Shown in pieces: positions 1 through 64,000 of a stretch of DNA of 64,000 bases. The notes beneath the pieces were generated by a model, which saw only the letters and a list, made by a program, of their open reading frames with translations, ran no database searches and was not told the DNA's origin. Numbering within the stretch: the stretch's first letter is position 1; each line of letters begins with the position of its first letter. This stretch comes from Tenacibaculum soleae (GTDB lineage: Bacteria > Bacteroidota > Bacteroidia > Flavobacteriales > Flavobacteriaceae), in contig NZ_MAKX01000035.1 in assembly GCF_001693415.1 (NCBI RefSeq), positions 790-64,789 on the forward strand, in the 5' to 3' direction. Made by a program: the position numbers and the translations under genes.

Positions 1-1533
1 GATAGTGGAACATTCCCAACGTTATCAGATGATGATACAATTGATGTAGTAGCAACCGATGCAGGAGGAAACAGCGGAACAGGAGTAGTAACCATTGATA
101 CGACTGCACCTGTAATAACAATCGAAATAGATGATATTACCGAAGATAATATATTAAGTGCAGCAGAAGCAGGAGGAACAGTTGCAGTAACAGGAAGGGT
201 AACGGGAGATTTTAATGAAGGAGATACAGTAATATTAACAGTTAATGGAACAGATTATACAGGAACAGTTGATGTATTAGGAAACTATAGCATTAATATA
301 CCAGGATTAGAACTGGCATTAGATGGAGATATAACAGTAGATGGAAGTGTAACAACAACAAATGGGATAGGAAACATTGGAACAGCGACAGATGTACAAA
401 TTTATAGCTTAGAAGATACAGACGGAGACGGAATTGCAGATGTAAATGATTTAGATGACGATAATGACGGAATTCCAGATACATCAGAAGGAACAGGAGA
501 TACCGATGGTGATGGTGTACCTGATTATTTAGATTTGGATAGTGATAACGACGGAATATTAGACGTTAATGAAGGAGGTGATGGTACATTAGATACTAAT
601 AATGATGGGGTTATTGACGCAAATGATAACGGATTTACAGATGTTAATAACGATGGCCAAGCTGATGGATCAGAAAATGCAGGAAACGAAGAACCAGATA
701 CTGATGGTGATGGCGTACCAGATTATCAAGATTTAGACAGTGACAATGACGGAATCAATGATGTTATAGAAGATGGTAATGTTGATGCTAATAATGATGG
801 AATTGCAGATGGAGCAGATGCAGATGGAGATGGAATCGTGGACAGTGTAGATGCAGACGATCTAGTATTTGGTGAAGGAAACGGAGGTGAGTCTGATAAT
901 ACAGATAGTGATAGTGATGGTATTCCAGATTATCAAGATTTAGATAGCGATGATGATGGAGTTAATGATGTTGTAGAAGGAGGAAATGAGGATATTGATG
1001 GAAACGGTCAAATAGATGGTCCTGATAACGATGGTGATGGGATCTTAGATATTGTAGATCAAGACAACGGAGACTTTGGAGATACAGGAAACACAGACGT
1101 AAATGATTCAGATCCAACGGACCCTACTGATGGAGGAAATGGAACAGTAGGAGATAGTGGAACAGATTCAGACGGCGATGGTATTCCAGACAGTGAAGAT
1201 GGATTAGACGGATTCGGAGATGCAATAGATTTAGATACTTGTGTTGAAGTTTATAATGAGTTTACACCTAATGGAGATAATATTAATGACTATTTAGTTA
1301 TTGGATGTATTGAAAATTTCAAAAATAATACATTAGAGATATTTAATAGATGGGGTAATACAGTGTATAAAGTAAAAGGATATAATAATTCTGATAAAGT
1401 GTTTAGAGGTATTTCTAATGGGCGAGCAAATGTAAGCGTTGATGAAAAATTGCCAGTAGGAACTTATTTTTATATGTTAGATTTAGGAAATGGATCTAAA
1501 GTTAGAAAAGGATGGATTTATATTAATAGATAA
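1..1533 (+). CDS. Giant cell-surface protein with Ca-binding repeats and T9SS type B C-terminal sorting domain (3' part)
   Basis: The reading frame is open from base 1, so the gene starts upstream; 510 codons are visible. The first ~135 residues look like bacterial Ig-like adhesin modules ([22 protein letters not shown]). Residues ~140-405 are thrombospondin type 3-like repeats rich in DxDxDG motifs (DTDGDG, DSDNDG) expected to bind calcium. The last ~95 residues ([13 protein letters not shown] ... [11 protein letters not shown] ... [10 protein letters not shown] ... KGWIYINR) are the gliding-motility-associated C-terminal domain (CHU_C), the type B signal for T9SS export and surface display. 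It is followed by PorP/SprF and OmpA genes, the usual partners of type B substrates. The acidic, repeat-rich body fits an adhesin; the ligand is unknown. Confidence 0.9.
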
Positions 1534-1580
1534 TTAATACTTTTACAAAAAAAGAAAATTGAAATAAAATTTTATATAAA

Positions 1581-2507
1581 ATGAAATTATTTTTAAGCAT
1601 AGTTTTGGTATGTACATTTGGTATATGTATGATTACAAATGTACACGCACAACAAGATCCTCAATATACACAGTATATGTATAACACAATGAGTGTCAAC
1701 CCTGCTTATGCTGGTTCAAAAGGTTATGGTGTTATTACTGCAATTGGAAGAACGCAGTGGGTAGGTTTTGAAGGAGCACCAAATACACAAAACATAAGTT
1801 ATGATACTCCTATAGGATATTCAGGTTTGGGTTTAGGAGTTAATTTAATGAACGATGAAATTGGACCATCAAAAGAAATATATTTAGATGCAAATCTTTC
1901 TTATACAATCGAAACAGGAGAAGAAGGTAATCTAGCTTTTGGTTTGCGTTTAGGAGGGCGTTTTCTAAATATTGATTGGAGTAAAGGAAAGGCAGACAAG
2001 GATGAACCTATTTTTGGAGAAAATGTAAATAAATTTTTACCAACAGTAGGTGCAGGAATTTATTATCATGAACCAGAATGGTATGTAGGGTTATCGGTTC
2101 CAAATATTCTTCGAATTGAACACTATGATGAAAACCTTGCAGATACACAAACAACAGCAGTTGAAAGAATGCATTTCTTTTTTATAGCAGGTTATGTTTA
2201 TGATATTAATGAAGATATCAAATTTAAGCCAGCAGTATTAGTAAAAGCAGTTTCAGGAGCTCCATTATCATTAGATGTTTCGGCTAATTTCCTATTTAAT
2301 GAAAAGTTCAGAGCTGGTTTAGCATGGAGATGGGATGATTCTATTAGTGCTCTTTTGGGTTTCCAAGCTAGTGATAGATTATTAATAGGTTATTCATATG
2401 ATTTAACAACATCAAACTATAATGTAACAAATTCAGGAACTCATGAGATTATGTTACAATATGAATTATTAAGAAACACAAAATTTAGATCTCCTCGATT
2501 CTTTTAA
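1581..2507 (+). CDS. PorP/SprF family type IX secretion system membrane protein
   Basis: 308 aa. An N-terminal signal peptide (MKLFLSIVLVCTFGICMITNVHA) is followed at once by the family hallmark QQDPQYTQYMYNTMSVNPAYAGS. The rest is beta-barrel-like, alternating and aromatic-rich, ending in F. PorP/SprF proteins are outer-membrane partners that attach type B T9SS substrates to the cell surface. It lies 47 bp after the CHU_C-bearing adhesin and 11 bp before the OmpA gene, a conserved trio in Flavobacteriia, which suggests it is the dedicated anchor or translocation partner of the upstream adhesin. The ATG is the first codon before the signal peptide. Confidence 0.92.
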   Translation: MKLFLSIVLVCTFGICMITNVHAQQDPQYTQYMYNTMSVNPAYAGSKGYGVITAIGRTQWVGFEGAPNTQNISYDTPIGYSGLGLGVNLMNDEIGPSKEIYLDANLSYTIETGEEGNLAFGLRLGGRFLNIDWSKGKADKDEPIFGENVNKFLPTVGAGIYYHEPEWYVGLSVPNILRIEHYDENLADTQTTAVERMHFFFIAGYVYDINEDIKFKPAVLVKAVSGAPLSLDVSANFLFNEKFRAGLAWRWDDSISALLGFQASDRLLIGYSYDLTTSNYNVTNSGTHEIMLQYELLRNTKFRSPRFF

Positions 2508-2518
2508 AAATAACTAAT

Positions 2519-4663
2519 ATGAATTTAAAAAAAGGACTATTATTACTTGTATTAATAGTAACTTTAAAAAGTTTTGGGCAAAGTAAAAAGGTAGCAGATC
2601 GTTATTTTAATGAATTTTCTTATGTAGAATCAGCCAAATTATACAAAGCTTTAGTCGAAGAAAAAGGAGACACATCTAAGCATGTTTTAAGTCGTTTAGC
2701 AGATTCTTATTACAATAATGCAGAAACTGAAGAAGCTGAACTTTGGTATAAAAAACTTGTTTTAACATATAAAGATAAGTTAGAAGACAAACATTTATTT
2801 AAATATGCCCAAGTATTACGAAGCAATGGTAAATATAAAAAGTCAGATTCTATATTTTTATCCCTAGCATCGTCAGATAATAGTAATCGAAAAAAGGAGT
2901 TAAAAAAAGACGATTATTTATTAGATTATTCAAATAAAAAAGTTCGAATAGGTGTTAGAAATTTATCGATTAATACTGAGTTTTCTGATTTTGGTGGTTT
3001 CTTATTGAATGGAAAATCATACTACACATCTGCAGTACCTAAGGGAATTAAAAAAGAACGTATTTACAAATGGAATAACCAACCATTTTTAAATATTTAT
3101 AGTGCCGATGAAAAAATTGAAACGCTTGAAGAAAATGAAAAAGATACAGTGTTAACATTGATTAATCGTCGATTAATTGATGTGCCTATCACATCTGAGT
3201 TTCATGAGTCAACTCCAGTTTTTACAAAAGACGGTAAAACAATTTATTTTACACGTAACAATGCAAGCGGTAAAAAAGTAAGAAAAGACAAGAAAAACAC
3301 TTCTAATTTAAAAATATATACAGCAAGTTTTGTAAACGGTTATTGGGTAAATGTTAAAGAATTACCATTTAACAATGACGAGTATTCTGTAGGACATCCA
3401 GCCTTGAGTACTGATGAAAAAACATTATATTTTGTGTCTAACATGCCAGGAGGTTTTGGAGGCACAGATATTTATAAAACAGCTATTTTAGGAAATAATG
3501 AATTTGGGACTCCTGTAAACTTAGGAGAAACAATTAATACTTCAGACAAGGAAATGTTTCCTTTTATAGGAGAAGACAATACGTTATATTTTTCATCAAA
3601 CGGACACTTAGGTTTGGGACTTTTAGATATTTTTCAATCTAAAATAAGTCAAGATTCTATATACGCTAAAGCAGTTAATTTAGGAGAACCATTTAATAGT
3701 AAAAGAGATGATTTTTCTTTTTACGTTAGTAAAGAAGGTAAAAAAGGTTTCTTTTCATCTAATAGAAAGGAAGGTAAAGGAGATGATGATATTTATAGTT
3801 TTTATTTATATACAGAACCTCCAATTTGTGCTGAGCCAATTGAAGGTATAGTTACCGAAACAATAAACAACAGCCCTGTTGATGGCGCATTAATTAAATT
3901 AGTTAATGATGGTGGTAAGGTTGTAAAAGAAGCATTATCTAACAATTTAGGTAAATATGTATTTGAAGACATCTTATGCGGTAATAATTATACAGTAATT
4001 GCAAGTAAATTAGATCATAAATCAAAAGGTAAAAAGACTGTTACTATAACTAAAGGTGAAAGCAGTAATGCGAATTTAGAATTAACACCATTAATTGTTG
4101 GAAATCAGATTGTGATTAACCCGATCTTTTTTGATTATGGGAAATCAGTCATTAGAGAAGACGCTCAATATGAACTAGAAAGTATTGTAATGGTAATGAC
4201 AAATCATCCTGAAGTTACAATAAAGATTGAAGCACATACAGATAGCAGAGGGCCTAGAACATTTAATAGAAAATTGTCAGATAAAAGAGCAAAATCTACA
4301 AGAGACTATATTTTATCAAGAGGTATAGCTAAAGACAGAATTGTAAGTGCAATAGGTTATGGTGAAGATCAATTATTGAATAAATGTAATGATGCGAATA
4401 AAAATAAGTGTACAGAAGAAGAGCATCAGAAAAATAGACGCTCATATTTTTACATAGTTAAAGGTGCTGATAATATTAAAATAAGACAAGCGGAACAAAA
4501 AATTAGAGTAAAAAGAAGAATTACTAAAAAGAATAATTTTTTGCTTTTTTTAAAAAATAATTTTAAAAAATCAAAGGGTAAAACTAATGGTAAGTGTATT
4601 ATAGGTAAGGAGAAAGATTGTCACACAGATAAAAAAGGGTTTAAGATAAACTATAAAAACTAA
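2519..4663 (+). CDS. OmpA family protein with TPR-like, PD40 and carboxypeptidase-regulatory-like domains
   Basis: 714 aa. Signal peptide (residues 1-20), TPR-like helices (~25-125), WD40/PD40 beta-propeller segments (~220-430, with repeats such as FTKDGKTIYFTRN and LSTDEKTLYFVSN), a carboxypeptidase-regulatory-like Ig fold (~437-520), then an OmpA/MotB peptidoglycan-binding domain (~535-650, IEAHTDSRG, NRKLSDKRAKS). The architecture matches OmpA proteins next to T9SS type B substrates and PorP/SprF, thought to tether the complex to peptidoglycan. Unusual is a Lys/Arg-rich tail of about 65 residues after the OmpA domain (KIRVKRRITKKNNF and onward), where most relatives stop soon after the OmpA core. 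Confidence 0.9.
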   Translation: MNLKKGLLLLVLIVTLKSFGQSKKVADRYFNEFSYVESAKLYKALVEEKGDTSKHVLSRLADSYYNNAETEEAELWYKKLVLTYKDKLEDKHLFKYAQVLRSNGKYKKSDSIFLSLASSDNSNRKKELKKDDYLLDYSNKKVRIGVRNLSINTEFSDFGGFLLNGKSYYTSAVPKGIKKERIYKWNNQPFLNIYSADEKIETLEENEKDTVLTLINRRLIDVPITSEFHESTPVFTKDGKTIYFTRNNASGKKVRKDKKNTSNLKIYTASFVNGYWVNVKELPFNNDEYSVGHPALSTDEKTLYFVSNMPGGFGGTDIYKTAILGNNEFGTPVNLGETINTSDKEMFPFIGEDNTLYFSSNGHLGLGLLDIFQSKISQDSIYAKAVNLGEPFNSKRDDFSFYVSKEGKKGFFSSNRKEGKGDDDIYSFYLYTEPPICAEPIEGIVTETINNSPVDGALIKLVNDGGKVVKEALSNNLGKYVFEDILCGNNYTVIASKLDHKSKGKKTVTITKGESSNANLELTPLIVGNQIVINPIFFDYGKSVIREDAQYELESIVMVMTNHPEVTIKIEAHTDSRGPRTFNRKLSDKRAKSTRDYILSRGIAKDRIVSAIGYGEDQLLNKCNDANKNKCTEEEHQKNRRSYFYIVKGADNIKIRQAEQKIRVKRRITKKNNFLLFLKNNFKKSKGKTNGKCIIGKEKDCHTDKKGFKINYKN

Positions 4664-4700
4664 TTTAAGTCCCCCTTAAATTTTTGTGTATTAATAATTA

Positions 4701-4725
4701 AAAGCTCCTTTTTTAGGAGCTTTTT
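4701..4725 (+). terminator. Rho-independent terminator of the T9SS adhesin/PorP/OmpA operon
   Basis: Perfect 9-bp stem AAAGCTCCT / AGGAGCTTT with a T5 loop, followed by a T-run on the plus strand, 38 bp after the OmpA stop codon. Confidence 0.8.
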
Positions 4726-4746
4726 CTATTTAAATTCATAAGAAAT

Positions 4747-4773
4747 AAAAAAACTCCTAAAAAAGGAGTTTTT
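4747..4773 (-). terminator. Rho-independent terminator of the NIF3/coiled-coil operon
   Basis: Inverted repeat AAAAACTCC / GGAGTTTTT (4749-4757 and 4765-4773). Read on the minus strand, the stem is followed by a T-run. It lies 24 bp after the stop of the minus-strand gene at 4797 and forms a back-to-back pair with the plus-strand terminator. Confidence 0.75.
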
Positions 4774-4796
4774 AAAATATGTTGTCGGAAAAAAAA

Positions 4797-5567
4797 TTAT
4801 ATAAATAAATTATCTATTTTTTCTTTTTCTTCTAGAGCTAAAGCAGCATCTACCAAAATACGACCACTATGTTCATCAATTGTAATTTTTTTACGATTAG
4901 CAATCTCTAACTGTACCTGAGGAGGTATTGTAAAGAAAGAACCTCCAGCAGCTCCACGTTCAATAGCTACTACAGCCAAACCATTTCTTACTTTGGTACG
5001 AATACGGTTGTAAGCTTTTAATAAATGATCATCGATAGATTTTGCGTATTCTTCAGACTTCTCTTTTAGTAACTGTTCTTCTTTCTCAGTCTCTTTTAAA
5101 ATAGCATCTAACTCATTTTTTTTATGCGTTAAATGATTTTCTTGCTGTTTTAATTTTTCTTTAGTAGCTTCAATAACTTCATTTTTCTGAGCTATTTTAA
5201 CTTTAAATTCTTTAATTCTTTTTTCAGATAATTGAATTTCTAATTCTTGAAATTCAACTTCTTTTGTTAAAGAATCAAATTCACGATTATTACGAACATT
5301 TTTTTGTTGTTCCTCGTACTTTTCAATTAATGCTTTAGATTCAGTGATAGCTAATTTTTTATTACTGATATCAGTATCTAAACTAGTAGATTCTTCTTTT
5401 AATTTAGATAATCTTGTGTTTAACCCGGCAACTTCATCTTCTAAATCTTCAACTTCTAAAGGTAATTCACCACGAACATTTCTGATTTCGTCAATTCTAG
5501 AATCGATTAACTGTAAATCGTATAACGCTCTTAACTTTTCTTCTACCGTTACTTCTTTTTTTGCCAT
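4797..5567 (-). CDS. Coiled-coil 'C4 zinc ribbon' family protein lacking its cysteines
   Basis: 256 aa. Residues ~5-180 are a long heptad-rich coiled coil. The C-terminal ~60 residues (NGLAVVAIERGAAGGSFFTIPPQ ... DEHSGRILVD) align in pattern with the C4-type zinc ribbon of the CT398/zf-RING_7 family (normally CGGC...IPPQ...C..CGRIL), but every cysteine is replaced (CGGC becomes AGGS, CxxC becomes DEHS) and the whole protein has no Cys. It is co-transcribed with the NIF3 gene, 3 bp upstream on the minus strand, a common pairing. The family role is unclear; links to secretion or nucleic-acid handling have been suggested. Cys loss argues that this lineage's fold does not need zinc. Confidence 0.85.
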   Translation of the reverse strand: MAKKEVTVEEKLRALYDLQLIDSRIDEIRNVRGELPLEVEDLEDEVAGLNTRLSKLKEESTSLDTDISNKKLAITESKALIEKYEEQQKNVRNNREFDSLTKEVEFQELEIQLSEKRIKEFKVKIAQKNEVIEATKEKLKQQENHLTHKKNELDAILKETEKEEQLLKEKSEEYAKSIDDHLLKAYNRIRTKVRNGLAVVAIERGAAGGSFFTIPPQVQLEIANRKKITIDEHSGRILVDAALALEEKEKIDNLFI

Positions 5568-5570
5568 CTG

Positions 5571-6665
5571 TTATATATAGTGTATTGGATTTGTACTTTT
5601 TTCACTTAAAATAATCGCAAAAGTACTAAATTTTTCACTAAGATAATCAAACAAAAGGTTTTTTGTAAACTGTTCACTTTCATAATGCCCAACATCAGCT
5701 AATAATATCTTTTTTTCGGCACTAAAAAACTCATGATATTTAAAATCAGCGCTTATATAAGCATCCGCTTTAGCTTTAATCGCATTTTTAATTGCAAAAC
5801 TTCCTGATCCTCCTAATACAGCAACTTTTTTAATTTTTTTATTGAGTAATTCAGAATGTCTAACACAATCAGTTTTAAATGTTTTTTTTACAAAAGATAA
5901 AAATTCTTTTTCATCCATAGTGTTTAAAAATTCGCCCATCATTCCCATTCCTATATTTTGATTAGAATTGTTAAGCGTTATAATTTCATAAGCAACTTCT
6001 TCATAAGAATGAAAATCAAACAAAGTTTTTAATATTTTGCCTTCTAAATAACTATCAAAAGTTACAGAAATAGAAGTTTCTTCAGTAAAAGTTATTTCAC
6101 CTTTTTGACCTATTGTTGGGTTCGAATTTTCATTGCCTCTATAGCTTCCTTTTCCATTAATATTAAAAGAGCAGTTATCATAATTACCAATGGTACCCGC
6201 TCCGGCTTCAAATAGTTTTTTTCGTAAATTTTCAGCTTCAGCAATCGGAACATACGTGGTAAGTTTTTTTATAATTCCTTTTTTAGGAATTAATGTTTTA
6301 CAGTTTTGTAAGCCTAAAACTTCACACATTTTAGCAGAAACACCATTGTTTACGTTATCTAAAGCTGTATGTGTAGCGTAAATAGCAATATTGTTTTGTA
6401 TTGCTTTTAAAACAACACGCTCTACATAATTATTACCGTTTATTTTTTTCAACCCACTAAAAACAATTGGGTGGAAGCTTACTATTAGATTACAGTTTTG
6501 TGCGATGGCTTCATCAACTGTTTCTTCTAAAGTGTCAAGCGTAACTAAAACTCCAGTTACTTTTGTGTTATAATCGCCTATTAATAAACCTACATTGTCA
6601 AAATCTTCAGCGTACGCAAGCGGAGCTAATTCTTCAATATAGTTAGTAACGTCTTTTATTTGCAT
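5571..6665 (-). CDS. NIF3-like dinuclear metal centre protein
   Basis: 364 aa, the long form of the family: two NIF3 halves flanked around a CutA-like insertion (roughly residues 130-230). Metal-ligand motifs are visible: SFHPIVFSG in the N-terminal half, ATHTALDN, and a late DVGHYESEQ. NIF3 proteins form toroidal hexamers with a di-metal site; GTP cyclohydrolase-like activity has been proposed, but the physiological substrate is unsettled. It heads the operon with the coiled-coil protein and is divergent from lpxK. Its -7 box lies at 6685-6692. Confidence 0.9.
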   Translation of the reverse strand: MQIKDVTNYIEELAPLAYAEDFDNVGLLIGDYNTKVTGVLVTLDTLEETVDEAIAQNCNLIVSFHPIVFSGLKKINGNNYVERVVLKAIQNNIAIYATHTALDNVNNGVSAKMCEVLGLQNCKTLIPKKGIIKKLTTYVPIAEAENLRKKLFEAGAGTIGNYDNCSFNINGKGSYRGNENSNPTIGQKGEITFTEETSISVTFDSYLEGKILKTLFDFHSYEEVAYEIITLNNSNQNIGMGMMGEFLNTMDEKEFLSFVKKTFKTDCVRHSELLNKKIKKVAVLGGSGSFAIKNAIKAKADAYISADFKYHEFFSAEKKILLADVGHYESEQFTKNLLFDYLSEKFSTFAIILSEKSTNPIHYI

Positions 6666-6684
6666 AATTTAAAATATCTTGAAT

Positions 6685-6692
6685 CAAAGTTA
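6685..6692 (-). promoter_or_regulatory. Predicted -7 box for the NIF3 operon
   Basis: CAAAGTTA on the plus strand reads TAACTTTG on the minus strand, an exact match to the Bacteroidota TAnnTTTG box, about 20 bp upstream of the start at 6665. No clear -33 TTTG is seen. Confidence 0.55.
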
Positions 6693-6702
6693 AGATTTTT
6701 AT

Positions 6703-6710
6703 TACTTTTG
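6703..6710 (+). promoter_or_regulatory. Predicted -7 box for lpxK (leaderless)
   Basis: TACTTTTG matches TAnnTTTG exactly. Only 5 nt separate it from the lpxK ATG, so the start site should fall at or next to the start codon. The two divergent boxes sit within one 50-bp intergenic gap. Confidence 0.6.
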
Positions 6711-6715
6711 ATATA

Positions 6716-7750
6716 ATGAAGTTACTTCGATTTTTATTATTTCCGTTTGCCGTTTTATACAACGTGATTACAACGATTCGTAATTGGTTTTTTGATATTG
6801 GTATTTTTAAGTCAACATCTTTTGATATACCTGTTATTGTAGTTGGGAATTTAAGCGTGGGCGGAACAGGAAAATCGCCTCAAATTGAATATTTGATAAG
6901 GTTGTTAAAGGATACCCATAAGGTAGCTGTTTTAAGTAGAGGTTATAAACGAAAAACAAAAGGTTTTCAAATAGTTAATACTTCGCACAAAGCGATTGAT
7001 GTTGGTGATGAGCCTTTGCAGTTTTTTAAAAAATTTGGAAAAGAAGTAACCATTGCTGTTGATGCTGATAGAACAAACGGAATTCAACAATTATTAAACT
7101 TTAAAACTTCACCTGAAGTAGTTTTGTTAGATGATGCTTACCAACACAGAAAAGTAAAAGGAAGTACGTATATTTTGTTAACTAAATTTACAGATTTATA
7201 TGTAAATGATTTTATGTTACCTACTGGAAATTTGAGAGAAAGTAGGAGCGGAGCAAAAAGAGCATCAGTAATTATTGTAACTAAATGTCCGCATGATTTA
7301 GATCAAAAGACTAAGGATACTATCATTAAAAAGATTGCACCTGAAAAAGAACAGCAAGTGTTTTTTACAACAATATCTTATGATGAAAATATCAAAGGAA
7401 GTGCAGCTCTGTTAACAATATCAGATTTAAAAGAAAAAGAAGTGTTGTTGGTAACTGGAATCGCAAACCCGGATTCGTTATTGAGTTTTTTATCAGAAGA
7501 AAATATAAAATACAAGCATTTAGCGTATCCTGATCATTATAATTTCACGGATAATGATATTATAAAGATTAAAAATGAAAGCAAAACCATTTCTTCTGAA
7601 ACCGTAATTTTAACAACAGAAAAGGATTATATGCGTTTAAACGGAAAGATTGATAATTTGTGTTATATAACGATTAAAAGTACTTTTTTGTCAGATGAAG
7701 AAAAGTTTAATCAGTTTGTATTGAGTCACGTTAAAAAAAATATTAAATAA
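6716..7750 (+). CDS. lpxK: Tetraacyldisaccharide 4'-kinase
   Basis: 344 aa. Inner-membrane-associated kinase that phosphorylates the 4' position of the lipid A disaccharide precursor in the Raetz pathway. The N-terminal hydrophobic anchor (LLRFLLFPFAVLYNVITTI) is followed by the family-specific Walker A segment VGNLSVGGTGKSPQ and the conserved EPLQF, VLLDDAYQHR and LLVTGIANP segments. Length and order fit LpxK. Its 3' end overlaps the convergent GTPase gene by 8 bp, so the two transcripts can form a short duplex. Confidence 0.95.
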   Translation: MKLLRFLLFPFAVLYNVITTIRNWFFDIGIFKSTSFDIPVIVVGNLSVGGTGKSPQIEYLIRLLKDTHKVAVLSRGYKRKTKGFQIVNTSHKAIDVGDEPLQFFKKFGKEVTIAVDADRTNGIQQLLNFKTSPEVVLLDDAYQHRKVKGSTYILLTKFTDLYVNDFMLPTGNLRESRSGAKRASVIIVTKCPHDLDQKTKDTIIKKIAPEKEQQVFFTTISYDENIKGSAALLTISDLKEKEVLLVTGIANPDSLLSFLSEENIKYKHLAYPDHYNFTDNDIIKIKNESKTISSETVILTTEKDYMRLNGKIDNLCYITIKSTFLSDEEKFNQFVLSHVKKNIK

Positions 7751-9728
7751 CGCGTTCATTAGCTTTATAAGCACCACGTCGGTGTAAAATCCATTGTGCT
7801 TCATCTAAAGGATTCACTCCTTTAAAATCTTTTGTTTTACCCTCTCCTTCTGGGCAAACAGCATATTTATCAAACACCATTCTTAAACGAAGTCTTCCGC
7901 TACAAATAGTATTTAATTTAAAGCTTAAATCTAAAGATGTTGCTACGGGTATAGTTCCAGACAGAATTACTAAATCTTGATCAAAAGTAGGAGAACCTAT
8001 AATAGCTCTTCTATTTGTAAGTTCTGAAATTAATTTACCTAATAACTCTTCATTAGTCTTTATTTCAAAGCGTAATAAAGGTTCTAATAAATGTGTACCT
8101 CCGTTTTGTAAACCTTTCATGATGCCCATCGGTGTTGCTAAATTAAAATCTCCAGGTCTAGAATGTACATTATGATCTTCTCCTTTAATTAACGTAATTT
8201 TTACATCGGTAACTTCCCAACCTAAAAGTCCTTGTTCAAGAGCTTTTGGAATTGTTTTTGCTATTTCGTTTTGATATTTATTATGAACGTCATTTTTCGA
8301 AACAATGGATTGATAGGTAACTCCAGAATTTAAAGGCGCAGGTTCAATTAAAAAAGTCATAATTGCCCAGCATGGTTTCGGCATCCAATAACGAATATAA
8401 CCCTCGGAAGCTTTAGTAATGGTTTCTTTATAAACTATTTGAGGATCTGTAAAATTTACAGCAATATTAAAACGTTCTTGTAATAAATGAGTAAGTACTT
8501 CTATTTGCATATCTCCCATTAATAAAAGAATCAATTCTTTTTCGGGTTTGTGCCATTTAAATTGTAAACTCGGATCTTCCTTATCTATAAGTTGTAATGC
8601 CTGAGCAAGCGCATTATAATCTTTATCGTTGATAGCGATTACTTGTACGCTTAAAACGGGAATGTTTAATTCTGGCAAGGTTGGTGTTTCAGAAGGATTA
8701 CCAAGAATGTCTCCCGCTTTTGTTCCTAAAACTCCAGTAATTATTCCGATATCTCCTACTGTAATATTGGTATCTAAATGTTTTGTTTGATGGAATGTTT
8801 TTGTCTGATTAATTTTAGTTTCTAATCCTTGTGTATGATTATCAATAACCGATTTAGCAGATAATTCACCCGAAAAAACTTTTACATATGCCATAGCACC
8901 ATGTACTTTATGATGTTCTAATTTATATACATACGCAGCAACTTCTTCAGAAACATTTCTTTTTTTAGGTTTGATAAAATCAACAATTCCGTTTAATAAA
9001 ATTTCAACACCAATGTTGTTTTTCGCAATTCCAGTAAAAACAGGAACGATCCTATTGTTTGAAGTACTTTTTGCAATTATATTTAAATAGACTTCATCAG
9101 AAAAATGAATTCCGTTTAAATATTGAGTAAGTAGCTTTTGATCAGTTTCTATGAGCTCTTCAGTAATAGTTTCTTTTTGCTCTTTACTAATTTTATTATT
9201 GTTAAAAACTTCGGATATATAGGCAGAAGTTAAACCTTCGTCATGACTTGTAGAAATAGCTACCGTTTTATATTGTAGCTCTTTTTTTATTTGCCTTAAA
9301 ACAGCTTCTGTATCTGCACCTAATCTGTCTATTTTATTGATAAAAATTAGCGTAGGTATTTTTAAATCATGCAAGGCATCTACTATTGTTAAGGTATGTG
9401 CTTGCACGCCCTCAACAGCCGAAATTACTAAAATAACAGCATCCACAACACAAAGAGTTCTAGCAACCTCACTAGAAAAATCTACGTGACCAGGAGTGTC
9501 AATTAAGTTAATTTTAGTGTTTTTCCAATTAAAAGAAGTAGTAGCGGCTTTAATCGAAATTCCGCGTTCTTTTTCTAATGCTAAATTATCGGTAACCGCA
9601 GATCCTTTATCTACACTACCTATTTTTCTGATAGCACCAGTATGATATAATAAATGCTCTGTTAATGTCGTTTTTCCGGCATCTACATGTGCCAGAATAC
9701 CAATATTAAGAATGTTAGAATGCTTCAT
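7743..9728 (-). CDS. TetM/EF-G-like ribosomal-protection family GTPase
   Basis: 661 aa. A translational GTPase with G1 AHVDAGKTT, switch ERGISIKAA, G3 DTPGH and G4 NKIDRLGA, followed by EF-G-like domains II-V. Segments such as EQGLLGWEVTD, GGTHLLEPLLRFEI and VILSGTIPVA are specific to tetracycline ribosomal-protection proteins (TetM/TetO/TetQ) rather than EF-G. However, the tetracycline-displacing domain IV loop, YSPVSTPADF in TetM, is here EDHNVHSRPGDF, so resistance cannot be assumed. It is last in a sprT-manC-GTPase minus-strand run (26 bp after manC). It may be a housekeeping ribosome factor or a diverged intrinsic resistance determinant. Confidence 0.85.
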   Translation of the reverse strand: MKHSNILNIGILAHVDAGKTTLTEHLLYHTGAIRKIGSVDKGSAVTDNLALEKERGISIKAATTSFNWKNTKINLIDTPGHVDFSSEVARTLCVVDAVILVISAVEGVQAHTLTIVDALHDLKIPTLIFINKIDRLGADTEAVLRQIKKELQYKTVAISTSHDEGLTSAYISEVFNNNKISKEQKETITEELIETDQKLLTQYLNGIHFSDEVYLNIIAKSTSNNRIVPVFTGIAKNNIGVEILLNGIVDFIKPKKRNVSEEVAAYVYKLEHHKVHGAMAYVKVFSGELSAKSVIDNHTQGLETKINQTKTFHQTKHLDTNITVGDIGIITGVLGTKAGDILGNPSETPTLPELNIPVLSVQVIAINDKDYNALAQALQLIDKEDPSLQFKWHKPEKELILLLMGDMQIEVLTHLLQERFNIAVNFTDPQIVYKETITKASEGYIRYWMPKPCWAIMTFLIEPAPLNSGVTYQSIVSKNDVHNKYQNEIAKTIPKALEQGLLGWEVTDVKITLIKGEDHNVHSRPGDFNLATPMGIMKGLQNGGTHLLEPLLRFEIKTNEELLGKLISELTNRRAIIGSPTFDQDLVILSGTIPVATSLDLSFKLNTICSGRLRLRMVFDKYAVCPEGEGKTKDFKGVNPLDEAQWILHRRGAYKANERVI

Positions 9729-9754
9729 TAATTAGTATGATGCTTGTTGTAGAA

Positions 9755-10816
9755 TTAAAATTTTTTAGTAGCTGCTGCGCTTATTTGTTTGATATCTTGC
9801 TCATCTTTTCGTGGACAAATTAAAAGCACTCCATCTTTTTCAACCACAATAAAATCATTTAAACCTTGAATAATTACCTTTTTACCACTTTCGGTACGAA
9901 TCATATTTCCGCTTGCGTCCCTAAAAATGGTTTCAGCACCTACAATAGCATTTTTTTGATCGTCTTTATCTAATTTATTATACAAAGATCCCCAAGTACC
10001 AAGATCATTCCAACCAAAATCTACAGGTAAAATGTGTACGTTGTTTGAGCGCTCCATAATTCCGTAATCAATAGAAATATCTTCACATTTTTCGTAATTG
10101 TTTTTAATAAAATCAGCTTCTAAATCAGTATTGTAAATAGCATTTGTACCTTCTAAAACCGTTAACATGCTTGGTAAGTGTTTTTTAAAAGCATCTAAAA
10201 TACTTTTGGTAGACCAAATGAAAATTCCTGCGTTCCATAAATAATCACCACTAGCTATAAACTCTTTAGCAGTTGCTAGGTTTGGTTTTTCAGTGAATTT
10301 TTTTACCTTTTTTATATCCGAAGAACTTTCTTGAAACTGAATATACCCATAACCAGTGTTTGGTGCATCTGGTTGAATACCTAGCGTCATTAAAGTGTTG
10401 TTTTTTGCAGATGCTTCAAACGAAGTTTTTATGTTATTTAAAAATTCAGTTTCATCTTCAATCCAATGATCAGAAGGTGCCACTAACATCACTGCGTCTT
10501 TATTTTGAGCATTAATTTTTAAAGCAGCATATAAAATACACGGAGCTGTATTGCGCATTGCCGGCTCTAATAAAAGTTGCTTTTTAGTGGTTTTTGGTAA
10601 TTGCTCTAAAACCAAATTTTCATAACGTTCGTTTGTAGCGATTAAAATATTTTCAGCCGGAATTAAAGCATTAATTCGGTTAAAAGTACGCTGAATTAAT
10701 GATTCACCAGTTCCTAACATATCATGAAACTGTTTTGGGTATTCTTCTGTGCTTACTGGCCAAAAACGTGAGCCAACACCACCAGCCATAATTACTGCGT
10801 AATAATTTTTATTCAT
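9755..10816 (-). CDS. manC: Mannose-1-phosphate guanylyltransferase
   Basis: 353 aa. Makes GDP-mannose from mannose-1-phosphate and GTP for surface polysaccharides and glycoproteins. The nucleotidyltransferase signature AGGVGSRFWPVSTEEYPKQF is at residues ~11-30. LLEPAMRNTAPCI, VAPSDHWI, FTEKPN, LWNAGIFIW and the FGWNDLGTWGS segment follow. It lacks the C-terminal phosphomannose isomerase domain of the ~470-aa bifunctional enzymes, as is usual in Bacteroidota. It follows the SprT-like gene by 39 bp. Confidence 0.93.
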   Translation of the reverse strand: MNKNYYAVIMAGGVGSRFWPVSTEEYPKQFHDMLGTGESLIQRTFNRINALIPAENILIATNERYENLVLEQLPKTTKKQLLLEPAMRNTAPCILYAALKINAQNKDAVMLVAPSDHWIEDETEFLNNIKTSFEASAKNNTLMTLGIQPDAPNTGYGYIQFQESSSDIKKVKKFTEKPNLATAKEFIASGDYLWNAGIFIWSTKSILDAFKKHLPSMLTVLEGTNAIYNTDLEADFIKNNYEKCEDISIDYGIMERSNNVHILPVDFGWNDLGTWGSLYNKLDKDDQKNAIVGAETIFRDASGNMIRTESGKKVIIQGLNDFIVVEKDGVLLICPRKDEQDIKQISAAATKKF

Positions 10817-10855
10817 AAAAAAATATTATCATTCCTGAAAAAACAGGTGTTTTGT

Positions 10856-11455
10856 TTATGTGTTTGAAGCTACTAATATCACTTCTGCATTTTGATTAAA
10901 AAGATATATTCTTTTGTTCGTTAAATTTAAACATTCATAACGAGTTCTGCGTTTGTTTCCTCTTTTATATAACGTTTCTTTAAACTGAAAAATACTATCA
11001 ACAGGGATTTGAAAGATAAAACTCTTTCCGTTTTCAGCTTCGCCACCACGTAGCGCTAATGATAAATTAACATCAGTATCGGTACTTGCTTTCGGGTTTT
11101 TAAGATAGTTAGCTAAATAAGGTAATATTTTCTTCGGATAAATATCTGGTTGTAAAAACGGCAACATTAAATGCTGAAAAACTGTTTTCCAATGTTTGCC
11201 ATGAGGTTGGACTCGCCCAAACCTTTTATGCGTAACATGATGTGCAATTTCATGAATTAAAGTTAATAAAAACTGAAATTCGTTCAAGTTATTATTAACC
11301 GTAATTTGTGTTTGCCCGTTCGGAAAAGTTCGAAAATCACCATGTTTTGTTTGTCGCTGATTTACAATTTTAAGGTTGATTTTATGCTCGTTAATTAAAT
11401 ACTCAACTAACGGAATTGCTTTTTCAGGAATATATTTTATAAGTGTTTGGTACAA
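10856..11455 (-). CDS. SprT-like zinc metalloprotease domain protein
   Basis: 199 aa. SprT/Spartan-like fold with the zinc motif HEIAHHVTHKRFG (HExxH) around residue 70 and a third ligand candidate in QPHGKHWKTVF. The C-terminal zinc-ribbon-like strand region (NKRRTRYECLNLTNKRIYLFN) has only one Cys, so the usual Cys4 ribbon is absent. Relatives include eukaryotic DNA-protein crosslink protease SPRTN; bacterial functions are mostly unproven. First gene of the sprT-manC-GTPase run. Confidence 0.85.
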   Translation of the reverse strand: MYQTLIKYIPEKAIPLVEYLINEHKINLKIVNQRQTKHGDFRTFPNGQTQITVNNNLNEFQFLLTLIHEIAHHVTHKRFGRVQPHGKHWKTVFQHLMLPFLQPDIYPKKILPYLANYLKNPKASTDTDVNLSLALRGGEAENGKSFIFQIPVDSIFQFKETLYKRGNKRRTRYECLNLTNKRIYLFNQNAEVILVASNT

Positions 11456-11529
11456 ATGATATTAATTCGAATGATTTTTATTCTAGAATATAACAGAGAA
11501 ATAAAGTTTCTCGAAGAGATATTTCGTTT

Positions 11530-12210
11530 TTATGGTGTTGAACTAGATACTTCTAGTACTTTTCCGTTGTAAAATTTATTTCCTGTTAAGGCGAAATCAA
11601 AAATATAACTTGCCATTTCTTTTGCTGATAATGGAGCAATGTAACCAGGAAAAGCTTCTTCTAACATTTCAGTTTGTACAGCACCTAAAGCCAATATATT
11701 AAAAGCAATTTGTTGCTCTTTGTATTCTTCTGCTAATAATTCTGACAAAGTAATTACTGCTCCTTTTGCAGAGCTATAAGCAGCTAAACCAGGAAATTTC
11801 ATACTTCCTTGTACTCCGCCCATAGAGCTAACTGTAACTACATGACTTCCTTTTTTGAAAAACGGAATTAATAGCTTTGTTAACTCGGCAACAGCAAATA
11901 CATTTACTTTATAAACTTCCTCGAAATCAGCCGTAGTTAAATCTGTAAAAGGCTTATTTACTAGTTTTCCTGCGTTGTTAATTAAAACATCAACAGTTTT
12001 CCATTCTTTTTTAATGAATAAGGTTACTTTGTTTAAATCGTCATTATTAGATAAATCGACAGCTATCGTTGTAATGTTTTTATGATTTATTTTTTCTAGT
12101 GGTTTTGTGTTTCTTGATAAAGCCAATACTTTATGTCCTTCGTTAGCAAACTGTTGTGCTAATTCAAAACCAATACCTCTACTGGTTCCTGTAATTACAA
12201 TATGTTTCAT
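11530..12210 (-). CDS. SDR family NAD(P)-dependent oxidoreductase
   Basis: 226 aa from the ATG at 12210, chosen because the Rossmann strand MKHIVITGTSRGIG begins there; 16 upstream in-frame codons are not typical. Complete classical SDR signature: TGxxxGIG cofactor loop, NNAGKLV, catalytic Ser (VVTVSSMGG) and YSSAK (Y-x3-K). The substrate cannot be told from sequence. It is divergent from the amidohydrolase gene. Confidence 0.88.
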   Translation of the reverse strand: MKHIVITGTSRGIGFELAQQFANEGHKVLALSRNTKPLEKINHKNITTIAVDLSNNDDLNKVTLFIKKEWKTVDVLINNAGKLVNKPFTDLTTADFEEVYKVNVFAVAELTKLLIPFFKKGSHVVTVSSMGGVQGSMKFPGLAAYSSAKGAVITLSELLAEEYKEQQIAFNILALGAVQTEMLEEAFPGYIAPLSAKEMASYIFDFALTGNKFYNGKVLEVSSSTP

Positions 12211-12283
12211 TTTTATAATGATAATTAGAAAGAGCAAGCTAGTTAATTTTTCATACATTTATGTATCTAATAAAACTTTTAAT

Positions 12284-13564
12284 ATGAAAAAAAATAGCTT
12301 TTTACTTTTGTTTTTATTGATGTCAGTATATTCATTTAGTCAAAAAACGTATGTTTTATGCGGAAAATTAATAGATGTCGCATCAGGTGAAATTCAAATT
12401 AAAAAAACAATTGTTGTTAAGGATAATAAAATTATACATGTTAAGAGTGGTTATATAATGCCTAGAGATAAAACTTCTAAAACAATAGATTTAAGAGATA
12501 AAGTGGTTATGCCAGGCTTGATTGATATGCATGTGCATATTGAAATGGAATTTGATGCTAAAACTCGTTTGAATAAATACACTTTAAATGAAGCTGATGT
12601 AGCTTATAATTCTGTTGGTTTTGCAAAATCAACTTTGTTAAACGGATTTACAACAGTAAGAGATTTAGGAGGAACGGGTGTAAATATTTCAATAAAAAAA
12701 GCAATCGAAGCAGGGAAAATTCCAGGGCCAAGAGTTTTTACAGCAGGTAAATCATTGGCAACTACTGGTGGTCATGCAGATCCTACAAACGGAAGTAGTC
12801 GACTTTTAACTGGTAATCCGGGGCCAAAAGAGGGAGTTGTAAATTCGGTGGAGGATGCTAAAAAAGCCGTACGGCAGCGTTATAAAAATGGAGCAGATTG
12901 TATTAAAATTACCGCAACAGGTGGCGTTTTAAGTGTGGCTAAATCAGGTGATAATCCTCAGTTTACTGTTGAGGAAATAAAAGCGATTTGTGATATGGCT
13001 AAAGATTACGGAATGCATGTGGCGGCACACGCACATGGTGATGAAGGAATGCAACGTGCAATAATTGGCGGTGTTAAAACGATTGAACACGGAACTTATA
13101 TGAGTGATGAAACCATGGAGTTGATGAAAAAGTACAACGTTTTTTTAGTGCCAACAATTACAGCAGGAAAAGAGGTAGAAGAGAAAGCTAAAATTAAAGG
13201 ATTTTATCCTGATATTGTGGTTCCGAAAGCATTAGCTGTTGGGCCAAAAATTCAAGGAACTTTTGCAAAAGCATATAAACAAGGCGTTGGTATTGCATTT
13301 GGTACAGATGCAGGTGTTTTTAAACATGGTAACAATGGTAAAGAATTTGGTTACATGGTTGAAGCGGGTATGCCAGCGATAGAAACCATTCAGGCAGCAA
13401 CTATTACGAATGCTAAAATCTTAAAAATGGAGAATGAAATAGGGCAGGTAAAAAAAGGTTTTTTTGCTGATATTATAGCTGTAAATGAAGATCCAACTAA
13501 AAATATTAAAACAATGGAAAACGTTGTTTTTGTAATGAAAAACGGTGTGGTTTATAAAAAGTAA
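12284..13564 (+). CDS. Secreted metal-dependent amidohydrolase (Xaa-Pro dipeptidase/imidazolonepropionase-like)
   Basis: 426 aa from the ATG at 12284, which opens a clean signal peptide (MKKNSFLLLFLLMSVYSFS). Amidohydrolase superfamily features in order: PGLIDMHVHIEME (HxH metal ligands), KITATGGVLS (the site of the carbamylated-Lys type ligand), HVAAHAHGDEG, IEHGTYM, and the FGTDAGVFKHG Asp. The closest pattern is the exported 'amidohydrolase/prolidase' group of Bacteroidota; the actual substrate (dipeptide or cyclic amide) is not determinable. The GIY-YIG gene follows by 5 bp. Confidence 0.9.
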   Translation: MKKNSFLLLFLLMSVYSFSQKTYVLCGKLIDVASGEIQIKKTIVVKDNKIIHVKSGYIMPRDKTSKTIDLRDKVVMPGLIDMHVHIEMEFDAKTRLNKYTLNEADVAYNSVGFAKSTLLNGFTTVRDLGGTGVNISIKKAIEAGKIPGPRVFTAGKSLATTGGHADPTNGSSRLLTGNPGPKEGVVNSVEDAKKAVRQRYKNGADCIKITATGGVLSVAKSGDNPQFTVEEIKAICDMAKDYGMHVAAHAHGDEGMQRAIIGGVKTIEHGTYMSDETMELMKKYNVFLVPTITAGKEVEEKAKIKGFYPDIVVPKALAVGPKIQGTFAKAYKQGVGIAFGTDAGVFKHGNNGKEFGYMVEAGMPAIETIQAATITNAKILKMENEIGQVKKGFFADIIAVNEDPTKNIKTMENVVFVMKNGVVYKK

Positions 13565-13569
13565 AGTAT

Positions 13570-13971
13570 ATGAAGTTACTGAAGATAGCTATTTCAGAGG
13601 TAGTAAACGAAGGAAAGAAGTTTGTTTTAGATGAAAACAATTTGATAAGTTATGATGAGTTTTTATTGTTGAAAAGTACTTTATTTAAAGATAGAGGAGT
13701 AGTGTATTTTATTTTTGTTGAAAAAGAACTTAAATACATAGGGAAATCTAAAGGAAAGAACTTTAAACAACGAATGAGGAATCATTTTATAACTAAAAAT
13801 AAGAAAACAGCATCTAAGTTAGATAAAATAAGAAAAGAAATCAATGCAGGTAAGAAGGTTAACTTATCATTTTTACTCACAGAAAAAGAGTCGTTTAGAT
13901 CAGTTATTGAAGATGAGTTGATTTTATGGTTTAAAGATAAATATGAACTTTGGAATCAACAAAAAGGATAA
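13570..13971 (+). CDS. GIY-YIG nuclease family protein
   Basis: 133 aa. VVYFIFVEKELKYIGKSKG matches the two strands of the GIY-YIG core (YFI...KYIGKS), followed by the Arg-containing helix QRMRNHF and a late E (EDELILWFKDKYELWNQQ), as expected for the catalytic Arg/Glu set. It has no extra DNA-binding domain. Stand-alone small members are common and mostly uncharacterised. It is co-oriented with the amidohydrolase (5-bp gap). Confidence 0.8.
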   Translation: MKLLKIAISEVVNEGKKFVLDENNLISYDEFLLLKSTLFKDRGVVYFIFVEKELKYIGKSKGKNFKQRMRNHFITKNKKTASKLDKIRKEINAGKKVNLSFLLTEKESFRSVIEDELILWFKDKYELWNQQKG

Positions 13972-14000
13972 GTTATTTAGTTGTTAAAAAATAATAATTT

Positions 14001-15500
14001 TTAAAACGTTATGTGTTGGTAAGCACCAATATCAGGATTTGTAGTTCTGTTAACTCCTAAAATATCTTCATAAATAGTAGAACTTTTAGCTTTATTAATA
14101 GCATCAGAATTTTTACCAATTATAAAATGATTTAAAGAAGTGTTTTTAAAGTGATAATTACCATTTAAAATATTGTTTTGATAATGTGTAGTATTATCAA
14201 AGTTTAACTCATTATTATTAGTAAAAGAATTATTAAAATCATTAAATTGAATCATTGAACTCTCAACATTATAGTTAAAAGTAGTTCCGTTTATTTTGTC
14301 TACAATTAATTCAATATTATTTCCTCCTGTAATAATGCAATTGGTAAAATTTGCAGCAATCAAATCGTTAGTTAGTACTTTTTCTTCATTATTACTATCA
14401 ATAAAAGTTGTGTGATTGTTCACTAAAACACTTGGTAATTGCCTAAAACTATTGCCCCAGTAATTAGCAAAGGTTGCATGTGTAAAGTTATAAATACCAC
14501 CATAAGTACAGGCTAAAGAAGATTGTCCTGCGTTACCAATAACCAAATTTTCTCCTAAGATGTTAGTATTTCTTCCTAAAATACCGTAGTTTGAGTTGTT
14601 GTAAATTTCAGTGTTTTTTATGGTAAGTGTGGGGGGTGTATTTGTACTTAGGCTATCGACTAAAATACCGATAACTCCGTTTTTAATTACGGCATGATTA
14701 ATTTCATTTCCTTTACTACCAGCCCGCATCCAAATACCACCCCATTGACCAGGAACATTACTAAAACGATGTTCTAATCTATCTCCTTCAAAAACTACTT
14801 TTTTGTTAAGTGTTCCGTTAACTTCTAAGCTACCTTTTTTGTCAACAATTAATCCTGAATTTTTATGAAAGTGAATTTTAGCACCTGCATTAATAGTTAA
14901 TTTTTTATCCGAAGAAATAGCAGCATAACCATAAATAACATAAGGTTTTTCATCTGTAAAAGTAAGTTCGGTATCTGTTAAAAAACGTCCTTGAATTTCG
15001 GTGTCTTTTCCATCAATAGTCAAGGTTTCAATTACTGAACCCGTTTTTGAAGGAAAAATAAAATGCGCATCTTGTACTAGAGTAACTAAATTTACATTTT
15101 GTTGCTTGTTTCCGTTATCAAATAATAATTTATCGGTATATAGTGGATTTGGAGTAGTGTTAAAATCAATAGTGGTTTCAATAAAAATATAGATACTATC
15201 GTTTGCTAAAATATCAATATTATAAAATTCTTTTCCTGCTATTCCATCAACATTTATGCGGTAGTTGGAAGTTATTCCATTGGCCAATTTAATTTCTGGA
15301 ATTGATATTGCTTTGTTACTTCGATTATATACTTTTAAATTATAAGTAGCAGATCCAATATTTGAAAAAATGGTATCTAAAAAAACGGTGTCTTTAGAAA
15401 ATTCTAGCTTTCCGAAGTTAGACACCGTTTTAAAATCTTTTCTACATGAAGCTATTGTTATTAAAATTACAATTATAATAAATTGAAAGAGATGCTTCAT
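14001..15500 (-). CDS. Predicted lipoprotein with right-handed parallel beta-helix region
   Basis: 499 aa. N-terminal lipobox ITIASC (Cys ~19), then an Ig-like N-terminal part (GSATYNLKVYNRSNKAISIPEI) and a long repetitive region (~190-480) with many N-rich turns (AVIKNGVIGILVDS, IYNNSNYGILGRN, VIGNAG) that reads as a parallel beta-helix, ending ILGVNRTTNPDIGAYQH, typical of right-handed beta-helix/choice-of-anchor proteins. It lies 35 bp downstream of the cyclotransferase gene on the same strand. No catalytic motif is recognised. Confidence 0.75.
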   Translation of the reverse strand: MKHLFQFIIIVILITIASCRKDFKTVSNFGKLEFSKDTVFLDTIFSNIGSATYNLKVYNRSNKAISIPEIKLANGITSNYRINVDGIAGKEFYNIDILANDSIYIFIETTIDFNTTPNPLYTDKLLFDNGNKQQNVNLVTLVQDAHFIFPSKTGSVIETLTIDGKDTEIQGRFLTDTELTFTDEKPYVIYGYAAISSDKKLTINAGAKIHFHKNSGLIVDKKGSLEVNGTLNKKVVFEGDRLEHRFSNVPGQWGGIWMRAGSKGNEINHAVIKNGVIGILVDSLSTNTPPTLTIKNTEIYNNSNYGILGRNTNILGENLVIGNAGQSSLACTYGGIYNFTHATFANYWGNSFRQLPSVLVNNHTTFIDSNNEEKVLTNDLIAANFTNCIITGGNNIELIVDKINGTTFNYNVESSMIQFNDFNNSFTNNNELNFDNTTHYQNNILNGNYHFKNTSLNHFIIGKNSDAINKAKSSTIYEDILGVNRTTNPDIGAYQHITF

Positions 15501-15535
15501 AGGTAGTTATTTTTTAATTTTACTTGAAGAATATA

Positions 15536-16576
15536 TTATTTTTTTATCAACTCAATTTCAAATAATTTTCCCCAATGTTTTCCAGTAACAAATAAGCGAT
15601 TGTTTTCTTTATCGTAAGCAATACCGTTTAAAACATCATCACTTCTTTCTAACTCTTGTTCTTCAGCAACAATATCTCTTAAACCATTTAAATTAGCAAC
15701 ACCTTCAACAACACCAGTATTTGGATTGATAATTAAAATTGAATTTTGCTGCCATTTATTAGCGTAAATTTTTCCGTTAATTAATTCAATTTCATTTAAA
15801 TTATCAACAGCATATTTATTGGTGTAAACCTGAATATTTCTTTCCTCTTTCTGATTTAGGGCATTTAAAAACCAAATTTTATTAGTTCCGTCAGATTTTA
15901 TTAATTCACTGTCGTTATGTGTTAAACCCCAACCTTCGTTACTATGGTTGTAATTAAATTCATTAATTTGTTTAAAAGTTTCCAAATCATATATAAAACC
16001 TTTACGAGCTTGCCATGTTAACCAATAAATTTTATTGTCAAAAATGGTCATTCCTTCACCAAAATATTTTTTATCTAAATCAATCTTTTGTAAAATTTCA
16101 CCAGTTTTTATAGCAACTTTTCTTAAGGTTGATTGCCCTCTACGTCCTGTAGTTTCATATAAAAAACCATCATTAAACTCTAACCCCTGAGTATAGGCAT
16201 CTTTATCGTGTGGGAAAGTGTTGATAATTTTATAAGTGTAAACAGCAGGAGCGTTTTTTGCTAAAATTTCAATAGAATTGTTAATTTTTTTAGATTTATT
16301 AGGATAAAAAGCCAAGGCAGTAACCAAGTGTTTTCCTACACCAAAATCAGTAGTGTTTATAGCAATACTTGTTTCGTTTTTGTTTACACGTTTTTTATTA
16401 ACGAATAAATGTACCGAATCGATTTTATTTCCTTTAAGTTGTTCAAACTTTATAGCTGCTTTTTGTCCTAAAGTTGTTTTTTTAGAGGTGTTTAACTTAA
16501 ATTTGTAGCCAGTTTCACTACAAGATGTAATAAATGTTGCTGTTAAAGCTAAAGCTAAGTATGTATAAATACGCAT
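15536..16576 (-). CDS. Glutaminyl-peptide cyclotransferase (beta-propeller type), lipoprotein
   Basis: 346 aa. Lipobox FITSC near residue 19. After an Ig-like linker, the ~235-residue C-terminal part is the plant/bacterial glutamine cyclotransferase five-bladed propeller: FPHDKDAYTQGLEFNDGFLYETTGRRGQS, YFGEGMTIFDNKIYWLTWQ, SNEGWGLTHN, NEIELINGKIYANKWQ and LNGIAYDKENNRLFVTGKHW. It cyclises N-terminal Gln to pyroglutamate. In T9SS bacteria exported proteins often start with Gln after signal cleavage, and an anchored glutaminyl cyclase can modify them, so a role on the secretome is a reasonable inference. Confidence 0.9.
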   Translation of the reverse strand: MRIYTYLALALTATFITSCSETGYKFKLNTSKKTTLGQKAAIKFEQLKGNKIDSVHLFVNKKRVNKNETSIAINTTDFGVGKHLVTALAFYPNKSKKINNSIEILAKNAPAVYTYKIINTFPHDKDAYTQGLEFNDGFLYETTGRRGQSTLRKVAIKTGEILQKIDLDKKYFGEGMTIFDNKIYWLTWQARKGFIYDLETFKQINEFNYNHSNEGWGLTHNDSELIKSDGTNKIWFLNALNQKEERNIQVYTNKYAVDNLNEIELINGKIYANKWQQNSILIINPNTGVVEGVANLNGLRDIVAEEQELERSDDVLNGIAYDKENNRLFVTGKHWGKLFEIELIKK

Positions 16577-16633
16577 ATTTTATAGTTTGATTTCTAATTT
16601 ATTCGTTTGTACTACAAATTAAAACAATTTATT

Positions 16634-16665
16634 TGTTTGAAAATTAAAAAATATGGTTAAATTTG
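16634..16665 (+). promoter_or_regulatory. Predicted promoter of rpmE2
   Basis: -7 box TAAATTTG at 16658-16665 with a TTTG at 16636-16639, about 18 nt upstream, which fits the Bacteroidota -33/-7 arrangement. The implied leader before the ATG at 16762 is about 90 nt. Confidence 0.6.
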
Positions 16666-16696
16666 CATCCTCAAACAACTAAAAAAATATTTTTAG

Positions 16697-16719
16697 TGTA
16701 AAACCTTACCATTTTTACA
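16697..16719 (+). promoter_or_regulatory. Stem-loop in the L31 mRNA leader
   Basis: TGTAAAA / TTTTACA (16697-16703, 16713-16719), loop of 9 nt, inside the long leader of rpmE2. It could be an autoregulatory or stability element; weak AU stem, so low confidence. Confidence 0.3.
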
Positions 16720-16761
16720 TGTTTGATAAAAAATTAAAACAATATTTAAAAGTCATTTAAG

Positions 16762-17013
16762 ATGCGTAAAGGAATACATCCAGAAAATTATAGAATGGTA
16801 GCTTTTAAAGATATGTCTAACGGAGATGTATTTTTAACACGTTCAACTGCTAATACTAAAGAAACTTTAGACGTAGAAGGAACTGAGTATCCATTAATAA
16901 AATTAGAAATTTCAAGAACTTCTCACCCTTTCTATACAGGTAAGTCTAAATTAGTAGATACTGCAGGTCGTATTGATAAGTTCAAAAATAAATATGCGAA
17001 ATTTAAAAAATAA
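16762..17013 (+). CDS. rpmE2: 50S ribosomal protein L31 type B
   Basis: 83 aa, starting [22 protein letters not shown], the hallmark of type B L31 (YkgM-like), with [16 protein letters not shown] at the centre. No cysteines, so it is the zinc-independent C-minus form. It appears to be single here and is followed by its own terminator, so it is a monocistronic unit. Confidence 0.97.
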
Positions 17014-17034
17014 TTTCAAGTATCTAAAATATTT

Positions 17035-17065
17035 AAAAGCTCTAACATTTGTTAGAGCTTTTTTT
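17035..17065 (+). terminator. Rho-independent terminator of rpmE2
   Basis: Perfect 12-bp stem AAAAGCTCTAAC / GTTAGAGCTTTT, loop ATTT, then a T-run, 21 bp after the rpmE2 stop. Confidence 0.88.
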
Positions 17066-17080
17066 ATGGTATAAAACTTG

Positions 17081-17088
17081 TATTTTTG
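17081..17088 (+). promoter_or_regulatory. Predicted -7 box of the glutamate-synthase-like gene
   Basis: TATTTTTG, exact TAnnTTTG, 18 nt before the ATG at 17107 and just after the rpmE2 terminator. Confidence 0.55.
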
Positions 17089-17106
17089 CCTATCAAAATT
17101 ATAAAA

Positions 17107-18615
17107 ATGAGAGATACAATCTTAGCAATTATTGTTGTCATAAATATACTATGTGGTATATTGGTTTACTTTATGCCAGATATGGGAAACTATATTTTAT
17201 TAACCATTGCTACTGGAGTAACAATACTGGCTTTGTACGATGCTTTTATTCAAAAAAAACATTCATTGATGCGTGCTTTTCCTGTTGTAGCAAGGTTGCG
17301 TTGGGTATTTGAAGAAGAGCGCGAAAAAATTCAACAATATTTTATTGAAGATGATTTAAACGGAACCCCAATTAATAGAGAAAAAAGGAGTCTTGTTTAT
17401 CAACGATCAAAAAAAGAAATAGAAACTGTACCTTTTGGTACACAACATAATGTGTATGAAAAAGGATATGAGTTTGTAAAACATTCATTATTTCCTAAAG
17501 ATCACCATCATATTAAAGGCGAAAGGGTTATTATTGGTTCTGATAAGTGTACTCAAAAGTATGATGCTTCTATTGTAAATATATCAGCTATGTCTTTTGG
17601 ATCCTTAAGTAAAAATGCGATTAAGGCGTTAAATCAAGGTGCAAAAATGGCAAATTTTGCTCATAATACTGGTGAAGGAGGAATTTCACCTTATCATTTA
17701 CAAGGTGGAGATTTAATTTTTCAAGTAGGAACAGGTTATTTTGGAGCAGGAAAAAGTGTAGTAGGTAAACGTGTTTTTGATGCGGCTATTTTTAAAGAAA
17801 ATGCAATTCGCCCTGAAGTAAAAATGATAGAAATTAAATTTTCACAAGGTGCAAAACCTGGGCATGGTGGTATTTTACCAGCCAAGAAAAATACCGAAGA
17901 AATTGCAAAAATCCGTTCAATAAAACCCTTTACTAGAGTCGATTCTCCACCAAATCATTCCGCTTTTACAAATTTTGAAGAAATGATTGCTTTTATTCAA
18001 CAAGTAAGAGAGTTATCTGAAGGAAAGCCAGTGGGAATAAAATTTTGTGTAGGAGATAATGAAGAAATTGAAATGATGATAAAAGCATTTGCTGAGGCAA
18101 ATAATTATCCTGATTTTATAGCGGTTGATGGAGGAGAAGGAGGTACCGGATCTGCTCCAATAGAGTTTTCAAATTATGTAGGTACGCCATTGTTAGAAGG
18201 TTTAGCTTTTGTAAATAAAACATTACAAAAATATCAGCTAAAAGATCAAATAAAAATTATTGCAAGCGGTAAAGCTATTGATGCTTTTGATATTGTTAAA
18301 TATAAGGCATTAGGAGCCGATGTTATTGGTATGGCTCGTAGTTTTATGCTAAGTTTAGGTTGCATTCAAGCACGTGAATGTAATTTAGATACTTGTCCGG
18401 TTGGAGTTGCAACTCAAGACGAGGATTTGGTTGAGGCTTTAGTAGTTGGTGATAAAAATATTCGTGTTAAAAATTATCATGATAAAACCATTGCAGCGGT
18501 AAAAGAAGTAGTTGCCGCAATGGGAAAAGAATCTATTTTAGATGTGAAAGCAAAGCATGTTTTTAGAAGAAATAAAGCAGGAGATATCATTTCTTTGGAT
18601 AAAATTTATAATTAA
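17107..18615 (+). CDS. FMN-binding glutamate synthase family protein
   Basis: 502 aa from the ATG at 17107; an upstream in-frame TTG overlaps the promoter box and is not used. Two N-terminal membrane segments (ILAIIVVINILCGILVYFM, YILLTIATGVTILALYDAF) precede a GltB-type FMN/(beta/alpha)8 domain: SAMSFGSLSKNAIKALN, HNTGEGGISPYH, KPGHGGILPAKKN, VDGGEGGTGSAP, MARSFMLSLGC, and a 3Fe-4S-type cysteine segment ARECNLDTCPVGVAT. It lacks the glutaminase and C-terminal GltB domains, so it is a stand-alone, membrane-tethered member (YerD-like) whose physiological reaction is not settled. The rlmG gene follows by 12 bp. Confidence 0.9.
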   Translation: MRDTILAIIVVINILCGILVYFMPDMGNYILLTIATGVTILALYDAFIQKKHSLMRAFPVVARLRWVFEEEREKIQQYFIEDDLNGTPINREKRSLVYQRSKKEIETVPFGTQHNVYEKGYEFVKHSLFPKDHHHIKGERVIIGSDKCTQKYDASIVNISAMSFGSLSKNAIKALNQGAKMANFAHNTGEGGISPYHLQGGDLIFQVGTGYFGAGKSVVGKRVFDAAIFKENAIRPEVKMIEIKFSQGAKPGHGGILPAKKNTEEIAKIRSIKPFTRVDSPPNHSAFTNFEEMIAFIQQVRELSEGKPVGIKFCVGDNEEIEMMIKAFAEANNYPDFIAVDGGEGGTGSAPIEFSNYVGTPLLEGLAFVNKTLQKYQLKDQIKIIASGKAIDAFDIVKYKALGADVIGMARSFMLSLGCIQARECNLDTCPVGVATQDEDLVEALVVGDKNIRVKNYHDKTIAAVKEVVAAMGKESILDVKAKHVFRRNKAGDIISLDKIYN

Positions 18616-18627
18616 AAAATAAAATTA

Positions 18628-19719
18628 TTGGAAACAACAATACAATTCAATTCTAAAGAATATCAATTAGAACGTTACCCAAAAACAGAAGATGAATCTT
18701 TACGTGCATGGAGTAGTGCTGAATTACTGGTGTTGGAATATATTTCAGATAAGAAAGACGATTATGTTCATTTGTTTAACGATCGATTTGGAGTATGGAA
18801 TACTTTATTAAATAACAAAAAACTAACAACGGTTTGTACTTATGCTAGTCAGGAAAAAGCAATTATTCAAAATTTAAATTTAAATAATTTACCCGCGAAT
18901 AATGATTTTAAAACGCCTTTAGATATTTTAAGTAGTATTGAATTAGCATTATTAAAAATTCCGAAATCGGTCGAATTATTTGAATTGTTTTTACAACAAA
19001 TTCACAAAGCTTCCAGCAATGAGACCGAAGTTGTTTGCGGGTTTATGACCAAGTATTTTTCAATATCATTTTTAAAAATAGCAGAAGTGTATTTCGATGA
19101 AGTTGTTCAGACAAAAGCATGGAAAAAAGCGCGCTTGTTAGTTTTAAAGAAGCCTAAAAAAATAACCAAGTATAAAGAGTTGATAAATGAAGTTGAATGG
19201 AAAGATGAATTTTTGCAGCAGTATTACGGTGTTTTTTCATCAGGTAAAATTGATATTGGAACTCAGTTTTTATTAGAGAATTTAAAAGTAAGGTCTGATG
19301 AGTTAAATGTGCTTGATGTTGCTTCAGGAAATGGAATAATAGCTTATGAAATAATAAAGAAACAACCAAAAGCTATTTTAACGTTGGTTGATGATTTTAA
19401 TTTAGCAATAAGATCTTCTCAGTTAAATTTAAAAAGTGAAGGAACACAGTTTGTTTGTGCTGATAACTTAGATAATTTACAAGACAAAAATTATGACTTG
19501 GTGGTGTCAAACCCTCCTTTTCATTTTGAGCATGAAAATAATATAGAAGTTGCATTAACACTTTTTAAAGGTGTAGAAAGTTGCTTGAAACTTGACGGGC
19601 GTTTTGTGTTGGTAGCAAACAAACATTTAAACTATAAAACACACTTAGAAAAACTTTTTAAAAATGTTTTTGTTGTAGCTGAAAATAAAAAATTTGTAGT
19701 TTATGAGTGTATTAAATAA
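18628..19719 (+). CDS. rlmG: 23S rRNA (guanine-N2) methyltransferase RlmG-like
   Basis: 363 aa from a TTG start at 18628; the next in-frame Met is past residue 130, and homology begins at the TTG. The N-terminal half is the degenerate methyltransferase duplicate of the RsmC/RlmG family (LERYPKTEDESLRAWSSAE, LLKIPKSVELFE, AWKKARL). The C-terminal half carries GVFSSGKIDIGTQFLLENL, the SAM site VLDVASGNGIIAYE and the catalytic NPPF motif SNPPFHFEHEN, ending VANKHLNYKTHLEKLFKNV. These segments match E. coli RlmG (m2G1835 of 23S rRNA) better than RsmC. The call rests on recalled motif similarity. Confidence 0.8.
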   Translation: METTIQFNSKEYQLERYPKTEDESLRAWSSAELLVLEYISDKKDDYVHLFNDRFGVWNTLLNNKKLTTVCTYASQEKAIIQNLNLNNLPANNDFKTPLDILSSIELALLKIPKSVELFELFLQQIHKASSNETEVVCGFMTKYFSISFLKIAEVYFDEVVQTKAWKKARLLVLKKPKKITKYKELINEVEWKDEFLQQYYGVFSSGKIDIGTQFLLENLKVRSDELNVLDVASGNGIIAYEIIKKQPKAILTLVDDFNLAIRSSQLNLKSEGTQFVCADNLDNLQDKNYDLVVSNPPFHFEHENNIEVALTLFKGVESCLKLDGRFVLVANKHLNYKTHLEKLFKNVFVVAENKKFVVYECIK

Positions 19720-19738
19720 GTTAGTAATTTGAATAGAA

Positions 19739-19782
19739 TACAAACAAAGGTCTTGGTAATTTTACCAAGACCTTTGTTTGTA
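19739..19782. repeat. 44-bp perfect hairpin with 20-bp stem after rlmG
   Basis: Arms TACAAACAAAGGTCTTGGTA (19739-19758) and its exact reverse complement (19763-19782) around ATTT. No T-run follows directly; the next T-tract is about 20 nt on. It probably terminates or protects the rlmG transcript 3' end. Confidence 0.75.
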
Positions 19783-19850
19783 TTAGGGTGGTGATTTAGT
19801 TTTTTTTTATCTCTAAACATTAGGATAATTATTTTTTAGTTTTTCTGAAT

Positions 19851-19887
19851 AAAAGTTATTAACAATTTATTTTAAAAGTTATTAACA
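19851..19887. repeat. 14-bp direct repeat upstream of the small basic gene
   Basis: AAAAGTTATTAACA occurs at 19851-19864 and again at 19874-19887, 23 bp start to start (about two helical turns), just upstream of the -7 box at 19905. Could be a tandem regulator site. Confidence 0.5.
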
Positions 19888-19904
19888 CTTGTTAGTAAAA
19901 TTTG

Positions 19905-19912
19905 TATATTTG
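19905..19912 (+). promoter_or_regulatory. Predicted -7 box of the small gene at 19960
   Basis: TATATTTG, exact TAnnTTTG, 47 nt before the ATG. A -33 TTTG at the right spacing is not clear; the direct repeat overlaps that position. Confidence 0.5.
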
Positions 19913-19959
19913 CAGTTAATAAACGTATATTGAATTAATCCCTAAATTCCCCCATTCAT

Positions 19960-20244
19960 ATGTTTTCAGAAAAAAAAACACCTATAGGTGAAAAAAAAAG
20001 TAAACTTTTAGAGTTTCCTAAAATAAATGTGTTAGAACACAAGATTGAACAGGTAAATGAGTTTATAAGACAGCGAAAAGTCTTTTTTTTAAGAAATTTA
20101 AATAAAGATAAGTTTGAAATTTTTTTTACAGATCATACAGGTTTAAAAAGAATAGAAGCTTCAGTTTGGACAGTTTCAGAAAAAGCTATTATTCTTAAAA
20201 ATACAACAGTAGTTCCGTTTAGTGATATTGTTGCAGTAGCATAA
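19960..20244 (+). CDS. Small hypothetical protein, possibly Sm/Hfq-like beta-barrel
   Basis: 94 aa, not assigned to a known family. A basic N-terminus (SEKKTPIGEKKSKLLEF) leads to a helix (EHKIEQVNEFIRQRKVF) and then alternating strands (KFEIFFTDHTGLKRIEASV, KAIILKNTTVVPFSDIVAV). The order helix, strand, G-K turn, 'ILLKNT' strand and final 'xxIxxV' strand resembles Hfq (NGIKLQG, VILLKNT, YKHAISTV), but the key Hfq glycine/aspartate and the Sm2 YKH are not conserved. It is monocistronic with its own promoter and terminator. The role is unknown. Confidence 0.75.
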   Translation: MFSEKKTPIGEKKSKLLEFPKINVLEHKIEQVNEFIRQRKVFFLRNLNKDKFEIFFTDHTGLKRIEASVWTVSEKAIILKNTTVVPFSDIVAVA

Positions 20245-20250
20245 AAAGTA

Positions 20251-20284
20251 AAAAACCACTCTTTATTAAAGAGTGGTTTTTTTA
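20251..20284. terminator. Bidirectional terminator between the small gene and gcvP
   Basis: Perfect 14-bp stem AAAAACCACTCTTT / AAAGAGTGGTTTTT with loop ATT; A-run and T-run on the two sides allow use by both converging transcripts. Confidence 0.88.
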
Positions 20285-20305
20285 TGAAATTAAAACGTGT
20301 TAGTT

Positions 20306-23152
20306 TTAGTCTATGTAATCTTCAATAGGATTACAAGAACAGATTAAGTTTCTGTCACCAAAAGCATCATCTACTCTACGTACCGAAGGCCAAAATTTAT
20401 TGTCAGCAATATAATCTAAAGGAAAAGCAGCTTGCTTACGTGTGTAAGGTAAAGTCCACTCATCAGCAGTTAACATCTCTTGCGTATGTGGTGCGTTTTT
20501 TAATGTGTTGTTACTGTTATCTTTTGTAGCATCTGCTATTTCTTTCCTAATAGAAATCATAGCATCACAAAAACGATCTAACTCGGCAATACTTTCAGAT
20601 TCAGTTGGTTCAACCATGATAGTTCCGGCAACTGGAAAAGAAACCGTTGGCGCATGAAAACCATAATCCATCAAACGTTTTGCAATATCAACAACTTCAA
20701 TTCCGTTTTGTTTAAAAGAACGACAATCTAATATCATTTCATGCGCAGCACGATTCATTTCACCAGAATATAATGTGTCGTAATGACCATTTAAACGCTC
20801 TTTAATATAGTTAGCGTTTAAAATAGCTAACTTAGTAGAGTCTGTTAATCCGTTAGCACCTAGCATTGTTATGTATCCGTAAGAAATTAAGCAGGCTAAC
20901 GCTGATCCCCAAGGAGCAGCAGAAATAGCAGTAATTGCATTTTCTCCGCCAGTAGTGACTAAAGGATTTGTAGGTAAAAATGGTACTAATTGCGGTGCAA
21001 CACAAATTGGACCAACACCAGGGCCACCTCCACCGTGCGGAATAGCAAAAGTTTTGTGTAGGTTTAAGTGACAAACATCAGCGCCAATGGTAGCTGGATT
21101 TGTTAACCCTACTTGAGCATTCATATTAGCTCCATCCATATAAACTTGACCGCCATTATCATGAATAATTTGCGTAATTTCCATAATAGCTTTTTCATAC
21201 ACACCATGTGTTGATGGGTAGGTAACCATTAAGGCAGCTAAATTATCTTTATGTTTTTCTGCTTTTGCACGTAAGTCTTCTACATCAATATTTCCTCTTT
21301 CATCTGTTTTGGTAACCACTACTTTCATACCAGCCATTACTGCTGACGCAGGATTGGTACCGTGGGCAGATGCAGGAATTAAACAAATGTTTCTATTAGC
21401 ATCATCGTTAGATTCGTGATAAGCTCTAATTACCATTAATCCTGCAAATTCTCCTTGTGCACCAGAGTTTGGTTGTAAAGAGGTACCTGCAAAACCAGTA
21501 ACAACATTTAATTGATGTTCAAGATTTTTTAAAACTGTTTGGTATCCTTCTGCTTGATTTAACGGAACAAATGGGTGAATATTACCCCATTGTGGATTAC
21601 TTAAAGGTAGCATTTCAGAAGCAGCATTTAGCTTCATGGTACAAGATCCTAAAGAAATCATTGAATGATTTAAAGCTAAATCTTTACGTTCTAACTTTTT
21701 AATATAACGCATCATTTCAGTTTCTGACTGATACGTGTTAAATACTTCGTTATCTAAAAATGAAGTGTTTCTTTTAATATCAAAAGGAATCACATCCGAA
21801 GAAGTAAATTCAGTAATTGTAATATCTTGAATGTTAAAAGCTTGCTCAAAACAGTCAACAATAGCGTTAATTTCTTTTAAACTAACAGTTTCATTTACAG
21901 AAATCGAAATATGGTTATTGTCAATATAATTAAAGTTGATTCCGTTTGCCTCGGCAACAGGACGTAATTTATTTGCTTCAACTTCAATTAAAATAGTGTC
22001 GAAATAAGCGTTGTTTTTTTGCTTAAAGCCTAAGCTTTCTAAAGCGGTTGCTAAAGTGTTTGTGCTAGCATGAACTTTGTCAGCAATATATTGTAACCCG
22101 TCTTTTCCGTGATAAACAGCGTACATACCAGCCATAACTGCTAATAAAACTTGAGCAGTACAAATGTTTGAAGTTGCTTTTTCGCGTTTAATATGTTGTT
22201 CACGTGTTTGTAATGCCATACGTAACGCACGACCACCATCTACATCTTTAGTAACGCCAATTACACGACCAGGAAGGCTACGCTTGTATGCTTCTTTCGT
22301 TGCAAAATAACCAGCATGAGGTCCTCCATAACCTAACGGAATACCAAAACGTTGGGTTGTTCCTACAACAACATCGGCACCAAACTCACCAGGGGCTTTT
22401 AATTTTACTAAAGATAAAATATCAGCAGCTACAGCTACTTTTATGTTTTTTTCGTTACAGTTGGCTACAAAGTCTGTATAGTCACAAACTTGTCCATGTT
22501 TTCCAGGGTATTGAAGTATTGCTCCAAAAAATGCTGAAGAAAAATCAAAATCTTCATGGTTTCCAATCACTAACTCAATTCCGATAGGGATAGCACGTGT
22601 TTGTAAAACAGATAATGTTTGTGGTAAAATTTCTTCAGAAATAAAGAATTTATTTACACCTGCTTTTTTCTGAGCACGTTCACGTACATCAAATAACAAA
22701 GCCATTGCTTCGGCAGCAGCAGTACCTTCATCTAATAAAGAAGCATTTGCAAGTTCCATTCCTGTCAAATCACAAACCATTGTTTGGTAATTTAATAAAG
22801 CTTCTAAACGACCTTGTGCAATTTCTGCTTGATAAGGAGTGTAGGCGGTATACCAACCTGGGTTTTCTAATATGTTACGTTGAATAACACTCGGCACAAT
22901 TGCCTCGTGGTATCCTAAACCAATATAACTTTTAAAAACCTTGTTTTTAGCTCCTAATTCGTTAATATGATTTAAATACTCATATTCACTCATTGCAGGC
23001 GCTAAATCTAATCCATTTTTAAGACGAATATCGTCAGGAATAGTTTCAAAAATTAATTGATCTAAACTATCAGCTTTAATAGTTTTTAACATTTGTTCTT
23101 GGTCCTTTACACGAGGGCCAATATGTCTTAGTTGAAATGAATTTGTGTTCAT
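20306..23152 (-). CDS. gcvP: Glycine dehydrogenase (aminomethyl-transferring), P-protein
   Basis: 948 aa, the full-length fused P-protein (E. coli 957 aa). It decarboxylates glycine and transfers the aminomethyl group to GcvH. Seen: N-terminal RHIGP, YTPYQAEIAQGRLEALLNYQT, the HGTNPASAVMAG segment, the PLP-Lys motif NLHKTFAIPHGGGGPG near residue 700, and C-terminal VRRVDDAFGDRNL. Monocistronic on the minus strand; other gcv genes are not in this window. Confidence 0.97.
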   Translation of the reverse strand: MNTNSFQLRHIGPRVKDQEQMLKTIKADSLDQLIFETIPDDIRLKNGLDLAPAMSEYEYLNHINELGAKNKVFKSYIGLGYHEAIVPSVIQRNILENPGWYTAYTPYQAEIAQGRLEALLNYQTMVCDLTGMELANASLLDEGTAAAEAMALLFDVRERAQKKAGVNKFFISEEILPQTLSVLQTRAIPIGIELVIGNHEDFDFSSAFFGAILQYPGKHGQVCDYTDFVANCNEKNIKVAVAADILSLVKLKAPGEFGADVVVGTTQRFGIPLGYGGPHAGYFATKEAYKRSLPGRVIGVTKDVDGGRALRMALQTREQHIKREKATSNICTAQVLLAVMAGMYAVYHGKDGLQYIADKVHASTNTLATALESLGFKQKNNAYFDTILIEVEANKLRPVAEANGINFNYIDNNHISISVNETVSLKEINAIVDCFEQAFNIQDITITEFTSSDVIPFDIKRNTSFLDNEVFNTYQSETEMMRYIKKLERKDLALNHSMISLGSCTMKLNAASEMLPLSNPQWGNIHPFVPLNQAEGYQTVLKNLEHQLNVVTGFAGTSLQPNSGAQGEFAGLMVIRAYHESNDDANRNICLIPASAHGTNPASAVMAGMKVVVTKTDERGNIDVEDLRAKAEKHKDNLAALMVTYPSTHGVYEKAIMEITQIIHDNGGQVYMDGANMNAQVGLTNPATIGADVCHLNLHKTFAIPHGGGGPGVGPICVAPQLVPFLPTNPLVTTGGENAITAISAAPWGSALACLISYGYITMLGANGLTDSTKLAILNANYIKERLNGHYDTLYSGEMNRAAHEMILDCRSFKQNGIEVVDIAKRLMDYGFHAPTVSFPVAGTIMVEPTESESIAELDRFCDAMISIRKEIADATKDNSNNTLKNAPHTQEMLTADEWTLPYTRKQAAFPLDYIADNKFWPSVRRVDDAFGDRNLICSCNPIEDYID

Positions 23153-23177
23153 TCTGTGTTGTTGTTTTTAAGTGGCT

Positions 23178-23185
23178 CAAAAATA
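23178..23185 (-). promoter_or_regulatory. Predicted -7 box of gcvP
   Basis: CAAAAATA on the plus strand is TATTTTTG on the minus strand, exact TAnnTTTG, 25 nt upstream of the gcvP ATG. No glycine riboswitch is apparent in this short leader. Confidence 0.5.
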
Positions 23186-23270
23186 ATGAAATTGTCTAAT
23201 TTTTAGGGTATAAATTTTCGTTAAAAATGATATTTTATTAACTAAATGTTAGGGTTATAAACATAAAAAC

Positions 23271-23278
23271 TATTTTTG
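23271..23278 (+). promoter_or_regulatory. Predicted -7 box of the UbiA-like gene (leaderless)
   Basis: TATTTTTG ends 4 nt before the ATG at 23283, so transcription should start at or within a base or two of the start codon. Confidence 0.55.
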
Positions 23279-23282
23279 TGTA

Positions 23283-24095
23283 ATGAAGTTTTTTAAAAAA
23301 CTACTTGATTTTTACATAAACGCTAGTATTCATGTTGCTTTAGCGGTGTATGCTTTTGTGCGAATTACTGAGTTTTATCTTGACTTGAGTTATAATGAAT
23401 CGTTAGATTTTTTTCTTTTTTTTGCAACAATTACAGGTTATAATTTTGTAAAATATGCAGGAGTAGCCAAATTGCATCATCGAAGTTTGACAAAGAACTT
23501 AAGAGTGATTCAACTTTTTTCTTTAAGTTGTTTTTTGTTGATGTGTTTTTATGTAAGTAGACTAAATGTAGAAACCTTACTTTTTTTTATACCTTTCGGA
23601 TTGTTAACGTTTTTATATGCAGTTCCTTTTTTTAGTAGATTTCAAAAAAACCTAAGAAGCATCGGTTATTTAAAAATTGTTGTGGTAGCCTTAGTTTGGG
23701 TTGGGGCAACAGTGTTTCTTCCTGTTTTTGATGCAGCAGTAGTATTTACAAGTAAAATTTATATAATGGCATTGCAACGTTTTTTATTAGTAATGGTGTT
23801 GATATTGCCTTTTGATATTAGAGATGTAAAATACGATGCAATTTCACTACAAACCATTCCCAAAAAAATAGGGATACAACAAACTAAAAAACTAGGATAT
23901 GTTTTGTTAATATTTTGCTTGCTATTTGAGTTTGTAATATCGTCAAAAGAAGAATTTAAAACAGTGTTTTTAGTGGTTTTTACTATAATATTGTTTTTAC
24001 TAATGCGAGCTTCAAAACAACAAGCAAAATATTATAGTTCTTTTTTTATAGAGTCGATTCCTATAATTTGGTGGTTATTATTGTTAATAGTTTAG
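23283..24095 (+). CDS. Polytopic membrane protein, UbiA prenyltransferase-like
   Basis: 270 aa with about 7-8 predicted transmembrane helices. LPFDIRDVKYDAISLQTIPKKIGIQQTKKLGY resembles the second Asp-rich motif of UbiA prenyltransferases (DxxDxxxD), including the IP.K.G...T following part. The first UbiA motif (NxxxDxxxD) is not visible; the equivalent loop reads TGYNFVKYAGVAK. It is therefore a diverged or non-canonical family member, and prenyl transfer is not established. It is upstream of, and co-oriented with, the serine-biosynthesis fusion but separated by its own promoter. Confidence 0.7.
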   Translation: MKFFKKLLDFYINASIHVALAVYAFVRITEFYLDLSYNESLDFFLFFATITGYNFVKYAGVAKLHHRSLTKNLRVIQLFSLSCFLLMCFYVSRLNVETLLFFIPFGLLTFLYAVPFFSRFQKNLRSIGYLKIVVVALVWVGATVFLPVFDAAVVFTSKIYIMALQRFLLVMVLILPFDIRDVKYDAISLQTIPKKIGIQQTKKLGYVLLIFCLLFEFVISSKEEFKTVFLVVFTIILFLLMRASKQQAKYYSSFFIESIPIIWWLLLLIV

Positions 24096-24161
24096 TGTTT
24101 TTGTTAATAAAACAACGCAAACCTTTTCGAAGATTATTGCCTTTTTTATTAATTTGATTTG

Positions 24162-24169
24162 TATTTTTG
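24162..24169 (+). promoter_or_regulatory. Predicted -7 box of the serB-serA fusion gene
   Basis: TATTTTTG, exact TAnnTTTG, with a TTG 22 nt upstream (24137-24139); 25 nt before the ATG at 24195. Confidence 0.5.
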
Positions 24170-24194
24170 ATTGCTTATCAATAATATAAGTACG

Positions 24195-26084
24195 ATGGCA
24201 CCAAAAAGAAGTTTCGTTTTCGATTTTGATAGTACGTTAACAAGAGTTGAAGCATTAGATGTTTTAGCGGAGATTACTTTAGAAAAAAATCCGAAGAAAG
24301 AAGCCGTTATTAGAGAAATTGTCGAAATAACAAATCAAGGAATTGATGGAGAAATATCCTTTCCACAATCTTTAGAAAAACGCATTCAATTATTAAATGC
24401 TAAAAAGGCAGATTTACCAATTCTTATTACTGAATTAAAAAAACATGTTTCCTCATCTATCGAAAGAAATAAAGAGTTTTTTGAGCAGTTTTCTGATGAC
24501 ATTTATGTGATTTCAGCAGGATTTAAAGAATTTATAGATCCGATTGTGGCTGAATATAATATTCCATCCGAAAGAGTATTTGCTAACACTTTTCAATTTG
24601 ATGAAAACGATTTAATTGTTGGTTTTGATGCTAATAATTCACTCTCAAAACATAATGGAAAAATTGAATGTTTACAAAACTTAAACCTACAAGGAGAAAT
24701 ACAAGTAATTGGTGATGGATACAGTGACGCGGTAACAAAAAAAGCAGGTGTTGCTGATACTTTTTTTGCCTATACCGAAAATATATCTAGAGAAAAAACA
24801 GTAGCCAATGCTGATCATATTACACCTAATTTAGACGAATTTTTATACCTAAACGATTTGCCAAGAAATATATCATATCCAAAGAACAGAATTAAAATAT
24901 TATTATTAGAAAACGTACATGCCGATGCTTTTACAAAATTAACAGCCGATGGTTTTTCCGTTGAAACAATATCAAAAAGTTTATCAGAAGATGAGTTGAT
25001 AAAAAAAATTAAAGACGTACATGTTTTAGGTATTCGATCTAAGACTCAGGTAACTAAAAAGGTAATTGAAGCAGCAGAAAAATTAATGGTTGTTTCAGCA
25101 TTTTGTATAGGTACTAAACAAATTGATTTAGACGCTTGTAAAGAAAATGGAGTGGTAGTTTTTAACGCACCTTATAGTAATACGCGTTCTGTAGTTGAAT
25201 TAGCTATCGGAGAAATTATTATGTTAATGCGTAGTGTTTTTCAAAGAAGTACAGAATTGCATAATGGACAATGGAACAAAACAGCACAAGGTTCGCGTGA
25301 GGTTCGTGGGAAAAAACTGGGAATTGTTGGTTATGGAAACATAGGTAAACAACTATCAATTTTAGCAGAAGCTTTAGGGATGGATGTGTATTATTATGAT
25401 GTTGAAGATAAATTAGCGTTAGGAAATGCAACCAGAATTTCTACACTTAAAGAATTATTAAATATTTCTGATGTAGTAACCTTGCATGTTGATGATAACG
25501 CAGCAAATAAAAACTATATAGGGAAAGAAGAAATTTCACAAATGAAAGATGGCGTGCATTTTGTAAATCTTTCTCGTGGATTTGTAGTAGATATTGAAGC
25601 GCTGGTTGAGGGTTTAAAATCAGGTAAAATAGCAGGGTGTGCTATAGATGTTTATCCGGAAGAACCAAGAAAAAATGGTGATTTTATTACGCAATTAAAA
25701 GGTTTAGATAATGTGATTTTAACACCACATGTTGGTGGAAGTACAGAAGAAGCTCAAAAAGATATTGCCGATTTTGTACCTAATAAAATTATGGCATATA
25801 TAAATTCAGGAAATACAGTAGATGCAGTAAATTTTCCGAATATAAGATTGCCACGTCAAACAAATGCACATCGTTTTTTACATATTCATAAAAACGTACC
25901 AGGTGTAATGGCAAAAATTAATAAAGTTTTGGCTGAGTATGAATTAAATATTACAGGGCAATACTTATCAACAGATGCTAAAGTAGGGTATGTAATTACA
26001 GATATTGACAAAGAGTACAATCAGGAAGTGTTAAATGAACTTCGTAAGGTTGAAGGAACTATAAAATTTAGAGTACTTTATTAA
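24195..26084 (+). CDS. Fused phosphoserine phosphatase / D-3-phosphoglycerate dehydrogenase
   Basis: 629 aa from the ATG at 24195 (the upstream in-frame TTG is disfavoured). Residues ~1-220 are a HAD phosphatase of SerB type: FDFDSTLTRVEALD (DxDxT nucleophile motif), VISAGFKEF (motif II Ser) and GDGYSDAV (motif IV). Residues ~235-555 are SerA: GIRSKTQVT, the NAD site LGIVGYGNIGKQ, NLSRGFVVD, DVYPEEP and the catalytic TPHVGGSTEEAQ. A C-terminal ACT domain (~560-629, HKNVPGVMAKINKVL, INITGQYLST region) is typical for serine feedback. One polypeptide thus covers the first and last steps of serine synthesis from 3-phosphoglycerate; SerC is elsewhere. Confidence 0.92.
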   Translation: MAPKRSFVFDFDSTLTRVEALDVLAEITLEKNPKKEAVIREIVEITNQGIDGEISFPQSLEKRIQLLNAKKADLPILITELKKHVSSSIERNKEFFEQFSDDIYVISAGFKEFIDPIVAEYNIPSERVFANTFQFDENDLIVGFDANNSLSKHNGKIECLQNLNLQGEIQVIGDGYSDAVTKKAGVADTFFAYTENISREKTVANADHITPNLDEFLYLNDLPRNISYPKNRIKILLLENVHADAFTKLTADGFSVETISKSLSEDELIKKIKDVHVLGIRSKTQVTKKVIEAAEKLMVVSAFCIGTKQIDLDACKENGVVVFNAPYSNTRSVVELAIGEIIMLMRSVFQRSTELHNGQWNKTAQGSREVRGKKLGIVGYGNIGKQLSILAEALGMDVYYYDVEDKLALGNATRISTLKELLNISDVVTLHVDDNAANKNYIGKEEISQMKDGVHFVNLSRGFVVDIEALVEGLKSGKIAGCAIDVYPEEPRKNGDFITQLKGLDNVILTPHVGGSTEEAQKDIADFVPNKIMAYINSGNTVDAVNFPNIRLPRQTNAHRFLHIHKNVPGVMAKINKVLAEYELNITGQYLSTDAKVGYVITDIDKEYNQEVLNELRKVEGTIKFRVLY

Positions 26085-26109
26085 GAGTGCTTTAATGAAA
26101 GAGAATGAT

Positions 26110-26140
26110 AAAAGCCTTGTAAATTTTACAAGGCTTTTTT
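26110..26140. terminator. Bidirectional terminator between serB-serA fusion and iclR
   Basis: 13-bp perfect stem AAAAGCCTTGTAA / TTACAAGGCTTTT, 3-nt loop, T-run on the plus strand and A-run on the other side; the genes converge here. Confidence 0.85.
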
Positions 26141-26913
26141 TATAAAGAATTAAAATCTTGTAATGAATTTTCAATTAAGGTAGCTCCTTTTTGCAGAATA
26201 GATATATAGTTTTGTACGTTTTCTAATTTAAAGCGACTAGAAGGACCAGAAGCACTTATGCAGGCAATCGCATTTCCTTTTTTATTAAAAATAGGAATAG
26301 CTATACATATTAAACCTAATTCAAACTCTTCTAAATCTAAAGAATAGCCTTGTTTTTTTATGATGTTTAACGCTGTTTTTAATTTAGGAACTTTAGTAAT
26401 TGTTTTTTGAGTATATTTAGTGAAATTGTTGTTTTTAAAATATTTTTCTTGCTTTTCAATAGAAGAAAAAGCTAAAAGTAATTTACCTGATGCTGTTGCA
26501 TGAATTGGTTGATAAGAACCAATAGAGGTACTTATTTTTAAACCCTGTAAGCTATCAGCTTTATTTATGTAAAAAACTTGCTCTTCTTTTAAAATAGCAA
26601 GTAATATTGTTTCTTGTATTTCTAAAGCTACATTTTTAATAGATTGATTAGTCACTGTAATTAAAGATTGGTATAAAGAAACACGATTTCCTAATTCAAA
26701 AAGTTTACTGCCTAAACAATATTTTTCATTTTCATTCTGATGTATAACATTTAAAGAAACCAAAGTACTTAATAATCTATAGGTTGTACTCTTATTATAG
26801 CCTGTTTTATTCGCTAATTCACGAACACCCCATTCTTTTTTATCATTTGTAAAAGCATCTAAAACGGTAAACGCTTTTATAATTGATTGGTTTAAATTTT
26901 TGTTGTCAATCAT
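26140..26913 (-). CDS. IclR family transcriptional regulator
   Basis: 257 aa. N-terminal winged helix (IKAFTVLDAFTNDKKEWGVRELANKTGYNKSTTYRLLSTL) and C-terminal IclR effector domain (YQPIHATASGKLLLAF, GYSLDLEEFELGLICIAIPIFNKKGNAIACISASGPSSRF). It is divergent from the kynurenine cluster, with a perfect 17-bp palindrome between. IclR proteins often control aromatic catabolism next door, so control of this cluster by a kynurenine-pathway compound is a reasonable inference. Confidence 0.92.
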   Translation of the reverse strand: MIDNKNLNQSIIKAFTVLDAFTNDKKEWGVRELANKTGYNKSTTYRLLSTLVSLNVIHQNENEKYCLGSKLFELGNRVSLYQSLITVTNQSIKNVALEIQETILLAILKEEQVFYINKADSLQGLKISTSIGSYQPIHATASGKLLLAFSSIEKQEKYFKNNNFTKYTQKTITKVPKLKTALNIIKKQGYSLDLEEFELGLICIAIPIFNKKGNAIACISASGPSSRFKLENVQNYISILQKGATLIENSLQDFNSL

Positions 26914-26971
26914 TATTTTTTAAAAATCATTTTTGCTAATATAATAAAAAAGTGTAAATTTATAAAACACC

Positions 26972-26988
26972 GTTTCATTTAATGAAAC
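26972..26988. promoter_or_regulatory. Candidate IclR operator palindrome
   Basis: GTTTCATT-T-AATGAAAC, perfect 8+1+8 inverted repeat in the iclR/kynU divergent region. It sits upstream of a TTTG/TATCTTTA pair facing kynU (26999-27002, 27021-27028) and over the expected -33 of a near-consensus minus-strand box TAAATTTA (26955-26962) facing iclR, so it could autoregulate iclR and control kynU. Confidence 0.6.
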
Positions 26989-27067
26989 ACTTTTGTTTTT
27001 TGATTTGTTTATAAATCAAGTATCTTTAGTGTTTAAAAAGAAAGGTTTTTTTGAAATAAAAAGAAGC

Positions 27068-28327
27068 ATGTACAAAGCAACACTCGACTACGCACAACAA
27101 CAAGATAAAGAAGATAAATTAGCGCACTTGCGCAATCAATTTCATATACCAAAAGATAAAGAAGGTAATGAATGGTTGTACTTTACAGGGAATTCGCTTG
27201 GGTTACAACCTAAAAATACTCAAAAATATATTCAACAAGAATTAGATGATTGGGCTAATTACGGAGTAGAAGGGCATTTTGAAGGAAACACACCCTGGTT
27301 GCCTTACCATGAGTTTTTAACCGAGAGTATGGCGAAAATTGTAGGAGCAAAACCGCTAGAAGTTGTGGTGATGAATACGCTAACAACCAACTTACATTTG
27401 TTAATGGTGTCTTTTTATCAACCAACAAAAAAGAAATATAAAATAGTCATAGAATCTGATGCATTTCCTTCAGATAGATATGCCGTACAATCTCAATTAA
27501 AATTCCATGGATTTGATGTAGCAGACGGATTAATTGAATGGAAACCGAGAACGGGAGAAGAATTATTAAATATTGAAGATTTAGAAACAATTGTTGCTGA
27601 GCAAGGAGATGAAATAGCATTGCTATTGATAGGTGGCGTTAATTATTATACCGGTCAATATTTAGATTTAAAACGTATTGCTGAAATAGGACATTCAAAA
27701 GAATGTTTTGTAGGGATTGATTTAGCACACGGAGCAGGAAATATTTCTCCTAATTTACACGATTCAGGAGTAGATTTTGCAGCTTGGTGTACGTATAAAT
27801 ATTTAAATTCAGGCCCAGGAAGTTTAGGAGGATTATTTGTGCATGAAAAACATGCACATAATAAAGAGTTGCCACGTTTTGCAGGTTGGTGGAATCATAA
27901 TAAAGAAACGCGATTTAATATGCGTCAACCGTTCGATGTAATGACAGGGGCAGAAGGTTGGCAATTAAGTAATCCGCCAATATTATCCATGGCAGCAATT
28001 AAAGCTTCTTTAGATATGTTTGCTGAGGTAGGAATGGAAGCTTTACGAGAAAAATCAGAAAAACTAACAGGGTATTTCGAGTTCTTGATCAATCAAATAG
28101 ATTCTGATAGTATTAAGATTATTACACCATCTAATCCAAAAGAAAGAGGTTGTCAATTATCTATTCAAGTAAAAAATGCAGATAAAAGTTTGCATAAAAA
28201 ACTAACAGAAAATAATATTATTACCGATTGGAGAGAGCCAGATGTTATCCGTTGCGCACCAGTACCAATGTATACGAGTTTTGAAGATGTATATAAAATG
28301 GTTTCAGTTTTAAAAGGATTGTTGTAA
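27068..28327 (+). CDS. kynU: Kynureninase
   Basis: 419 aa from the ATG at 27068 (MYKATLDYAQQQDKEDKLAHLRNQF matches the family start). PLP enzyme splitting kynurenine or 3-hydroxykynurenine into (3-hydroxy)anthranilate and alanine. Seen: YFTGNSLGLQP, WANYGVEGHFEGNTPWLPYHE, MNTLTTNLH, FPSDRYAVQSQ, IDLAHGAGN and the PLP Lys in CTYKYLNSGPGS, then FAGWWNHN and FDVMTGAEGWQLSNPP. First gene of the catabolic cluster. A palindromic repeat lies 8 bp after its stop. Confidence 0.97.
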   Translation: MYKATLDYAQQQDKEDKLAHLRNQFHIPKDKEGNEWLYFTGNSLGLQPKNTQKYIQQELDDWANYGVEGHFEGNTPWLPYHEFLTESMAKIVGAKPLEVVVMNTLTTNLHLLMVSFYQPTKKKYKIVIESDAFPSDRYAVQSQLKFHGFDVADGLIEWKPRTGEELLNIEDLETIVAEQGDEIALLLIGGVNYYTGQYLDLKRIAEIGHSKECFVGIDLAHGAGNISPNLHDSGVDFAAWCTYKYLNSGPGSLGGLFVHEKHAHNKELPRFAGWWNHNKETRFNMRQPFDVMTGAEGWQLSNPPILSMAAIKASLDMFAEVGMEALREKSEKLTGYFEFLINQIDSDSIKIITPSNPKERGCQLSIQVKNADKSLHKKLTENNIITDWREPDVIRCAPVPMYTSFEDVYKMVSVLKGLL

Positions 28328-28334
28328 CAAAACC

Positions 28335-28367
28335 AAACCTCACAGGTTTTTAAAACCTGTGAGGTTT
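28335..28367. repeat. REP-like palindrome, copy 1
   Basis: Perfect 16+1+16 inverted repeat: AAACCTCACAGGTTTT, central T, then the exact reverse complement. Lies between kynU and kmo. Core arm ACCTCACAGGTTTT is shared by five copies in this cluster. Confidence 0.9.
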
Positions 28368-28380
28368 AATTTATCAAAAT

Positions 28381-29790
28381 ATGAATAAAAAAGATAACAT
28401 ACTAATAATAGGAGCTGGTTTATGTGGAAGTTTATTAGCTTTACGATTAGCACAAAGGGGGTATAAAGTTGAGGTTTTTGAAAGCAGACCAGATTTACGA
28501 ACTACGGATATTTCGGCAGGAAGATCAATAAATTTAGCATTGTCTGATCGCGGATTTAAAGCCTTACGTTTATGTGGTGTAGAAGAAAAAGCACGTGAAA
28601 TATGTATTCCGATGTATGGGCGTTTAATACATGATAGTAAAGGAAATACTTTTACTTCTAATTATTCAGGAAGAGAAGGAGAATACATAAATTCAATTTC
28701 TCGTGGCGATTTAAATGGTATTTTGTTAACTGAAGCCGAAAAGCATGAGAATGTAACTATTCATTTTAATAAGAAATGTAGTTCGGTAGATATAGAAAAG
28801 ATCATTGGACATTTTAAAGATTATAAAACCAAAGAAGAATTTTCTATAAATGCGGATGTAATTTTCGGAACAGATGGAGCTGGTTCGATATTGAGAAAAA
28901 GTTACTACTTAGAGAGAAAATTCTTATTTAGTTATTCGCAAAATTATCTATCACACGGTTATAAGGAATTAGAAATTCCTGCAGATGCCTTAGGGAATCA
29001 TCAAATAAGTAAAGAGCATTTACATATTTGGCCTCGTGGCGAGTATATGTTAATAGCATTGCCAAATATGGATGGAAGCTTTACTGTGACCTTATTTTTA
29101 AGTTATGATGAAGGAGAATATAACTTTAATAATTTAACATCTGAAGAAAAGATAACTTCATTTTTTGAAACACAATTTCCAGATGCTTTAGCGTTAATTC
29201 CGAGTATAAAAGATGAGTTTTTAAATAACCCAACAGGAGCATTAGGTACTGTAAAATGTTCGCCATGGCATTATCAAAACAAAACCATTTTAATGGGAGA
29301 TGCGGCACACGCTATTGTTCCGTTTTACGGACAAGGAATGAATGCTTCGTTTGAAGATATAACTGTTTTTGATGAAATCTTAAGTCATTTCGAGAGTAGT
29401 CGAGAAGTAGAAGATTGGGAAGCAGTTTTTAAAAGGTACGAGAAGGTAAGAAAAGAAGACACCGATGCTATTGCAGATTTAGCAATTGATAATTTTCATG
29501 AGATGAAAGATCATGTTGCTAATCCGATTTTTAAAGAAAAGCGAAAGTTAGAAATGACTTTGGAAGAGAATTTTCCTTCAGCATATTTTTCAAAATACTC
29601 GATGGTAACTTTCAATGAAAATATTCCTTATGCTGAAGCAATGAAAAAAGGAAGAGCACAAGATAAAGCGTTATTAAATATGGTTGCGCATCATGATTTA
29701 GATGCAATTACTGATTTAAAAGAAGTACTTAAAAAAGTACAAGAAGAAACAAACGAAATTTTAGAAGAGGATAAAATTGCAGGGATGTAA
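28381..29790 (+). CDS. kmo: Kynurenine 3-monooxygenase
   Basis: 469 aa FAD-dependent aromatic hydroxylase converting kynurenine to 3-hydroxykynurenine with NADPH and O2. N-terminal dinucleotide fold IIGAGLCGSLLALRLAQRGYKVEVFESRPD, the KMO-type AGRSINLALSDRGFKALR segment, GTDGAGSILRK, and the FAD-closing motif MGDAAHAIVPFYGQGMNASFEDI (GD...P). Length and motif order match bacterial KMO (~450-475 aa). Its stop is followed by palindrome copy 2 after 10 bp. Confidence 0.95.
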   Translation: MNKKDNILIIGAGLCGSLLALRLAQRGYKVEVFESRPDLRTTDISAGRSINLALSDRGFKALRLCGVEEKAREICIPMYGRLIHDSKGNTFTSNYSGREGEYINSISRGDLNGILLTEAEKHENVTIHFNKKCSSVDIEKIIGHFKDYKTKEEFSINADVIFGTDGAGSILRKSYYLERKFLFSYSQNYLSHGYKELEIPADALGNHQISKEHLHIWPRGEYMLIALPNMDGSFTVTLFLSYDEGEYNFNNLTSEEKITSFFETQFPDALALIPSIKDEFLNNPTGALGTVKCSPWHYQNKTILMGDAAHAIVPFYGQGMNASFEDITVFDEILSHFESSREVEDWEAVFKRYEKVRKEDTDAIADLAIDNFHEMKDHVANPIFKEKRKLEMTLEENFPSAYFSKYSMVTFNENIPYAEAMKKGRAQDKALLNMVAHHDLDAITDLKEVLKKVQEETNEILEEDKIAGM

Positions 29791-29800
29791 TGTGTAAAAT

Positions 29801-29829
29801 ACCTCACAGGTTTTTAAAACCTGTGTGGT
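29801..29829. repeat. REP-like palindrome, copy 2
   Basis: ACCTCACAGGTTTT, T, AAAACCTGTGTGGT: 14+1+14 with a single mismatch in the right arm. Between kmo and the DUF1697 gene, 13 bp before its ATG. Confidence 0.88.
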
Positions 29830-29842
29830 CTCAAAAATAAAT

Positions 29843-30376
29843 ATGAAAACATATATTGTTTTATTACGCGGAATTAATGTATCGGGAAAAAATAAACTCC
29901 CGATGGTTGAGCTACGTGAATTATTAAAAGGTTTAGGTTTTAAAAATGTTGAAACCTATATTCAGAGTGGTAATATTATTTTAAGTTCAGATAAAACAAA
30001 AGTTGAGGTTTGTAAAAAAGTAAATAAAGGAATTGCTGATAAGTTTGGTTATGATATTCCTGTGCTAGTAAGAACGCCACAAGAATGGACAGCGGTAATT
30101 GATAAATACCCTTTTTCAATAGAGAATGAAAAAATAGTTGCTTTTACTTTTTTAGATAAAACAACAAGTGAAACTGAAATTGAAATAAAAGGAATTAAAG
30201 AAGATCAATATAAAATAACGGGTGATGTAGTTTATTTAAACTGCCCATCAGGTTTCGGAAAAACAAAATTGACGAACAATACAATAGAGAAGAAATTAAA
30301 TTTAATCGCCACAACAAGAAATTATAAAACAACTTTAAAGTTATTAGAATTAGCGAAAGACCTCACAGGTTTTTAA
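29843..30376 (+). CDS. DUF1697 family protein with repeat-encoded C-terminus
   Basis: 177 aa from the ATG at 29843. Motifs MKTYIVLLRGINVSGKNKLPM, LRELLKGLGFKNVETYIQSGNIIL and NCPSGFGKTKLTNNTIEKKLNLIATTRNYKT are the DUF1697 (PF08002) signature. Function unknown. The last codons, DLTGF and the TAA stop (30361-30376), lie inside palindrome copy 3, so the natural C-terminus (around LLELAK) has been replaced by repeat sequence. It does not belong to the kynurenine chemistry and may have arrived with the repeats. Confidence 0.88.
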   Translation: MKTYIVLLRGINVSGKNKLPMVELRELLKGLGFKNVETYIQSGNIILSSDKTKVEVCKKVNKGIADKFGYDIPVLVRTPQEWTAVIDKYPFSIENEKIVAFTFLDKTTSETEIEIKGIKEDQYKITGDVVYLNCPSGFGKTKLTNNTIEKKLNLIATTRNYKTTLKLLELAKDLTGF

Positions 30377-30390
30377 AACCTGTGAGGTCT
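30358..30390. repeat. REP-like palindrome, copy 3
   Basis: Perfect 16+1+16: AGACCTCACAGGTTTT, T, then the exact reverse complement. It overlaps the 3' end of the DUF1697 gene and ends 13 bp before the transposase start. Confidence 0.92.
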
Positions 30391-30403
30391 ACACAATAAA
30401 TAG

Positions 30404-30973
30404 ATGAAATACGAAATCTTACAATCAAATAATTATTACCATATTTTCAATAAAGGAAATAATGGAGAAAATATCTTTATAGAAGATGTTAACTATATTT
30501 ATTTCTTAAAATTACTCAAAAAGTACGTAAATCCTATAGCTAATGTTTTATCGTATTGTTTATTAAAAAATCATTTTCATTTATTAGTTCAGATAAAAGA
30601 AGTAGCAGAAGAGAAAAAAGTATCTAAATCATTTTCTAACCTATTTAATTCATACTCAAAATCAATAAATAAGAAGTATAATAGAAGTGGTAGTTTATTT
30701 AGAGACCGATTTAAGAGAATTAAGGTTGAAGAAGAAGTCTATTTAAAAAAGTTAATAATTTATATAAATTTAAATCCAATTTATCATCAATTTGTAACGA
30801 GCTTAAATGATTATAAACACTCATCATATTTAAGTCTTATTTCAGAAAAAAGTACTTTATTAAAAAGAGAAGAAGTGCTGTTTTTATTTGAGAATAAAGA
30901 AAATTTTATACACCATTTAACTTACAAAAAATTGGAGTTTGATGAAAAATTGGCGGAATTAGTTTTAGAATAA
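30404..30973 (+). CDS. REP-associated tyrosine transposase (RAYT), Y1 HUH family
   Basis: 189 aa. IS200-type Y1_Tnp fold: N-terminal NNYYHIFNKGNNGENIF, VLSYCLLKNHFHLLVQ with the HUH pair H57/H59, and the C-terminal helix FNSYSKSINKKYNRSGSLFRDRFKR, whose Tyr84 is the predicted nucleophile (Y..x(4)N..xRxGxLFxxRF is the RAYT signature). Typical IS200 TnpA is ~150 aa; RAYTs are longer, as here. All catalytic residues are intact. Flanked by palindrome copies 3 and 4. RAYTs nick and join REP hairpin DNA; single-copy, non-self-mobile 'domesticated' behaviour is usual for the family. Confidence 0.88.
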   Translation: MKYEILQSNNYYHIFNKGNNGENIFIEDVNYIYFLKLLKKYVNPIANVLSYCLLKNHFHLLVQIKEVAEEKKVSKSFSNLFNSYSKSINKKYNRSGSLFRDRFKRIKVEEEVYLKKLIIYINLNPIYHQFVTSLNDYKHSSYLSLISEKSTLLKREEVLFLFENKENFIHHLTYKKLEFDEKLAELVLE

Positions 30974-30981
30974 TTAAATAT

Positions 30982-31014
30982 AGACCTCACAGGTTTTTAA
31001 AATCGATAAGGTCT
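30982..31014. repeat. REP-like palindrome, copy 4 (degenerate right arm)
   Basis: Left arm AGACCTCACAGGTTTT identical to copy 3; right arm AAAATCGATAAGGTCT has four changes from the complementary arm. Lies 8 bp after the RAYT stop and 16 bp before the RidA gene. Confidence 0.8.
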
Positions 31015-31030
31015 TTTAAGTAAAATAATT

Positions 31031-31429
31031 ATGGAGAAAAAAGTAACACCAAGAGGCGCATATCCACACGTAAAAGTTGTAGGAGATTTTATTTTTGTAT
31101 CGGGTACAAGTTCACGACGAGCAGATAATACGATTGCAGGAGTAGATATTATTGATGAAATGGGAACCAAACATTTAAATATCGAAACACAAACACGTGA
31201 GGTTTTACAAAACATAGATAAGAATTTACAAACAGTAGGAGCAAGTTTAAAAGATGTAGTTGATGTTTCTACGTTCTTAGTAAATATGAATGATTTTGCA
31301 GGCTATAATAAAATATATGCTGATTTTTTTGAAAAAGAAACTGGGCCAACACGTACAACAGTAGCAGTACATCAATTACCACACCCTGATTTAGTGGTAG
31401 AAATAAAAGTAACGGCTTATAAAAAATAA
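31031..31429 (+). CDS. RidA family protein, probable 2-aminomuconate deaminase
   Basis: 132 aa. RidA/YjgF fold: [59 protein letters not shown] and the C-terminal [27 protein letters not shown], with the conserved Arg and Glu. The context between KMO and the aldehyde dehydrogenase, with HAO and ACMSD nearby, points to the RidA-type 2-aminomuconate deaminase (AmnD/NbaF-like) that releases ammonia to form 4-oxalocrotonate. A general imine deaminase role is the alternative. Confidence 0.85.
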
Positions 31430-31442
31430 AAATAGAGGAAAA

Positions 31443-31471
31443 ACCTCACAGGTTTTTAAAACCTGTGAGGT
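31443..31471. repeat. REP-like palindrome, copy 5
   Basis: Perfect 14+1+14: ACCTCACAGGTTTT, T, AAAACCTGTGAGGT. Between the RidA and aldehyde dehydrogenase genes, 12 bp before the latter's ATG. Confidence 0.92.
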
Positions 31472-31483
31472 CTAGTATAGAGT

Positions 31484-32923
31484 ATGCATATAAAAAACTA
31501 CATAAACGGCGAATTTGTAAATCCAATAAATGGAAATTACATTGATAATTACAATCCTTCAATAGGAGAAGTGTATGGTCAAATTCCTAATTCATCAAAA
31601 GAAGATGTTGAGTTGGCATATAATGCTGCCAAATCTGCCTTTAGGCAGTGGTCAGAAACAACCTTAGACCAAAGAAGTAAAATATTATCGAAGATTGCGG
31701 AATTAATAAAAGAGAAATTATCTTTTTTAGCAGAAGCAGAATCTAAAGACAACGGAAAGCCAATTAGTTTAGCCAAACAGATTGATATACCAAGAGCAGC
31801 AAGTAATTTTCAGTTTTTTGCAAATGCCATTACGCAGTTTTCATCAGAAGCACATGAAAGTGTTGGTTTAAATGCGATGAATTTCACTTTGCGACAACCA
31901 ATTGGTGTGGTAGGTTGTATTTCTCCGTGGAATTTACCGCTGTATTTATTTACATGGAAAATTGCTCCGGCAATTGCAGCAGGAAACTGTGTGGTAGCAA
32001 AACCAAGTGAAGTAACACCAATGACAGCTTATTTATTAGGAGAAATCTGTAATGAGGCAGGCTTACCAAAAGGAGTTTTAAATATTGTTCACGGTTTAGG
32101 AGGATCAACAGGACAAGCAATTGTAGCACACCCGAATATTAAAGCAATTTCATTTACTGGAGGAACAACTACTGGAGCACATATTGCACGAGTAGCAGCG
32201 CCAATGTTTAAGAAGTTATCTTTAGAGTTAGGAGGGAAGAACCCTAATTTAATTTTTGCAGATTGCGATTACGATAAAATGTTAGCAACCACAGTTAGAT
32301 CTTCATTTGCAAATCAAGGTCAGATTTGTTTATGTGGAAGTAGAATTTTTGTGGAAGAAAAAATATATGAACGATTTAAAAAAGATTTCGTTCAAAAAGT
32401 ATCTGAATTAAAAGTTGGAAATCCAGCAAATAGCGATACAAATATTGGAGCTTTAGTGTCTAAACAGCATTTAGAAAAAGTAAAAAGTTATATAGATATT
32501 TCTGAACAAGAAGGCGGTAAGATTCTTTTTGGAGGCAAAACTGTGACTGTAACCGACAGTGAAAATGGTTATTATTTACAACCCACAATAATTGAAGTAA
32601 CGGATAATAAATGTCGATTGAATCAAGAAGAGATTTTTGGACCTGTTGTTACTATTATGCCTTTTAAAACAGATGAAGAAGCATTAGCATTAGCAAATGA
32701 TGTAAAATACGGATTGTCAGCAACGTTGTGGACAAATAATCTAAACAGAACTATGCAAATATCAAAACAAGTTCATGCAGGAATTGTTTGGGTAAACACA
32801 TGGTTATTAAGAGATTTAAGAACTCCGTTTGGAGGGCAAAAAGAAAGTGGTGTAGGACGCGAAGGAGGTTTTGAGGCATTGCGCTTTTTTACCGAACCTA
32901 AAAATATTTGTATTAAATATTAA
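31484..32923 (+). CDS. Aldehyde dehydrogenase, probable 2-aminomuconate semialdehyde dehydrogenase
   Basis: 479 aa NAD-dependent ALDH. Seen: GCISPWNLPLYLFTWKIAPAIAAGN, AKPSEVTPMTAYLL, ISFTGGTTTGAHI, the active-site LELGGKNPNLIF, the catalytic Cys in FANQGQICLCGSRIF, and EEIFGPVVTIMPF. The pattern is closest to the AMSDH/hydroxymuconic semialdehyde group (AmnC/NbaE, ALDH8A1). With ACMSD in the same cluster, oxidation of 2-aminomuconate 6-semialdehyde to 2-aminomuconate is the expected step. Confidence 0.92.
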   Translation: MHIKNYINGEFVNPINGNYIDNYNPSIGEVYGQIPNSSKEDVELAYNAAKSAFRQWSETTLDQRSKILSKIAELIKEKLSFLAEAESKDNGKPISLAKQIDIPRAASNFQFFANAITQFSSEAHESVGLNAMNFTLRQPIGVVGCISPWNLPLYLFTWKIAPAIAAGNCVVAKPSEVTPMTAYLLGEICNEAGLPKGVLNIVHGLGGSTGQAIVAHPNIKAISFTGGTTTGAHIARVAAPMFKKLSLELGGKNPNLIFADCDYDKMLATTVRSSFANQGQICLCGSRIFVEEKIYERFKKDFVQKVSELKVGNPANSDTNIGALVSKQHLEKVKSYIDISEQEGGKILFGGKTVTVTDSENGYYLQPTIIEVTDNKCRLNQEEIFGPVVTIMPFKTDEEALALANDVKYGLSATLWTNNLNRTMQISKQVHAGIVWVNTWLLRDLRTPFGGQKESGVGREGGFEALRFFTEPKNICIKY

Positions 32924-32936
32924 AAGATTAAATAAT

Positions 32937-32983
32937 GTCAGTTCGAGTGATTTTGAGGAACGAAAAATTGTATCGAGAACTAA
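32937..32983. repeat. Second intergenic hairpin family (TTCGAGTG/ATCGAGAA), copy 1
   Basis: GTCAGTTCGAGTGATTTT ... AAAAATTGTATCGAGAACT: an imperfect inverted repeat filling the gap between the aldehyde dehydrogenase and the 73-aa gene. A similar unit (AATTCGAGTGTTTTATTTT ... AAAATGTATCGAGAA) recurs at 34271-34325 within another element. Confidence 0.7.
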
Positions 32984-32989
32984 ATAAAA

Positions 32990-33211
32990 ATGATGAATAA
33001 AGAAATACGACAAAAAATAATTGAAGTTTGTAACGAGAAAATTGCAAAAAAAGGAGATAATGTAGGTTTGTCTTTCTACGCATTTTTCAAGAATAAAAAT
33101 GACAATCCGAAGCTGTTAATGGAAGTCGCAAAATGGTGGATTGAAACTCATCAGTTAGATCATTTTGAAAAAGCAGTAAAGATTAAAGCAATGATTTTAG
33201 AAAATAAATAA
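32990..33211 (+). CDS. Small protein, DUF6500-like
   Basis: 73 aa; start is the first of two adjacent ATG codons (32990 or 32993). Sequence features: helical N-terminus (IRQKIIEVCNEKIAKKGDNVGLSFYAFF), then KNDNPKLLMEVAKWWIETHQLDHFEKAVKIKAMI. From memory this resembles a small DUF (DUF6500) found with catabolic genes; I cannot confirm it. No catalytic motif. Within the kynurenine cluster, its role is unknown. Confidence 0.65.
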   Translation: MMNKEIRQKIIEVCNEKIAKKGDNVGLSFYAFFKNKNDNPKLLMEVAKWWIETHQLDHFEKAVKIKAMILENK

Positions 33212-33230
33212 GAACCTAGAGAAAAGAATC

Positions 33231-33274
33231 AAGAAAAAAGATGTAAAAATCTTTCTTCTAACATCTTTTTTCTT
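33231..33274. repeat. Intergenic stem-loop between the 73-aa gene and the SDR gene
   Basis: Perfect 14-bp arms AAGAAAAAAGATGT (33231-33244) and ACATCTTTTTTCTT (33261-33274), 16-nt loop. Another palindromic insert at a gene junction; it could also act as an attenuator. Confidence 0.7.
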
Positions 33275-33287
33275 TCATCCATAAATT

Positions 33288-34058
33288 ATGAATTTAAACA
33301 TACAAAATAAAAACGCCTTGGTTTGTGGAAGCACGCAAGGAATAGGAAAAGCATCGGCAATTGGTTTGGCACAAGAAGGTGTAAACGTAACGTTGATTGC
33401 TCGTAACGAAGAAAAGTTAAAAGCTGTTTTAACTGAATTACCAGAAGGGAATCACAGTTATATTGTTGCCGATTTTTCAAATCCGAATGAATTAAAAGAA
33501 AAAATTGAAGCATCAAAATTAAACTTTCATATTTTAGTTAATAACACAGGAGGTCCTGCAGGAGGTCCTATTTTTAACGCCGAAATAGATGAGTTTGAAC
33601 GCGCTTTTACACAACATTTAAAATGCAATCACGTATTGGTACAAGCAGTGGTTCCGTTTATGAAAGAAGCAGGTTTTGGAAGGGTAATTAACGTAATTTC
33701 TACTTCTGTAAAACAACCTTTAGAGGGTTTGGGAGTTTCAAATACCATTCGTGGTGCAGTTGCAAGTTGGTCTAAAACATTGGCAAACGAGCTAGGGCAA
33801 TTTAATATCACCGTAAATAATGTATTGCCAGGAGCTACAGGAACAGAAAGATTAAAAGAAATTATAAACAATAAGGCAGCAAAAACAGGATTGTCTGTTG
33901 ATGAGGTTTCAACAAATATGATGAATGCTTCGCCAGCAAAACGTTTTGCGAAACCAGAAGAGATTGCCAATGCAGTGGTTTTTTTAGCAAGTGAAAGTGC
34001 AAGCTTTATTAATGGGATTAATGTTCCTGTTGACGGAGGAAGAACTAAGAGTTTGTAA
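33288..34058 (+). CDS. Atypical SDR family oxidoreductase in the kynurenine cluster
   Basis: 256 aa. Cofactor loop CGSTQGIGKASAIG, NNTGGPAGG, catalytic-position Ser (INVISTSVKQ) and the C-terminal NVPVDGGRTKSL. The Y-x3-K position reads GVSNTIRGAV, so Tyr and Lys are replaced by Ser and Arg. This SN-x-x-R pattern is seen in an SDR subgroup usually annotated as 3-oxoacyl-ACP reductase. Its step in kynurenine or oxalocrotonate catabolism is unclear; it may act as a non-redox or altered-mechanism member. Confidence 0.85.
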   Translation: MNLNIQNKNALVCGSTQGIGKASAIGLAQEGVNVTLIARNEEKLKAVLTELPEGNHSYIVADFSNPNELKEKIEASKLNFHILVNNTGGPAGGPIFNAEIDEFERAFTQHLKCNHVLVQAVVPFMKEAGFGRVINVISTSVKQPLEGLGVSNTIRGAVASWSKTLANELGQFNITVNNVLPGATGTERLKEIINNKAAKTGLSVDEVSTNMMNASPAKRFAKPEEIANAVVFLASESASFINGINVPVDGGRTKSL

Positions 34059-34066
34059 TTTTTTTA

Positions 34067-34372
34067 GAAGCTGTTTCCTGCTTTCACTACTCGCTTTTTT
34101 AAGTAAAAAAAACTTAAAAAGAGCTCAAACAAACCGTTCAATCAGGGCTAAACTTGTTTGCTGAGGTTTGTTATAAAAGTGAATTTGAAGACTGTTTATA
34201 AAGAGATAAAAAGTTTGTAATTTAGAAACGAAATTTGCGTTAGGGATTGCAGCGGCATCCTTTTTATGTTAATTCGAGTGTTTTATTTTGAAGTGATAAC
34301 GGAAAAATAAAATGTATCGAGAATACATAAAAAGATACAGCGAAAAGCCCGACCTTTAGGGAACGCCCAAAA
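34067..34372. repeat. ~306-bp inverted-repeat intergenic element, copy 1
   Basis: Fills the 323-bp gap between the SDR and HAO genes; no ORF. Left part GAAGCTGTTTCCTGCTTT ... CTCGCTTTTTTAAG ... GAGCTCAAACAAA ... CAATCAGGGCTAA, right part TGCGTTAGGGATTG ... GGCATCC ... AAAAGCCC ... ACGCCCAAAA. The parts fold back on each other imperfectly, and each has an inner hairpin (CTTTTTTAAGT/ACTTAAAAAG at 34094-34121; ATTCGAGTG/ATCGAGAAT at 34272-34325). The same landmarks in the same order occur at 63142-63487. Confidence 0.75.
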
Positions 34373-34381
34373 TATATAGAT

Positions 34382-34909
34382 ATGAATTTAGTACAGCCTT
34401 TAAATTTTAAAAAGTGGATTGATGAAAACCGTCATTTATTAAAACCGCCTGTTGGTAATAAACAAGTTTGGGATAATGGCGAGTATATTGTTATGGTCGT
34501 AGGTGGGCCAAATAATAGAAAAGATTATCATTACAACGAAACGCCCGAATTTTTTTACCAAGTAGAAGGTGATATGGTTTTAAAAATTATTGATGATAAG
34601 GGTAAAATGATTGATGTGGAGATTAACGAGGGCGATATTTATTTATTACCGGGAAAAGTACCACATTCACCACAACGAAAAGAAAACACGGTAGGTTTGG
34701 TTATTGAATATCCGCGTGCTGAAGGAATGTTAGATGCCTTGGAGTGGTACTGTGAAAATTGTGGAAGCCCGTTGTATAGAGAAGAATTTGCGTTGGATAA
34801 TATTGAAACCGATATGCCTATTATTTTTGATAAATATTATTCAGATACTCAAAAATGTACTTGTGCTAATTGCGGAACAGTAATGGAAGCTCCTAATAAA
34901 ATTAAATAA
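34382..34909 (+). CDS. nbaC: 3-hydroxyanthranilate 3,4-dioxygenase
   Basis: 175 aa cupin dioxygenase that cleaves 3-hydroxyanthranilate to 2-amino-3-carboxymuconate semialdehyde. Iron ligands are visible in DYHYNETPEFFYQVEGD (His, Glu) and KVPHSPQR (His). The C-terminus carries the rubredoxin-like site of bacterial HAO: CENCGS ... KCTCANCGTVM. Full-length for the bacterial form (~175-190 aa). First gene after the 306-bp repeat element; the ACMSD gene follows by 31 bp. Confidence 0.95.
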   Translation: MNLVQPLNFKKWIDENRHLLKPPVGNKQVWDNGEYIVMVVGGPNNRKDYHYNETPEFFYQVEGDMVLKIIDDKGKMIDVEINEGDIYLLPGKVPHSPQRKENTVGLVIEYPRAEGMLDALEWYCENCGSPLYREEFALDNIETDMPIIFDKYYSDTQKCTCANCGTVMEAPNKIK

Positions 34910-34940
34910 AAATTGCCTTAATTAAACCATCAAGTAAAAG

Positions 34941-36026
34941 ATGACAAAAAGAAAACTACGCATAAACGGACATTCACATTTATTACCATACCCAGAACAG
35001 ATTCCTCAATTTATGAAGGAAAAAGAAATTTTTTGGGTAGATGATGAACGAAAACACATGTTACAAAAAGGTTGGAAACGACCAGTAACAGATTCTAGTT
35101 TTTTTTTAGATGAAAAACTACGATGGATGGAAAAAAATAAATTAGACCATGCCGTAGTTTTAAACTTATCGCAATTATATGGTAACGGATTGCGCTTGGA
35201 GGAAATGAAAAAGGCATTACGTTTTCAAAACGATTTTAACGCAAAAGTACAGCATGATCATCCAGATAAGTTTACTTGTGGTTTTGTGGTACATCCAGGT
35301 TTTATTTACGGTGCATTGTATGAAATGGAACGTTGTGTTGAAGAGTTAGGTTTAAAAGTATTATGCTTACCAACGCATTTTATGGATTCGATAGGGCAGT
35401 GGCGTTGTGTGTTTGATAAAGAAAATGATCGCATTTTTGAATTAGCAGATAAATATAAATTAGCTATTGAAATTCATCCGTATGACGGTGATAAGATGAT
35501 TAAGTTAGAAAATACCAATTGGCGTTTTCATTTAATTTGGATGTTGGCTCAATGTGGTGATGCGTATCATTTTTATACTTTAAACGGTATGCAAGAACGT
35601 TTTCCGAATATTCGAACCTGTTTTGCACATGGAGGACAATTAGCTCAAATGAATCTAGGGCGTCGTATTCAAGGATTTGACGGAAGACCAGATTTGTTTG
35701 AAGGGAAAACGCATCCAAGGAAAGCAGTAGGGCATCCAAATATCTTTTTTGATACCTTGGTACATGATACAGATTCTTTAAAATTAATGATAGATCGCCA
35801 AGGATCTAATCAAGTAATTATGGGATTAGACGATCCGTATCCCTTAGGAGAAATGGAAAGTGATGCACAATCTTCATATCCAGGAAAATTGTTAGATTTA
35901 GCAATTGATAGAGATATTATTAATCAAAAACAATATGACGAAATTTGGGAAGATAATACCTTACGTTGGTTGTTTGGTGATGATGAAAAAGCAAAACAAG
36001 ATTTAATATCGAAGATTTTAAAATAG
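34941..36026 (+). CDS. nbaD: 2-amino-3-carboxymuconate-6-semialdehyde decarboxylase
   Basis: 361 aa amidohydrolase-superfamily decarboxylase (ACMSD). Motifs: metal ligands NGHSHLLPYPEQIP (HxH), GFVVHPG, LAIEIHPYDGDK, CFAHGGQLAQMNLGRR and the catalytic-region MGLDDPYPLGE. It removes CO2 from the HAO product, steering carbon to 2-aminomuconate semialdehyde instead of quinolinate. Immediately downstream of HAO and overlapping functionally with the ALDH and RidA genes. Confidence 0.93.
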   Translation: MTKRKLRINGHSHLLPYPEQIPQFMKEKEIFWVDDERKHMLQKGWKRPVTDSSFFLDEKLRWMEKNKLDHAVVLNLSQLYGNGLRLEEMKKALRFQNDFNAKVQHDHPDKFTCGFVVHPGFIYGALYEMERCVEELGLKVLCLPTHFMDSIGQWRCVFDKENDRIFELADKYKLAIEIHPYDGDKMIKLENTNWRFHLIWMLAQCGDAYHFYTLNGMQERFPNIRTCFAHGGQLAQMNLGRRIQGFDGRPDLFEGKTHPRKAVGHPNIFFDTLVHDTDSLKLMIDRQGSNQVIMGLDDPYPLGEMESDAQSSYPGKLLDLAIDRDIINQKQYDEIWEDNTLRWLFGDDEKAKQDLISKILK

Positions 36027-36027
36027 C

Positions 36028-37128
36028 ATGTCTGAAGTTACCCAATTTCATAACATATCACATATTTTTATTTCCTTTATAGGTGCAGTTTTACTATTAG
36101 CAATTTATTATAATATTACTAAAAGGTTTCAGCAAGTATTAGCAGAAGGAAATGTAATAAAGCGGGTAGATAAAGGCTTATTATATTTAAGTTTTGGTAT
36201 GTTGGTTTGGGTAATTTCAGGTATTTGGGCATATATAGCAGGTTATTTTAGTTTTACTGAAACTGTTAGTTATCAAATAGGTGTAAATATTTTATCAACT
36301 GTTAATAATTTGTTTTGGTTGTTGGCATTGTATTATGTGTATGATGCACCAAAATTTATTTATCAGAATGAAAAAAATGTAAAAATTATAGGAATTATAA
36401 TTGTAGCAGTAGCTTCATTAACCATGTTATTGTCTTTTTTTGTAGGTAAAGAGGTTTATTATGGTGTAAAAATAACGGCGGTTCCTGATGTGTTATTAAC
36501 TACTTTTTTGTGTTATTTAATGGGAGTTTCTTTTTTTAGAACCTTTATGCATCGAGATTTAAAGTTAGTGGCTATTATTTCGGTCGTTGTAATTTCGTTG
36601 TTATTTGTATCACAATTATACGATGTTTTTGTTGGGTTAGATAACGATTTTGTAAACCTGATGATTCGTATTATAGCCAAAACCTCTTTGGTTTCTGTCT
36701 TTTTAGTATTGGCAACAAGTTGGGTAATTCAATTAGCGCACACTCCGAAACCTAACGAGATTCGAATTAAATTTTTAGATTGGTCTTTAATACAGTTAAG
36801 TGTACCATCTAAAGGTATTTATGAGCAAAAAATTGACTTTGGATCGAAAACAACACAGTATAAAAATTTATTAAATTTTGCGTATAGAAGAAAATTTGCT
36901 GAAGCTTCTAATCAATCTATTGTTGTAAATTCAGGAGGCGAAATTAAAAGTCAAACCTATTTAACTAGAATCGTTGATAATATAAATTCGATACTTCAGT
37001 TAGAAGAAAACGATCGATTGGAGCGCAAAGATTTAATCACGTTTATAGGCGAAAGTAAATACCGTTTACGCATTTTACCTGAGCATATATTTATTGATGA
37101 AGCGTTATTAGAAGAGTATAAGCATTAA
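36028..37128 (+). CDS. Polytopic membrane protein of unknown function at the end of the kynurenine cluster
   Basis: 366 aa; the ATG lies 1 bp after the ACMSD stop, so translation is probably coupled. About seven transmembrane helices in residues ~10-235 (HIFISFIGAVLLLAIYY, LYLSFGMLVWVISGIWAYI, NNLFWLLALYYV, IIIVAVASLTMLLSFF, VLLTTFLCYLMGVSFF, VAIISVVVISLLFV, TSLVSVFLVLATSW) followed by a ~125-residue cytoplasmic domain (IRIKFLDWSLIQLSV ... IFIDEALLEEY). I do not recognise the family. A 7TM receptor-like sensor with a soluble output domain, or an uptake accessory, are both possible. Confidence 0.8.
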   Translation: MSEVTQFHNISHIFISFIGAVLLLAIYYNITKRFQQVLAEGNVIKRVDKGLLYLSFGMLVWVISGIWAYIAGYFSFTETVSYQIGVNILSTVNNLFWLLALYYVYDAPKFIYQNEKNVKIIGIIIVAVASLTMLLSFFVGKEVYYGVKITAVPDVLLTTFLCYLMGVSFFRTFMHRDLKLVAIISVVVISLLFVSQLYDVFVGLDNDFVNLMIRIIAKTSLVSVFLVLATSWVIQLAHTPKPNEIRIKFLDWSLIQLSVPSKGIYEQKIDFGSKTTQYKNLLNFAYRRKFAEASNQSIVVNSGGEIKSQTYLTRIVDNINSILQLEENDRLERKDLITFIGESKYRLRILPEHIFIDEALLEEYKH

Positions 37129-38529
37129 TTATAAAGTGTTTAGTTGTCCTAATAAGTTAATAAGTTTGCTTTTTGTTTTAGCGTAATTGTATTGGTTTTT
37201 TACTTCTTTTAAATTGTTTTCAATTAATTTTACTTCTCTATAATTAATTAAAAATAATGAACTTTCGCCTAACGAAAACTTTCGTTCTTCACTTTTAACG
37301 ATTGTTTTGTAATCATTAACTAAGTTTTTAAGAATGATATTTTGTTTTTTATACGAGGCAATTTCTTGCTTTGTAGCTTTAATTTTGTTTAGCAATATTG
37401 TTTTTGTGGTTGCTATTTCAAAATCTAAATCTTGTATTTTTAATTTTGCTAATTTTAAATCACCTCTTGATTTTCTTAAAAATAACGGAACGCTAACTTG
37501 AAGTGAATTTTTGTAATTAGATACGTTAAAGGCATCTAGATTATCTACTTTAGCACTTAATAAATTGTATTGAAAATCAATTTTAGGTAATAAGTTGTTA
37601 ACTTTTAATCGTTTATTTATTTCTAAATTTTTTCTTTTTAATTCTAATAATTTTATTTTCGGATGGTTACTTATACGATTTTCAATAATCGTATTTGATG
37701 TTGATTTTAAAAGTCCATCCATCTTATAATACGTAGTGATATCTGGTACTACTTCTTGCTTTAATTCCATCGGAATATTAGCATCAATCCATAAAAAATT
37801 AGAAAATTCTAATTTTGATTTCAAGTATTTAATGTTAGCTTTTTCTAAATCTAGTTTTCGACTTTTTAAATTAATACTCGCTTCTAAGGTATCAACAGCA
37901 GCCTTATCACCAGCTTTAAAGCTTTTAACAACATTCTTTAAGCGATTTTCTGCGTTTGCATGATAATTTTTGTAAATAGTGTGTTGTTGGTAATATTGAA
38001 TCCAATTTAGATATGAGTCTATAACATCAAATAAAATATTGTTTACCAATAATTGCTGTTCTAGTTTACCTTGTTTTGTATATAGTTTGGCTTGTTTTAA
38101 GGTAGCCATTCGCTTATTGATAAATAAATTTTTAGCTAAAGGAATACTTACACCAATGTTGTATAAACCATTTTTAGGAGTTTTAAATTGAGGGTTTAAA
38201 TATTGACCAGAGTTGTTTTCATAACTCGCCTTTAATTCAATACCATACCAAGTTGGTACTTTAAAAGTTGAGGTTATTTTTTTATAATAATCGGTGTTTT
38301 TAAATTCTTTTTTGTCGTAATCAACCTCAATTTTAGGGTCAAAAGCACCACGAGCTTTCATTAATTTAGCTTCGTTTTTACTGGTAATAAGTTTTGCTTG
38401 TTTTAAAATAGGGTGATGTTTTTTAACATACCCTAAGCTTTCTTCTAATGAAAGTGTGTTGATAGATTGATTTTGAGAAAAAGATATAAAACTTATAAAT
38501 AGGTGTAAAAAGGATAGTTTTTTCATCAT
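37129..38529 (-). CDS. TolC family outer membrane efflux protein
   Basis: 466 aa. Signal peptide (MKKLSFLHLFISFISFS; the ATGATG start means the second Met is equally likely), then two OEP repeats of long helices with characteristic 'LEESLGYVKKHHPILKQA' and 'GIELKASYENNSGQY' segments. Predicted trimeric outer-membrane channel. It is last in a tetR-ABC-hlyD-tolC minus-strand operon and overlaps the HlyD gene by 4 bp (ATGA), indicating translational coupling and a shared tripartite export complex. Confidence 0.9.
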   Translation of the reverse strand: MMKKLSFLHLFISFISFSQNQSINTLSLEESLGYVKKHHPILKQAKLITSKNEAKLMKARGAFDPKIEVDYDKKEFKNTDYYKKITSTFKVPTWYGIELKASYENNSGQYLNPQFKTPKNGLYNIGVSIPLAKNLFINKRMATLKQAKLYTKQGKLEQQLLVNNILFDVIDSYLNWIQYYQQHTIYKNYHANAENRLKNVVKSFKAGDKAAVDTLEASINLKSRKLDLEKANIKYLKSKLEFSNFLWIDANIPMELKQEVVPDITTYYKMDGLLKSTSNTIIENRISNHPKIKLLELKRKNLEINKRLKVNNLLPKIDFQYNLLSAKVDNLDAFNVSNYKNSLQVSVPLFLRKSRGDLKLAKLKIQDLDFEIATTKTILLNKIKATKQEIASYKKQNIILKNLVNDYKTIVKSEERKFSLGESSLFLINYREVKLIENNLKEVKNQYNYAKTKSKLINLLGQLNTL

Positions 38530-39875
38530 TTCTTTTTCTTTGAATTTGTGTTTTTAGGTTGGTAAAAATTAGGAGGAAAGCTATTAATTTGCCTCCATAA
38601 TTCATACCAAATAGGTACATTTTCTAACAAAGCAATTGTTTTTGCTCCTGAACCAATTCTAATAGCTTTAGGCCATGGTTGTTTGTTATTGTTAGGAACG
38701 ATTAAAACTCGATACTTACCATTATCGCTAATAAAATTTTCGATGGCAATTATTTTAGCTTCGTAAGTTCCGGTAGACATATTTGGCCAACCGCTAAAAA
38801 TTATTGCTGGCCAGCCATCAAACTGAACCCTAACTTTTTCGTTAATATGTATTAGTGGTAAATCAATTGGTTTTATATACATTTCTACTGCTAAATCATA
38901 TGTAGCAGGCATAATATTCACTAATTGTTCACCTTCTTTAAAAGTTTCACCAATACCAGACTTTATAGTTTTATTGATGTAGCCATCTTGGGGTGCAGTA
39001 ACATATAATAGAGAGCTTCTTTTATTGTAATTAGCAAGATTTGTTTCTAATTTAGAAACTTGTATTGCCGTTTCATAAGCTCCAGATTTAGCAGAATATA
39101 AACTACTTTCAGCTTTTGATATTTTGTCGATATAAGAAGCTCCTATACTTGAAATAGCAATTTCAGCATTGATAATATTGTTTTTAGAAGTTAATAGTTT
39201 ATTTTTTTGAGAGATAACTTTTGCTGAGTATTCTTGTAATTTAGCTTTCTTTTCTTCAACATCTTTTACCGCTTTTAAACCTTCTCTTTGTAATGTAAGT
39301 GTTCTTTCATATTGAGTTTTGGCAATGCCTTGCTTTATTGTTGCTGTTTCTAAATCAATACTATCACTAGTAACTTTTAAATAAGCTTGTTGTAATTTGT
39401 TTTTTGCTTGTTGTAATTTTAGCTTACGTTCGTTTTGTAAACCGTTAATTTGTCTTTTTAAAGCAGCTACTTTATTTGTATAAGATTTTTCTGAGAGGCT
39501 TTTAGCGTTTAATTGATTACCGGTTCTTTCAGCTAATTTGGTGTCAAAATAATTACTCTTTATTTCAGATATTCTTAAAATAGTATCTCCTTTTTTTACA
39601 AAATTACCTTCTTGAATAAACCATTCTTCGATACGTCCAGGTATTTGAGATTGTATCGTTTGTGGTCGTTGGTTGGGTTTTAATGTAGTAACATTACCGG
39701 TGCTAGTTACATTTTGTGTCCAAGGTAAAAACAAGGTTATTAAAAGTATAAGTAAAAAAAAGAGTAAAAATTTTTTAAACTTTTTATGGTGCTCTTTTCT
39801 AAAAACTCTTTTACCTGATTTTAAACTAGATAAATCTATTTGATTTGCCACCGTATTATTAGATATGTTTAACAT
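38526..39875 (-). CDS. HlyD family secretion (membrane fusion) protein
   Basis: 449 aa. One N-terminal membrane helix (KKFLLFFLLILLITLFLPW), a biotinyl-lipoyl-like half (IPGRIEEWFIQEGNFVKKGDTILRI), a long coiled-coil hairpin (~110-270), then the second lipoyl half and beta-barrel (LYVTAPQDGYINKTIKSGIGETFKEGEQLVNIMP). Periplasmic adaptor linking the ABC protein (10 bp upstream) to the TolC partner. The substrate is not indicated. Confidence 0.92.
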   Translation of the reverse strand: MLNISNNTVANQIDLSSLKSGKRVFRKEHHKKFKKFLLFFLLILLITLFLPWTQNVTSTGNVTTLKPNQRPQTIQSQIPGRIEEWFIQEGNFVKKGDTILRISEIKSNYFDTKLAERTGNQLNAKSLSEKSYTNKVAALKRQINGLQNERKLKLQQAKNKLQQAYLKVTSDSIDLETATIKQGIAKTQYERTLTLQREGLKAVKDVEEKKAKLQEYSAKVISQKNKLLTSKNNIINAEIAISSIGASYIDKISKAESSLYSAKSGAYETAIQVSKLETNLANYNKRSSLLYVTAPQDGYINKTIKSGIGETFKEGEQLVNIMPATYDLAVEMYIKPIDLPLIHINEKVRVQFDGWPAIIFSGWPNMSTGTYEAKIIAIENFISDNGKYRVLIVPNNNKQPWPKAIRIGSGAKTIALLENVPIWYELWRQINSFPPNFYQPKNTNSKKKK

Positions 39876-39884
39876 TTTATCTGT

Positions 39885-41546
39885 TTAATTATTAATAATA
39901 ATACCTTTTTTTAGGGTAATTTTTTTTGTGCATTTTAGTTCCCAACTATCGTTACTGCTAACAATTATTAAACTCCACTCTTGTTGAGGTTTTGTAATAA
40001 AATCAATAATTGTTTTTGCTTCATTTTTTTCAAATTGATCTAAAGGATCTTCTAAAATTAATAATTTAGGCTTTTTTATAATTGCTCTTGCTAAAATTAT
40101 TTTTTTGGCAATAGTGTAGCCTATAAGTTTTCCTTCAGGTTTTAAATAAGTATCCAAACCGTAGGGTTGATTTTTTAAAAAATCGGTTAAACCTACAATA
40201 GTAAATATTGAATAAATTTCAGAATCAGTAATTGAACTATCTCCAAAAGTTATGTTTTCTCTTATAGTTCCTTTAAAAGGAGTTTCTTCTGATAAAGACA
40301 ACCCTAAATTAGCTCTGTAATCATTAATCTGTATACTTGTTAATGCTAAATCGTTAACAAATATATTACCTGCTGTAGGTTTTATAAGTCCACAGATTAG
40401 TTGAATTAAACTAGATTTGCCAGAACCACTTTCTCCTTGAATTAAAATTCGATCTTTTGGATTTACTTTAAGTGATATGTTATTTAAAATTACTGAATTT
40501 TCTTTGTTCATTTTATAAGAAACATCTTGAACTTCAATTGTAAAGGGAGTTGTTTTATCTATCTTAGTTCCGTTTTGATTTTCAATAGGTTTATCAATCA
40601 CTTGCCCTAGTTTTTCTATTGAGGTAAGCACATCGTAAAAAGACTCTAACCCCAAAATTAGTTTTTCAACAGAGTTAATTACTAGTAATATAATTATCTC
40701 CGCAGCAACAAATTGACCAATATTCATTTGTTGATTTAATACTAAAAAACCACCCATTAAAAGTAAGCCAGCTGTAATAATAACTTTAAAACTAATCATT
40801 TGAATGTATTGAATGATTAATATTTTAAAGTGGCTTTCTCGAGAGTTTAAATAATCATTAACTAACGCATCGCTTTTTTCTAAAGCATGTTTTGTTTTGC
40901 CTGATAATTTAAAACTGATTATTGTTCGGGCAATTTCTTGCAACCAATGTGCTACTTTATACTTGTTTTTAGATTCGTTTAAACTTGTTTCTAATCCTGT
41001 TTTTGCGGTATACTTAAAAACTACATAAATTAATACTAATAATAAAGCACCAAATAAAATAAAAAAGGCATGATAAAATGAAAGTAATAATAAGGCAAAA
41101 ACAATTTGTAAAAATGCTGACGGAACATCAATTAAAACTTTTGAAATTCCTTTTTGAATTGTGAGCGTATCAAAAAAACGATTTGCCAATTCTGGCGGAT
41201 AATAATTTTGCAATTCGCTCATTTTAATTTTCGGAAAACGATAACTTAGTTCTATCGATGCTCTTGTAAATATACGTTGTTGTATGGTTTCTATAATTCT
41301 AATTTGCATTAGTTTTAATACACCACTAAAAGCAACCCCTATGGTAACTAAAATTACAAGAACTATCCAAGAAGCTGAAATTTGGGCGCCTTGTAATAAA
41401 TTTATAATTGCTTGGATTCCTAAAGGAAGCGATAAGGCAACAATACCTTCAAAAATAGCATAGTATGATATTTGTAAAATATCTTTTTTTTCTATTTTTA
41501 AAAGTCCTAAAAAACGTTGCCAAGGAGTTAATTTACTCTGAATCAT
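39885..41546 (-). CDS. ABC half-transporter (permease-ATPase) with degenerate nucleotide-binding domain
   Basis: 553 aa. Residues ~20-310 are a type I exporter transmembrane domain; ~335-553 the nucleotide-binding domain. Walker A is intact (GESGSGKSSL), but other catalytic motifs are altered: Q-loop LSLSEETPF (no Gln), signature LKPEGKLIGYTIAKK instead of LSGGQ, Walker B LLILEDPLDQFE (ED, not DE), and the H-loop IIVSSNDSW with no His. No peptidase C39 domain. Either ATP turnover is very slow or the family uses unusual chemistry. Its start lies inside the tetR 3' end (14-bp overlap). Confidence 0.9.
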   Translation of the reverse strand: MIQSKLTPWQRFLGLLKIEKKDILQISYYAIFEGIVALSLPLGIQAIINLLQGAQISASWIVLVILVTIGVAFSGVLKLMQIRIIETIQQRIFTRASIELSYRFPKIKMSELQNYYPPELANRFFDTLTIQKGISKVLIDVPSAFLQIVFALLLLSFYHAFFILFGALLLVLIYVVFKYTAKTGLETSLNESKNKYKVAHWLQEIARTIISFKLSGKTKHALEKSDALVNDYLNSRESHFKILIIQYIQMISFKVIITAGLLLMGGFLVLNQQMNIGQFVAAEIIILLVINSVEKLILGLESFYDVLTSIEKLGQVIDKPIENQNGTKIDKTTPFTIEVQDVSYKMNKENSVILNNISLKVNPKDRILIQGESGSGKSSLIQLICGLIKPTAGNIFVNDLALTSIQINDYRANLGLSLSEETPFKGTIRENITFGDSSITDSEIYSIFTIVGLTDFLKNQPYGLDTYLKPEGKLIGYTIAKKIILARAIIKKPKLLILEDPLDQFEKNEAKTIIDFITKPQQEWSLIIVSSNDSWELKCTKKITLKKGIIINN

Positions 41547-42216
41547 TTGTTAATGTGTTTAATGTTAGGTCTATAAAAAATGAAGTCGGTGAAATATTAT
41601 TATTGCAATTTGTTAACGTTTTAAAATGTTGTTTTATAAACTGTTGATGTAAGGCTCCTTCAATAATTGTACTTGCCAATGTTAATGGGTGTTGGTAGTT
41701 GTTATCATAAATTATAATTATATCTGCTAAACGTCTAATTACTTCTTTATAAAGCTTAAAAAAGCCTTCTTTATTTTCAATATCTACGTCTTTTGTGGAG
41801 TATGATTTTGAGTTTTCGTTAATTACAATTAAGTTTAACAAAATTTCATTAATGTGCGAAAAATTACTGTCTTGTTCGGTTGTTTTTGTAACTACTTTAA
41901 TAGCTTTAATTAGTTTTTCCTTCGGATTATTAATGCTATAGGTTTCTATTACCAATTGATACTGTATCCAACCCCAGTACCATGAAGTTAAATAAATTAA
42001 TAGCTTATGTTTACTTTCAAAATATCGATAAATAGAGCTTTCATTTGAACCAATTAATTTTCCTAACTTTTTAAAGTTAAAGCTTTCAAAACCAATCTCT
42101 TCTATTAATTTTATACTGTTTTCTATTATTCTTTTTCCTAAATCAGATGTTTCAGGGTCTTTAATATAGATTCCCGAAGGGATTTCAATTTTAATATTTG
42201 ATAATAAATTTTTCAT
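41533..42216 (-). CDS. TetR/AcrR family transcriptional regulator
   Basis: 227 aa. N-terminal HTH (RIIENSIKLIEEIGFESFNFKKLGKLIGSNESSIYRYFESKHKLLIYL) is a clear TetR domain; the C-terminal ligand domain is specific to no known regulator. It is the first gene of the export operon, with a perfect palindrome overlapping its own promoter box, so autorepression and control of the ABC-HlyD-TolC genes by the exported compound is likely. Confidence 0.92.
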   Translation of the reverse strand: MKNLLSNIKIEIPSGIYIKDPETSDLGKRIIENSIKLIEEIGFESFNFKKLGKLIGSNESSIYRYFESKHKLLIYLTSWYWGWIQYQLVIETYSINNPKEKLIKAIKVVTKTTEQDSNFSHINEILLNLIVINENSKSYSTKDVDIENKEGFFKLYKEVIRRLADIIIIYDNNYQHPLTLASTIIEGALHQQFIKQHFKTLTNCNNNISPTSFFIDLTLNTLTNDSE

Positions 42217-42234
42217 AAAATAAAATTACACATG

Positions 42235-42242
42235 CAAATATA
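42235..42242 (-). promoter_or_regulatory. Predicted -7 box of the tetR-ABC-hlyD-tolC operon
   Basis: CAAATATA on the plus strand is TATATTTG on the minus strand, exact TAnnTTTG; the tetR start at 42216 is 18 nt downstream. Confidence 0.6.
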
Positions 42243-42257
42243 ATAGTAATACTATTA
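42241..42257. promoter_or_regulatory. Candidate TetR operator palindrome
   Basis: TAATAGTA-A-TACTATTA, perfect 8+1+8 inverted repeat starting inside the -7 box and filling the spacer toward -33; binding there would block RNA polymerase. Confidence 0.7.
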
Positions 42258-42380
42258 ATAAAGAAAGTGTTTGTGTTAATTTAATTTTAACATGACAGTT
42301 TTTAAGAGTTACAAAAACTCACAAGCACTTATTTTTTAGTATAATAAGCCACAATGCTTTTTAATTTTATTAAAGGAAGA

Positions 42381-42388
42381 TAGGTTTG
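42381..42388 (+). promoter_or_regulatory. Predicted -7 box of the POT transporter gene
   Basis: TAGGTTTG, exact TAnnTTTG, 15 nt before the ATG at 42404. Confidence 0.5.
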
Positions 42389-42403
42389 TGAAAAATTTAT
42401 TTT

Positions 42404-43951
42404 ATGAACACACAAACATCTACGTCAAATTTTATGGGACACCCAAAAGGATTGTTATATCTTTTTTTTGCTGAATTATGGGAACGATTTTCGTTTTACG
42501 GAATGCGAGCTTTACTAGTTTTATACATGACCAAACATTTGGTATATTCAGATGAAATGTCGTTTGGAGTTTATGCTGCTTATATGTCGCTCGTATATGT
42601 AACCCCGATGATTGGCGGTATACTTGCTGATAAAATTTTAGGATTTAGAAAAGCAATCTTATTAGGCGGAGTATTAATGGCATTGGGTCATTTTTTATTA
42701 ACTTTTGAGCAACCGATTTTTTTTTACGGATCATTGGCTTTGATTATTGTCGGAAACGGATTTTTTAAACCCAATATATCATCATTTGTAGGTGATTTAT
42801 ATGAACAAGGTGATGTACGTAGAGATGCTGGATTTACCATATTTTATATGGGGATAAATATTGGTGGAGCTGTTGCTCCTTTGGCTTGTGCTTGGTTTGC
42901 CGAAGTGTATGGTTGGCATTACGGGTTTGTATTAGCAGGAATTGGAATGTTATTTGGTTTGCTTGTTTTTCAAAGAGGACTTAAGAATAATACATTTAAA
43001 GATAAAGGGCTGGTTACTAATGAAAAACTATATAATGAAACTGTTTTTGGAATAAAAAAAGGAAATGTTATTATTATTGCCGCATTTTTGTCGGTGCCAA
43101 TTTTTGCCTTAATTGTACGATTTCATCAGTTTGAACATTATTTAGTTTGGGTAGTTTCATTATTTTTAATCGCCTACATCACATATATTTTAAAAAAAGT
43201 AAGTAAAACCGAAAAGCAGCGTTTATTAGTTGCTGTATATTTTACGGTTTTGTATACACTGTTTTCAGCTATTTTTGAACAGGCAGGTAGTTCGTTAACA
43301 CTTTTTGCAGATAGAAATGTGAATTTAATAGGAATGAGTGCAGCAGGTACCAATAGTATCAACTCTGGATTTATTATTTTATTAGCAATTCCGTTTTCTA
43401 TGTTATGGACCTTTTTGAGTAAAGTTAATAAAAACCCTAATTCTGTAATTAAATTCGGACTAGGGGTGTTGTTTTTAGGACTTGGATTTGTTATTTTCGG
43501 CATGTCAGCAAACCAAGTAGACGCTTTAGCAAAAACACCAATGTTTTACTTAGTGATTGGGTATTTAGTGTTAACAATAGGAGAGTTGTTTTTATCGCCT
43601 ATTGGTTTGTCAAAAATGACAGAATTATCGCCTACAAAATATGTTGCTTTTATTATGGGAGTTTGGTTTTCTGCAAATTTTTATGGACATTTTTTTGCAG
43701 GTAAGATAGCGAAACTAACTACTGTTTCAGAAGGTGATTTAGGTATTTTTTCAACAGGAATATTTGGAGAAATTACTCGGTTTGTTACAGGGGTATCAAG
43801 TAGTGTAGTTTTAGAAAAAGGAATTGTATTTCAACAGTTATATTCGTATGTTTCAGTATATGCAAGTTTCGGAGTTATAGCTTCGTTAGTTGGGGTTTTG
43901 GTAATTGTTTTTTCATCTCCTATAAAAAAAATGATGCACAATATTCATTAA
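42404..43951 (+). CDS. POT/PTR2 family proton-dependent peptide transporter
   Basis: 515 aa, 12-14 transmembrane helices. The N-terminal ELWERFSFYGMRALLVLYM contains the ExxERF proton-coupling motif, and GGILADKILGFRKAILLGG and FKPNISSFVGDLY match POT signatures. Imports di- and tripeptides across the inner membrane. Monocistronic; convergent with yceI, with a shared terminator. Confidence 0.93.
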   Translation: MNTQTSTSNFMGHPKGLLYLFFAELWERFSFYGMRALLVLYMTKHLVYSDEMSFGVYAAYMSLVYVTPMIGGILADKILGFRKAILLGGVLMALGHFLLTFEQPIFFYGSLALIIVGNGFFKPNISSFVGDLYEQGDVRRDAGFTIFYMGINIGGAVAPLACAWFAEVYGWHYGFVLAGIGMLFGLLVFQRGLKNNTFKDKGLVTNEKLYNETVFGIKKGNVIIIAAFLSVPIFALIVRFHQFEHYLVWVVSLFLIAYITYILKKVSKTEKQRLLVAVYFTVLYTLFSAIFEQAGSSLTLFADRNVNLIGMSAAGTNSINSGFIILLAIPFSMLWTFLSKVNKNPNSVIKFGLGVLFLGLGFVIFGMSANQVDALAKTPMFYLVIGYLVLTIGELFLSPIGLSKMTELSPTKYVAFIMGVWFSANFYGHFFAGKIAKLTTVSEGDLGIFSTGIFGEITRFVTGVSSSVVLEKGIVFQQLYSYVSVYASFGVIASLVGVLVIVFSSPIKKMMHNIH

Positions 43952-43957
43952 AAAAGT

Positions 43958-44004
43958 AAAACACCAAAAAGCCTTTGATTAAATCAAAGGCTTTTTGGTG
44001 TTTT
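43958..44004. terminator. Bidirectional terminator, 23-bp perfect stem
   Basis: AAAACACCAAAAAGCCTTTG ATT and its exact complement flank a single A. A- and T-rich ends serve both the POT gene and the convergent yceI operon. Confidence 0.9.
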
Positions 44005-44018
44005 ATAATCAAAATGGT

Positions 44019-44651
44019 TTACTTAAAAGTAGAAGTAATGTTTATAGTAACATCATCCCATGTTTTAGAAACACCGTCAGCACCTTTATGTAGGTCTTTA
44101 CAAGCTTCATTTAAAGATGTTAATGCTTTCTCTGCACCCCAATTAGTAATTTGTAGTTTACCTGTTAGTTTAAAGGTTTTTCCGTTTAACGAGTATTTAA
44201 ATGGTAGTTTTTTTGTTACTCCATTCATGGTAATGTTTGAATAGCCAATAGAATCATTTTCTAAAATTAACTTACCAGATAGCAGCTTAGTGTTGTCCAT
44301 AATACCAAAAAAGAACTTCTTAATCTTAAAGTCTCTACTAGTATCTTTCGTAAATACACTACTCACAGGTATTGTAAATTCAGCATTGTTAATAGCTTCT
44401 TTAGCGGTGTTCCCTTCTCCGTTTGCAGTAATTGTAATTTTTTGAAAATGACCATTTACAGGTATTTTTTCAGTTGTTTTATAGGCTGTCCAATTGATAT
44501 TATTGTCAGCATCTTGTAATATAAAAGCAGCTTTCTTTTCAACTTTTACTTCTTCTTTTTTAACAGGTGTTTCTTTTTTTGCTTCTGTTTTACAAGAAAC
44601 AAAACTTCCTATGGCAGCAAATACAAATAATGAATAAATGATTTTTTTCAT
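44019..44651 (-). CDS. YceI family lipoprotein
   Basis: 210 aa. Lipobox GSFVSC (Cys ~20), a Lys/Glu-rich linker, then a YceI/lipocalin-like barrel (NINWTAYKT, VNGHFQKITI, AEFTIPVSSVFT, SYSLNGK-like repeats) ending VTINITSTFK. YceI proteins bind isoprenoids or other lipids; its exact role is unknown. Last gene of the rsfS-ftsH-LUD-cdsA-ACBP-yceI run (5 bp after ACBP). Confidence 0.88.
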   Translation of the reverse strand: MKKIIYSLFVFAAIGSFVSCKTEAKKETPVKKEEVKVEKKAAFILQDADNNINWTAYKTTEKIPVNGHFQKITITANGEGNTAKEAINNAEFTIPVSSVFTKDTSRDFKIKKFFFGIMDNTKLLSGKLILENDSIGYSNITMNGVTKKLPFKYSLNGKTFKLTGKLQITNWGAEKALTSLNEACKDLHKGADGVSKTWDDVTINITSTFK

Positions 44652-44656
44652 GGTAT

Positions 44657-44914
44657 TTATTTTATAATTGAGTTAACTAAATTGATGTATTCTTGTTTAG
44701 CTTCATTTTCATTCATGCCCTGTAATTGAATCCAAGCATTAAATTTAAAAGCATTTCTTAAATCATGATTGTTGTTAAATGTAAATTTATCTCCTTTTAC
44801 CGCCTGTTTATAGTAAGCATAAAGCTTAAGCATAATATCAGGAGGTAATTTCTCTTTTAAGCAAGAAGCTTTAAGGTAAGCTTTTCTAAATTGGATATCT
44901 ATATCGTTTTCCAT
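44657..44914 (-). CDS. Acyl-CoA-binding protein
   Basis: 85 aa. ACBP motifs LKLYAYYKQAVKGD, KFNAWIQLQGMNENEAKQEYINLV with the conserved Tyr, Lys and Trp. Binds long-chain acyl-CoA in the cytoplasm. Near cdsA, it may deliver acyl chains to phospholipid synthesis (inference). It is unusual that it starts 'MENDIDIQF' with few preceding residues, but this fits the ~86-aa family length. Confidence 0.9.
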   Translation of the reverse strand: MENDIDIQFRKAYLKASCLKEKLPPDIMLKLYAYYKQAVKGDKFTFNNNHDLRNAFKFNAWIQLQGMNENEAKQEYINLVNSIIK

Positions 44915-44938
44915 AAATAATGAGCAAGTAGAAAATAA

Positions 44939-45733
44939 TTACATTATGTAATGTATATACAAATATACAAAGGGAGCTAGGAAAAACAAACTATCTAACC
45001 TATCTAATAATCCTCCATGACCTGGCATAATTATACCGCTGTCTTTTATGTTAGCTTGTCGTTTAAATTTAGATTCTACTAAATCACCTAAAGATCCAAA
45101 AACAGCAACAATAATTGCAATAATAACCCAGTTTAATATCGAAAATGAATTGCTTAATTTACCAATTAAAAAACCTGCTAAAATGGAAAAAACTAAACCT
45201 CCAATAAAGCCTTCAATTGTTTTTTTAGGAGATACAGATTCGAACAATTTATGTTTCCCAAAATTTTTACCAACTATAAAGGCAAAGCTATCATTAGTCC
45301 ATATCATTAATATAATACAGATAATTACATTCGGATGATAACTGTTATCTATAAACGGTAATTTTATTAAAAAATAAAAAGGTAAAATTAGATAAATTAC
45401 TTGTAAAAATAATTTTTGTCCTAATTTTTCGGTTTTTATAGGTTTTGTACTTATTAATAAATAGAGTAATATTAATAAACCCGCAAATGAAAAACCAATT
45501 AGGTTACTTGTTAATGTTTTGGGTATTTCAATAACCGATAAATATATAAATGCGGTTAAAATAAAATAGGGTAAAATATTTTTAAGTTGTAGTATTCTTG
45601 AAAATTCAAAAACACATATTACTGAAAAAATCGCCATTAATCCTATATATGATTCTTTAGAAAAAAGAATAGCAGAAATGAAAATTATAGCATAAACAAG
45701 TCCAGAAATGCTTCTTGTTATAAGGTTGCGCAT
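44939..45733 (-). CDS. cdsA: Phosphatidate cytidylyltransferase
   Basis: 264 aa integral inner-membrane enzyme making CDP-diacylglycerol from phosphatidate and CTP. About 7-8 transmembrane helices and the family signature ending MPGHGGLLDRLDS (S-x8-GHGG-x-DR-x-D), preceded by SVSPKKTIEG and GDLVESKFKRQANIKDS. It starts 3 bp after the LUD stop. Confidence 0.95.
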   Translation of the reverse strand: MRNLITRSISGLVYAIIFISAILFSKESYIGLMAIFSVICVFEFSRILQLKNILPYFILTAFIYLSVIEIPKTLTSNLIGFSFAGLLILLYLLISTKPIKTEKLGQKLFLQVIYLILPFYFLIKLPFIDNSYHPNVIICIILMIWTNDSFAFIVGKNFGKHKLFESVSPKKTIEGFIGGLVFSILAGFLIGKLSNSFSILNWVIIAIIVAVFGSLGDLVESKFKRQANIKDSGIIMPGHGGLLDRLDSLFFLAPFVYLYIHYIM

Positions 45734-45736
45734 AGT

Positions 45737-46327
45737 TTATAAATCTTCAAAGAGGAGCAAATATAAGTTTTTTGAGTTACTATTACCATAACTTAGAAAA
45801 CTATCATCTTCGCTGTCAATTTTGTAGTTTGTAGTAGAGCTAATATTAGTAGGTATATTACCGCTAAAGTGAGTTTTGATACCAGTAAGTCCTTCCCCCA
45901 TATTTTTTACTAACTGACTTGTGGTAGCGTATACTATAAAATGATCCGAATGAGAAGGTAGTTTGTTGCTGCCGAGTTGATTAGATGAAAATAAAATATT
46001 ACCGTTATTAGCAATTAAATGTTCACAAGAAGTAAAAAAAGGAACCGATTCAGTAATATGTTGTTGGACATCTATGTTTAACTTTTGGCTTACTTTTAAT
46101 AAATCATAATCTGAACACGTAATTTTGGTCCAATTATTTTCTTGTAAAATATGTTTTAGGTTATTTGATACTTCATCAATGGTAGTACAGTATAAAAATT
46201 TACCTCCTTTATTAATAAAGTTATGAACAAAAGAATCATCTAAAGATAAAATAACTTCTTGTTCGTTAATTATCTTTTCTTTAGATGACTCTTTATATGA
46301 TTTATATATTTTTTTTAAAAAATTCAT
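45737..46327 (-). CDS. LUD domain (LutC/YkgG-like) protein
   Basis: 196 aa. LUD domain features: a GGKFLYCTTIDEVSNNLKHIL start, INIDVQQHITESVPFFTSCEHLIANNGNILFSSNQLGSNKLPSHSDHFIVYATTSQLV. LutC is part of lactate utilisation; here no LutA/B neighbours exist, and a stand-alone LUD between ftsH and cdsA is a recurrent Flavobacteriia arrangement. Function unclear. Confidence 0.85.
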   Translation of the reverse strand: MNFLKKIYKSYKESSKEKIINEQEVILSLDDSFVHNFINKGGKFLYCTTIDEVSNNLKHILQENNWTKITCSDYDLLKVSQKLNIDVQQHITESVPFFTSCEHLIANNGNILFSSNQLGSNKLPSHSDHFIVYATTSQLVKNMGEGLTGIKTHFSGNIPTNISSTTNYKIDSEDDSFLSYGNSNSKNLYLLLFEDL

Positions 46328-46338
46328 TCAAATAAAAA

Positions 46339-48267
46339 CTATTCTTCAATTTTAGGATTAGCTTTCTCTTCTTTTATTTCAAAAGGTCTTTCTCCAAATA
46401 CCTTTACTAAATCATCTTTAAAAATAACTTCTTTTTCAAGTAGTAATTTAGCAAGTTCATTTAGTTTGTCTTTATGTTTGCTTAAAAGTGCAATAGCTCT
46501 TTCATATTGATTTTCGATCATTTTAGAGATCTCTTCATCAATAGTTTTGGCAGTATCATCACTATAAGGTTTTACGAAAGCATCGTTTCCTGATGAATCA
46601 TAAAAAGTAACATTTCCTACTTTATCGTTTAAACCATAAACAGTAACCATAGCACGGGCTTGCTTGGTAACTTTTTCTAAATCACTTAAAGCACCAGTAG
46701 ATATTTTATTGAACATTAGCTTTTCAGCAGCTCTACCACCCATAGTAGCACACATTTCATCAAGCATTTGTTCGGTTTGAATAATCTTCCTTTCTTCTGG
46801 GAGATACCAAGCCGCACCTAAGGATTGTCCACGAGGTACAATGGTAACTTTTACTAACGGAGCAGCGTGCTCTAACATCCAACTAACAGTTGCATGACCA
46901 GCTTCATGAAAAGCAATAACTTCTTTTTCTTTTGGAGTAATTACTTTATTTTTCTTTTCTAAACCACCTACAATTCTATCCACAGCATCTAAAAAATCTT
47001 GATGCTCAACAGCTTCTTTGTTGTTTCTAGCGGCAATTAAAGCAGCTTCATTACATAAGTTTGCGATATCGGCACCTGAAAAACCAGGAGTTTGCTGGGC
47101 TAGTAATTCTAAATTAGCATTTTCTGCTAATTTTAAAGGTTTTATGTGTACTTCAAAAATCTCTCTACGTTCGTGTAGGTCTGGTAAATCAACATATATT
47201 TGACGGTCAAAACGACCAGCACGCATTAATGCTTTGTCTAATACATCGGCACGGTTTGTTGCGGCTAAAACAATAACATTGGTATCGGTACCAAAACCGT
47301 CCATCTCTGTTAAAAGTTGATTTAAGGTGTTTTCACGTTCATCATTACCACCTGTCATGCTGTTTTTTCCTCTAGCTCGACCAATGGCATCAATCTCATC
47401 AATAAAAATAATTGAAGGTGATTTTTGTTGTGCTTGTTTAAATAAATCTCTAACACGAGAAGCACCTACACCCACAAACATTTCTACGAAATCTGAACCT
47501 GATAAAGAAAAGAAAGGTACACCAGCTTCACCAGCAACAGCTTTCGCTAATAATGTTTTACCAGTACCAGGAGGTCCTACTAATAAAGCTCCTTTTGGTA
47601 TTTTACCACCTAATTTAGTGTATTTTTCAGGTGTTTTTAAGAAATCTACTATTTCTTGAATTTCTTCTTTAGCTCCTTCTAAACCTGCTACATTTTTAAA
47701 GGTAGTTTTTACCTTGGTTCCTTGGTCAAAAAGTTTGGCTTTTGATTTACCAATGTTAAATATTTGACCACCGCCAGCACCACCGCCAGCACCACCTGAC
47801 ATTCTTTTCATAAAGAAAAGCCAAATAGCGATAAGTAATATAAACGGAAGGAAATCAAATAAAGTAGTTATTAAACTTGTTGGTTCGATGTTACTTCTAT
47901 CAAAGTCAAGGTTTTTTTCAGCCTTTTCTTTTTTAATTTCATTTTCGAAATTTTGTAAATCACCAAAGTTATAGGTGTATAAAGGCGCACCTTTTCTGTA
48001 AAAAGGAGAGCTTGTTATTTTTTTATGTTCTTCTTTTTTTTCAGCTTCACTTTTTAAGAATACTTGCGCAACATTATTGTTTTCGATAACAATTTTTTGA
48101 ATATCGTTAGCTTGTAAAATCTTATTAAATTCGTTTTTTGAAATATTACGAGACCCTAAGTTGTTTGAGTTAAAAAAACTCAATCCTAAAAGGATTACTA
48201 AAATAGGAATATAAAGCCAAAATGAATTAAATGTAAATTTTGGGGTGTTTTTTTTCTTATCACTCAT
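46339..48267 (-). CDS. ftsH: ATP-dependent zinc metalloprotease FtsH
   Basis: 642 aa hexameric membrane protease. Two membrane helices (~15-31, ~136-153), Walker A GPPGTGKT (231-238), Walker [12 protein letters not shown], second region of homology [20 protein letters not shown], and the zinc motif HEAGH (454-458). A Gly-rich linker ([12 protein letters not shown]) follows TM2. It degrades misfolded membrane proteins and short-lived regulators. Lies 25 bp after rsfS. Confidence 0.97.
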
Positions 48268-48292
48268 AAAAGTATGTCTATATTAGTAGCAA

Positions 48293-48664
48293 TTAAGCGG
48301 GGTTTATTTCGGTAATTTTAGCATCACCCCAAAGGCTTTCAATGTCGTAATAATCACGTACTTGTTTTTGAAAAACATGTACAACTACGTTTACATAATC
48401 CATTAAAACCCATTCGGCATTTGCTTGTCCTTCAACATGCCAAGGTTTGTCTTTTAGTTCTTTACCTACAATTTTTTGTATAGATCCAGAAATAGCATTT
48501 ACCTGTGTGTTTGAATTTCCTGAACAGATTATAAAATAATCACAAACTGTATTTTCTAATTCTCTTAAATCTAGTAGCTGGATATCTTCTCCTTTTACCT
48601 CGTCAATTCCTTTTATAATCACAGCGATTAAATCGTCAGTGCTTGCTTGTTTTTTTGTCATCAA
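48293..48664 (-). CDS. rsfS: Ribosome silencing factor
   Basis: 123 aa. RsfS/Iojap fold: DYFIICSGNSNTQVNAISGSI, PWHVEGQANAEWVLMDYVNVVVHVFQKQVRDYYDIESLWGDA. Binds L14 on the 50S subunit and blocks subunit joining in starvation. First gene of the operon leading to ftsH, with a -7 box at 48683-48690. Confidence 0.95.
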   Translation of the reverse strand: MMTKKQASTDDLIAVIIKGIDEVKGEDIQLLDLRELENTVCDYFIICSGNSNTQVNAISGSIQKIVGKELKDKPWHVEGQANAEWVLMDYVNVVVHVFQKQVRDYYDIESLWGDAKITEINPA

Positions 48665-48682
48665 AAAAAATTAAGTTTTAAG

Positions 48683-48690
48683 CAAAGTTA
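48683..48690 (-). promoter_or_regulatory. Predicted -7 box of the rsfS-ftsH operon
   Basis: CAAAGTTA on the plus strand is TAACTTTG on the minus strand, exact TAnnTTTG, 18 nt before the rsfS ATG. Confidence 0.5.
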
Positions 48691-48748
48691 TTATTTTTTT
48701 GCGAGTAATTTGCTTAATATTGATACTTGTTTTATTCGCAAAACTTAT

Positions 48749-49480
48749 ATGAAAATAATCAAACTTGATGCCATTGATTCAACCAATTCTTTTTTAAAGG
48801 ATATGGCAGCAAAAGTAAGTGTTGAAGATTTTACTGTAGTAGTAACAAAAAAACAAACATCGGGTAGAGGACAAATGAATTCTAACTGGGAGGTGATAGC
48901 AGGTAAAAACCTGACTTTTAGCGTTTTTAAACTATTTGAAAGTTTGTGTATTACTGATTATAAGTATTTAAATTATTGTGTTTCTTTAAGTGTTTATGAA
49001 GCCATTAAGTACTTAAAACTACCTCGATTAGCTATTAAATGGCCTAACGACATTATGTCAGAAAATAAAAAAATAGCGGGTGTTTTAATTGAAAATTCGT
49101 TGAGTTTAAATAAAATTAATAGTTCTATTATCGGAATTGGATTAAATGTGAATCAAGAGATTTTTTCTTCAGATTTGCCAAACGCATCTTCTATAAAAAT
49201 AATTTTAGATAAAGAAATTGATTTAGATCTTTTATTAAAAAGGATTTTATTTTATATGAAAAAGAAGATTTTATTGCTAGAAAAAAAGGAATATTTAATT
49301 TTAGAAGAGGAGTATTTACGTGTTTTGTATAAAAAAAATGTTCCGAGTATGTTTAAAACAAATCAGAACATTTTATTTATGGGTAAAATCATTGGAGTAT
49401 CCGCTTCTGGAAACCTTCAAATAGAATTAGCTGATGAAACGTTTAAAGAATTTGGTATTAAAGAAGTTTCGTTTGCTTAA
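48749..49480 (+). CDS. birA: Biotin-[acetyl-CoA-carboxylase] ligase
   Basis: 243 aa from the ATG at 48749 (homology starts MKIIKLDAIDSTNSFLKDM). Biotin ligase catalytic signature TSGRGQMNSNWEV (GRGR-like), IKWPNDIMSENKKIAGVLIEN and GIGLNVNQ. No N-terminal HTH, so it is the non-repressor type. Convergent with the SRPBCC gene, 1 bp apart. Confidence 0.92.
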   Translation: MKIIKLDAIDSTNSFLKDMAAKVSVEDFTVVVTKKQTSGRGQMNSNWEVIAGKNLTFSVFKLFESLCITDYKYLNYCVSLSVYEAIKYLKLPRLAIKWPNDIMSENKKIAGVLIENSLSLNKINSSIIGIGLNVNQEIFSSDLPNASSIKIILDKEIDLDLLLKRILFYMKKKILLLEKKEYLILEEEYLRVLYKKNVPSMFKTNQNILFMGKIIGVSASGNLQIELADETFKEFGIKEVSFA

Positions 49481-49481
49481 T

Positions 49482-49871
49482 TTATAATTTTGCAATATTT
49501 TCAGTTAAAGTATCAATGAATTTGGTTAATGGTTTTTTTACCATCATTGCCATCATAGGATTAAAATCTCCGTCAAATTTTAAAACAACCTCACTTTCAT
49601 TTTCTGATACTTCATTAATATTAGCAGCTAAAGTGAAAGGTAGTTTACTACTAGCAGCACCTAAAGTGATATTAGAGTATTCGGTTTTTTCTTTCATCAC
49701 CAATCTAATTTCAGGCATTCCTTTTAATCCAAAAATAAAACTATCGCCATCAACCTCAAATTTTTGAGTGTTTTCAGGCATTAATTGTTCAAAATTATCT
49801 AGTTTGTTTAAGAAGTTAAAAACCTCTTCTGTTGATTTTTTTACAACTACTTTGTTTCCTTCAATATTCAT
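49482..49871 (-). CDS. SRPBCC family protein
   Basis: 129 aa from the ATG at 49871. START/SRPBCC-like fold: MNIEGNKVVVKKSTEEVFNFLNKLDNFEQLMPEN, a FIFGLKGMPEIRLVMKE strand and a long C-terminal helix (KKPLTKFIDTLTENIAKL). The upstream in-frame ATG would overlap pyrE by 22 bp, so the internal start 5 bp after the pyrE stop is preferred. Ligand unknown; co-transcribed with pyrE. Confidence 0.8.
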   Translation of the reverse strand: MNIEGNKVVVKKSTEEVFNFLNKLDNFEQLMPENTQKFEVDGDSFIFGLKGMPEIRLVMKEKTEYSNITLGAASSKLPFTLAANINEVSENESEVVLKFDGDFNPMMAMMVKKPLTKFIDTLTENIAKL

Positions 49872-49876
49872 TTTTC

Positions 49877-50527
49877 TTATTTTTCGTTTTGTTTCCATTT
49901 ACTTGGTTCAACTCTCCAATCTTCTAACATTCTTAGTTCTTCACTCGTAATGTATTGGCTGTCTAAAGCTTGCTCAAGTAAATATTCATAATTACTTAAT
50001 GTAGTAAGAGCTACGTTGTCATTTTTAAAGTTTTCAGTAGCAATATCAAATCCGTAAGAAAAAATAGCAATCATACCTTTTACATTGGCATGTGCTTCTT
50101 TTAAAGCTTTTACAGCATTTAAACTACTTTTACCTGTGCTTATTAAATCTTCAATAACCACTACGTTTTGCCCGCTTTCTAAATGCCCTTCTATTTGGTT
50201 TTTTCGCCCATGTTTTTTAGGTTCAGGACGAACATATATAAAAGGTACGCCTAGCTCTTGTGCAACTAACATTCCGATAGCAATAGCTCCTGTAGCAACC
50301 CCAGCAATAACATCAGGTTTACCATGTTTTTCTTCAACCAACTTAGCAATTTCCTGTTTCAAAAAATTTCTAACTGGTGGATAAGATAATGTAACTCTGT
50401 TGTCGCAGTAAATTGGTGATTTCCATCCCGATGCCCAGTTGAAAGGTTCGTTAGGGTTTAGTTTAATAGCTTTTATTTGCAGTAAAAGTTCTGCTGTTTT
50501 TTTTCCTGTATCTTTATTAAAATCCAT
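49877..50527 (-). CDS. pyrE: Orotate phosphoribosyltransferase
   Basis: 216 aa. Converts orotate and PRPP to OMP in UMP synthesis. Seen: NPFNWASGWKSPIYCDNR-like SPIYCDNR, VIAGVATGAIAIGMLVA, YVRPEPKKHGRKNQIEG and the PRPP motif VVVIEDLISTGKS. The -7 box (50532-50539) ends 4 nt before the start codon, so the mRNA is probably leaderless. Confidence 0.95.
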   Translation of the reverse strand: MDFNKDTGKKTAELLLQIKAIKLNPNEPFNWASGWKSPIYCDNRVTLSYPPVRNFLKQEIAKLVEEKHGKPDVIAGVATGAIAIGMLVAQELGVPFIYVRPEPKKHGRKNQIEGHLESGQNVVVIEDLISTGKSSLNAVKALKEAHANVKGMIAIFSYGFDIATENFKNDNVALTTLSNYEYLLEQALDSQYITSEELRMLEDWRVEPSKWKQNEK

Positions 50528-50531
50528 AGCG

Positions 50532-50539
50532 CAAATGTA
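50532..50539 (-). promoter_or_regulatory. Predicted -7 box of pyrE (leaderless)
   Basis: CAAATGTA on the plus strand is TACATTTG on the minus strand, exact TAnnTTTG, only 4 nt from the pyrE ATG. Confidence 0.6.
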
Positions 50540-50594
50540 TAAAGTTTTTGTTAATGATAAACCAATAATTTTTACAACTTCAATAAAAAAATGA
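50535..50594 (+). pseudogene. Remnant N-terminus of a divergent Nudix hydrolase gene
   Basis: A 19-codon ORF MYKVFVNDKPIIFTTSIKK ends in TGA. From memory, MYKVFVNDKPI is the usual N-terminus of the Nudix hydrolase that stands divergent from pyrE in Flavobacteriaceae. No Nudix box is present downstream, so the rest has decayed or been deleted. Recall-based; moderate confidence. Confidence 0.45.
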
Positions 50595-50948
50595 AGAAGA
50601 TTATGTGGTTTTTATTTACAAAAATACAATTATGGATGGACTTACGCATTGGTTAAAATCAGAGAAGTTAAAAATAAATTTACCTTATGAGTTTAAATTA
50701 GATATTATAGTGAGGTAATTATGTGTAGTGTTAAATTTTAACTTAAAGTTAGTGTTGGGTTTAAATAGTTGTTTTGTAGAGGTTTTTATTGCGGTTTATT
50801 GTTTTTAATAGTATTGTTTTGATGTTGTTCTTGAATTTAATATTTTAAAAGATACTATTTGTATTTAAGTTAAAGATAAAAATATACAAACATTATCAAT
50901 TTTCTACAGCGCTTTTTTTGTACCTTTCAAAATGTAAAAATAAAGTTA
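50595..50948. other. AT-rich non-coding stretch (decayed region)
   Basis: About 354 bp with no ORF above ~28 codons (a short ORF MDGLTHWLKSEK at 50632 is not convincing). It follows the Nudix remnant and precedes the DUF2461 gene; it is probably eroded coding sequence. A TACCTTTC (50921-50928), one base off TAnnTTTG, may be the -7 box of the next gene. Confidence 0.5.
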
Positions 50949-51620
50949 ATGCAATTAGAAAAATCGACACTTCAATTCTTACAGGACTTAAAAGAAAACA
51001 ATACTAGAGAATGGTTTGCTGAACAAAAAGATACTTTTAAAGAAGTACAAAATCAGGCAAAAGATTTTTATGCACAAATAAGAGAAAATTTAGAAAAACA
51101 CGACGTAGTAGATAAATTTAAACTATTTAGAATTTACCGAGATGTACGATTTTCGAAAGATAAAACACCGTATCAACCCCACTTTGCAGGTTCTTTTTCA
51201 AGAAAAGGAAAACATTTAAGAGGTGGGTATTATTTACGTATTCGCCCAGGAGAAAGCTTTTTAGCGGGCGGATTTTGGGAACCTAATAAAGAAGATTTAT
51301 TACGTATACGTAAAGAAATAGAAATGGATGCTTCTGATTTTAGAGATATTCTAAAAGATCCTGAATTTGTACAGCTTTTTGGAGGTAAATTTGAAGGAGC
51401 CGAGTTAAGATCAGCTCCAAGAGGATTTGATAAAAGTCATCCAGATATTGATTTATTACGTAAAAAAGGATTTATTGCAGTTCGTAATTTTAGTGATAAA
51501 GAAGTGTTATCAAAAGATTTCTTATCAGAAATAAACAGGTCATATAAAGCTTTACGACCGTTTTTTAATTTAATGAGCGATGTGTTAACTACTAATTTAA
51601 ATGGCGAAAGTTTAATTTAA
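50949..51620 (+). CDS. DUF2461 family protein (TIGR02453)
   Basis: 223 aa. Signature TLQFLQDLKENNTREWFAEQKDTFKEVQNQA, FRIYRDVRFSKDKTPYQPHFAGSFSRKG, GGYYLRIRPGESFLAGGFW and the C-terminal LRSAPRGFDKSHPDIDLLRKKGF. Family role unknown. The MATE gene converges with a 9-bp overlap. Confidence 0.9.
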   Translation: MQLEKSTLQFLQDLKENNTREWFAEQKDTFKEVQNQAKDFYAQIRENLEKHDVVDKFKLFRIYRDVRFSKDKTPYQPHFAGSFSRKGKHLRGGYYLRIRPGESFLAGGFWEPNKEDLLRIRKEIEMDASDFRDILKDPEFVQLFGGKFEGAELRSAPRGFDKSHPDIDLLRKKGFIAVRNFSDKEVLSKDFLSEINRSYKALRPFFNLMSDVLTTNLNGESLI

Positions 51621-52949
51621 ACGAAATTTAACTTCCTTTCTTAAATATATATAAGTTACAAAAGTAGCTAAAACATCAGCAATAGGAAAAGACACCCACA
51701 CACCCAAAACACCATAAAATTTAGGTAAAAAATATACCAATGGAATTAAGAAAAAACCTTGTTTTAACAAGGTTAAAATTAGCGCTGGTAACGCTTTTCC
51801 TGCGGCTTGAAAATATGCAGATCCGATTAATTGTATAGTAATAACAGGTGTTGCTAAAAAGACTATAATTAAAGCATCTGTAGTAAGGTTTTGTAAATTG
51901 ATATCATCAGTAAACAAAGCAACCAATTCAGTAGGAAAAAACATTATAAATATAAAAATAAGTGTTGCTATTGCTGTTCCGAAAGCAATGGCTATTTTAA
52001 TACATTCTTTTACTCTTTTAATATCTTTTGCTCCGTAGTTATAGCCAGCAATAGGTAAGAATCCTTGCATAACACCTAACACAGGAAAGAGTGAAAACAT
52101 CATTATTCTATTGATAATTCCATATACGGCAATTGATATTTCTCCTCCGTATATAAATAAACTGTAGTTTAAGATAATTATTAAAATACTTATGGTTCCT
52201 TGCCTGATGATGGTAATTCCACCCAACGAAATGATTTCTTTTAATATATCTGAATCAATAATAAAATACTTAGGAATAATTTTTAAATCCGTATTTTTTG
52301 ATAAAAAGAACCACAGTATGAATAAACCGCTAACAGCATAGGAAATAGAAGTTGCTAGCCCAGCTCCATACATTCCTAGTTCCATAAATTTTATAAACAT
52401 AATATCTAAAATAATATTTATAATTGCGGGAAAAATCATGGTAAACATAGCATAGTTAGGTTTTCCTACAGCTCTTGCAACAGGATTTCCCATCATGGCA
52501 AAAGCTAAAAAAGGGATTCCCCAAACAATTACATTAAAATATTCGGTAGCAGGAGTTACGATAGTACCTTTGGCTCCAAATAATTGCAGCACAGGAAAAC
52601 TAAAAAAAGTGCCGATAATTACAAATACAACGGATAAAGAAACAGTTAAACTAATTTGATTTCCAAATACTTTAAAAGCTTTTAAAGAATCACCTTTACC
52701 TAAAGCTCTTGAAATGATAGAACTGCCTCCGATACCAATTCCCATACCTATAGAAGAAATTAAAAAAGCAATTGGTAAAACCACTGTAATTGCAGCTATT
52801 GCCATCATATTAATCCAACGACCTACAAAAATGGTATCTACAATCATATTTAAAGACATTACTAAAATTCCTATAGAAGCCGGAATTGCTTGCTTTAAAA
52901 GAAGTTTACTTATCTTTTCGGTACCAAAATTGTTTGTAATTTTATTCAT
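51612..52949 (-). CDS. MATE family efflux transporter
   Basis: 445 aa from the ATG at 52949 (MNKITNNFGTEKISKLLLKQAIPASIGILVMSLNMIVDTIFVGRWI); ten upstream in-frame codons are less typical. Twelve predicted helices in two halves, with paired MATE motifs ('SLNMIVDTIFVG' and 'ARAVGKPN'). Na+- or H+-coupled drug or metabolite exporter. No regulator is adjacent. Confidence 0.9.
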   Translation of the reverse strand: MNKITNNFGTEKISKLLLKQAIPASIGILVMSLNMIVDTIFVGRWINMMAIAAITVVLPIAFLISSIGMGIGIGGSSIISRALGKGDSLKAFKVFGNQISLTVSLSVVFVIIGTFFSFPVLQLFGAKGTIVTPATEYFNVIVWGIPFLAFAMMGNPVARAVGKPNYAMFTMIFPAIINIILDIMFIKFMELGMYGAGLATSISYAVSGLFILWFFLSKNTDLKIIPKYFIIDSDILKEIISLGGITIIRQGTISILIIILNYSLFIYGGEISIAVYGIINRIMMFSLFPVLGVMQGFLPIAGYNYGAKDIKRVKECIKIAIAFGTAIATLIFIFIMFFPTELVALFTDDINLQNLTTDALIIVFLATPVITIQLIGSAYFQAAGKALPALILTLLKQGFFLIPLVYFLPKFYGVLGVWVSFPIADVLATFVTYIYLRKEVKFRLN

Positions 52950-53038
52950 GTATGATTTAAAAGGTTCGAATATCAACAATATTACGATACCAATGCAAAA
53001 TCAGGAGTGGTTTTAAGTAATAATTAACATCAATCGCG

Positions 53039-53046
53039 TAATTTTG
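53039..53046 (+). promoter_or_regulatory. Predicted -7 box of the thioesterase gene (leaderless)
   Basis: TAATTTTG, exact TAnnTTTG, ends 4 nt before the ATG at 53051. Confidence 0.55.
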
Positions 53047-53050
53047 TTAA

Positions 53051-53443
53051 ATGAATTTTTACGAAAAAAAATACACAGTAACTTCAACTGAAATTGATGA
53101 ATATAAACATGTAAATAATGTAGTTTATGTAAAATGGATGCAAGAAGTATCATCTGAACATTGGGCGTTATTGATAAGTAATATTCCAACACCAGACTAT
53201 GTTTGGTTTGTAATTAGACACGAAATAGATTATAAAAAACAAGGTGCCTTAGGAGATGAAGTAATTATAAAAACTTGGGTTGGTGAAACTGCGGGTATAA
53301 AATCAATTCGCCATTTTGAAGTGAGAAGAGGTGAAGATATTTTGGTAAAATCACAAACGATATTTTGTTTGTTAGATGCCAAAACTCAAAAACCCAAAAG
53401 AGTAACTAAAGAAATAACAAACTTACTTTTAGGCAAAAAATAA
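53051..53443 (+). CDS. Acyl-CoA thioesterase, 4HBT hotdog family
   Basis: 130 aa. EIDEYKHVNNVVYVKWMQEVSSEHW carries the 4HBT catalytic Asp-region pattern (D-x-YxHVNNxxY), then HEIDYKKQGALGDEVIIKTWVG, ending LDAKTQKPKRV. Probably hydrolyses an acyl- or aryl-CoA thioester; specificity unknown. Leads a four-gene run with the DEAD helicase, TRIC and MaoC remnant. Confidence 0.88.
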   Translation: MNFYEKKYTVTSTEIDEYKHVNNVVYVKWMQEVSSEHWALLISNIPTPDYVWFVIRHEIDYKKQGALGDEVIIKTWVGETAGIKSIRHFEVRRGEDILVKSQTIFCLLDAKTQKPKRVTKEITNLLLGKK

Positions 53444-53447
53444 GCAA

Positions 53448-53455
53448 TATCTTTG
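53448..53455 (+). promoter_or_regulatory. Predicted -7 box of the DEAD helicase gene
   Basis: TATCTTTG, exact TAnnTTTG, 18 nt before the ATG at 53474, in the 30-bp gap after the thioesterase. Confidence 0.5.
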
Positions 53456-53473
53456 CATTTATAAATAAATAAG

Positions 53474-54592
53474 ATGACAACATTTACAGCATTAGGCATA
53501 CGAAAAGAGTATGTTAAAGGATTAAAAGAGTTAGGTATAAACACACCTACTGAAGTACAAGAACAAGCAATACCTTATTTATTACAAAATAATGCTGATT
53601 TTGTGGGGTTAGCACAAACAGGTACTGGTAAAACAGCAGCTTATGGATTACCTGTTTTACATAAAATTGATGCATCAAAAAATACTACCCAAGCCTTAAT
53701 ATTATCACCAACGAGAGAATTGGTGCAGCAAATAAAAAAACAATTATTTAAGTTTACAAAATATGTTGATGCTAAAATTTTTGTAGAAGCAGTATATGGT
53801 GGAGAAAAAATTGATAGACAAATTAACAATTTAAAAAGAACTACACATATAATAGTAGCCACTCCTGGAAGGTTAATCGATTTAATTGAAAGAGGAGAGG
53901 TTAATTTAAAAGATATCAATACTTTAGTACTTGATGAGGCTGATGAAATGTTAAGTATGGGGTTTAAATTAGAGTTAAATCGTATTTTAAAATACACTTC
54001 AGGAACTAGAAAAACATGGTTGTTTTCAGCAACAATGCCAGATGAAATAAGAAGTATCATCAAAAAATATATGAATGCCTCAGCAAAACAAGTAGAAGTA
54101 AATAAAAACGCTTTAGTAAATGCTAATATAACCCATCAATTTGTACAAACTACAATTCCTGAAAAGGTAGATGTTATCATTAAGTTTTTAGATAAAAGGC
54201 AAGCAGAAAGAGGAATAATTTTTGCTAGAACAAAAGCAGGTGTTCAAAAATTAACCAAACAACTTAAAGAAGAAGGTTTTTCGGTAGATGCCTTAGAGGG
54301 TGATATGATGCAAAAAGAACGTGATAAAGTAATGCGTGCTTTTAAAAAAGAAAATATTCAAATTTTAGTATCAACAGATGTTGCAGCAAGAGGTATAGAT
54401 GTTCAAAATTTAGGTTTTGTATTACATCATCAATTGCCAGAAAAATTAGAGTATTATACGCACAGAAGTGGAAGAACGGCAAGAGCTGGTAAAAAAGGAG
54501 TTTCGTTAGTATTAATTCTTAATAATGAAAGAAATAATATAAAAGAAGCTGAAAGAACGTTACAAATACAATTTTCTGAAATAAATATATAG
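53474..54592 (+). CDS. DEAD-box RNA helicase
   Basis: 372 aa, core helicase only. Q motif TFTALGIRKEYVKGLKELGINTPTEVQEQAI, Walker A AQTGTGKTA, PTRELVQQ, TPGRLID, DEAD box VLDEADEML, SAT, IIFARTKAGVQ, STDVAARGIDV and HRSGRTARAG. It ends soon after the core, with no basic C-terminal extension. Acts on RNA structure in ribosome assembly or cold adaptation. Its stop overlaps the GTG start of the next gene (TAGTG). Confidence 0.95.
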   Translation: MTTFTALGIRKEYVKGLKELGINTPTEVQEQAIPYLLQNNADFVGLAQTGTGKTAAYGLPVLHKIDASKNTTQALILSPTRELVQQIKKQLFKFTKYVDAKIFVEAVYGGEKIDRQINNLKRTTHIIVATPGRLIDLIERGEVNLKDINTLVLDEADEMLSMGFKLELNRILKYTSGTRKTWLFSATMPDEIRSIIKKYMNASAKQVEVNKNALVNANITHQFVQTTIPEKVDVIIKFLDKRQAERGIIFARTKAGVQKLTKQLKEEGFSVDALEGDMMQKERDKVMRAFKKENIQILVSTDVAARGIDVQNLGFVLHHQLPEKLEYYTHRSGRTARAGKKGVSLVLILNNERNNIKEAERTLQIQFSEINI

Positions 54593-55215
54593 TGGAAATT
54601 ATTTACATCTTAGATTTGGCAGGTACATTTGCCTTTGCTATAAGTGGTGCTTTGGTTGCAATTAAAAAAGATTTTGATTTATTTGGAGTTGTTATTATCG
54701 CTTTTGTTACCGCAGTTGGTGGAGGTATGATTCGCGATGTTCTAATTAATGCACACCCTATAAATTGGATTGGTGATATTAATTACATCTGGACGATATT
54801 AATAGCTGTTCTAGTAACTTTTTTATTTAGAAGTAAAATAGCACCACTTCGAAAAACCATGTTTTTGTTTGATACTATTGGTATAAGCGTATTTACTTTA
54901 TTGGGATTACAAAAGGGGTTAACCTATAATTTACATCCTTTTGTATCTTTGGTTATGGGAATGTCATCTGCGGTAATGGGCGGGGTTACACGCGATGTTT
55001 TAACCAACGAAATTCCGTTAATATTTCATAGAGAAATTTATGCGTCAGCATGTTTGGCAGGGGGAGTAGTTTATTTGATTTTAAATAATTTTCAAATAAA
55101 TGAAGATATTCAATTTATTATAGCAGCTTCAGTAATTATTGTCATTAGAACCATAGCTGTTAAATATGAATTAGAATTACCACGAGTTAAAAAAGATGTA
55201 TTAAATAATTTTTAA
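54592..55215 (+). CDS. Trimeric intracellular cation (TRIC) channel family protein
   Basis: 207 aa from a GTG start that shares one base with the preceding stop. Duplicated YadS/UPF0126 halves: TFAFAISGALVAIKKDFDLFGVVIIAFVTAVGGGMIRDVL and GISVFTLLGLQKGL ... VMGMSSAVMGGVTRDVLTNEIPLIF. Seven transmembrane segments. Prokaryotic TRIC homologues form trimeric K+-permeable channels in vitro; the biological role is uncertain. Translationally coupled to the helicase. Confidence 0.93.
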   Translation: MEIIYILDLAGTFAFAISGALVAIKKDFDLFGVVIIAFVTAVGGGMIRDVLINAHPINWIGDINYIWTILIAVLVTFLFRSKIAPLRKTMFLFDTIGISVFTLLGLQKGLTYNLHPFVSLVMGMSSAVMGGVTRDVLTNEIPLIFHREIYASACLAGGVVYLILNNFQINEDIQFIIAASVIIVIRTIAVKYELELPRVKKDVLNNF

Positions 55216-55219
55216 CGTT

Positions 55220-55681
55220 ATGAAAAAGTTAGTATTTGAAGACTTAGCAAAACTACACTCTATAGAAGGTAAAGAATTACCGGTAGGAAATTGATTTACT
55301 GTTACCCAGCAAATGATTAATGATTTTGCAAATGCTACGTTAGATAAACAATGGATTCATGTTGATGAAGAAAAAGCAGCTAAATATTCACCTACTAAAA
55401 CAACCATCGCACACGGATTTATGTCTGTAGCCATGTTATCGGAATTAATTTCTGATTTGACAGAAATAAAAAGTGTAAAGTTGGGGTTAAACTACGGGTT
55501 AAATAAAGTTCGTTTTCCTAACTCCGTTCCTGTTAATAGTAAGTTACGCTTGGTAAGTTCGCTTAAACAAATAGAAGATTTCAATAACGGAAAAAAACTA
55601 ACTTTTAATTGCTTAATAGAAATAAAAGGGCAAGAAAAACCAGCTTGTGTTGCTGAATTTATTTTTGTTTTAATTGAATAA
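55220..55681 (+). pseudogene. MaoC-like dehydratase interrupted by an in-frame TGA
   Basis: ATG at 55220 gives MKKLVFEDLAKLHSIEGKELPVGN, then TGA at 55292-55294, then in the same frame FTVTQQMINDFANATLDKQWIHVDEEKAAKYSP ... AHGFMSVAMLSELI, a normal MaoC hotdog dehydratase to a natural stop at 55681. Relatives have Trp at this position (pattern GxWFxVTQ), so TGG to TGA is a single-base nonsense change. The downstream part is intact and may restart at the ATG at 55313, but that would lose the N-terminal strand. 4 bp after TRIC. Confidence 0.85.
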
Positions 55682-55683
55682 AA

Positions 55684-55709
55684 AGCTGCCTTAATTTTAC
55701 AAGACAGCT
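55684..55709 (-). terminator. Terminator of the gene at 55725 (minus strand)
   Basis: AGCTGCCTT ... AAGACAGCT. On the minus strand the mismatch becomes a G-U pair and a T-run follows the stem, 15 bp after that gene's stop. It lies just after the MaoC stop. Confidence 0.65.
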
Positions 55710-55724
55710 ATAAGAAAAATTAGG

Positions 55725-56159
55725 TTAAGAAAGCAAACCGTTAGCTTCACTTTTTTTGGTATACCATAGTATAAAAACAGCAAAACCTATTATCATAATA
55801 GGCATTATAACTGCGCCAAGACCATAAACATCTAAAGCACCGCTCATAAAAACATTATAAAACATTTGTATTACAATTGCTATTAAAGAAACTAAAAAAA
55901 TAGGTTTGGCTATTTTTTTTCGAAGTAATAAGAAAACACTTCCTAAAGCTCCACCAAAAACCGCAATAGCAAATGCTCCCATTACCCAAGAAGGAGTATT
56001 TAAAGCCATTTCTAAAACTTTTTCATCAGGATACATCGCTTTAAAAACATCGGTATTATATGCTTGTTGTAAATATTGATTTACGCCCATAGCATTCCAT
56101 AATACCGCAATAATACCAATTACCCAAAACCATATAGTAGGTTTGTTTGAAGTTGTCAT
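55725..56159 (-). CDS. Small polytopic membrane protein of unknown function
   Basis: 144 aa with four predicted transmembrane helices (IWFWVIGIIAVLWNAMGVN, SWVMGAFAIAVFGGALGSVFLLL, PIFLVSLIAIVIQMFYNVFM, AVIMPIMIIGFAVFILWY). The WNxxGxxQY pattern after TM1 recurs in a family of small hypothetical membrane proteins often labelled 'sugar transporter', without evidence. Conserved-looking but functionally unknown. Confidence 0.8.
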   Translation of the reverse strand: MTTSNKPTIWFWVIGIIAVLWNAMGVNQYLQQAYNTDVFKAMYPDEKVLEMALNTPSWVMGAFAIAVFGGALGSVFLLLRKKIAKPIFLVSLIAIVIQMFYNVFMSGALDVYGLGAVIMPIMIIGFAVFILWYTKKSEANGLLS

Positions 56160-56360
56160 AAGTTTAAAATTTTAGTTAGTTTTATTTAAAAATAATGATA
56201 AACTATTATATAACAAAATTATGAGTAAAATCGATCAATCATAAAAAAGTGTTAAACTACAAACAAATTGTAACAATTAAATAAATACATCGTCATATAT
56301 GTAAGTAATTACTTAATAATTTATTTTTAGTAATTAATTAGTTTTTAATAGTTGATTGAA

Positions 56361-56393
56361 AAAGGCTCGGAATTTTAAAATCCCGAGCCTTTT
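56361..56393 (-). terminator. Rho-independent terminator of the RsmB-like gene
   Basis: AAAGGCTCGG...CCGAGCCTTT, 16-bp stem with one mismatch that becomes a G-U pair only on the minus-strand transcript, so it is built for the minus-strand gene; 24 bp after its stop. Confidence 0.75.
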
Positions 56394-56416
56394 GAATTGT
56401 ATAAAGATAATAGTTG

Positions 56417-57628
56417 TTATTTTCTTACTAATTGCGCCATGTAAAATCCGTCAAAACCAAATTTATGCGCTAATACTTTATTGTCTTTTACAAGTGTAAA
56501 ATCTTTTCCATCTTCAGAGGCTAAAAATATTTTAACCTGATCTTGATTTTCAGATGGTAATACTGAACAAGTAGCATAGACTAATTTACCTCCAGGTTTT
56601 ACCATTCTTGAGTAGCGTTGTAAAACATCTTGCTGAATTTCTTTAATATTATCTATAAATTCAGGTTGTAATTTCCATTTACTATCAGGGTTTCTACGGA
56701 TAACTCCTAAACCAGAACAAGGTGCATCAATTAAAACCCTATCAGCTTTACCATATAATTTTTTAATTACTTTGGTAGAGTCAATTACTTTTAAATTGAT
56801 ATTACTAACACCATTTCTACGCGCTCTAATTTTTAGTTTTTTCAATTTACTTTCGTAAATATCCATCGCTACAATTTGCCCTTTGTTTTTCATTAAGGCA
56901 GCTAAATGTAATGTTTTTCCCCCAGCACCAGCACAAGTGTCAATTACTTTCATACCAGGTTCAACATCTAAATACGAAGCTACTAATTGTGATGAAGCAT
57001 CTTGTACTTCAAAATATCCTTTATGAAAAGCTTCGGTTTTAAAAACGTTGGCACGTTCAACTAGGCGCAGTGCGTCGTCACAACCGTTAATAAATTCGGT
57101 TTCAATGCCTTCTTGTTTTAAATCTTTTTGGAGATTTTCTTTAGATATATTTAAGGTGTTGGTACGTAAAATAACATCGGCACGTTTGTTTAAGGCTGCA
57201 ATTTCTTTTGTCCAAACAGCTTCGCCTAATTCTTTAACACCTAATTCATCAATCCAATCAGGAATAGATTCTCTATATTTTCTGGTTTGAGAAAGTTCAT
57301 CAAACTTCCCTTTAATTCGTCTAGTAGGGGTTTCTTTAATTTGGTTCCAATCTGGTAATTTAATACCTCTTAACACACACCAAACTACTAGTAAACGCCA
57401 TAAATCGGGTCTTGAATACGGTGTTTTTACATTGGCAATTTCACCATACAAACGTTTCCATCGTACAATATCATAAATAGTTTCGGCAACAAATTTCCTG
57501 TCACGTGCTCCCCATCTTTTATCTCTCTTTAACGCTTTTTCAACAGCCTTATCAGCATAAACATCTTCATTAAAAATATCGCGTAAACTATCAATAACTG
57601 CGTAAACTAAATTTCTATGTAATCTCAT
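56417..57628 (-). CDS. RsmB/NOP family rRNA (cytosine-C5) methyltransferase
   Basis: 403 aa. N-terminal NusB-like region (AVEKALKRDKRWGARDRKFVAETIYDIVRWKRLY), then the m5C methyltransferase core: SAM site VIDTCAGAGGKTLHLAAL, LKVIDSTKV, DAPCSGLGVIRRNPD (motif IV Cys) and YATCSVLPSEN (motif VI nucleophile Cys). Both catalytic Cys are present. E. coli RsmB methylates C967 of 16S rRNA; target not provable here. Confidence 0.92.
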   Translation of the reverse strand: MRLHRNLVYAVIDSLRDIFNEDVYADKAVEKALKRDKRWGARDRKFVAETIYDIVRWKRLYGEIANVKTPYSRPDLWRLLVVWCVLRGIKLPDWNQIKETPTRRIKGKFDELSQTRKYRESIPDWIDELGVKELGEAVWTKEIAALNKRADVILRTNTLNISKENLQKDLKQEGIETEFINGCDDALRLVERANVFKTEAFHKGYFEVQDASSQLVASYLDVEPGMKVIDTCAGAGGKTLHLAALMKNKGQIVAMDIYESKLKKLKIRARRNGVSNINLKVIDSTKVIKKLYGKADRVLIDAPCSGLGVIRRNPDSKWKLQPEFIDNIKEIQQDVLQRYSRMVKPGGKLVYATCSVLPSENQDQVKIFLASEDGKDFTLVKDNKVLAHKFGFDGFYMAQLVRK

Positions 57629-57646
57629 TTGGTGAATTTAAGAGTG

Positions 57647-57654
57647 CAAAGATA
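57647..57654 (-). promoter_or_regulatory. Predicted -7 box of the RsmB-like gene
   Basis: CAAAGATA on the plus strand is TATCTTTG on the minus strand, exact TAnnTTTG, 18 nt before the ATG. A near-match TATTTTCG (57676-57683) faces recG, 6 nt before its ATG. Confidence 0.5.
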
Positions 57655-57689
57655 GTTGATTTTAATGGGTTTTTGTATTTTCGTTTTTA

Positions 57690-59786
57690 ATGAATTTAAA
57701 TCATCCCATAACATATATAAAAGGCGTAAGTGTTGCCAAGGCAGAATTGTTGTTTACCGAGTTGGGTATAAGAACATGTAGCGATTTATTGCATCTTTTT
57801 CCGTTTCGTTATATCGATAAAACTCAGTTTTATACCATTAATCAATTACAGCAAAATTCAGCCGAAGTTCAAATAGTGGGTAAGATTGTTGGAGTAAAGG
57901 AGGTGAAACAAAAACGTGGCAGTAGGTTAGTAGCTACTTTTTCTGACACTACTGGGTCGTTAGATTTAGTTTGGTTTAAGGGCGCTAAGTGGATTAAGGA
58001 TAGCTTAAAAATAGGTGTTCCGTATGTAATTTACGGAAAATTAAACTGGTATAATAATACCGCCAACATGCCACATCCAGAAATGGAAACGGTAAAAGAA
58101 TATAAAAGTAAGTTACAAATGGCTATGCAACCTGTATACCCATCCACTGAAAAATTAAGTAATAAAGGATTTAGTAATAAAGTTTTACGAGGGTATATTC
58201 AAAACTTATTTAAACAAGCATTCGGGGTAATTGAAGAATCATTTCCGACGTATCTATTAACCGAAAATCAATTTTTAGGAAAAAAAGAAGCCCTTTTAAA
58301 TATTCATTTTCCTAAAAGTCAAGAATTATTAGCCAAAGCACAATACCGATTAAAGTTTGAAGAGCTGTTTTTTATTCAGCTACAATTATTGCAAAAAAAA
58401 CTCATCAGAAAATCAAAAATTAAAGGGTATGTTTTTGATAAAGTAGGAGATGATTTTACTAATTTTTACAATAATTATTTACCTTTTGATTTAACTAATG
58501 CCCAAAAAAAAGTTTTAAAAGAAATACGAAAAGATATAGGTTCGGGCGCACACATGAATCGTTTACTACAAGGTGATGTTGGCTCGGGTAAAACTATTGT
58601 TGCTTTGTTAACTATGTTAATAGCAATTGGTAATGGTTACCAAGCAACTATAATGGCGCCAACTGAAATTTTAGCCATTCAACATTATAACGGAATTGTA
58701 GAGCTATTATCAGAAACGAATATAAAAGTAGATTTGTTAACAGGATCTGTTAGAACTAAAAAACGACGTGAAATTCATGCGGGTTTAGAAGACGGATCTT
58801 TACATATTTTAATAGGGACCCATGCAATTTTAGAAGATAAGGTTCAGTTTAAAAACTTAGGGATTTCTATTATTGATGAGCAGCATCGTTTTGGAGTAGC
58901 ACAGCGATCTAAAATGTGGCAAAAAAACGAGTTGCCGCCGCATGTTTTAGTAATGACAGCTACACCAATTCCACGAACTTTAGCAATGTCGGTGTATGGA
59001 GATTTAGATATTTCTGTTATTGATGAATTACCACCTGGGCGTAAAGAAATTAAAACGGTACATCGTTACGATAGTAATCGCTTAAGTGTTTTTAAGTTTT
59101 TAAAAGATGAAATCGATAAAGGACGGCAGGCTTATGTGGTGTATCCGTTAATTCAAGAATCTGAAGCAATGGATTATAAAGATTTAATGGATGGGTATGA
59201 AAGTATCGTTCGTGATTTTCCGTCGCCTAAATATCAAATAAGTATTGTACATGGGCAAATGAAACCTGCCGATAAAGAATATGAAATGAATCGTTTTGTT
59301 AATGGGGAAACTCAAATAATGGTAGCAACAACGGTTATTGAAGTAGGTGTAAATGTACCCAACGCATCTGTAATGGTTATTGAAAGTGCAGAGCGTTTTG
59401 GTTTAAGTCAATTGCATCAATTACGAGGTAGAGTAGGGCGTGGTGCTGAACAAAGTTATTGTATTTTATTATCAAGTTATAAGTTATCATCAGACGGAAA
59501 AACACGTTTACAAACTATGGTAGAAACTACTGATGGATTTAAAATAGCAGAAGTTGATTTAAAACTCCGTGGTCCAGGTAATATCATGGGAACCCAACAA
59601 AGCGGGGTGTTAAACCTTAAAATTGCTGATGTTGTAAAAGACAGTGCTGTTTTACAAAAAGCACGACAAACTGCTGTTAATGTATTAGAAAAAGACCCTA
59701 ATTTATCTAAGCCAGAAAATGCTAGTTTATTAAAAGTATATAGTCAAATACAAAAAACAAGCGGACTTTGGAGTAATATTAGCTAA
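57690..59786 (+). CDS. recG: ATP-dependent DNA helicase RecG
   Basis: 698 aa. N-terminal wedge/OB domain (VQIVGKIVGVKEVKQKRGSRLVATFSDTTGSLDLVWFKG), then SF2 helicase motifs GDVGSGKTIVA (Walker A), DEQHRFGVAQRSK (II), TATPIPRTLAM (III), and FGLSQLHQLRGRVGRG (VI). Remodels stalled replication forks and recombination intermediates. Length matches bacterial RecG (~690). The next gene follows without a gap. Confidence 0.97.
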   Translation: MNLNHPITYIKGVSVAKAELLFTELGIRTCSDLLHLFPFRYIDKTQFYTINQLQQNSAEVQIVGKIVGVKEVKQKRGSRLVATFSDTTGSLDLVWFKGAKWIKDSLKIGVPYVIYGKLNWYNNTANMPHPEMETVKEYKSKLQMAMQPVYPSTEKLSNKGFSNKVLRGYIQNLFKQAFGVIEESFPTYLLTENQFLGKKEALLNIHFPKSQELLAKAQYRLKFEELFFIQLQLLQKKLIRKSKIKGYVFDKVGDDFTNFYNNYLPFDLTNAQKKVLKEIRKDIGSGAHMNRLLQGDVGSGKTIVALLTMLIAIGNGYQATIMAPTEILAIQHYNGIVELLSETNIKVDLLTGSVRTKKRREIHAGLEDGSLHILIGTHAILEDKVQFKNLGISIIDEQHRFGVAQRSKMWQKNELPPHVLVMTATPIPRTLAMSVYGDLDISVIDELPPGRKEIKTVHRYDSNRLSVFKFLKDEIDKGRQAYVVYPLIQESEAMDYKDLMDGYESIVRDFPSPKYQISIVHGQMKPADKEYEMNRFVNGETQIMVATTVIEVGVNVPNASVMVIESAERFGLSQLHQLRGRVGRGAEQSYCILLSSYKLSSDGKTRLQTMVETTDGFKIAEVDLKLRGPGNIMGTQQSGVLNLKIADVVKDSAVLQKARQTAVNVLEKDPNLSKPENASLLKVYSQIQKTSGLWSNIS

Positions 59787-59792
59787 GTGTAT

Positions 59793-60458
59793 ATGAATGT
59801 AAAAAAGAAAAACAAACAACCTTGGCCAACCAAAAAAGCTATGGAACAGGTGTATGAAATGAAACTTTGGGGCGATAATAAAACTGAGTTTTATTCAGGC
59901 GAAGGTTCTCATGATTTATTAATAACCGAACCATATATAAAGGCAGTAACAACATTTTTAATGTCTTTTAATAAACCAATTACTGTATGTGATTTAGGTT
60001 GTGGCGATTTTAATATAGGTAAACAATTAGTAAAATATACACATAAATACATTGGAATAGATATAGTTACCGATTTAATAGCTTATAACAAAGAACATTT
60101 TAAAAATTCAAAATTAGATTTTCATTGTCTTGATATCTCAAAAGATACGTTACCAACTGCCGATTGTATTATAATAAGACAAGTTTTGCAGCATTTGTCT
60201 AATGCTGAGGTTTTAAAAGTTGTACAAAAGTTGCAAAATTTTAAATATGTTATTGTAACCGAACACTTACCAGAAGGAAATTTTACTCCAAATAAAGATA
60301 TTATTTCAGGACAAGGGATTCGACTAAAAAAACAAAGTGGAATTAATTTACTAGCTCCACCATTTAATTTTAAGATAAAAGAAGAAAAAAAATTGGTAAA
60401 CAATGTTTTAAGTAATGGTAAAGGAGTTATTGTTACAACACTTTATCAGGTTTTTTAA
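59793..60458 (+). CDS. Class I SAM-dependent methyltransferase
   Basis: 221 aa from the ATG at 59793 (a GTG directly after the recG stop is an alternative). SAM-binding motif I VCDLGCGDFNIGKQLV, then IGIDIVTDLIAYN, DCIIIRQVLQHLSNAEV and IVTEHLP. Generic small-molecule or macromolecule methyltransferase; substrate unknown. Co-transcribed with recG. Confidence 0.85.
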   Translation: MNVKKKNKQPWPTKKAMEQVYEMKLWGDNKTEFYSGEGSHDLLITEPYIKAVTTFLMSFNKPITVCDLGCGDFNIGKQLVKYTHKYIGIDIVTDLIAYNKEHFKNSKLDFHCLDISKDTLPTADCIIIRQVLQHLSNAEVLKVVQKLQNFKYVIVTEHLPEGNFTPNKDIISGQGIRLKKQSGINLLAPPFNFKIKEEKKLVNNVLSNGKGVIVTTLYQVF

Positions 60459-60460
60459 AA

Positions 60461-60496
60461 AGTTAATTTTATTATTTTTTAATAAAATTTATAACT
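60461..60496. terminator. AT-only hairpin between converging methyltransferase and NamZ-like genes
   Basis: AGTTAATTTTATT ... AATAAAAT, a bulge, then TAACT around a T-tract loop. It contains no G-C rich stem but is flanked by T-runs; tentative bidirectional terminator. Confidence 0.4.
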
Positions 60497-60497
60497 A

Positions 60498-61751
60498 TTA
60501 ATAAAGTAAATACTTTTCACGTACTTTTTTAAAGTCTTCTATATCTTTTGCCCAAGTAGCTTTAATTTCTGCTTCAGAAAAACCCTTTTCAATTTGTTGT
60601 TGTAATTTTTTTGTACCTGCTAATTTTGTAAAAAACGCATTAAAAAAATCTTTTTTATTAGCCATTTTATACGATTTTATCAGCCATGATAAATTCAAAT
60701 TACTTAAAAATTCATTTTGTTGTAAATTTTCTCCGTAGCATAATTTACCCTTATGTTTTGGGTGTTTAGCTCCAGGGTTGGGTTGTGGTGTAAAACTAAA
60801 GTCATATTCAGTTAAAAAAGGAGCACCATAAATTTGAAACTGATTCTCAGTGCCACGACCGGCAGAAACATTGGTACCTTCAAAAAAGCATAAACTAGGA
60901 TACAAATTTATACTTGTATCATTAGGTAAATTAGGCGAAGGTTTTATAGGTAAACTATATTTAATGGCATGTGTGTAGTTTTTTAGAGGAATAACAGTTA
61001 AATCACACAGAATTCCGTTTTTTAACCACTTTTCACCGTTAATCATTTGCCCGTATTCGCCAATAGTCATTCCATAAACTACCGGAACAGGATGCATACC
61101 TACAAAACTTTTATGCTCGGTTTCTAATATTGGGCCATCGATATAATGTCCGTTCGGGTTAGGTCGATCTAAAACAATTACAGGGATATTAGCCTCAGCA
61201 GCAGATTCCATTACATAGTGCAACGAAGAAATATAGGTGTAAAAACGAGCACCCACATCTTGAATATCAAACACAATAATATCTATGTTTTTAAGCTGTT
61301 CTTTAGATGGTTTTTTGTTTTTTCCATATAAAGAAATAATTGGCAACTGTGTTTTAGTATCAATACCATCTACCACAGTTTCACCAGCATCGGCTTTACC
61401 ACGAAAACCATGTTCAGGAGCAAAAACTTTTGTAACGTTAACGTTATTATAAGTATGTAAATAATCAACTAAATGATGCTGTACAAGTTTAGAACCCATA
61501 ATATTTGGTGCTATTTCAGTGTTTTGTAAAACATTTAAAACAGATGTTTGATTGGCAACAATAGCAACATTTTTACCTTTTAATTTAGATAAATAGCTAG
61601 CAGTTCTGTCAGCACCAATTATCAAAGAGTCAACAACTTTAATTGTTGGTGTTGTTTTTTTAGTAACCGTTTTTTGTTGCTTAGCACAAGCTATAAATAG
61701 AAAATTAATAGCTAAACTAAACACTATAAAATACTTAAAACTGTTTTTCAT
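60498..61751 (-). CDS. DUF1343 lipoprotein, NamZ-like exo-beta-N-acetylmuramidase
   Basis: 417 aa. Lipobox FIACA (Cys ~22). DUF1343 signature: GKNVAIVANQTSVL, VFAPEHGFRGKADAGE, IISLYGKNKKPS, IVFDIQDVGARFYTYISSLHYVMESAAE, VLDRPNPNGHYIDGPIL, GMTIGEYGQMINGEKWL, LPNDTSINLYPSLCFFEGTNVSAGRGTE. NamZ-type members release N-acetylmuramic acid from peptidoglycan fragments in the periplasm. Divergent from the permease gene. Confidence 0.92.
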   Translation of the reverse strand: MKNSFKYFIVFSLAINFLFIACAKQQKTVTKKTTPTIKVVDSLIIGADRTASYLSKLKGKNVAIVANQTSVLNVLQNTEIAPNIMGSKLVQHHLVDYLHTYNNVNVTKVFAPEHGFRGKADAGETVVDGIDTKTQLPIISLYGKNKKPSKEQLKNIDIIVFDIQDVGARFYTYISSLHYVMESAAEANIPVIVLDRPNPNGHYIDGPILETEHKSFVGMHPVPVVYGMTIGEYGQMINGEKWLKNGILCDLTVIPLKNYTHAIKYSLPIKPSPNLPNDTSINLYPSLCFFEGTNVSAGRGTENQFQIYGAPFLTEYDFSFTPQPNPGAKHPKHKGKLCYGENLQQNEFLSNLNLSWLIKSYKMANKKDFFNAFFTKLAGTKKLQQQIEKGFSEAEIKATWAKDIEDFKKVREKYLLY

Positions 61752-61862
61752 CTAAAGGTAAATTTAAAAGATAAAATTACTATTTAAAAACCTGTTTTAT
61801 ATAAAAAAGAGTAAAATATTTAAATGAAGGGTATTATTAAGTTTAGTTAAGTAAGAATTAAT

Positions 61863-61870
61863 TACTTTTG
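61863..61870 (+). promoter_or_regulatory. Predicted -7 box of the LolC/E-type permease gene
   Basis: TACTTTTG, exact TAnnTTTG. It overlaps the most upstream in-frame TTG (61868), which cannot therefore be the start. Confidence 0.55.
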
Positions 61871-61891
61871 ATTTTGTTAAAAATAACGCTT

Positions 61892-63127
61892 TTGAATTTC
61901 GAATTATTTATAGCCAAACGAATTATTGCTGGTAAAGAGCATAAAAGTAATATCTCATCGCCAATTATTAAAATTGCAACCATCGCAATTACTTTAGGTA
62001 TTGCTATTATGTTAATAGCTGTGTCTATTGCCGCAGGTTTTCAAAAAAAAATTAGCGATAAAATGACAGGCTTTAAAGGGCATGTTCAAATTGTAAATTA
62101 CGATAGTAATAATTCAGATATTACTACTGCGCCTATAAGTATTAATCAAGATTTTTATCCAAAATTTAAAAATATAACCGGTATTAAAAACGTACAGGTT
62201 TTTGCAAATATTGGCGGTATTATAAGAACACCTACCGATTTTGAAGCCATTGTTTTTAAAGGTATTTCATCTGATTATGATTTTTCTTTTTTTAAAGAAT
62301 ATTTACTAGAGGGGCGTTTGCCAAATTTTGAACAACCTAGAAATAAAGAAATTTTAATCTCACAATCAATCGCAAATCGATTAGGATTTAAGTTAAATGA
62401 TACTATTCAAACTTTATTTAGTGCAGCAAAAAGTAAGTTAAAATACAAAATGCGTAAACCAATAATTGTAGGTATTTATAATACCGGTTTTGAGCAGTTT
62501 GACAAAACAATGTTAATTGGTGATATTAGAGAGGTACGTCAAATAAATAGATGGAAACCAGATGAAATTGGCGGGTTTGAAGTTTTAATTGATGATTTTA
62601 GTCAGCTAACCCAAAAAGGAAACGAAATTTATAGTACTATCGGAACAACATTAAATAGCTATACAATTGTTGAAAATTATCCGTTAATTTTTGAATGGAT
62701 AAAACTTTTTGATAATAATGTATGGTTTATTATCGCCATAATGATTGTCATAGCAGGTATTAATATGATAACCGCTTTATTGGTATTAATTTTAGAAAGG
62801 GTGCAAATGATAGGTATATTAAAAGCCCTAGGAAGTGCTAATTGGAGTGTTCGAAAAATATTTTTATACAACGCATCATACCTAATTTTAAAAGGATTGT
62901 TTTGGGGTAACTTAATCGGAATAACATTGCTATTACTACAACAAAATTTTAAAATAATTACCTTAGATCCAGCAACATATTCAGTAGCAACAGTACCAGT
63001 ACATATTAGCCTTTTAGCAATCATTTTATTAAACCTAGGTACCTTATTATTATGTTTTTTAATGCTAATAATTCCGTCATATATAATTACCAAAATACAA
63101 CCATCAAAGTCAATTAAATTTGCTTAA
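61892..63127 (+). CDS. LolC/LolE-type ABC transporter permease (FtsX family)
   Basis: 411 aa from a TTG start at 61892 (next codons NFELFIAKRIIAGKEHKSNISSPIIKIATIAITLGIAIMLIAVSI). Upstream TTGs overlap the promoter. One N-terminal helix, a large periplasmic domain (~60-270) and three C-terminal helices (VWFIIAIMIVIAGINMITALLVLILERVQMIGILKALGS is the FtsX motif, then two more). Lipoprotein release from the inner membrane is the expected role; the ATPase partner is not in the window. Confidence 0.9.
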   Translation: MNFELFIAKRIIAGKEHKSNISSPIIKIATIAITLGIAIMLIAVSIAAGFQKKISDKMTGFKGHVQIVNYDSNNSDITTAPISINQDFYPKFKNITGIKNVQVFANIGGIIRTPTDFEAIVFKGISSDYDFSFFKEYLLEGRLPNFEQPRNKEILISQSIANRLGFKLNDTIQTLFSAAKSKLKYKMRKPIIVGIYNTGFEQFDKTMLIGDIREVRQINRWKPDEIGGFEVLIDDFSQLTQKGNEIYSTIGTTLNSYTIVENYPLIFEWIKLFDNNVWFIIAIMIVIAGINMITALLVLILERVQMIGILKALGSANWSVRKIFLYNASYLILKGLFWGNLIGITLLLLQQNFKIITLDPATYSVATVPVHISLLAIILLNLGTLLLCFLMLIIPSYIITKIQPSKSIKFA

Positions 63128-63141
63128 CATAGTTTTTTTTT

Positions 63142-63487
63142 GAAGCTATTTCCCGCTTTTCGCACTCGCTCTTTTTTTGAAGAAAAATCAAAAAAAGGAG
63201 CTCAAACAAATGCTACAATCGGGGCTAAGTTTATTTAGTAAGTGATAGATAATTTAACAGTGAGTTCGAATTTTTTTTAGCTAGCAAAAACAATATAAAA
63301 AATAGATTAAAATTATTTTTTAATTTATAAAATAACACTAATAAACTGGTTGCGTTAGCGATTGAATGGTGTGTTTGAGCTCTTTTTTAATTTTGTTTTT
63401 TATTTGTGAGGGACGAACAAATTAACAAAGTGTACAAAATTAAAAAAAGCGAGTAATGAAAGCGCGACACTTGTGAAACGCCCAAAA
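63142..63487. repeat. ~346-bp inverted-repeat intergenic element, copy 2
   Basis: Same landmark order as at 34067-34372: GAAGCTATTTCCCGCTTTT, CACTCGCT, GAGCTCAAACAAA, CAATCGGGGCTAA, an AT-rich centre, TGCGTTAGCGATTG, TTTGAGCTC, AAAAAAAGCGAGTAATG, and ending AAACGCCCAAAA. Its two halves are imperfect inverted copies (GAGCTCAAAC/GTTTGAGCTC; CACTCGC/GCGAGTA). No ORF. It occupies most of the 521-bp gap before dnaK. Confidence 0.78.
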
Positions 63488-63514
63488 AGAATTTACCTTT
63501 TTAGTTGTGAAATT

Positions 63515-63529
63515 ATGACACTCTGTCAT
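63515..63529. promoter_or_regulatory. Inverted repeat upstream of dnaK
   Basis: ATGACA-CTC-TGTCAT, perfect 6+3+6 palindrome 120 bp upstream of the dnaK ATG. Possible regulator site; no known heat-shock operator (CIRCE) is present. Confidence 0.45.
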
Positions 63530-63580
63530 TGTAATTAAATGAATGCTTATTTTTTCTGCCAAAATAAAAGCAAATACTTG

Positions 63581-63597
63581 TTGGCACACACTTTGAC
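63581..63597 (+). promoter_or_regulatory. Sigma-54-like promoter of dnaK
   Basis: TTGGCACACACTTTGAC: TGGCAC, 5 nt, then TTGA. This matches the -24 element TGGCAC exactly and the -12 element TTGC with one change (GC to GA). There is no TAnnTTTG box near here. Lies 52 nt before the dnaK ATG. Confidence 0.45.
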
Positions 63598-63642
63598 TAT
63601 TACTACTCGTAAAATTGAATTAAAAAAATTAAGATAAAATAG

Positions 63643-64000
<358 letters not shown>

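Follow-up and report, generated by a model that had tools for sequence, protein, structure and literature searches.

A RAYT gene among dispersed palindromes in the kynurenine operon of Tenacibaculum soleae: evidence for a putative RAYT-REP system in Flavobacteriia

We analyzed a window of 64,000 nucleotides from the Tenacibaculum soleae contig NZ_MAKX01000035.1 (assembly GCF_001693415.1); all coordinates are positions in this window. The window contains a kynurenine gene cluster in which palindromic sites occupy five gene junctions, and a gene for a RAYT, a Y1 HUH transposase, lies between the third and fourth sites (Table 1), where the original prediction had placed it. That prediction described five near-identical palindromes at the first five junctions of the cluster, all with the same central base on the plus strand. 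The five sites and the shared base (T in 5 of 5 copies) were confirmed, but the copies proved less uniform than claimed. An exact left arm, ACCTCACAGGTTTT, is found at each of the five sites (28337, 29801, 30360, 30984, and 31443). Three sites also have an exact right arm; in copy 2 this arm has a single mismatch, and at site 30984 it is lost, the sequence after the left arm running on as AAAATCGATAAGGTC. The cluster thus holds three perfect copies, one near-perfect copy, and one half copy. Owing to copy 3, the DUF1697 gene ends differently, in DLTGF and a stop codon.

Table 1. Palindrome copies and RAYT gene in the kynurenine cluster of the T. soleae window
Feature	Position	Strand	Junction	Description
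Palindrome copy 1	28335..28367		kynU/kmo	Perfect; T at centre on +
Palindrome copy 2	29799..29831		kmo/DUF1697	One arm mismatch (right arm, 29816-29829)
Palindrome copy 3	30358..30390		DUF1697/RAYT	Left end of RAYT unit
RAYT (Y1 HUH transposase)	30404..30973	+		189 aa; H57/H59 of HUH, catalytic Y120 in YINLNP
Palindrome copy 4	30982..31014		RAYT/RidA	Right end of RAYT unit; left arm intact, right arm decayed
Palindrome copy 5	31441..31473		RidA/aldehyde dehydrogenase	29-base core perfect

The protein matches the Pfam domain Y1_Tnp (E = 2e-5) and no other Pfam domain, and at E ≤ 0.001 the T. soleae genome has no second Y1_Tnp match. H57, H59, and Y120 are invariant across 79 aligned sequences, and Y120 aligns with the tyrosine that E. 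coli RayT has in its YIYINP motif. The active site had been proposed as H57/H59/Y84; the two histidines stand, whereas Y84 is only nearly invariant in the same alignment and the catalytic tyrosine is Y120. An AlphaFold model of the protein (pLDDT of 92.5) was used for a fold search, in which the best PDB match was 4er8 (E = 4.9e-8), which is E. coli TnpA-REP together with a REP hairpin; searching the PDB by sequence alone gave weak, unrelated matches with E values of 0.45 and above. Together, the alignment of 79 sequences, the alignment with E. coli RayT, the model, and 4er8 describe an HUH motif and a single catalytic tyrosine in a Y1 fold. The score against the NCBIfam RAYT model NF047646 was 47.8 bits, below the cut-off of 80. 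A reading as a defence or phage gene was rejected because neither PADLOC nor PHROGs gave a match at E ≤ 0.01.

Arm matches with at most two mismatches numbered 9, compared with 0.53 expected, and none of 100 shuffles scored as high; a chance origin is therefore excluded. The 3.0-Mb T. soleae genome contains 12 palindrome sites at up to three mismatches, 9 of them exact, while a backwards-read control found none. These palindromes stand alone or in tandem, with no inverted pairs among them.

Palindromes of this kind accompany RAYT genes in related genomes. Of 78 RAYT loci, 74 have a palindrome no more than 160 bp from the gene, and 52 have one on both sides; among 289 nonadjacent control ORFs, the corresponding numbers are 37 and 5. 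Three of the four RAYT loci lacking a palindrome by this count carry palindromes with larger loops. By locus set, a search near the RAYT found no palindrome at 5 of 30 loci across the family and at 3 of 29 in the genus. The co-occurrence that had been put forward as a check holds at both levels. Within the genus group, 17 of 19 genomes encoding an intact short RAYT have at least three copies, versus 15 of 97 others (p = 7e-10); across the family, 12 of 41 RAYT genomes versus 2 of 208 RAYT-less genomes reach that number (p = 6e-9). One genome per species was searched, and the per-genome counts in relatives, which reach 36, allow two mismatches and thereby also take in some sibling types, CCTCAAAGG for example. 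At the family level, 25 of the 41 RAYT genomes have no copies of the T. soleae palindrome type, and 10 of the 208 RAYT-less genomes have at least one. RAYT-family matches number one to three per matched genome, with a single match in 20 of 27.

Palindrome-rich genomes without a RAYT of this clade, which the original prediction had named as evidence against itself, do occur, but they are few, and among the 97 genomes lacking an intact RAYT, 82 stay below three copies. Eleven genomes hold at least three copies and have no RAYT match (20 copies in G009, 19 in G053, 13 in G067, and 3 to 9 in eight others); a profile search recovered distant Y1 proteins alone, in 4 of the 11. The copies in G009 and G053 include exact ones and are therefore not decayed. 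Loss of the RAYT after the palindromes had spread might explain such genomes.

Every type of RAYT is paired with a palindrome type of its own: mapping 12 palindrome labels, 4 of which have at least two RAYT rows, onto 93 labelled rows of the RAYT tree required 12 changes, compared with a mean of 41.1 after shuffling, and none of 200 shuffles was as low. In one genome with an intact RAYT and no copies, and in another with an interrupted RAYT and one copy, CCCTAACAGGG or CCTAACAGGG adjoins the gene instead. Three genomes encode two short RAYTs each, with a different palindrome beside each, one of these RAYTs being interrupted. The palindrome types include CCTCACAGG and CCTAACAGG, the latter being that of a Flavobacterium chilense RAYT. 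None of the 100 genes of the tree contains a palindrome; two distant relatives that were left out of the tree (L287 and L288) do carry one inside the gene. The feet beside the palindromes are mostly AGACC/GGTCT or AAACC/GGTTT, with TAT at many Flavobacterium loci. The originally noted absence of a GTAG-type tetranucleotide was borne out, as no GT[AG]G-type foot was seen beside the listed palindromes of RAYT loci.

Comparison between species also revealed filled and empty sites. The unit palindrome-RAYT-palindrome occurs at two different kynurenine operon junctions in two sets of relatives, and relatives show both of these junctions without it. The DUF1697/RidA junction is empty in one relative (G099), and compared with this junction, the left end of the unit is the palindrome. 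The site of copy 2 is filled in T. haliotis by an imperfect copy, while the kmo/DUF1697 junction is tight, with no copy, in five other relatives. At the site of copy 4, the palindrome is perfect in T. haliotis. The sampled copies lie between genes, in line with the intergenic enrichment proposed at the outset as a check, and the nearest gene is a median of 19 bp away (70 copies).

Because of this adjacency, co-occurrence, co-divergence, site polymorphism, and intergenic location, we link the RAYT to the palindromes. As originally proposed for Bacteroidota, the locus very probably represents a RAYT-REP system, here one of Flavobacteriia, with the palindromes as RAYT substrates. The RAYT would be a low-copy, domesticated Y1 HUH nuclease, inherited in the clade of T. 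soleae together with the kynurenine operon, and its substrates would be palindromes of approximately 33 nucleotides, AGACCTCACAGG-TTTT-T-AAAA-CCTGTGAGGTCT. On an exposed single strand, most likely the lagging-strand template, the palindrome may fold into a hairpin of approximately 15 bp, which the RAYT would recognize, cut beside by means of Y120, and join elsewhere, so that copies build up in intergenic gaps. Each RAYT clade would be paired with its own palindrome, the variable letters lying mainly in the middle of ACCTnnnAGGT in each arm. We infer binding, cutting, and mobility, by copying or by moving, and the strand used from the comparisons above.

Alternatively, the palindromes might be terminal inverted repeats of an insertion sequence of the TIRYT/TIRtron type that moves as palindrome-RAYT-palindrome, leaving solo palindromes as remnants. 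The two junctions occupied by the unit and its palindromic left end are consistent with this explanation, as are TIRYTs described in PMC3733652, Y1 genes with flanking repeats other than GTAG REPs. We nevertheless consider it unlikely. Genomes with up to 36 palindromes mostly have a single RAYT-family match, each palindrome is self-complementary, and other copies stand without a RAYT; moreover, the palindrome differs by clade, as REPs do, and GGGGWSAS, the motif published for TIRs, did not appear in the listed palindromes. It is very improbable that the palindromes are host terminators, attenuators, or mRNA-stabilizing hairpins with the RAYT merely among them. Their position near gene ends and a strong predicted hairpin (-15.9 kcal/mol as single-stranded DNA) would suit such a role, but the copies lie between codirectional genes of one operon, and neither the change of palindrome type with RAYT clade nor the scarcity of copies in genomes without an intact RAYT would be explained. 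The terminator reading was rejected because the operon has 3 terminator-like sites versus 3.8 expected, one of the 3 being copy 2 on the minus strand, and positions 26000-34000 have no Rfam match. Also very improbable is that the palindromes are mobilized by a different Y1 protein, for instance one of the FWQ/YIHQNP type of G009, with the clade's RAYT a bystander: palindrome-rich RAYT-less genomes exist and G009 encodes the distant Y1 protein L196, but no such palindrome lies within 350 bp of it in an analysis that resolved L196 and a minority of the G006 proteins, palindrome type tracks the tree of the RAYT clade, and T. soleae has no other Y1_Tnp match.

A more speculative idea, less likely than not, is that this RAYT family reads a short variable triplet code in place of a GTAG guide and acts on one strand of the replication fork, so that the polarity of copies would be fixed within each replication arm. 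The pattern ACCT-nnn-AGGT is kept by nearly every palindrome arm, and therefore each half of the palindrome is a small hairpin itself. The middle triplet may differ between RAYT clades and match that of its partner. In a half-arm hairpin test on 26 arms hand-picked for diversity, pairing was 92.9% versus 74.4% in the best slid register, and 9 cells had changed on both sides versus 3.4 in shuffles; neither the number of pairs changed on both sides (2) nor that of pair types (4) exceeded shuffles. If this idea is correct, triplet and RAYT would form swappable pairs for single-strand DNA insertion.

Regarding polarity, orientation tracked the replication arm for 32 of 37 copies in four genomes, the pattern that transposition of single strands on the lagging-strand template should produce, although the pattern was spotted by eye before testing, copies may share descent, and skew is weak in one genome (G036). 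The T. soleae window is G-rich on the plus strand in 8 of 8 bins, the strand on which all five copies have the central T. By hand count, 20 of 26 copies between codirectional genes follow gene direction, and all 11 copies between convergent genes follow the replication arm, which argues against gene direction as the only cause. Where both flanking genes oppose the leading strand, the split is 5 to 4, and gene direction and replication arm are therefore not fully separated as causes. Across eight genomes, 54 of 70 copies agreed in orientation with the local GC skew and 51 of 70 with the strand of most local genes; of 55 copies flanked by codirectional genes, 40 agreed with them. Arm polarity, should it recur in further genomes, would provide in vivo evidence that single-strand action takes place on the lagging-strand template.

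The work on RAYT-REP systems consulted here deals mainly with gammaproteobacteria and the GTAG guide. A literature search with the palindrome letters returned matches whose titles suggest no relation. The present clade, from another phylum, offers a natural set of enzyme-palindrome pairs that differ in few letters, with two types in some genomes. Such matched pairs make GTAG-free palindrome recognition directly testable, and likewise whether RAYTs spread palindromes.

Among known systems, IS200/IS605 elements (IS608 and ISDra2) share with T. soleae the HUH-Y1 fold, hairpin substrates (putative here), and replication-strand polarity. However, T. soleae has palindromes that also occur alone and a RAYT neighboured by DUF1697 and RidA rather than tnpB, and the low match numbers in T. 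soleae and its relatives led us to reject a multicopy mobile tnpA. The protein fully fits none of the published RAYT subclasses. GT[AG]G stands at the palindrome foot in subclasses 2.2, 2.4, 2.5, 2.7, and 2.8. According to PMC6006769, subclass 2.6 of Bacteroidetes (Quentin et al. 2018) has atypical flanking structures without GTAG and with copies elsewhere in the genome. The T. soleae system resembles 2.6 in phylum, GTAG-free flanks, and dispersed palindromes, but membership was rejected on motifs and insertion: 2.6 is marked by NH[LIV]H, WQ, YIH[QN]NP, and a 21-aa insertion (PMC6006769), whereas the T. soleae clade has NHFH, LF, and YI[HN]LNP without the insertion, and its stretch between the N of NHFH and the tyrosine counts 64 residues versus 84-85 in proteins with 2.6 motifs. 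With subclass 2.4 (NH[IFV]H, WQ, YIxNNP, a variable insert with REPs inside the gene, and GT[AG]G), length and NHFH agree, and WQ and GT[AG]G are absent. The closest motif line is that of subclass 2.1/TIRYT (NH[YF]H, FQ, Y[IV]HLNP; PMC6006769): NHFH and YI[HN]LNP agree, SLFRDRF agrees with FQ in F alone, and serines after the core (S140 and S141) are also alike. Subclass 2.1 is reported without REP-like sequences and with a C-terminal HTH/DnaA-like domain, unlike the short, single-domain T. soleae RAYT with its consistent palindromes. Compared with RAYT/TnpA-REP and REP/REPIN of E. coli, Pseudomonas, and Stenotrophomonas, the T. soleae system differs in its missing GT[AG]G foot, near-perfect palindromes with loops of mostly 1-3 nt, few copies that do not form inverted pairs, and LF..RF in place of WQ/WE. 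It shares with them the Y1 HUH fold of 4er8, a gene of low copy number flanked by a dispersed intergenic palindrome, and cognate pairs. Comparison of sequences thus gives good support to the extension to Flavobacteriia of a partnership best known from gammaproteobacteria.

We found palindromes at five gene junctions of the kynurenine operon, all with T at the center on the + strand, as originally described. The description of the five as near-identical holds less well: three are perfect, but one has a right-arm mismatch and one retains the left arm only. The window contains 9 palindrome arm matches against 0.53 expected, a number reached in 0 of 100 shuffles. Across the Tenacibaculum soleae genome, 12 sites were found at up to 3 mismatches; 9 are exact, with 3 each on contig 1, on contig 12, and in the window. 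The contig 12 copies (C12:274803-275517; loci L004 to L006) lie in a 343-base unit in tandem triplication, with one exact palindrome per unit. At the DUF1697/RAYT junction, the palindrome provides the DUF1697 stop codon.

Palindrome sites in the kynurenine operon
Site	Junction	Position	State
1	kynU/kmo
2	kmo/DUF1697
3	DUF1697/RAYT
4	RAYT/RidA	30984	left arm kept only
5	RidA/aldehyde dehydrogenase

The RAYT, a protein of 189 amino acids, is the single match to the Pfam Y1_Tnp domain in this genome (E=2e-5); its match to the NCBI REP-associated transposase model falls under the model's cut-off. Its closest named relative, from Tenacibaculum haliotis, is 95% identical. Intact H57, H59, and Y84 had been proposed as its active-site residues. 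In an alignment of 79 RAYT sequences both histidines are invariant, but the invariant tyrosine is Y120, with Y84 only nearly so. Profile alignment with E. coli RayT matched the histidines with its HMH and aligned Y120 with the YIYINP tyrosine, which we take to be the catalytic Y115. The AlphaFold model (pLDDT, 92.5) had as its top PDB match 4er8, the E. coli TnpA-REP with a REP hairpin bound, followed by the IS608 and ISDra2 transposases.

We fetched 80 relatives of the RAYT and tested the 78 loci with an open frame of at least 150 amino acids, using as controls 289 nonadjacent ORFs from the same loci. A palindrome lies within 160 bp of the RAYT at 74 of the 78 loci, versus 37 of the 289 control ORFs, and palindromes flank both sides at 52 and 5, respectively. 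Of the four negative loci, L109, L110, and L132 carry palindromes with larger loops; for the fourth, L084, no palindrome was listed. A nearby palindrome was also found at 26 of 29 further RAYT loci of the genus group (the misses were L032, L039, which has AT-only hairpins, and L040) and at 25 of 30 loci of the family.

The co-occurrence expected by the original prediction was observed in both sets of genomes. Among 116 genus-group genomes, at least three palindromes occur in 17 of 19 with an intact short RAYT versus 15 of 97 others (p=7e-10); the pattern tolerated 2 mismatches, so that some sibling types were counted, and the others include 5 genomes with a broken RAYT and 3 with a long relative only. 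The exceptions were G077, which has a different palindrome type, and G056, where the flanking palindrome shares the core but reads GTCTT inside. In 249 family genomes (235 genera; at most 1 mismatch), at least three copies occur in 12 of 41 genomes with a RAYT versus 2 of 208 without (p=6e-9), and at least one copy in 16 versus 10. The CCTAACAGG type is present at least once in 7 of the 41 and 6 of the 208 (p=0.002). These sequence comparisons support the view that the palindromes belong to the RAYT.

Different RAYT clades are flanked by different palindromes, including CCTCACAGG, CCTAACAGG, CCTCAAAGG, CCTGTCAGG, CCTACGAGG, and CCCTGCCAGCG; CCTAACAGG, found at many Flavobacterium loci, often forms inverted pairs whose two feet both read TAT. 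Of 100 RAYTs placed on a tree, 93 carry one of 12 palindrome labels; the label changes 12 times on this tree (minimum possible, 11), versus a shuffled mean of 41.1, and 0 of 200 shuffles were as low. The three large types alone require 3 changes. Eight labels are single-row, and some, such as CCTTACAGG, CCTTACGGG, and CCCCAAAGG, may be copies carrying point mutations. In G077 the RAYT is intact, with 0 copies of the window's palindrome in the genome, and in G038 the RAYT is interrupted, with 1 copy; the gene is flanked in both by CCCTAACAGGG or CCTAACAGGG. Genomes G106, G026, and G013 each encode two short RAYTs (one interrupted in G013), each RAYT with its own palindrome type.

Proteins of about 490 to 515 amino acids with a RAYT-like N terminus (NH[FY]H ... 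Y[IV]HKNP) were observed at L033, L036, L037, L281, L282, L284, and L285, six of the seven near other palindromes (CCTGTCAGG, CCTGCAAGG, CCTACAAGG, and CCTTCAAGG types). At L287 (position 1752) and L288 (1806), palindromes lie within the RAYT gene, and the HUH-to-Y stretch is longer, at 86 to 90 residues.

Junctions differ in occupancy among relatives. G022, G003, G017, G004, and G043 have a tight kmo/DUF1697 junction, which is filled by a palindrome in T. soleae and, with mismatches, in T. haliotis. The DUF1697/RidA junction of G099 comprises a few bases only; in T. soleae, T. haliotis, and G047 it holds a palindrome-RAYT-palindrome unit, the right palindrome being decayed in T. soleae and G047. 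In G051 a decayed palindrome is followed there by a broken RAYT, with a left junction nearly the same as in filled relatives. Other relatives have this unit at a different place instead: it lies between kmo and DUF1697 in T. agarivorans, G012, and an uncultured Tenacibaculum (L078) and directly after kmo in T. finnmarkense. G081, whose Kmo is 97% identical, has no RAYT, and its operon lacks the palindrome. At this locus (L184, 5405-5794), RidA is 65% identical to that of the window, versus 96 to 99% for kynU, kmo, DUF1697, and aldehyde dehydrogenase, a drop that suggests that genes were exchanged locally near the RAYT junction. Four more T. soleae sites are shared with T. haliotis (L001, L002, L003, and L011, the last degenerate in both), and, judged by eye, some RAYT-less relatives may have decayed palindromes at the L003 site.

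Two other repeats were noted in these regions. A second palindromic family, CTCGAGCGCAGTCGAGAGG, is present in other relatives at the operon junctions named above (kynU/kmo in L156, L166, L173, and L175, some also at kmo/DUF1697; L184 at about 4740-4810). The other, GAAGCTATTTCCTGCTTT ... AATCAGGGCTAA, is a longer element with inverted repeats that is found repeatedly at the ends of genes across the genus, including after kmo in L163, L178, L180, and L182 (variant in L181) and in the flanks of L001 and L002.

The predicted intergenic enrichment was borne out: eight single-contig genomes were sampled as 100 stretches of roughly 20 kb, most of them picked for the copies they contain, and 69 of 70 palindromes there fall outside ORFs versus a noncoding share of 21%. 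The 70 exact copies with a central A or T lie a median of 19 bp from a gene, and by a second criterion 0 of them lie inside one. Orienting copies by their T-centered strand split them into two chromosomal blocks in several genomes. In an exploratory test on the four genomes with enough sequence, in which GC skew alone was used to fit the replication arms, T was on the G-rich strand, which is the lagging-strand template, in 32 of 37 copies. All 11 copies in convergent-gene gaps agree with the replication arm; gene direction also correlates with orientation, and its effect is not fully separable from that of the replication arm. In the window, the + strand, which has the T in all five copies, is G-rich in 8 of 8 bins. 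Folded as a single strand, the palindrome forms a 15-bp hairpin (-15.9 kcal/mol) and each half a weak 4- to 6-bp hairpin (-1.7 to -3.7 kcal/mol). When 26 arm types picked by hand were compared, 92.9% of cells kept the ACCT-nnn-AGGT pairing of the half arm, and 2 of the 6 pairs showed paired changes.

Palindrome-rich genomes without a RAYT of this clade were to count against the link, and 11 genomes have at least three palindromes and no RAYT match (G009, 20; G053, 19; G067, 13; the remaining eight, 3 to 9). A profile search of these 11 recovered distant Y1 proteins only, in 4 of them; no such palindrome lies within 350 bp of the one in G009. The most likely explanation is that the RAYT was lost, but because the copies in G009 and G053 are exact, any loss there would be recent. 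A separate Y1 type with FWQ and YIH[QN]NP motifs, at L196 (G009) and L200 (G045), matches the published Bacteroidetes subclass 2.6.

In the papers available to us, our literature search (RAYT, TnpAREP, or REP in Bacteroidetes or Flavobacterium, and the palindrome letters) recognized no report of this pairing. The queried terms were absent from PMC2817692, and the available portion of PMC3116915 yielded nothing on Bacteroidetes. PMC12306157 lists genomes of Flavobacterium in which REP-like sequences number in the thousands; the word RAYT is absent from its accessible text. As far as their excerpts go, PMC3733652 (2013) covers TIRYTs with other flanking repeats and PMC8266576 covers GTAG recognition. 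In the sections of Quentin et al. 2018 (PMC6006769) available to us, canonical GT[AG]G REPs are assigned to five subclasses, atypical structures to Bacteroidetes subclass 2.6 and class 3, and none to subclasses 2.1 and 2.3. Unlike subclass 2.6 as presented there, the window's RAYT lacks the 2.6 motifs and insertion, and the motif line nearest to it is that of subclass 2.1. It would therefore represent an additional palindrome-linked clade outside the subclasses as published, unless that paper placed its members in 2.6 or 2.4.
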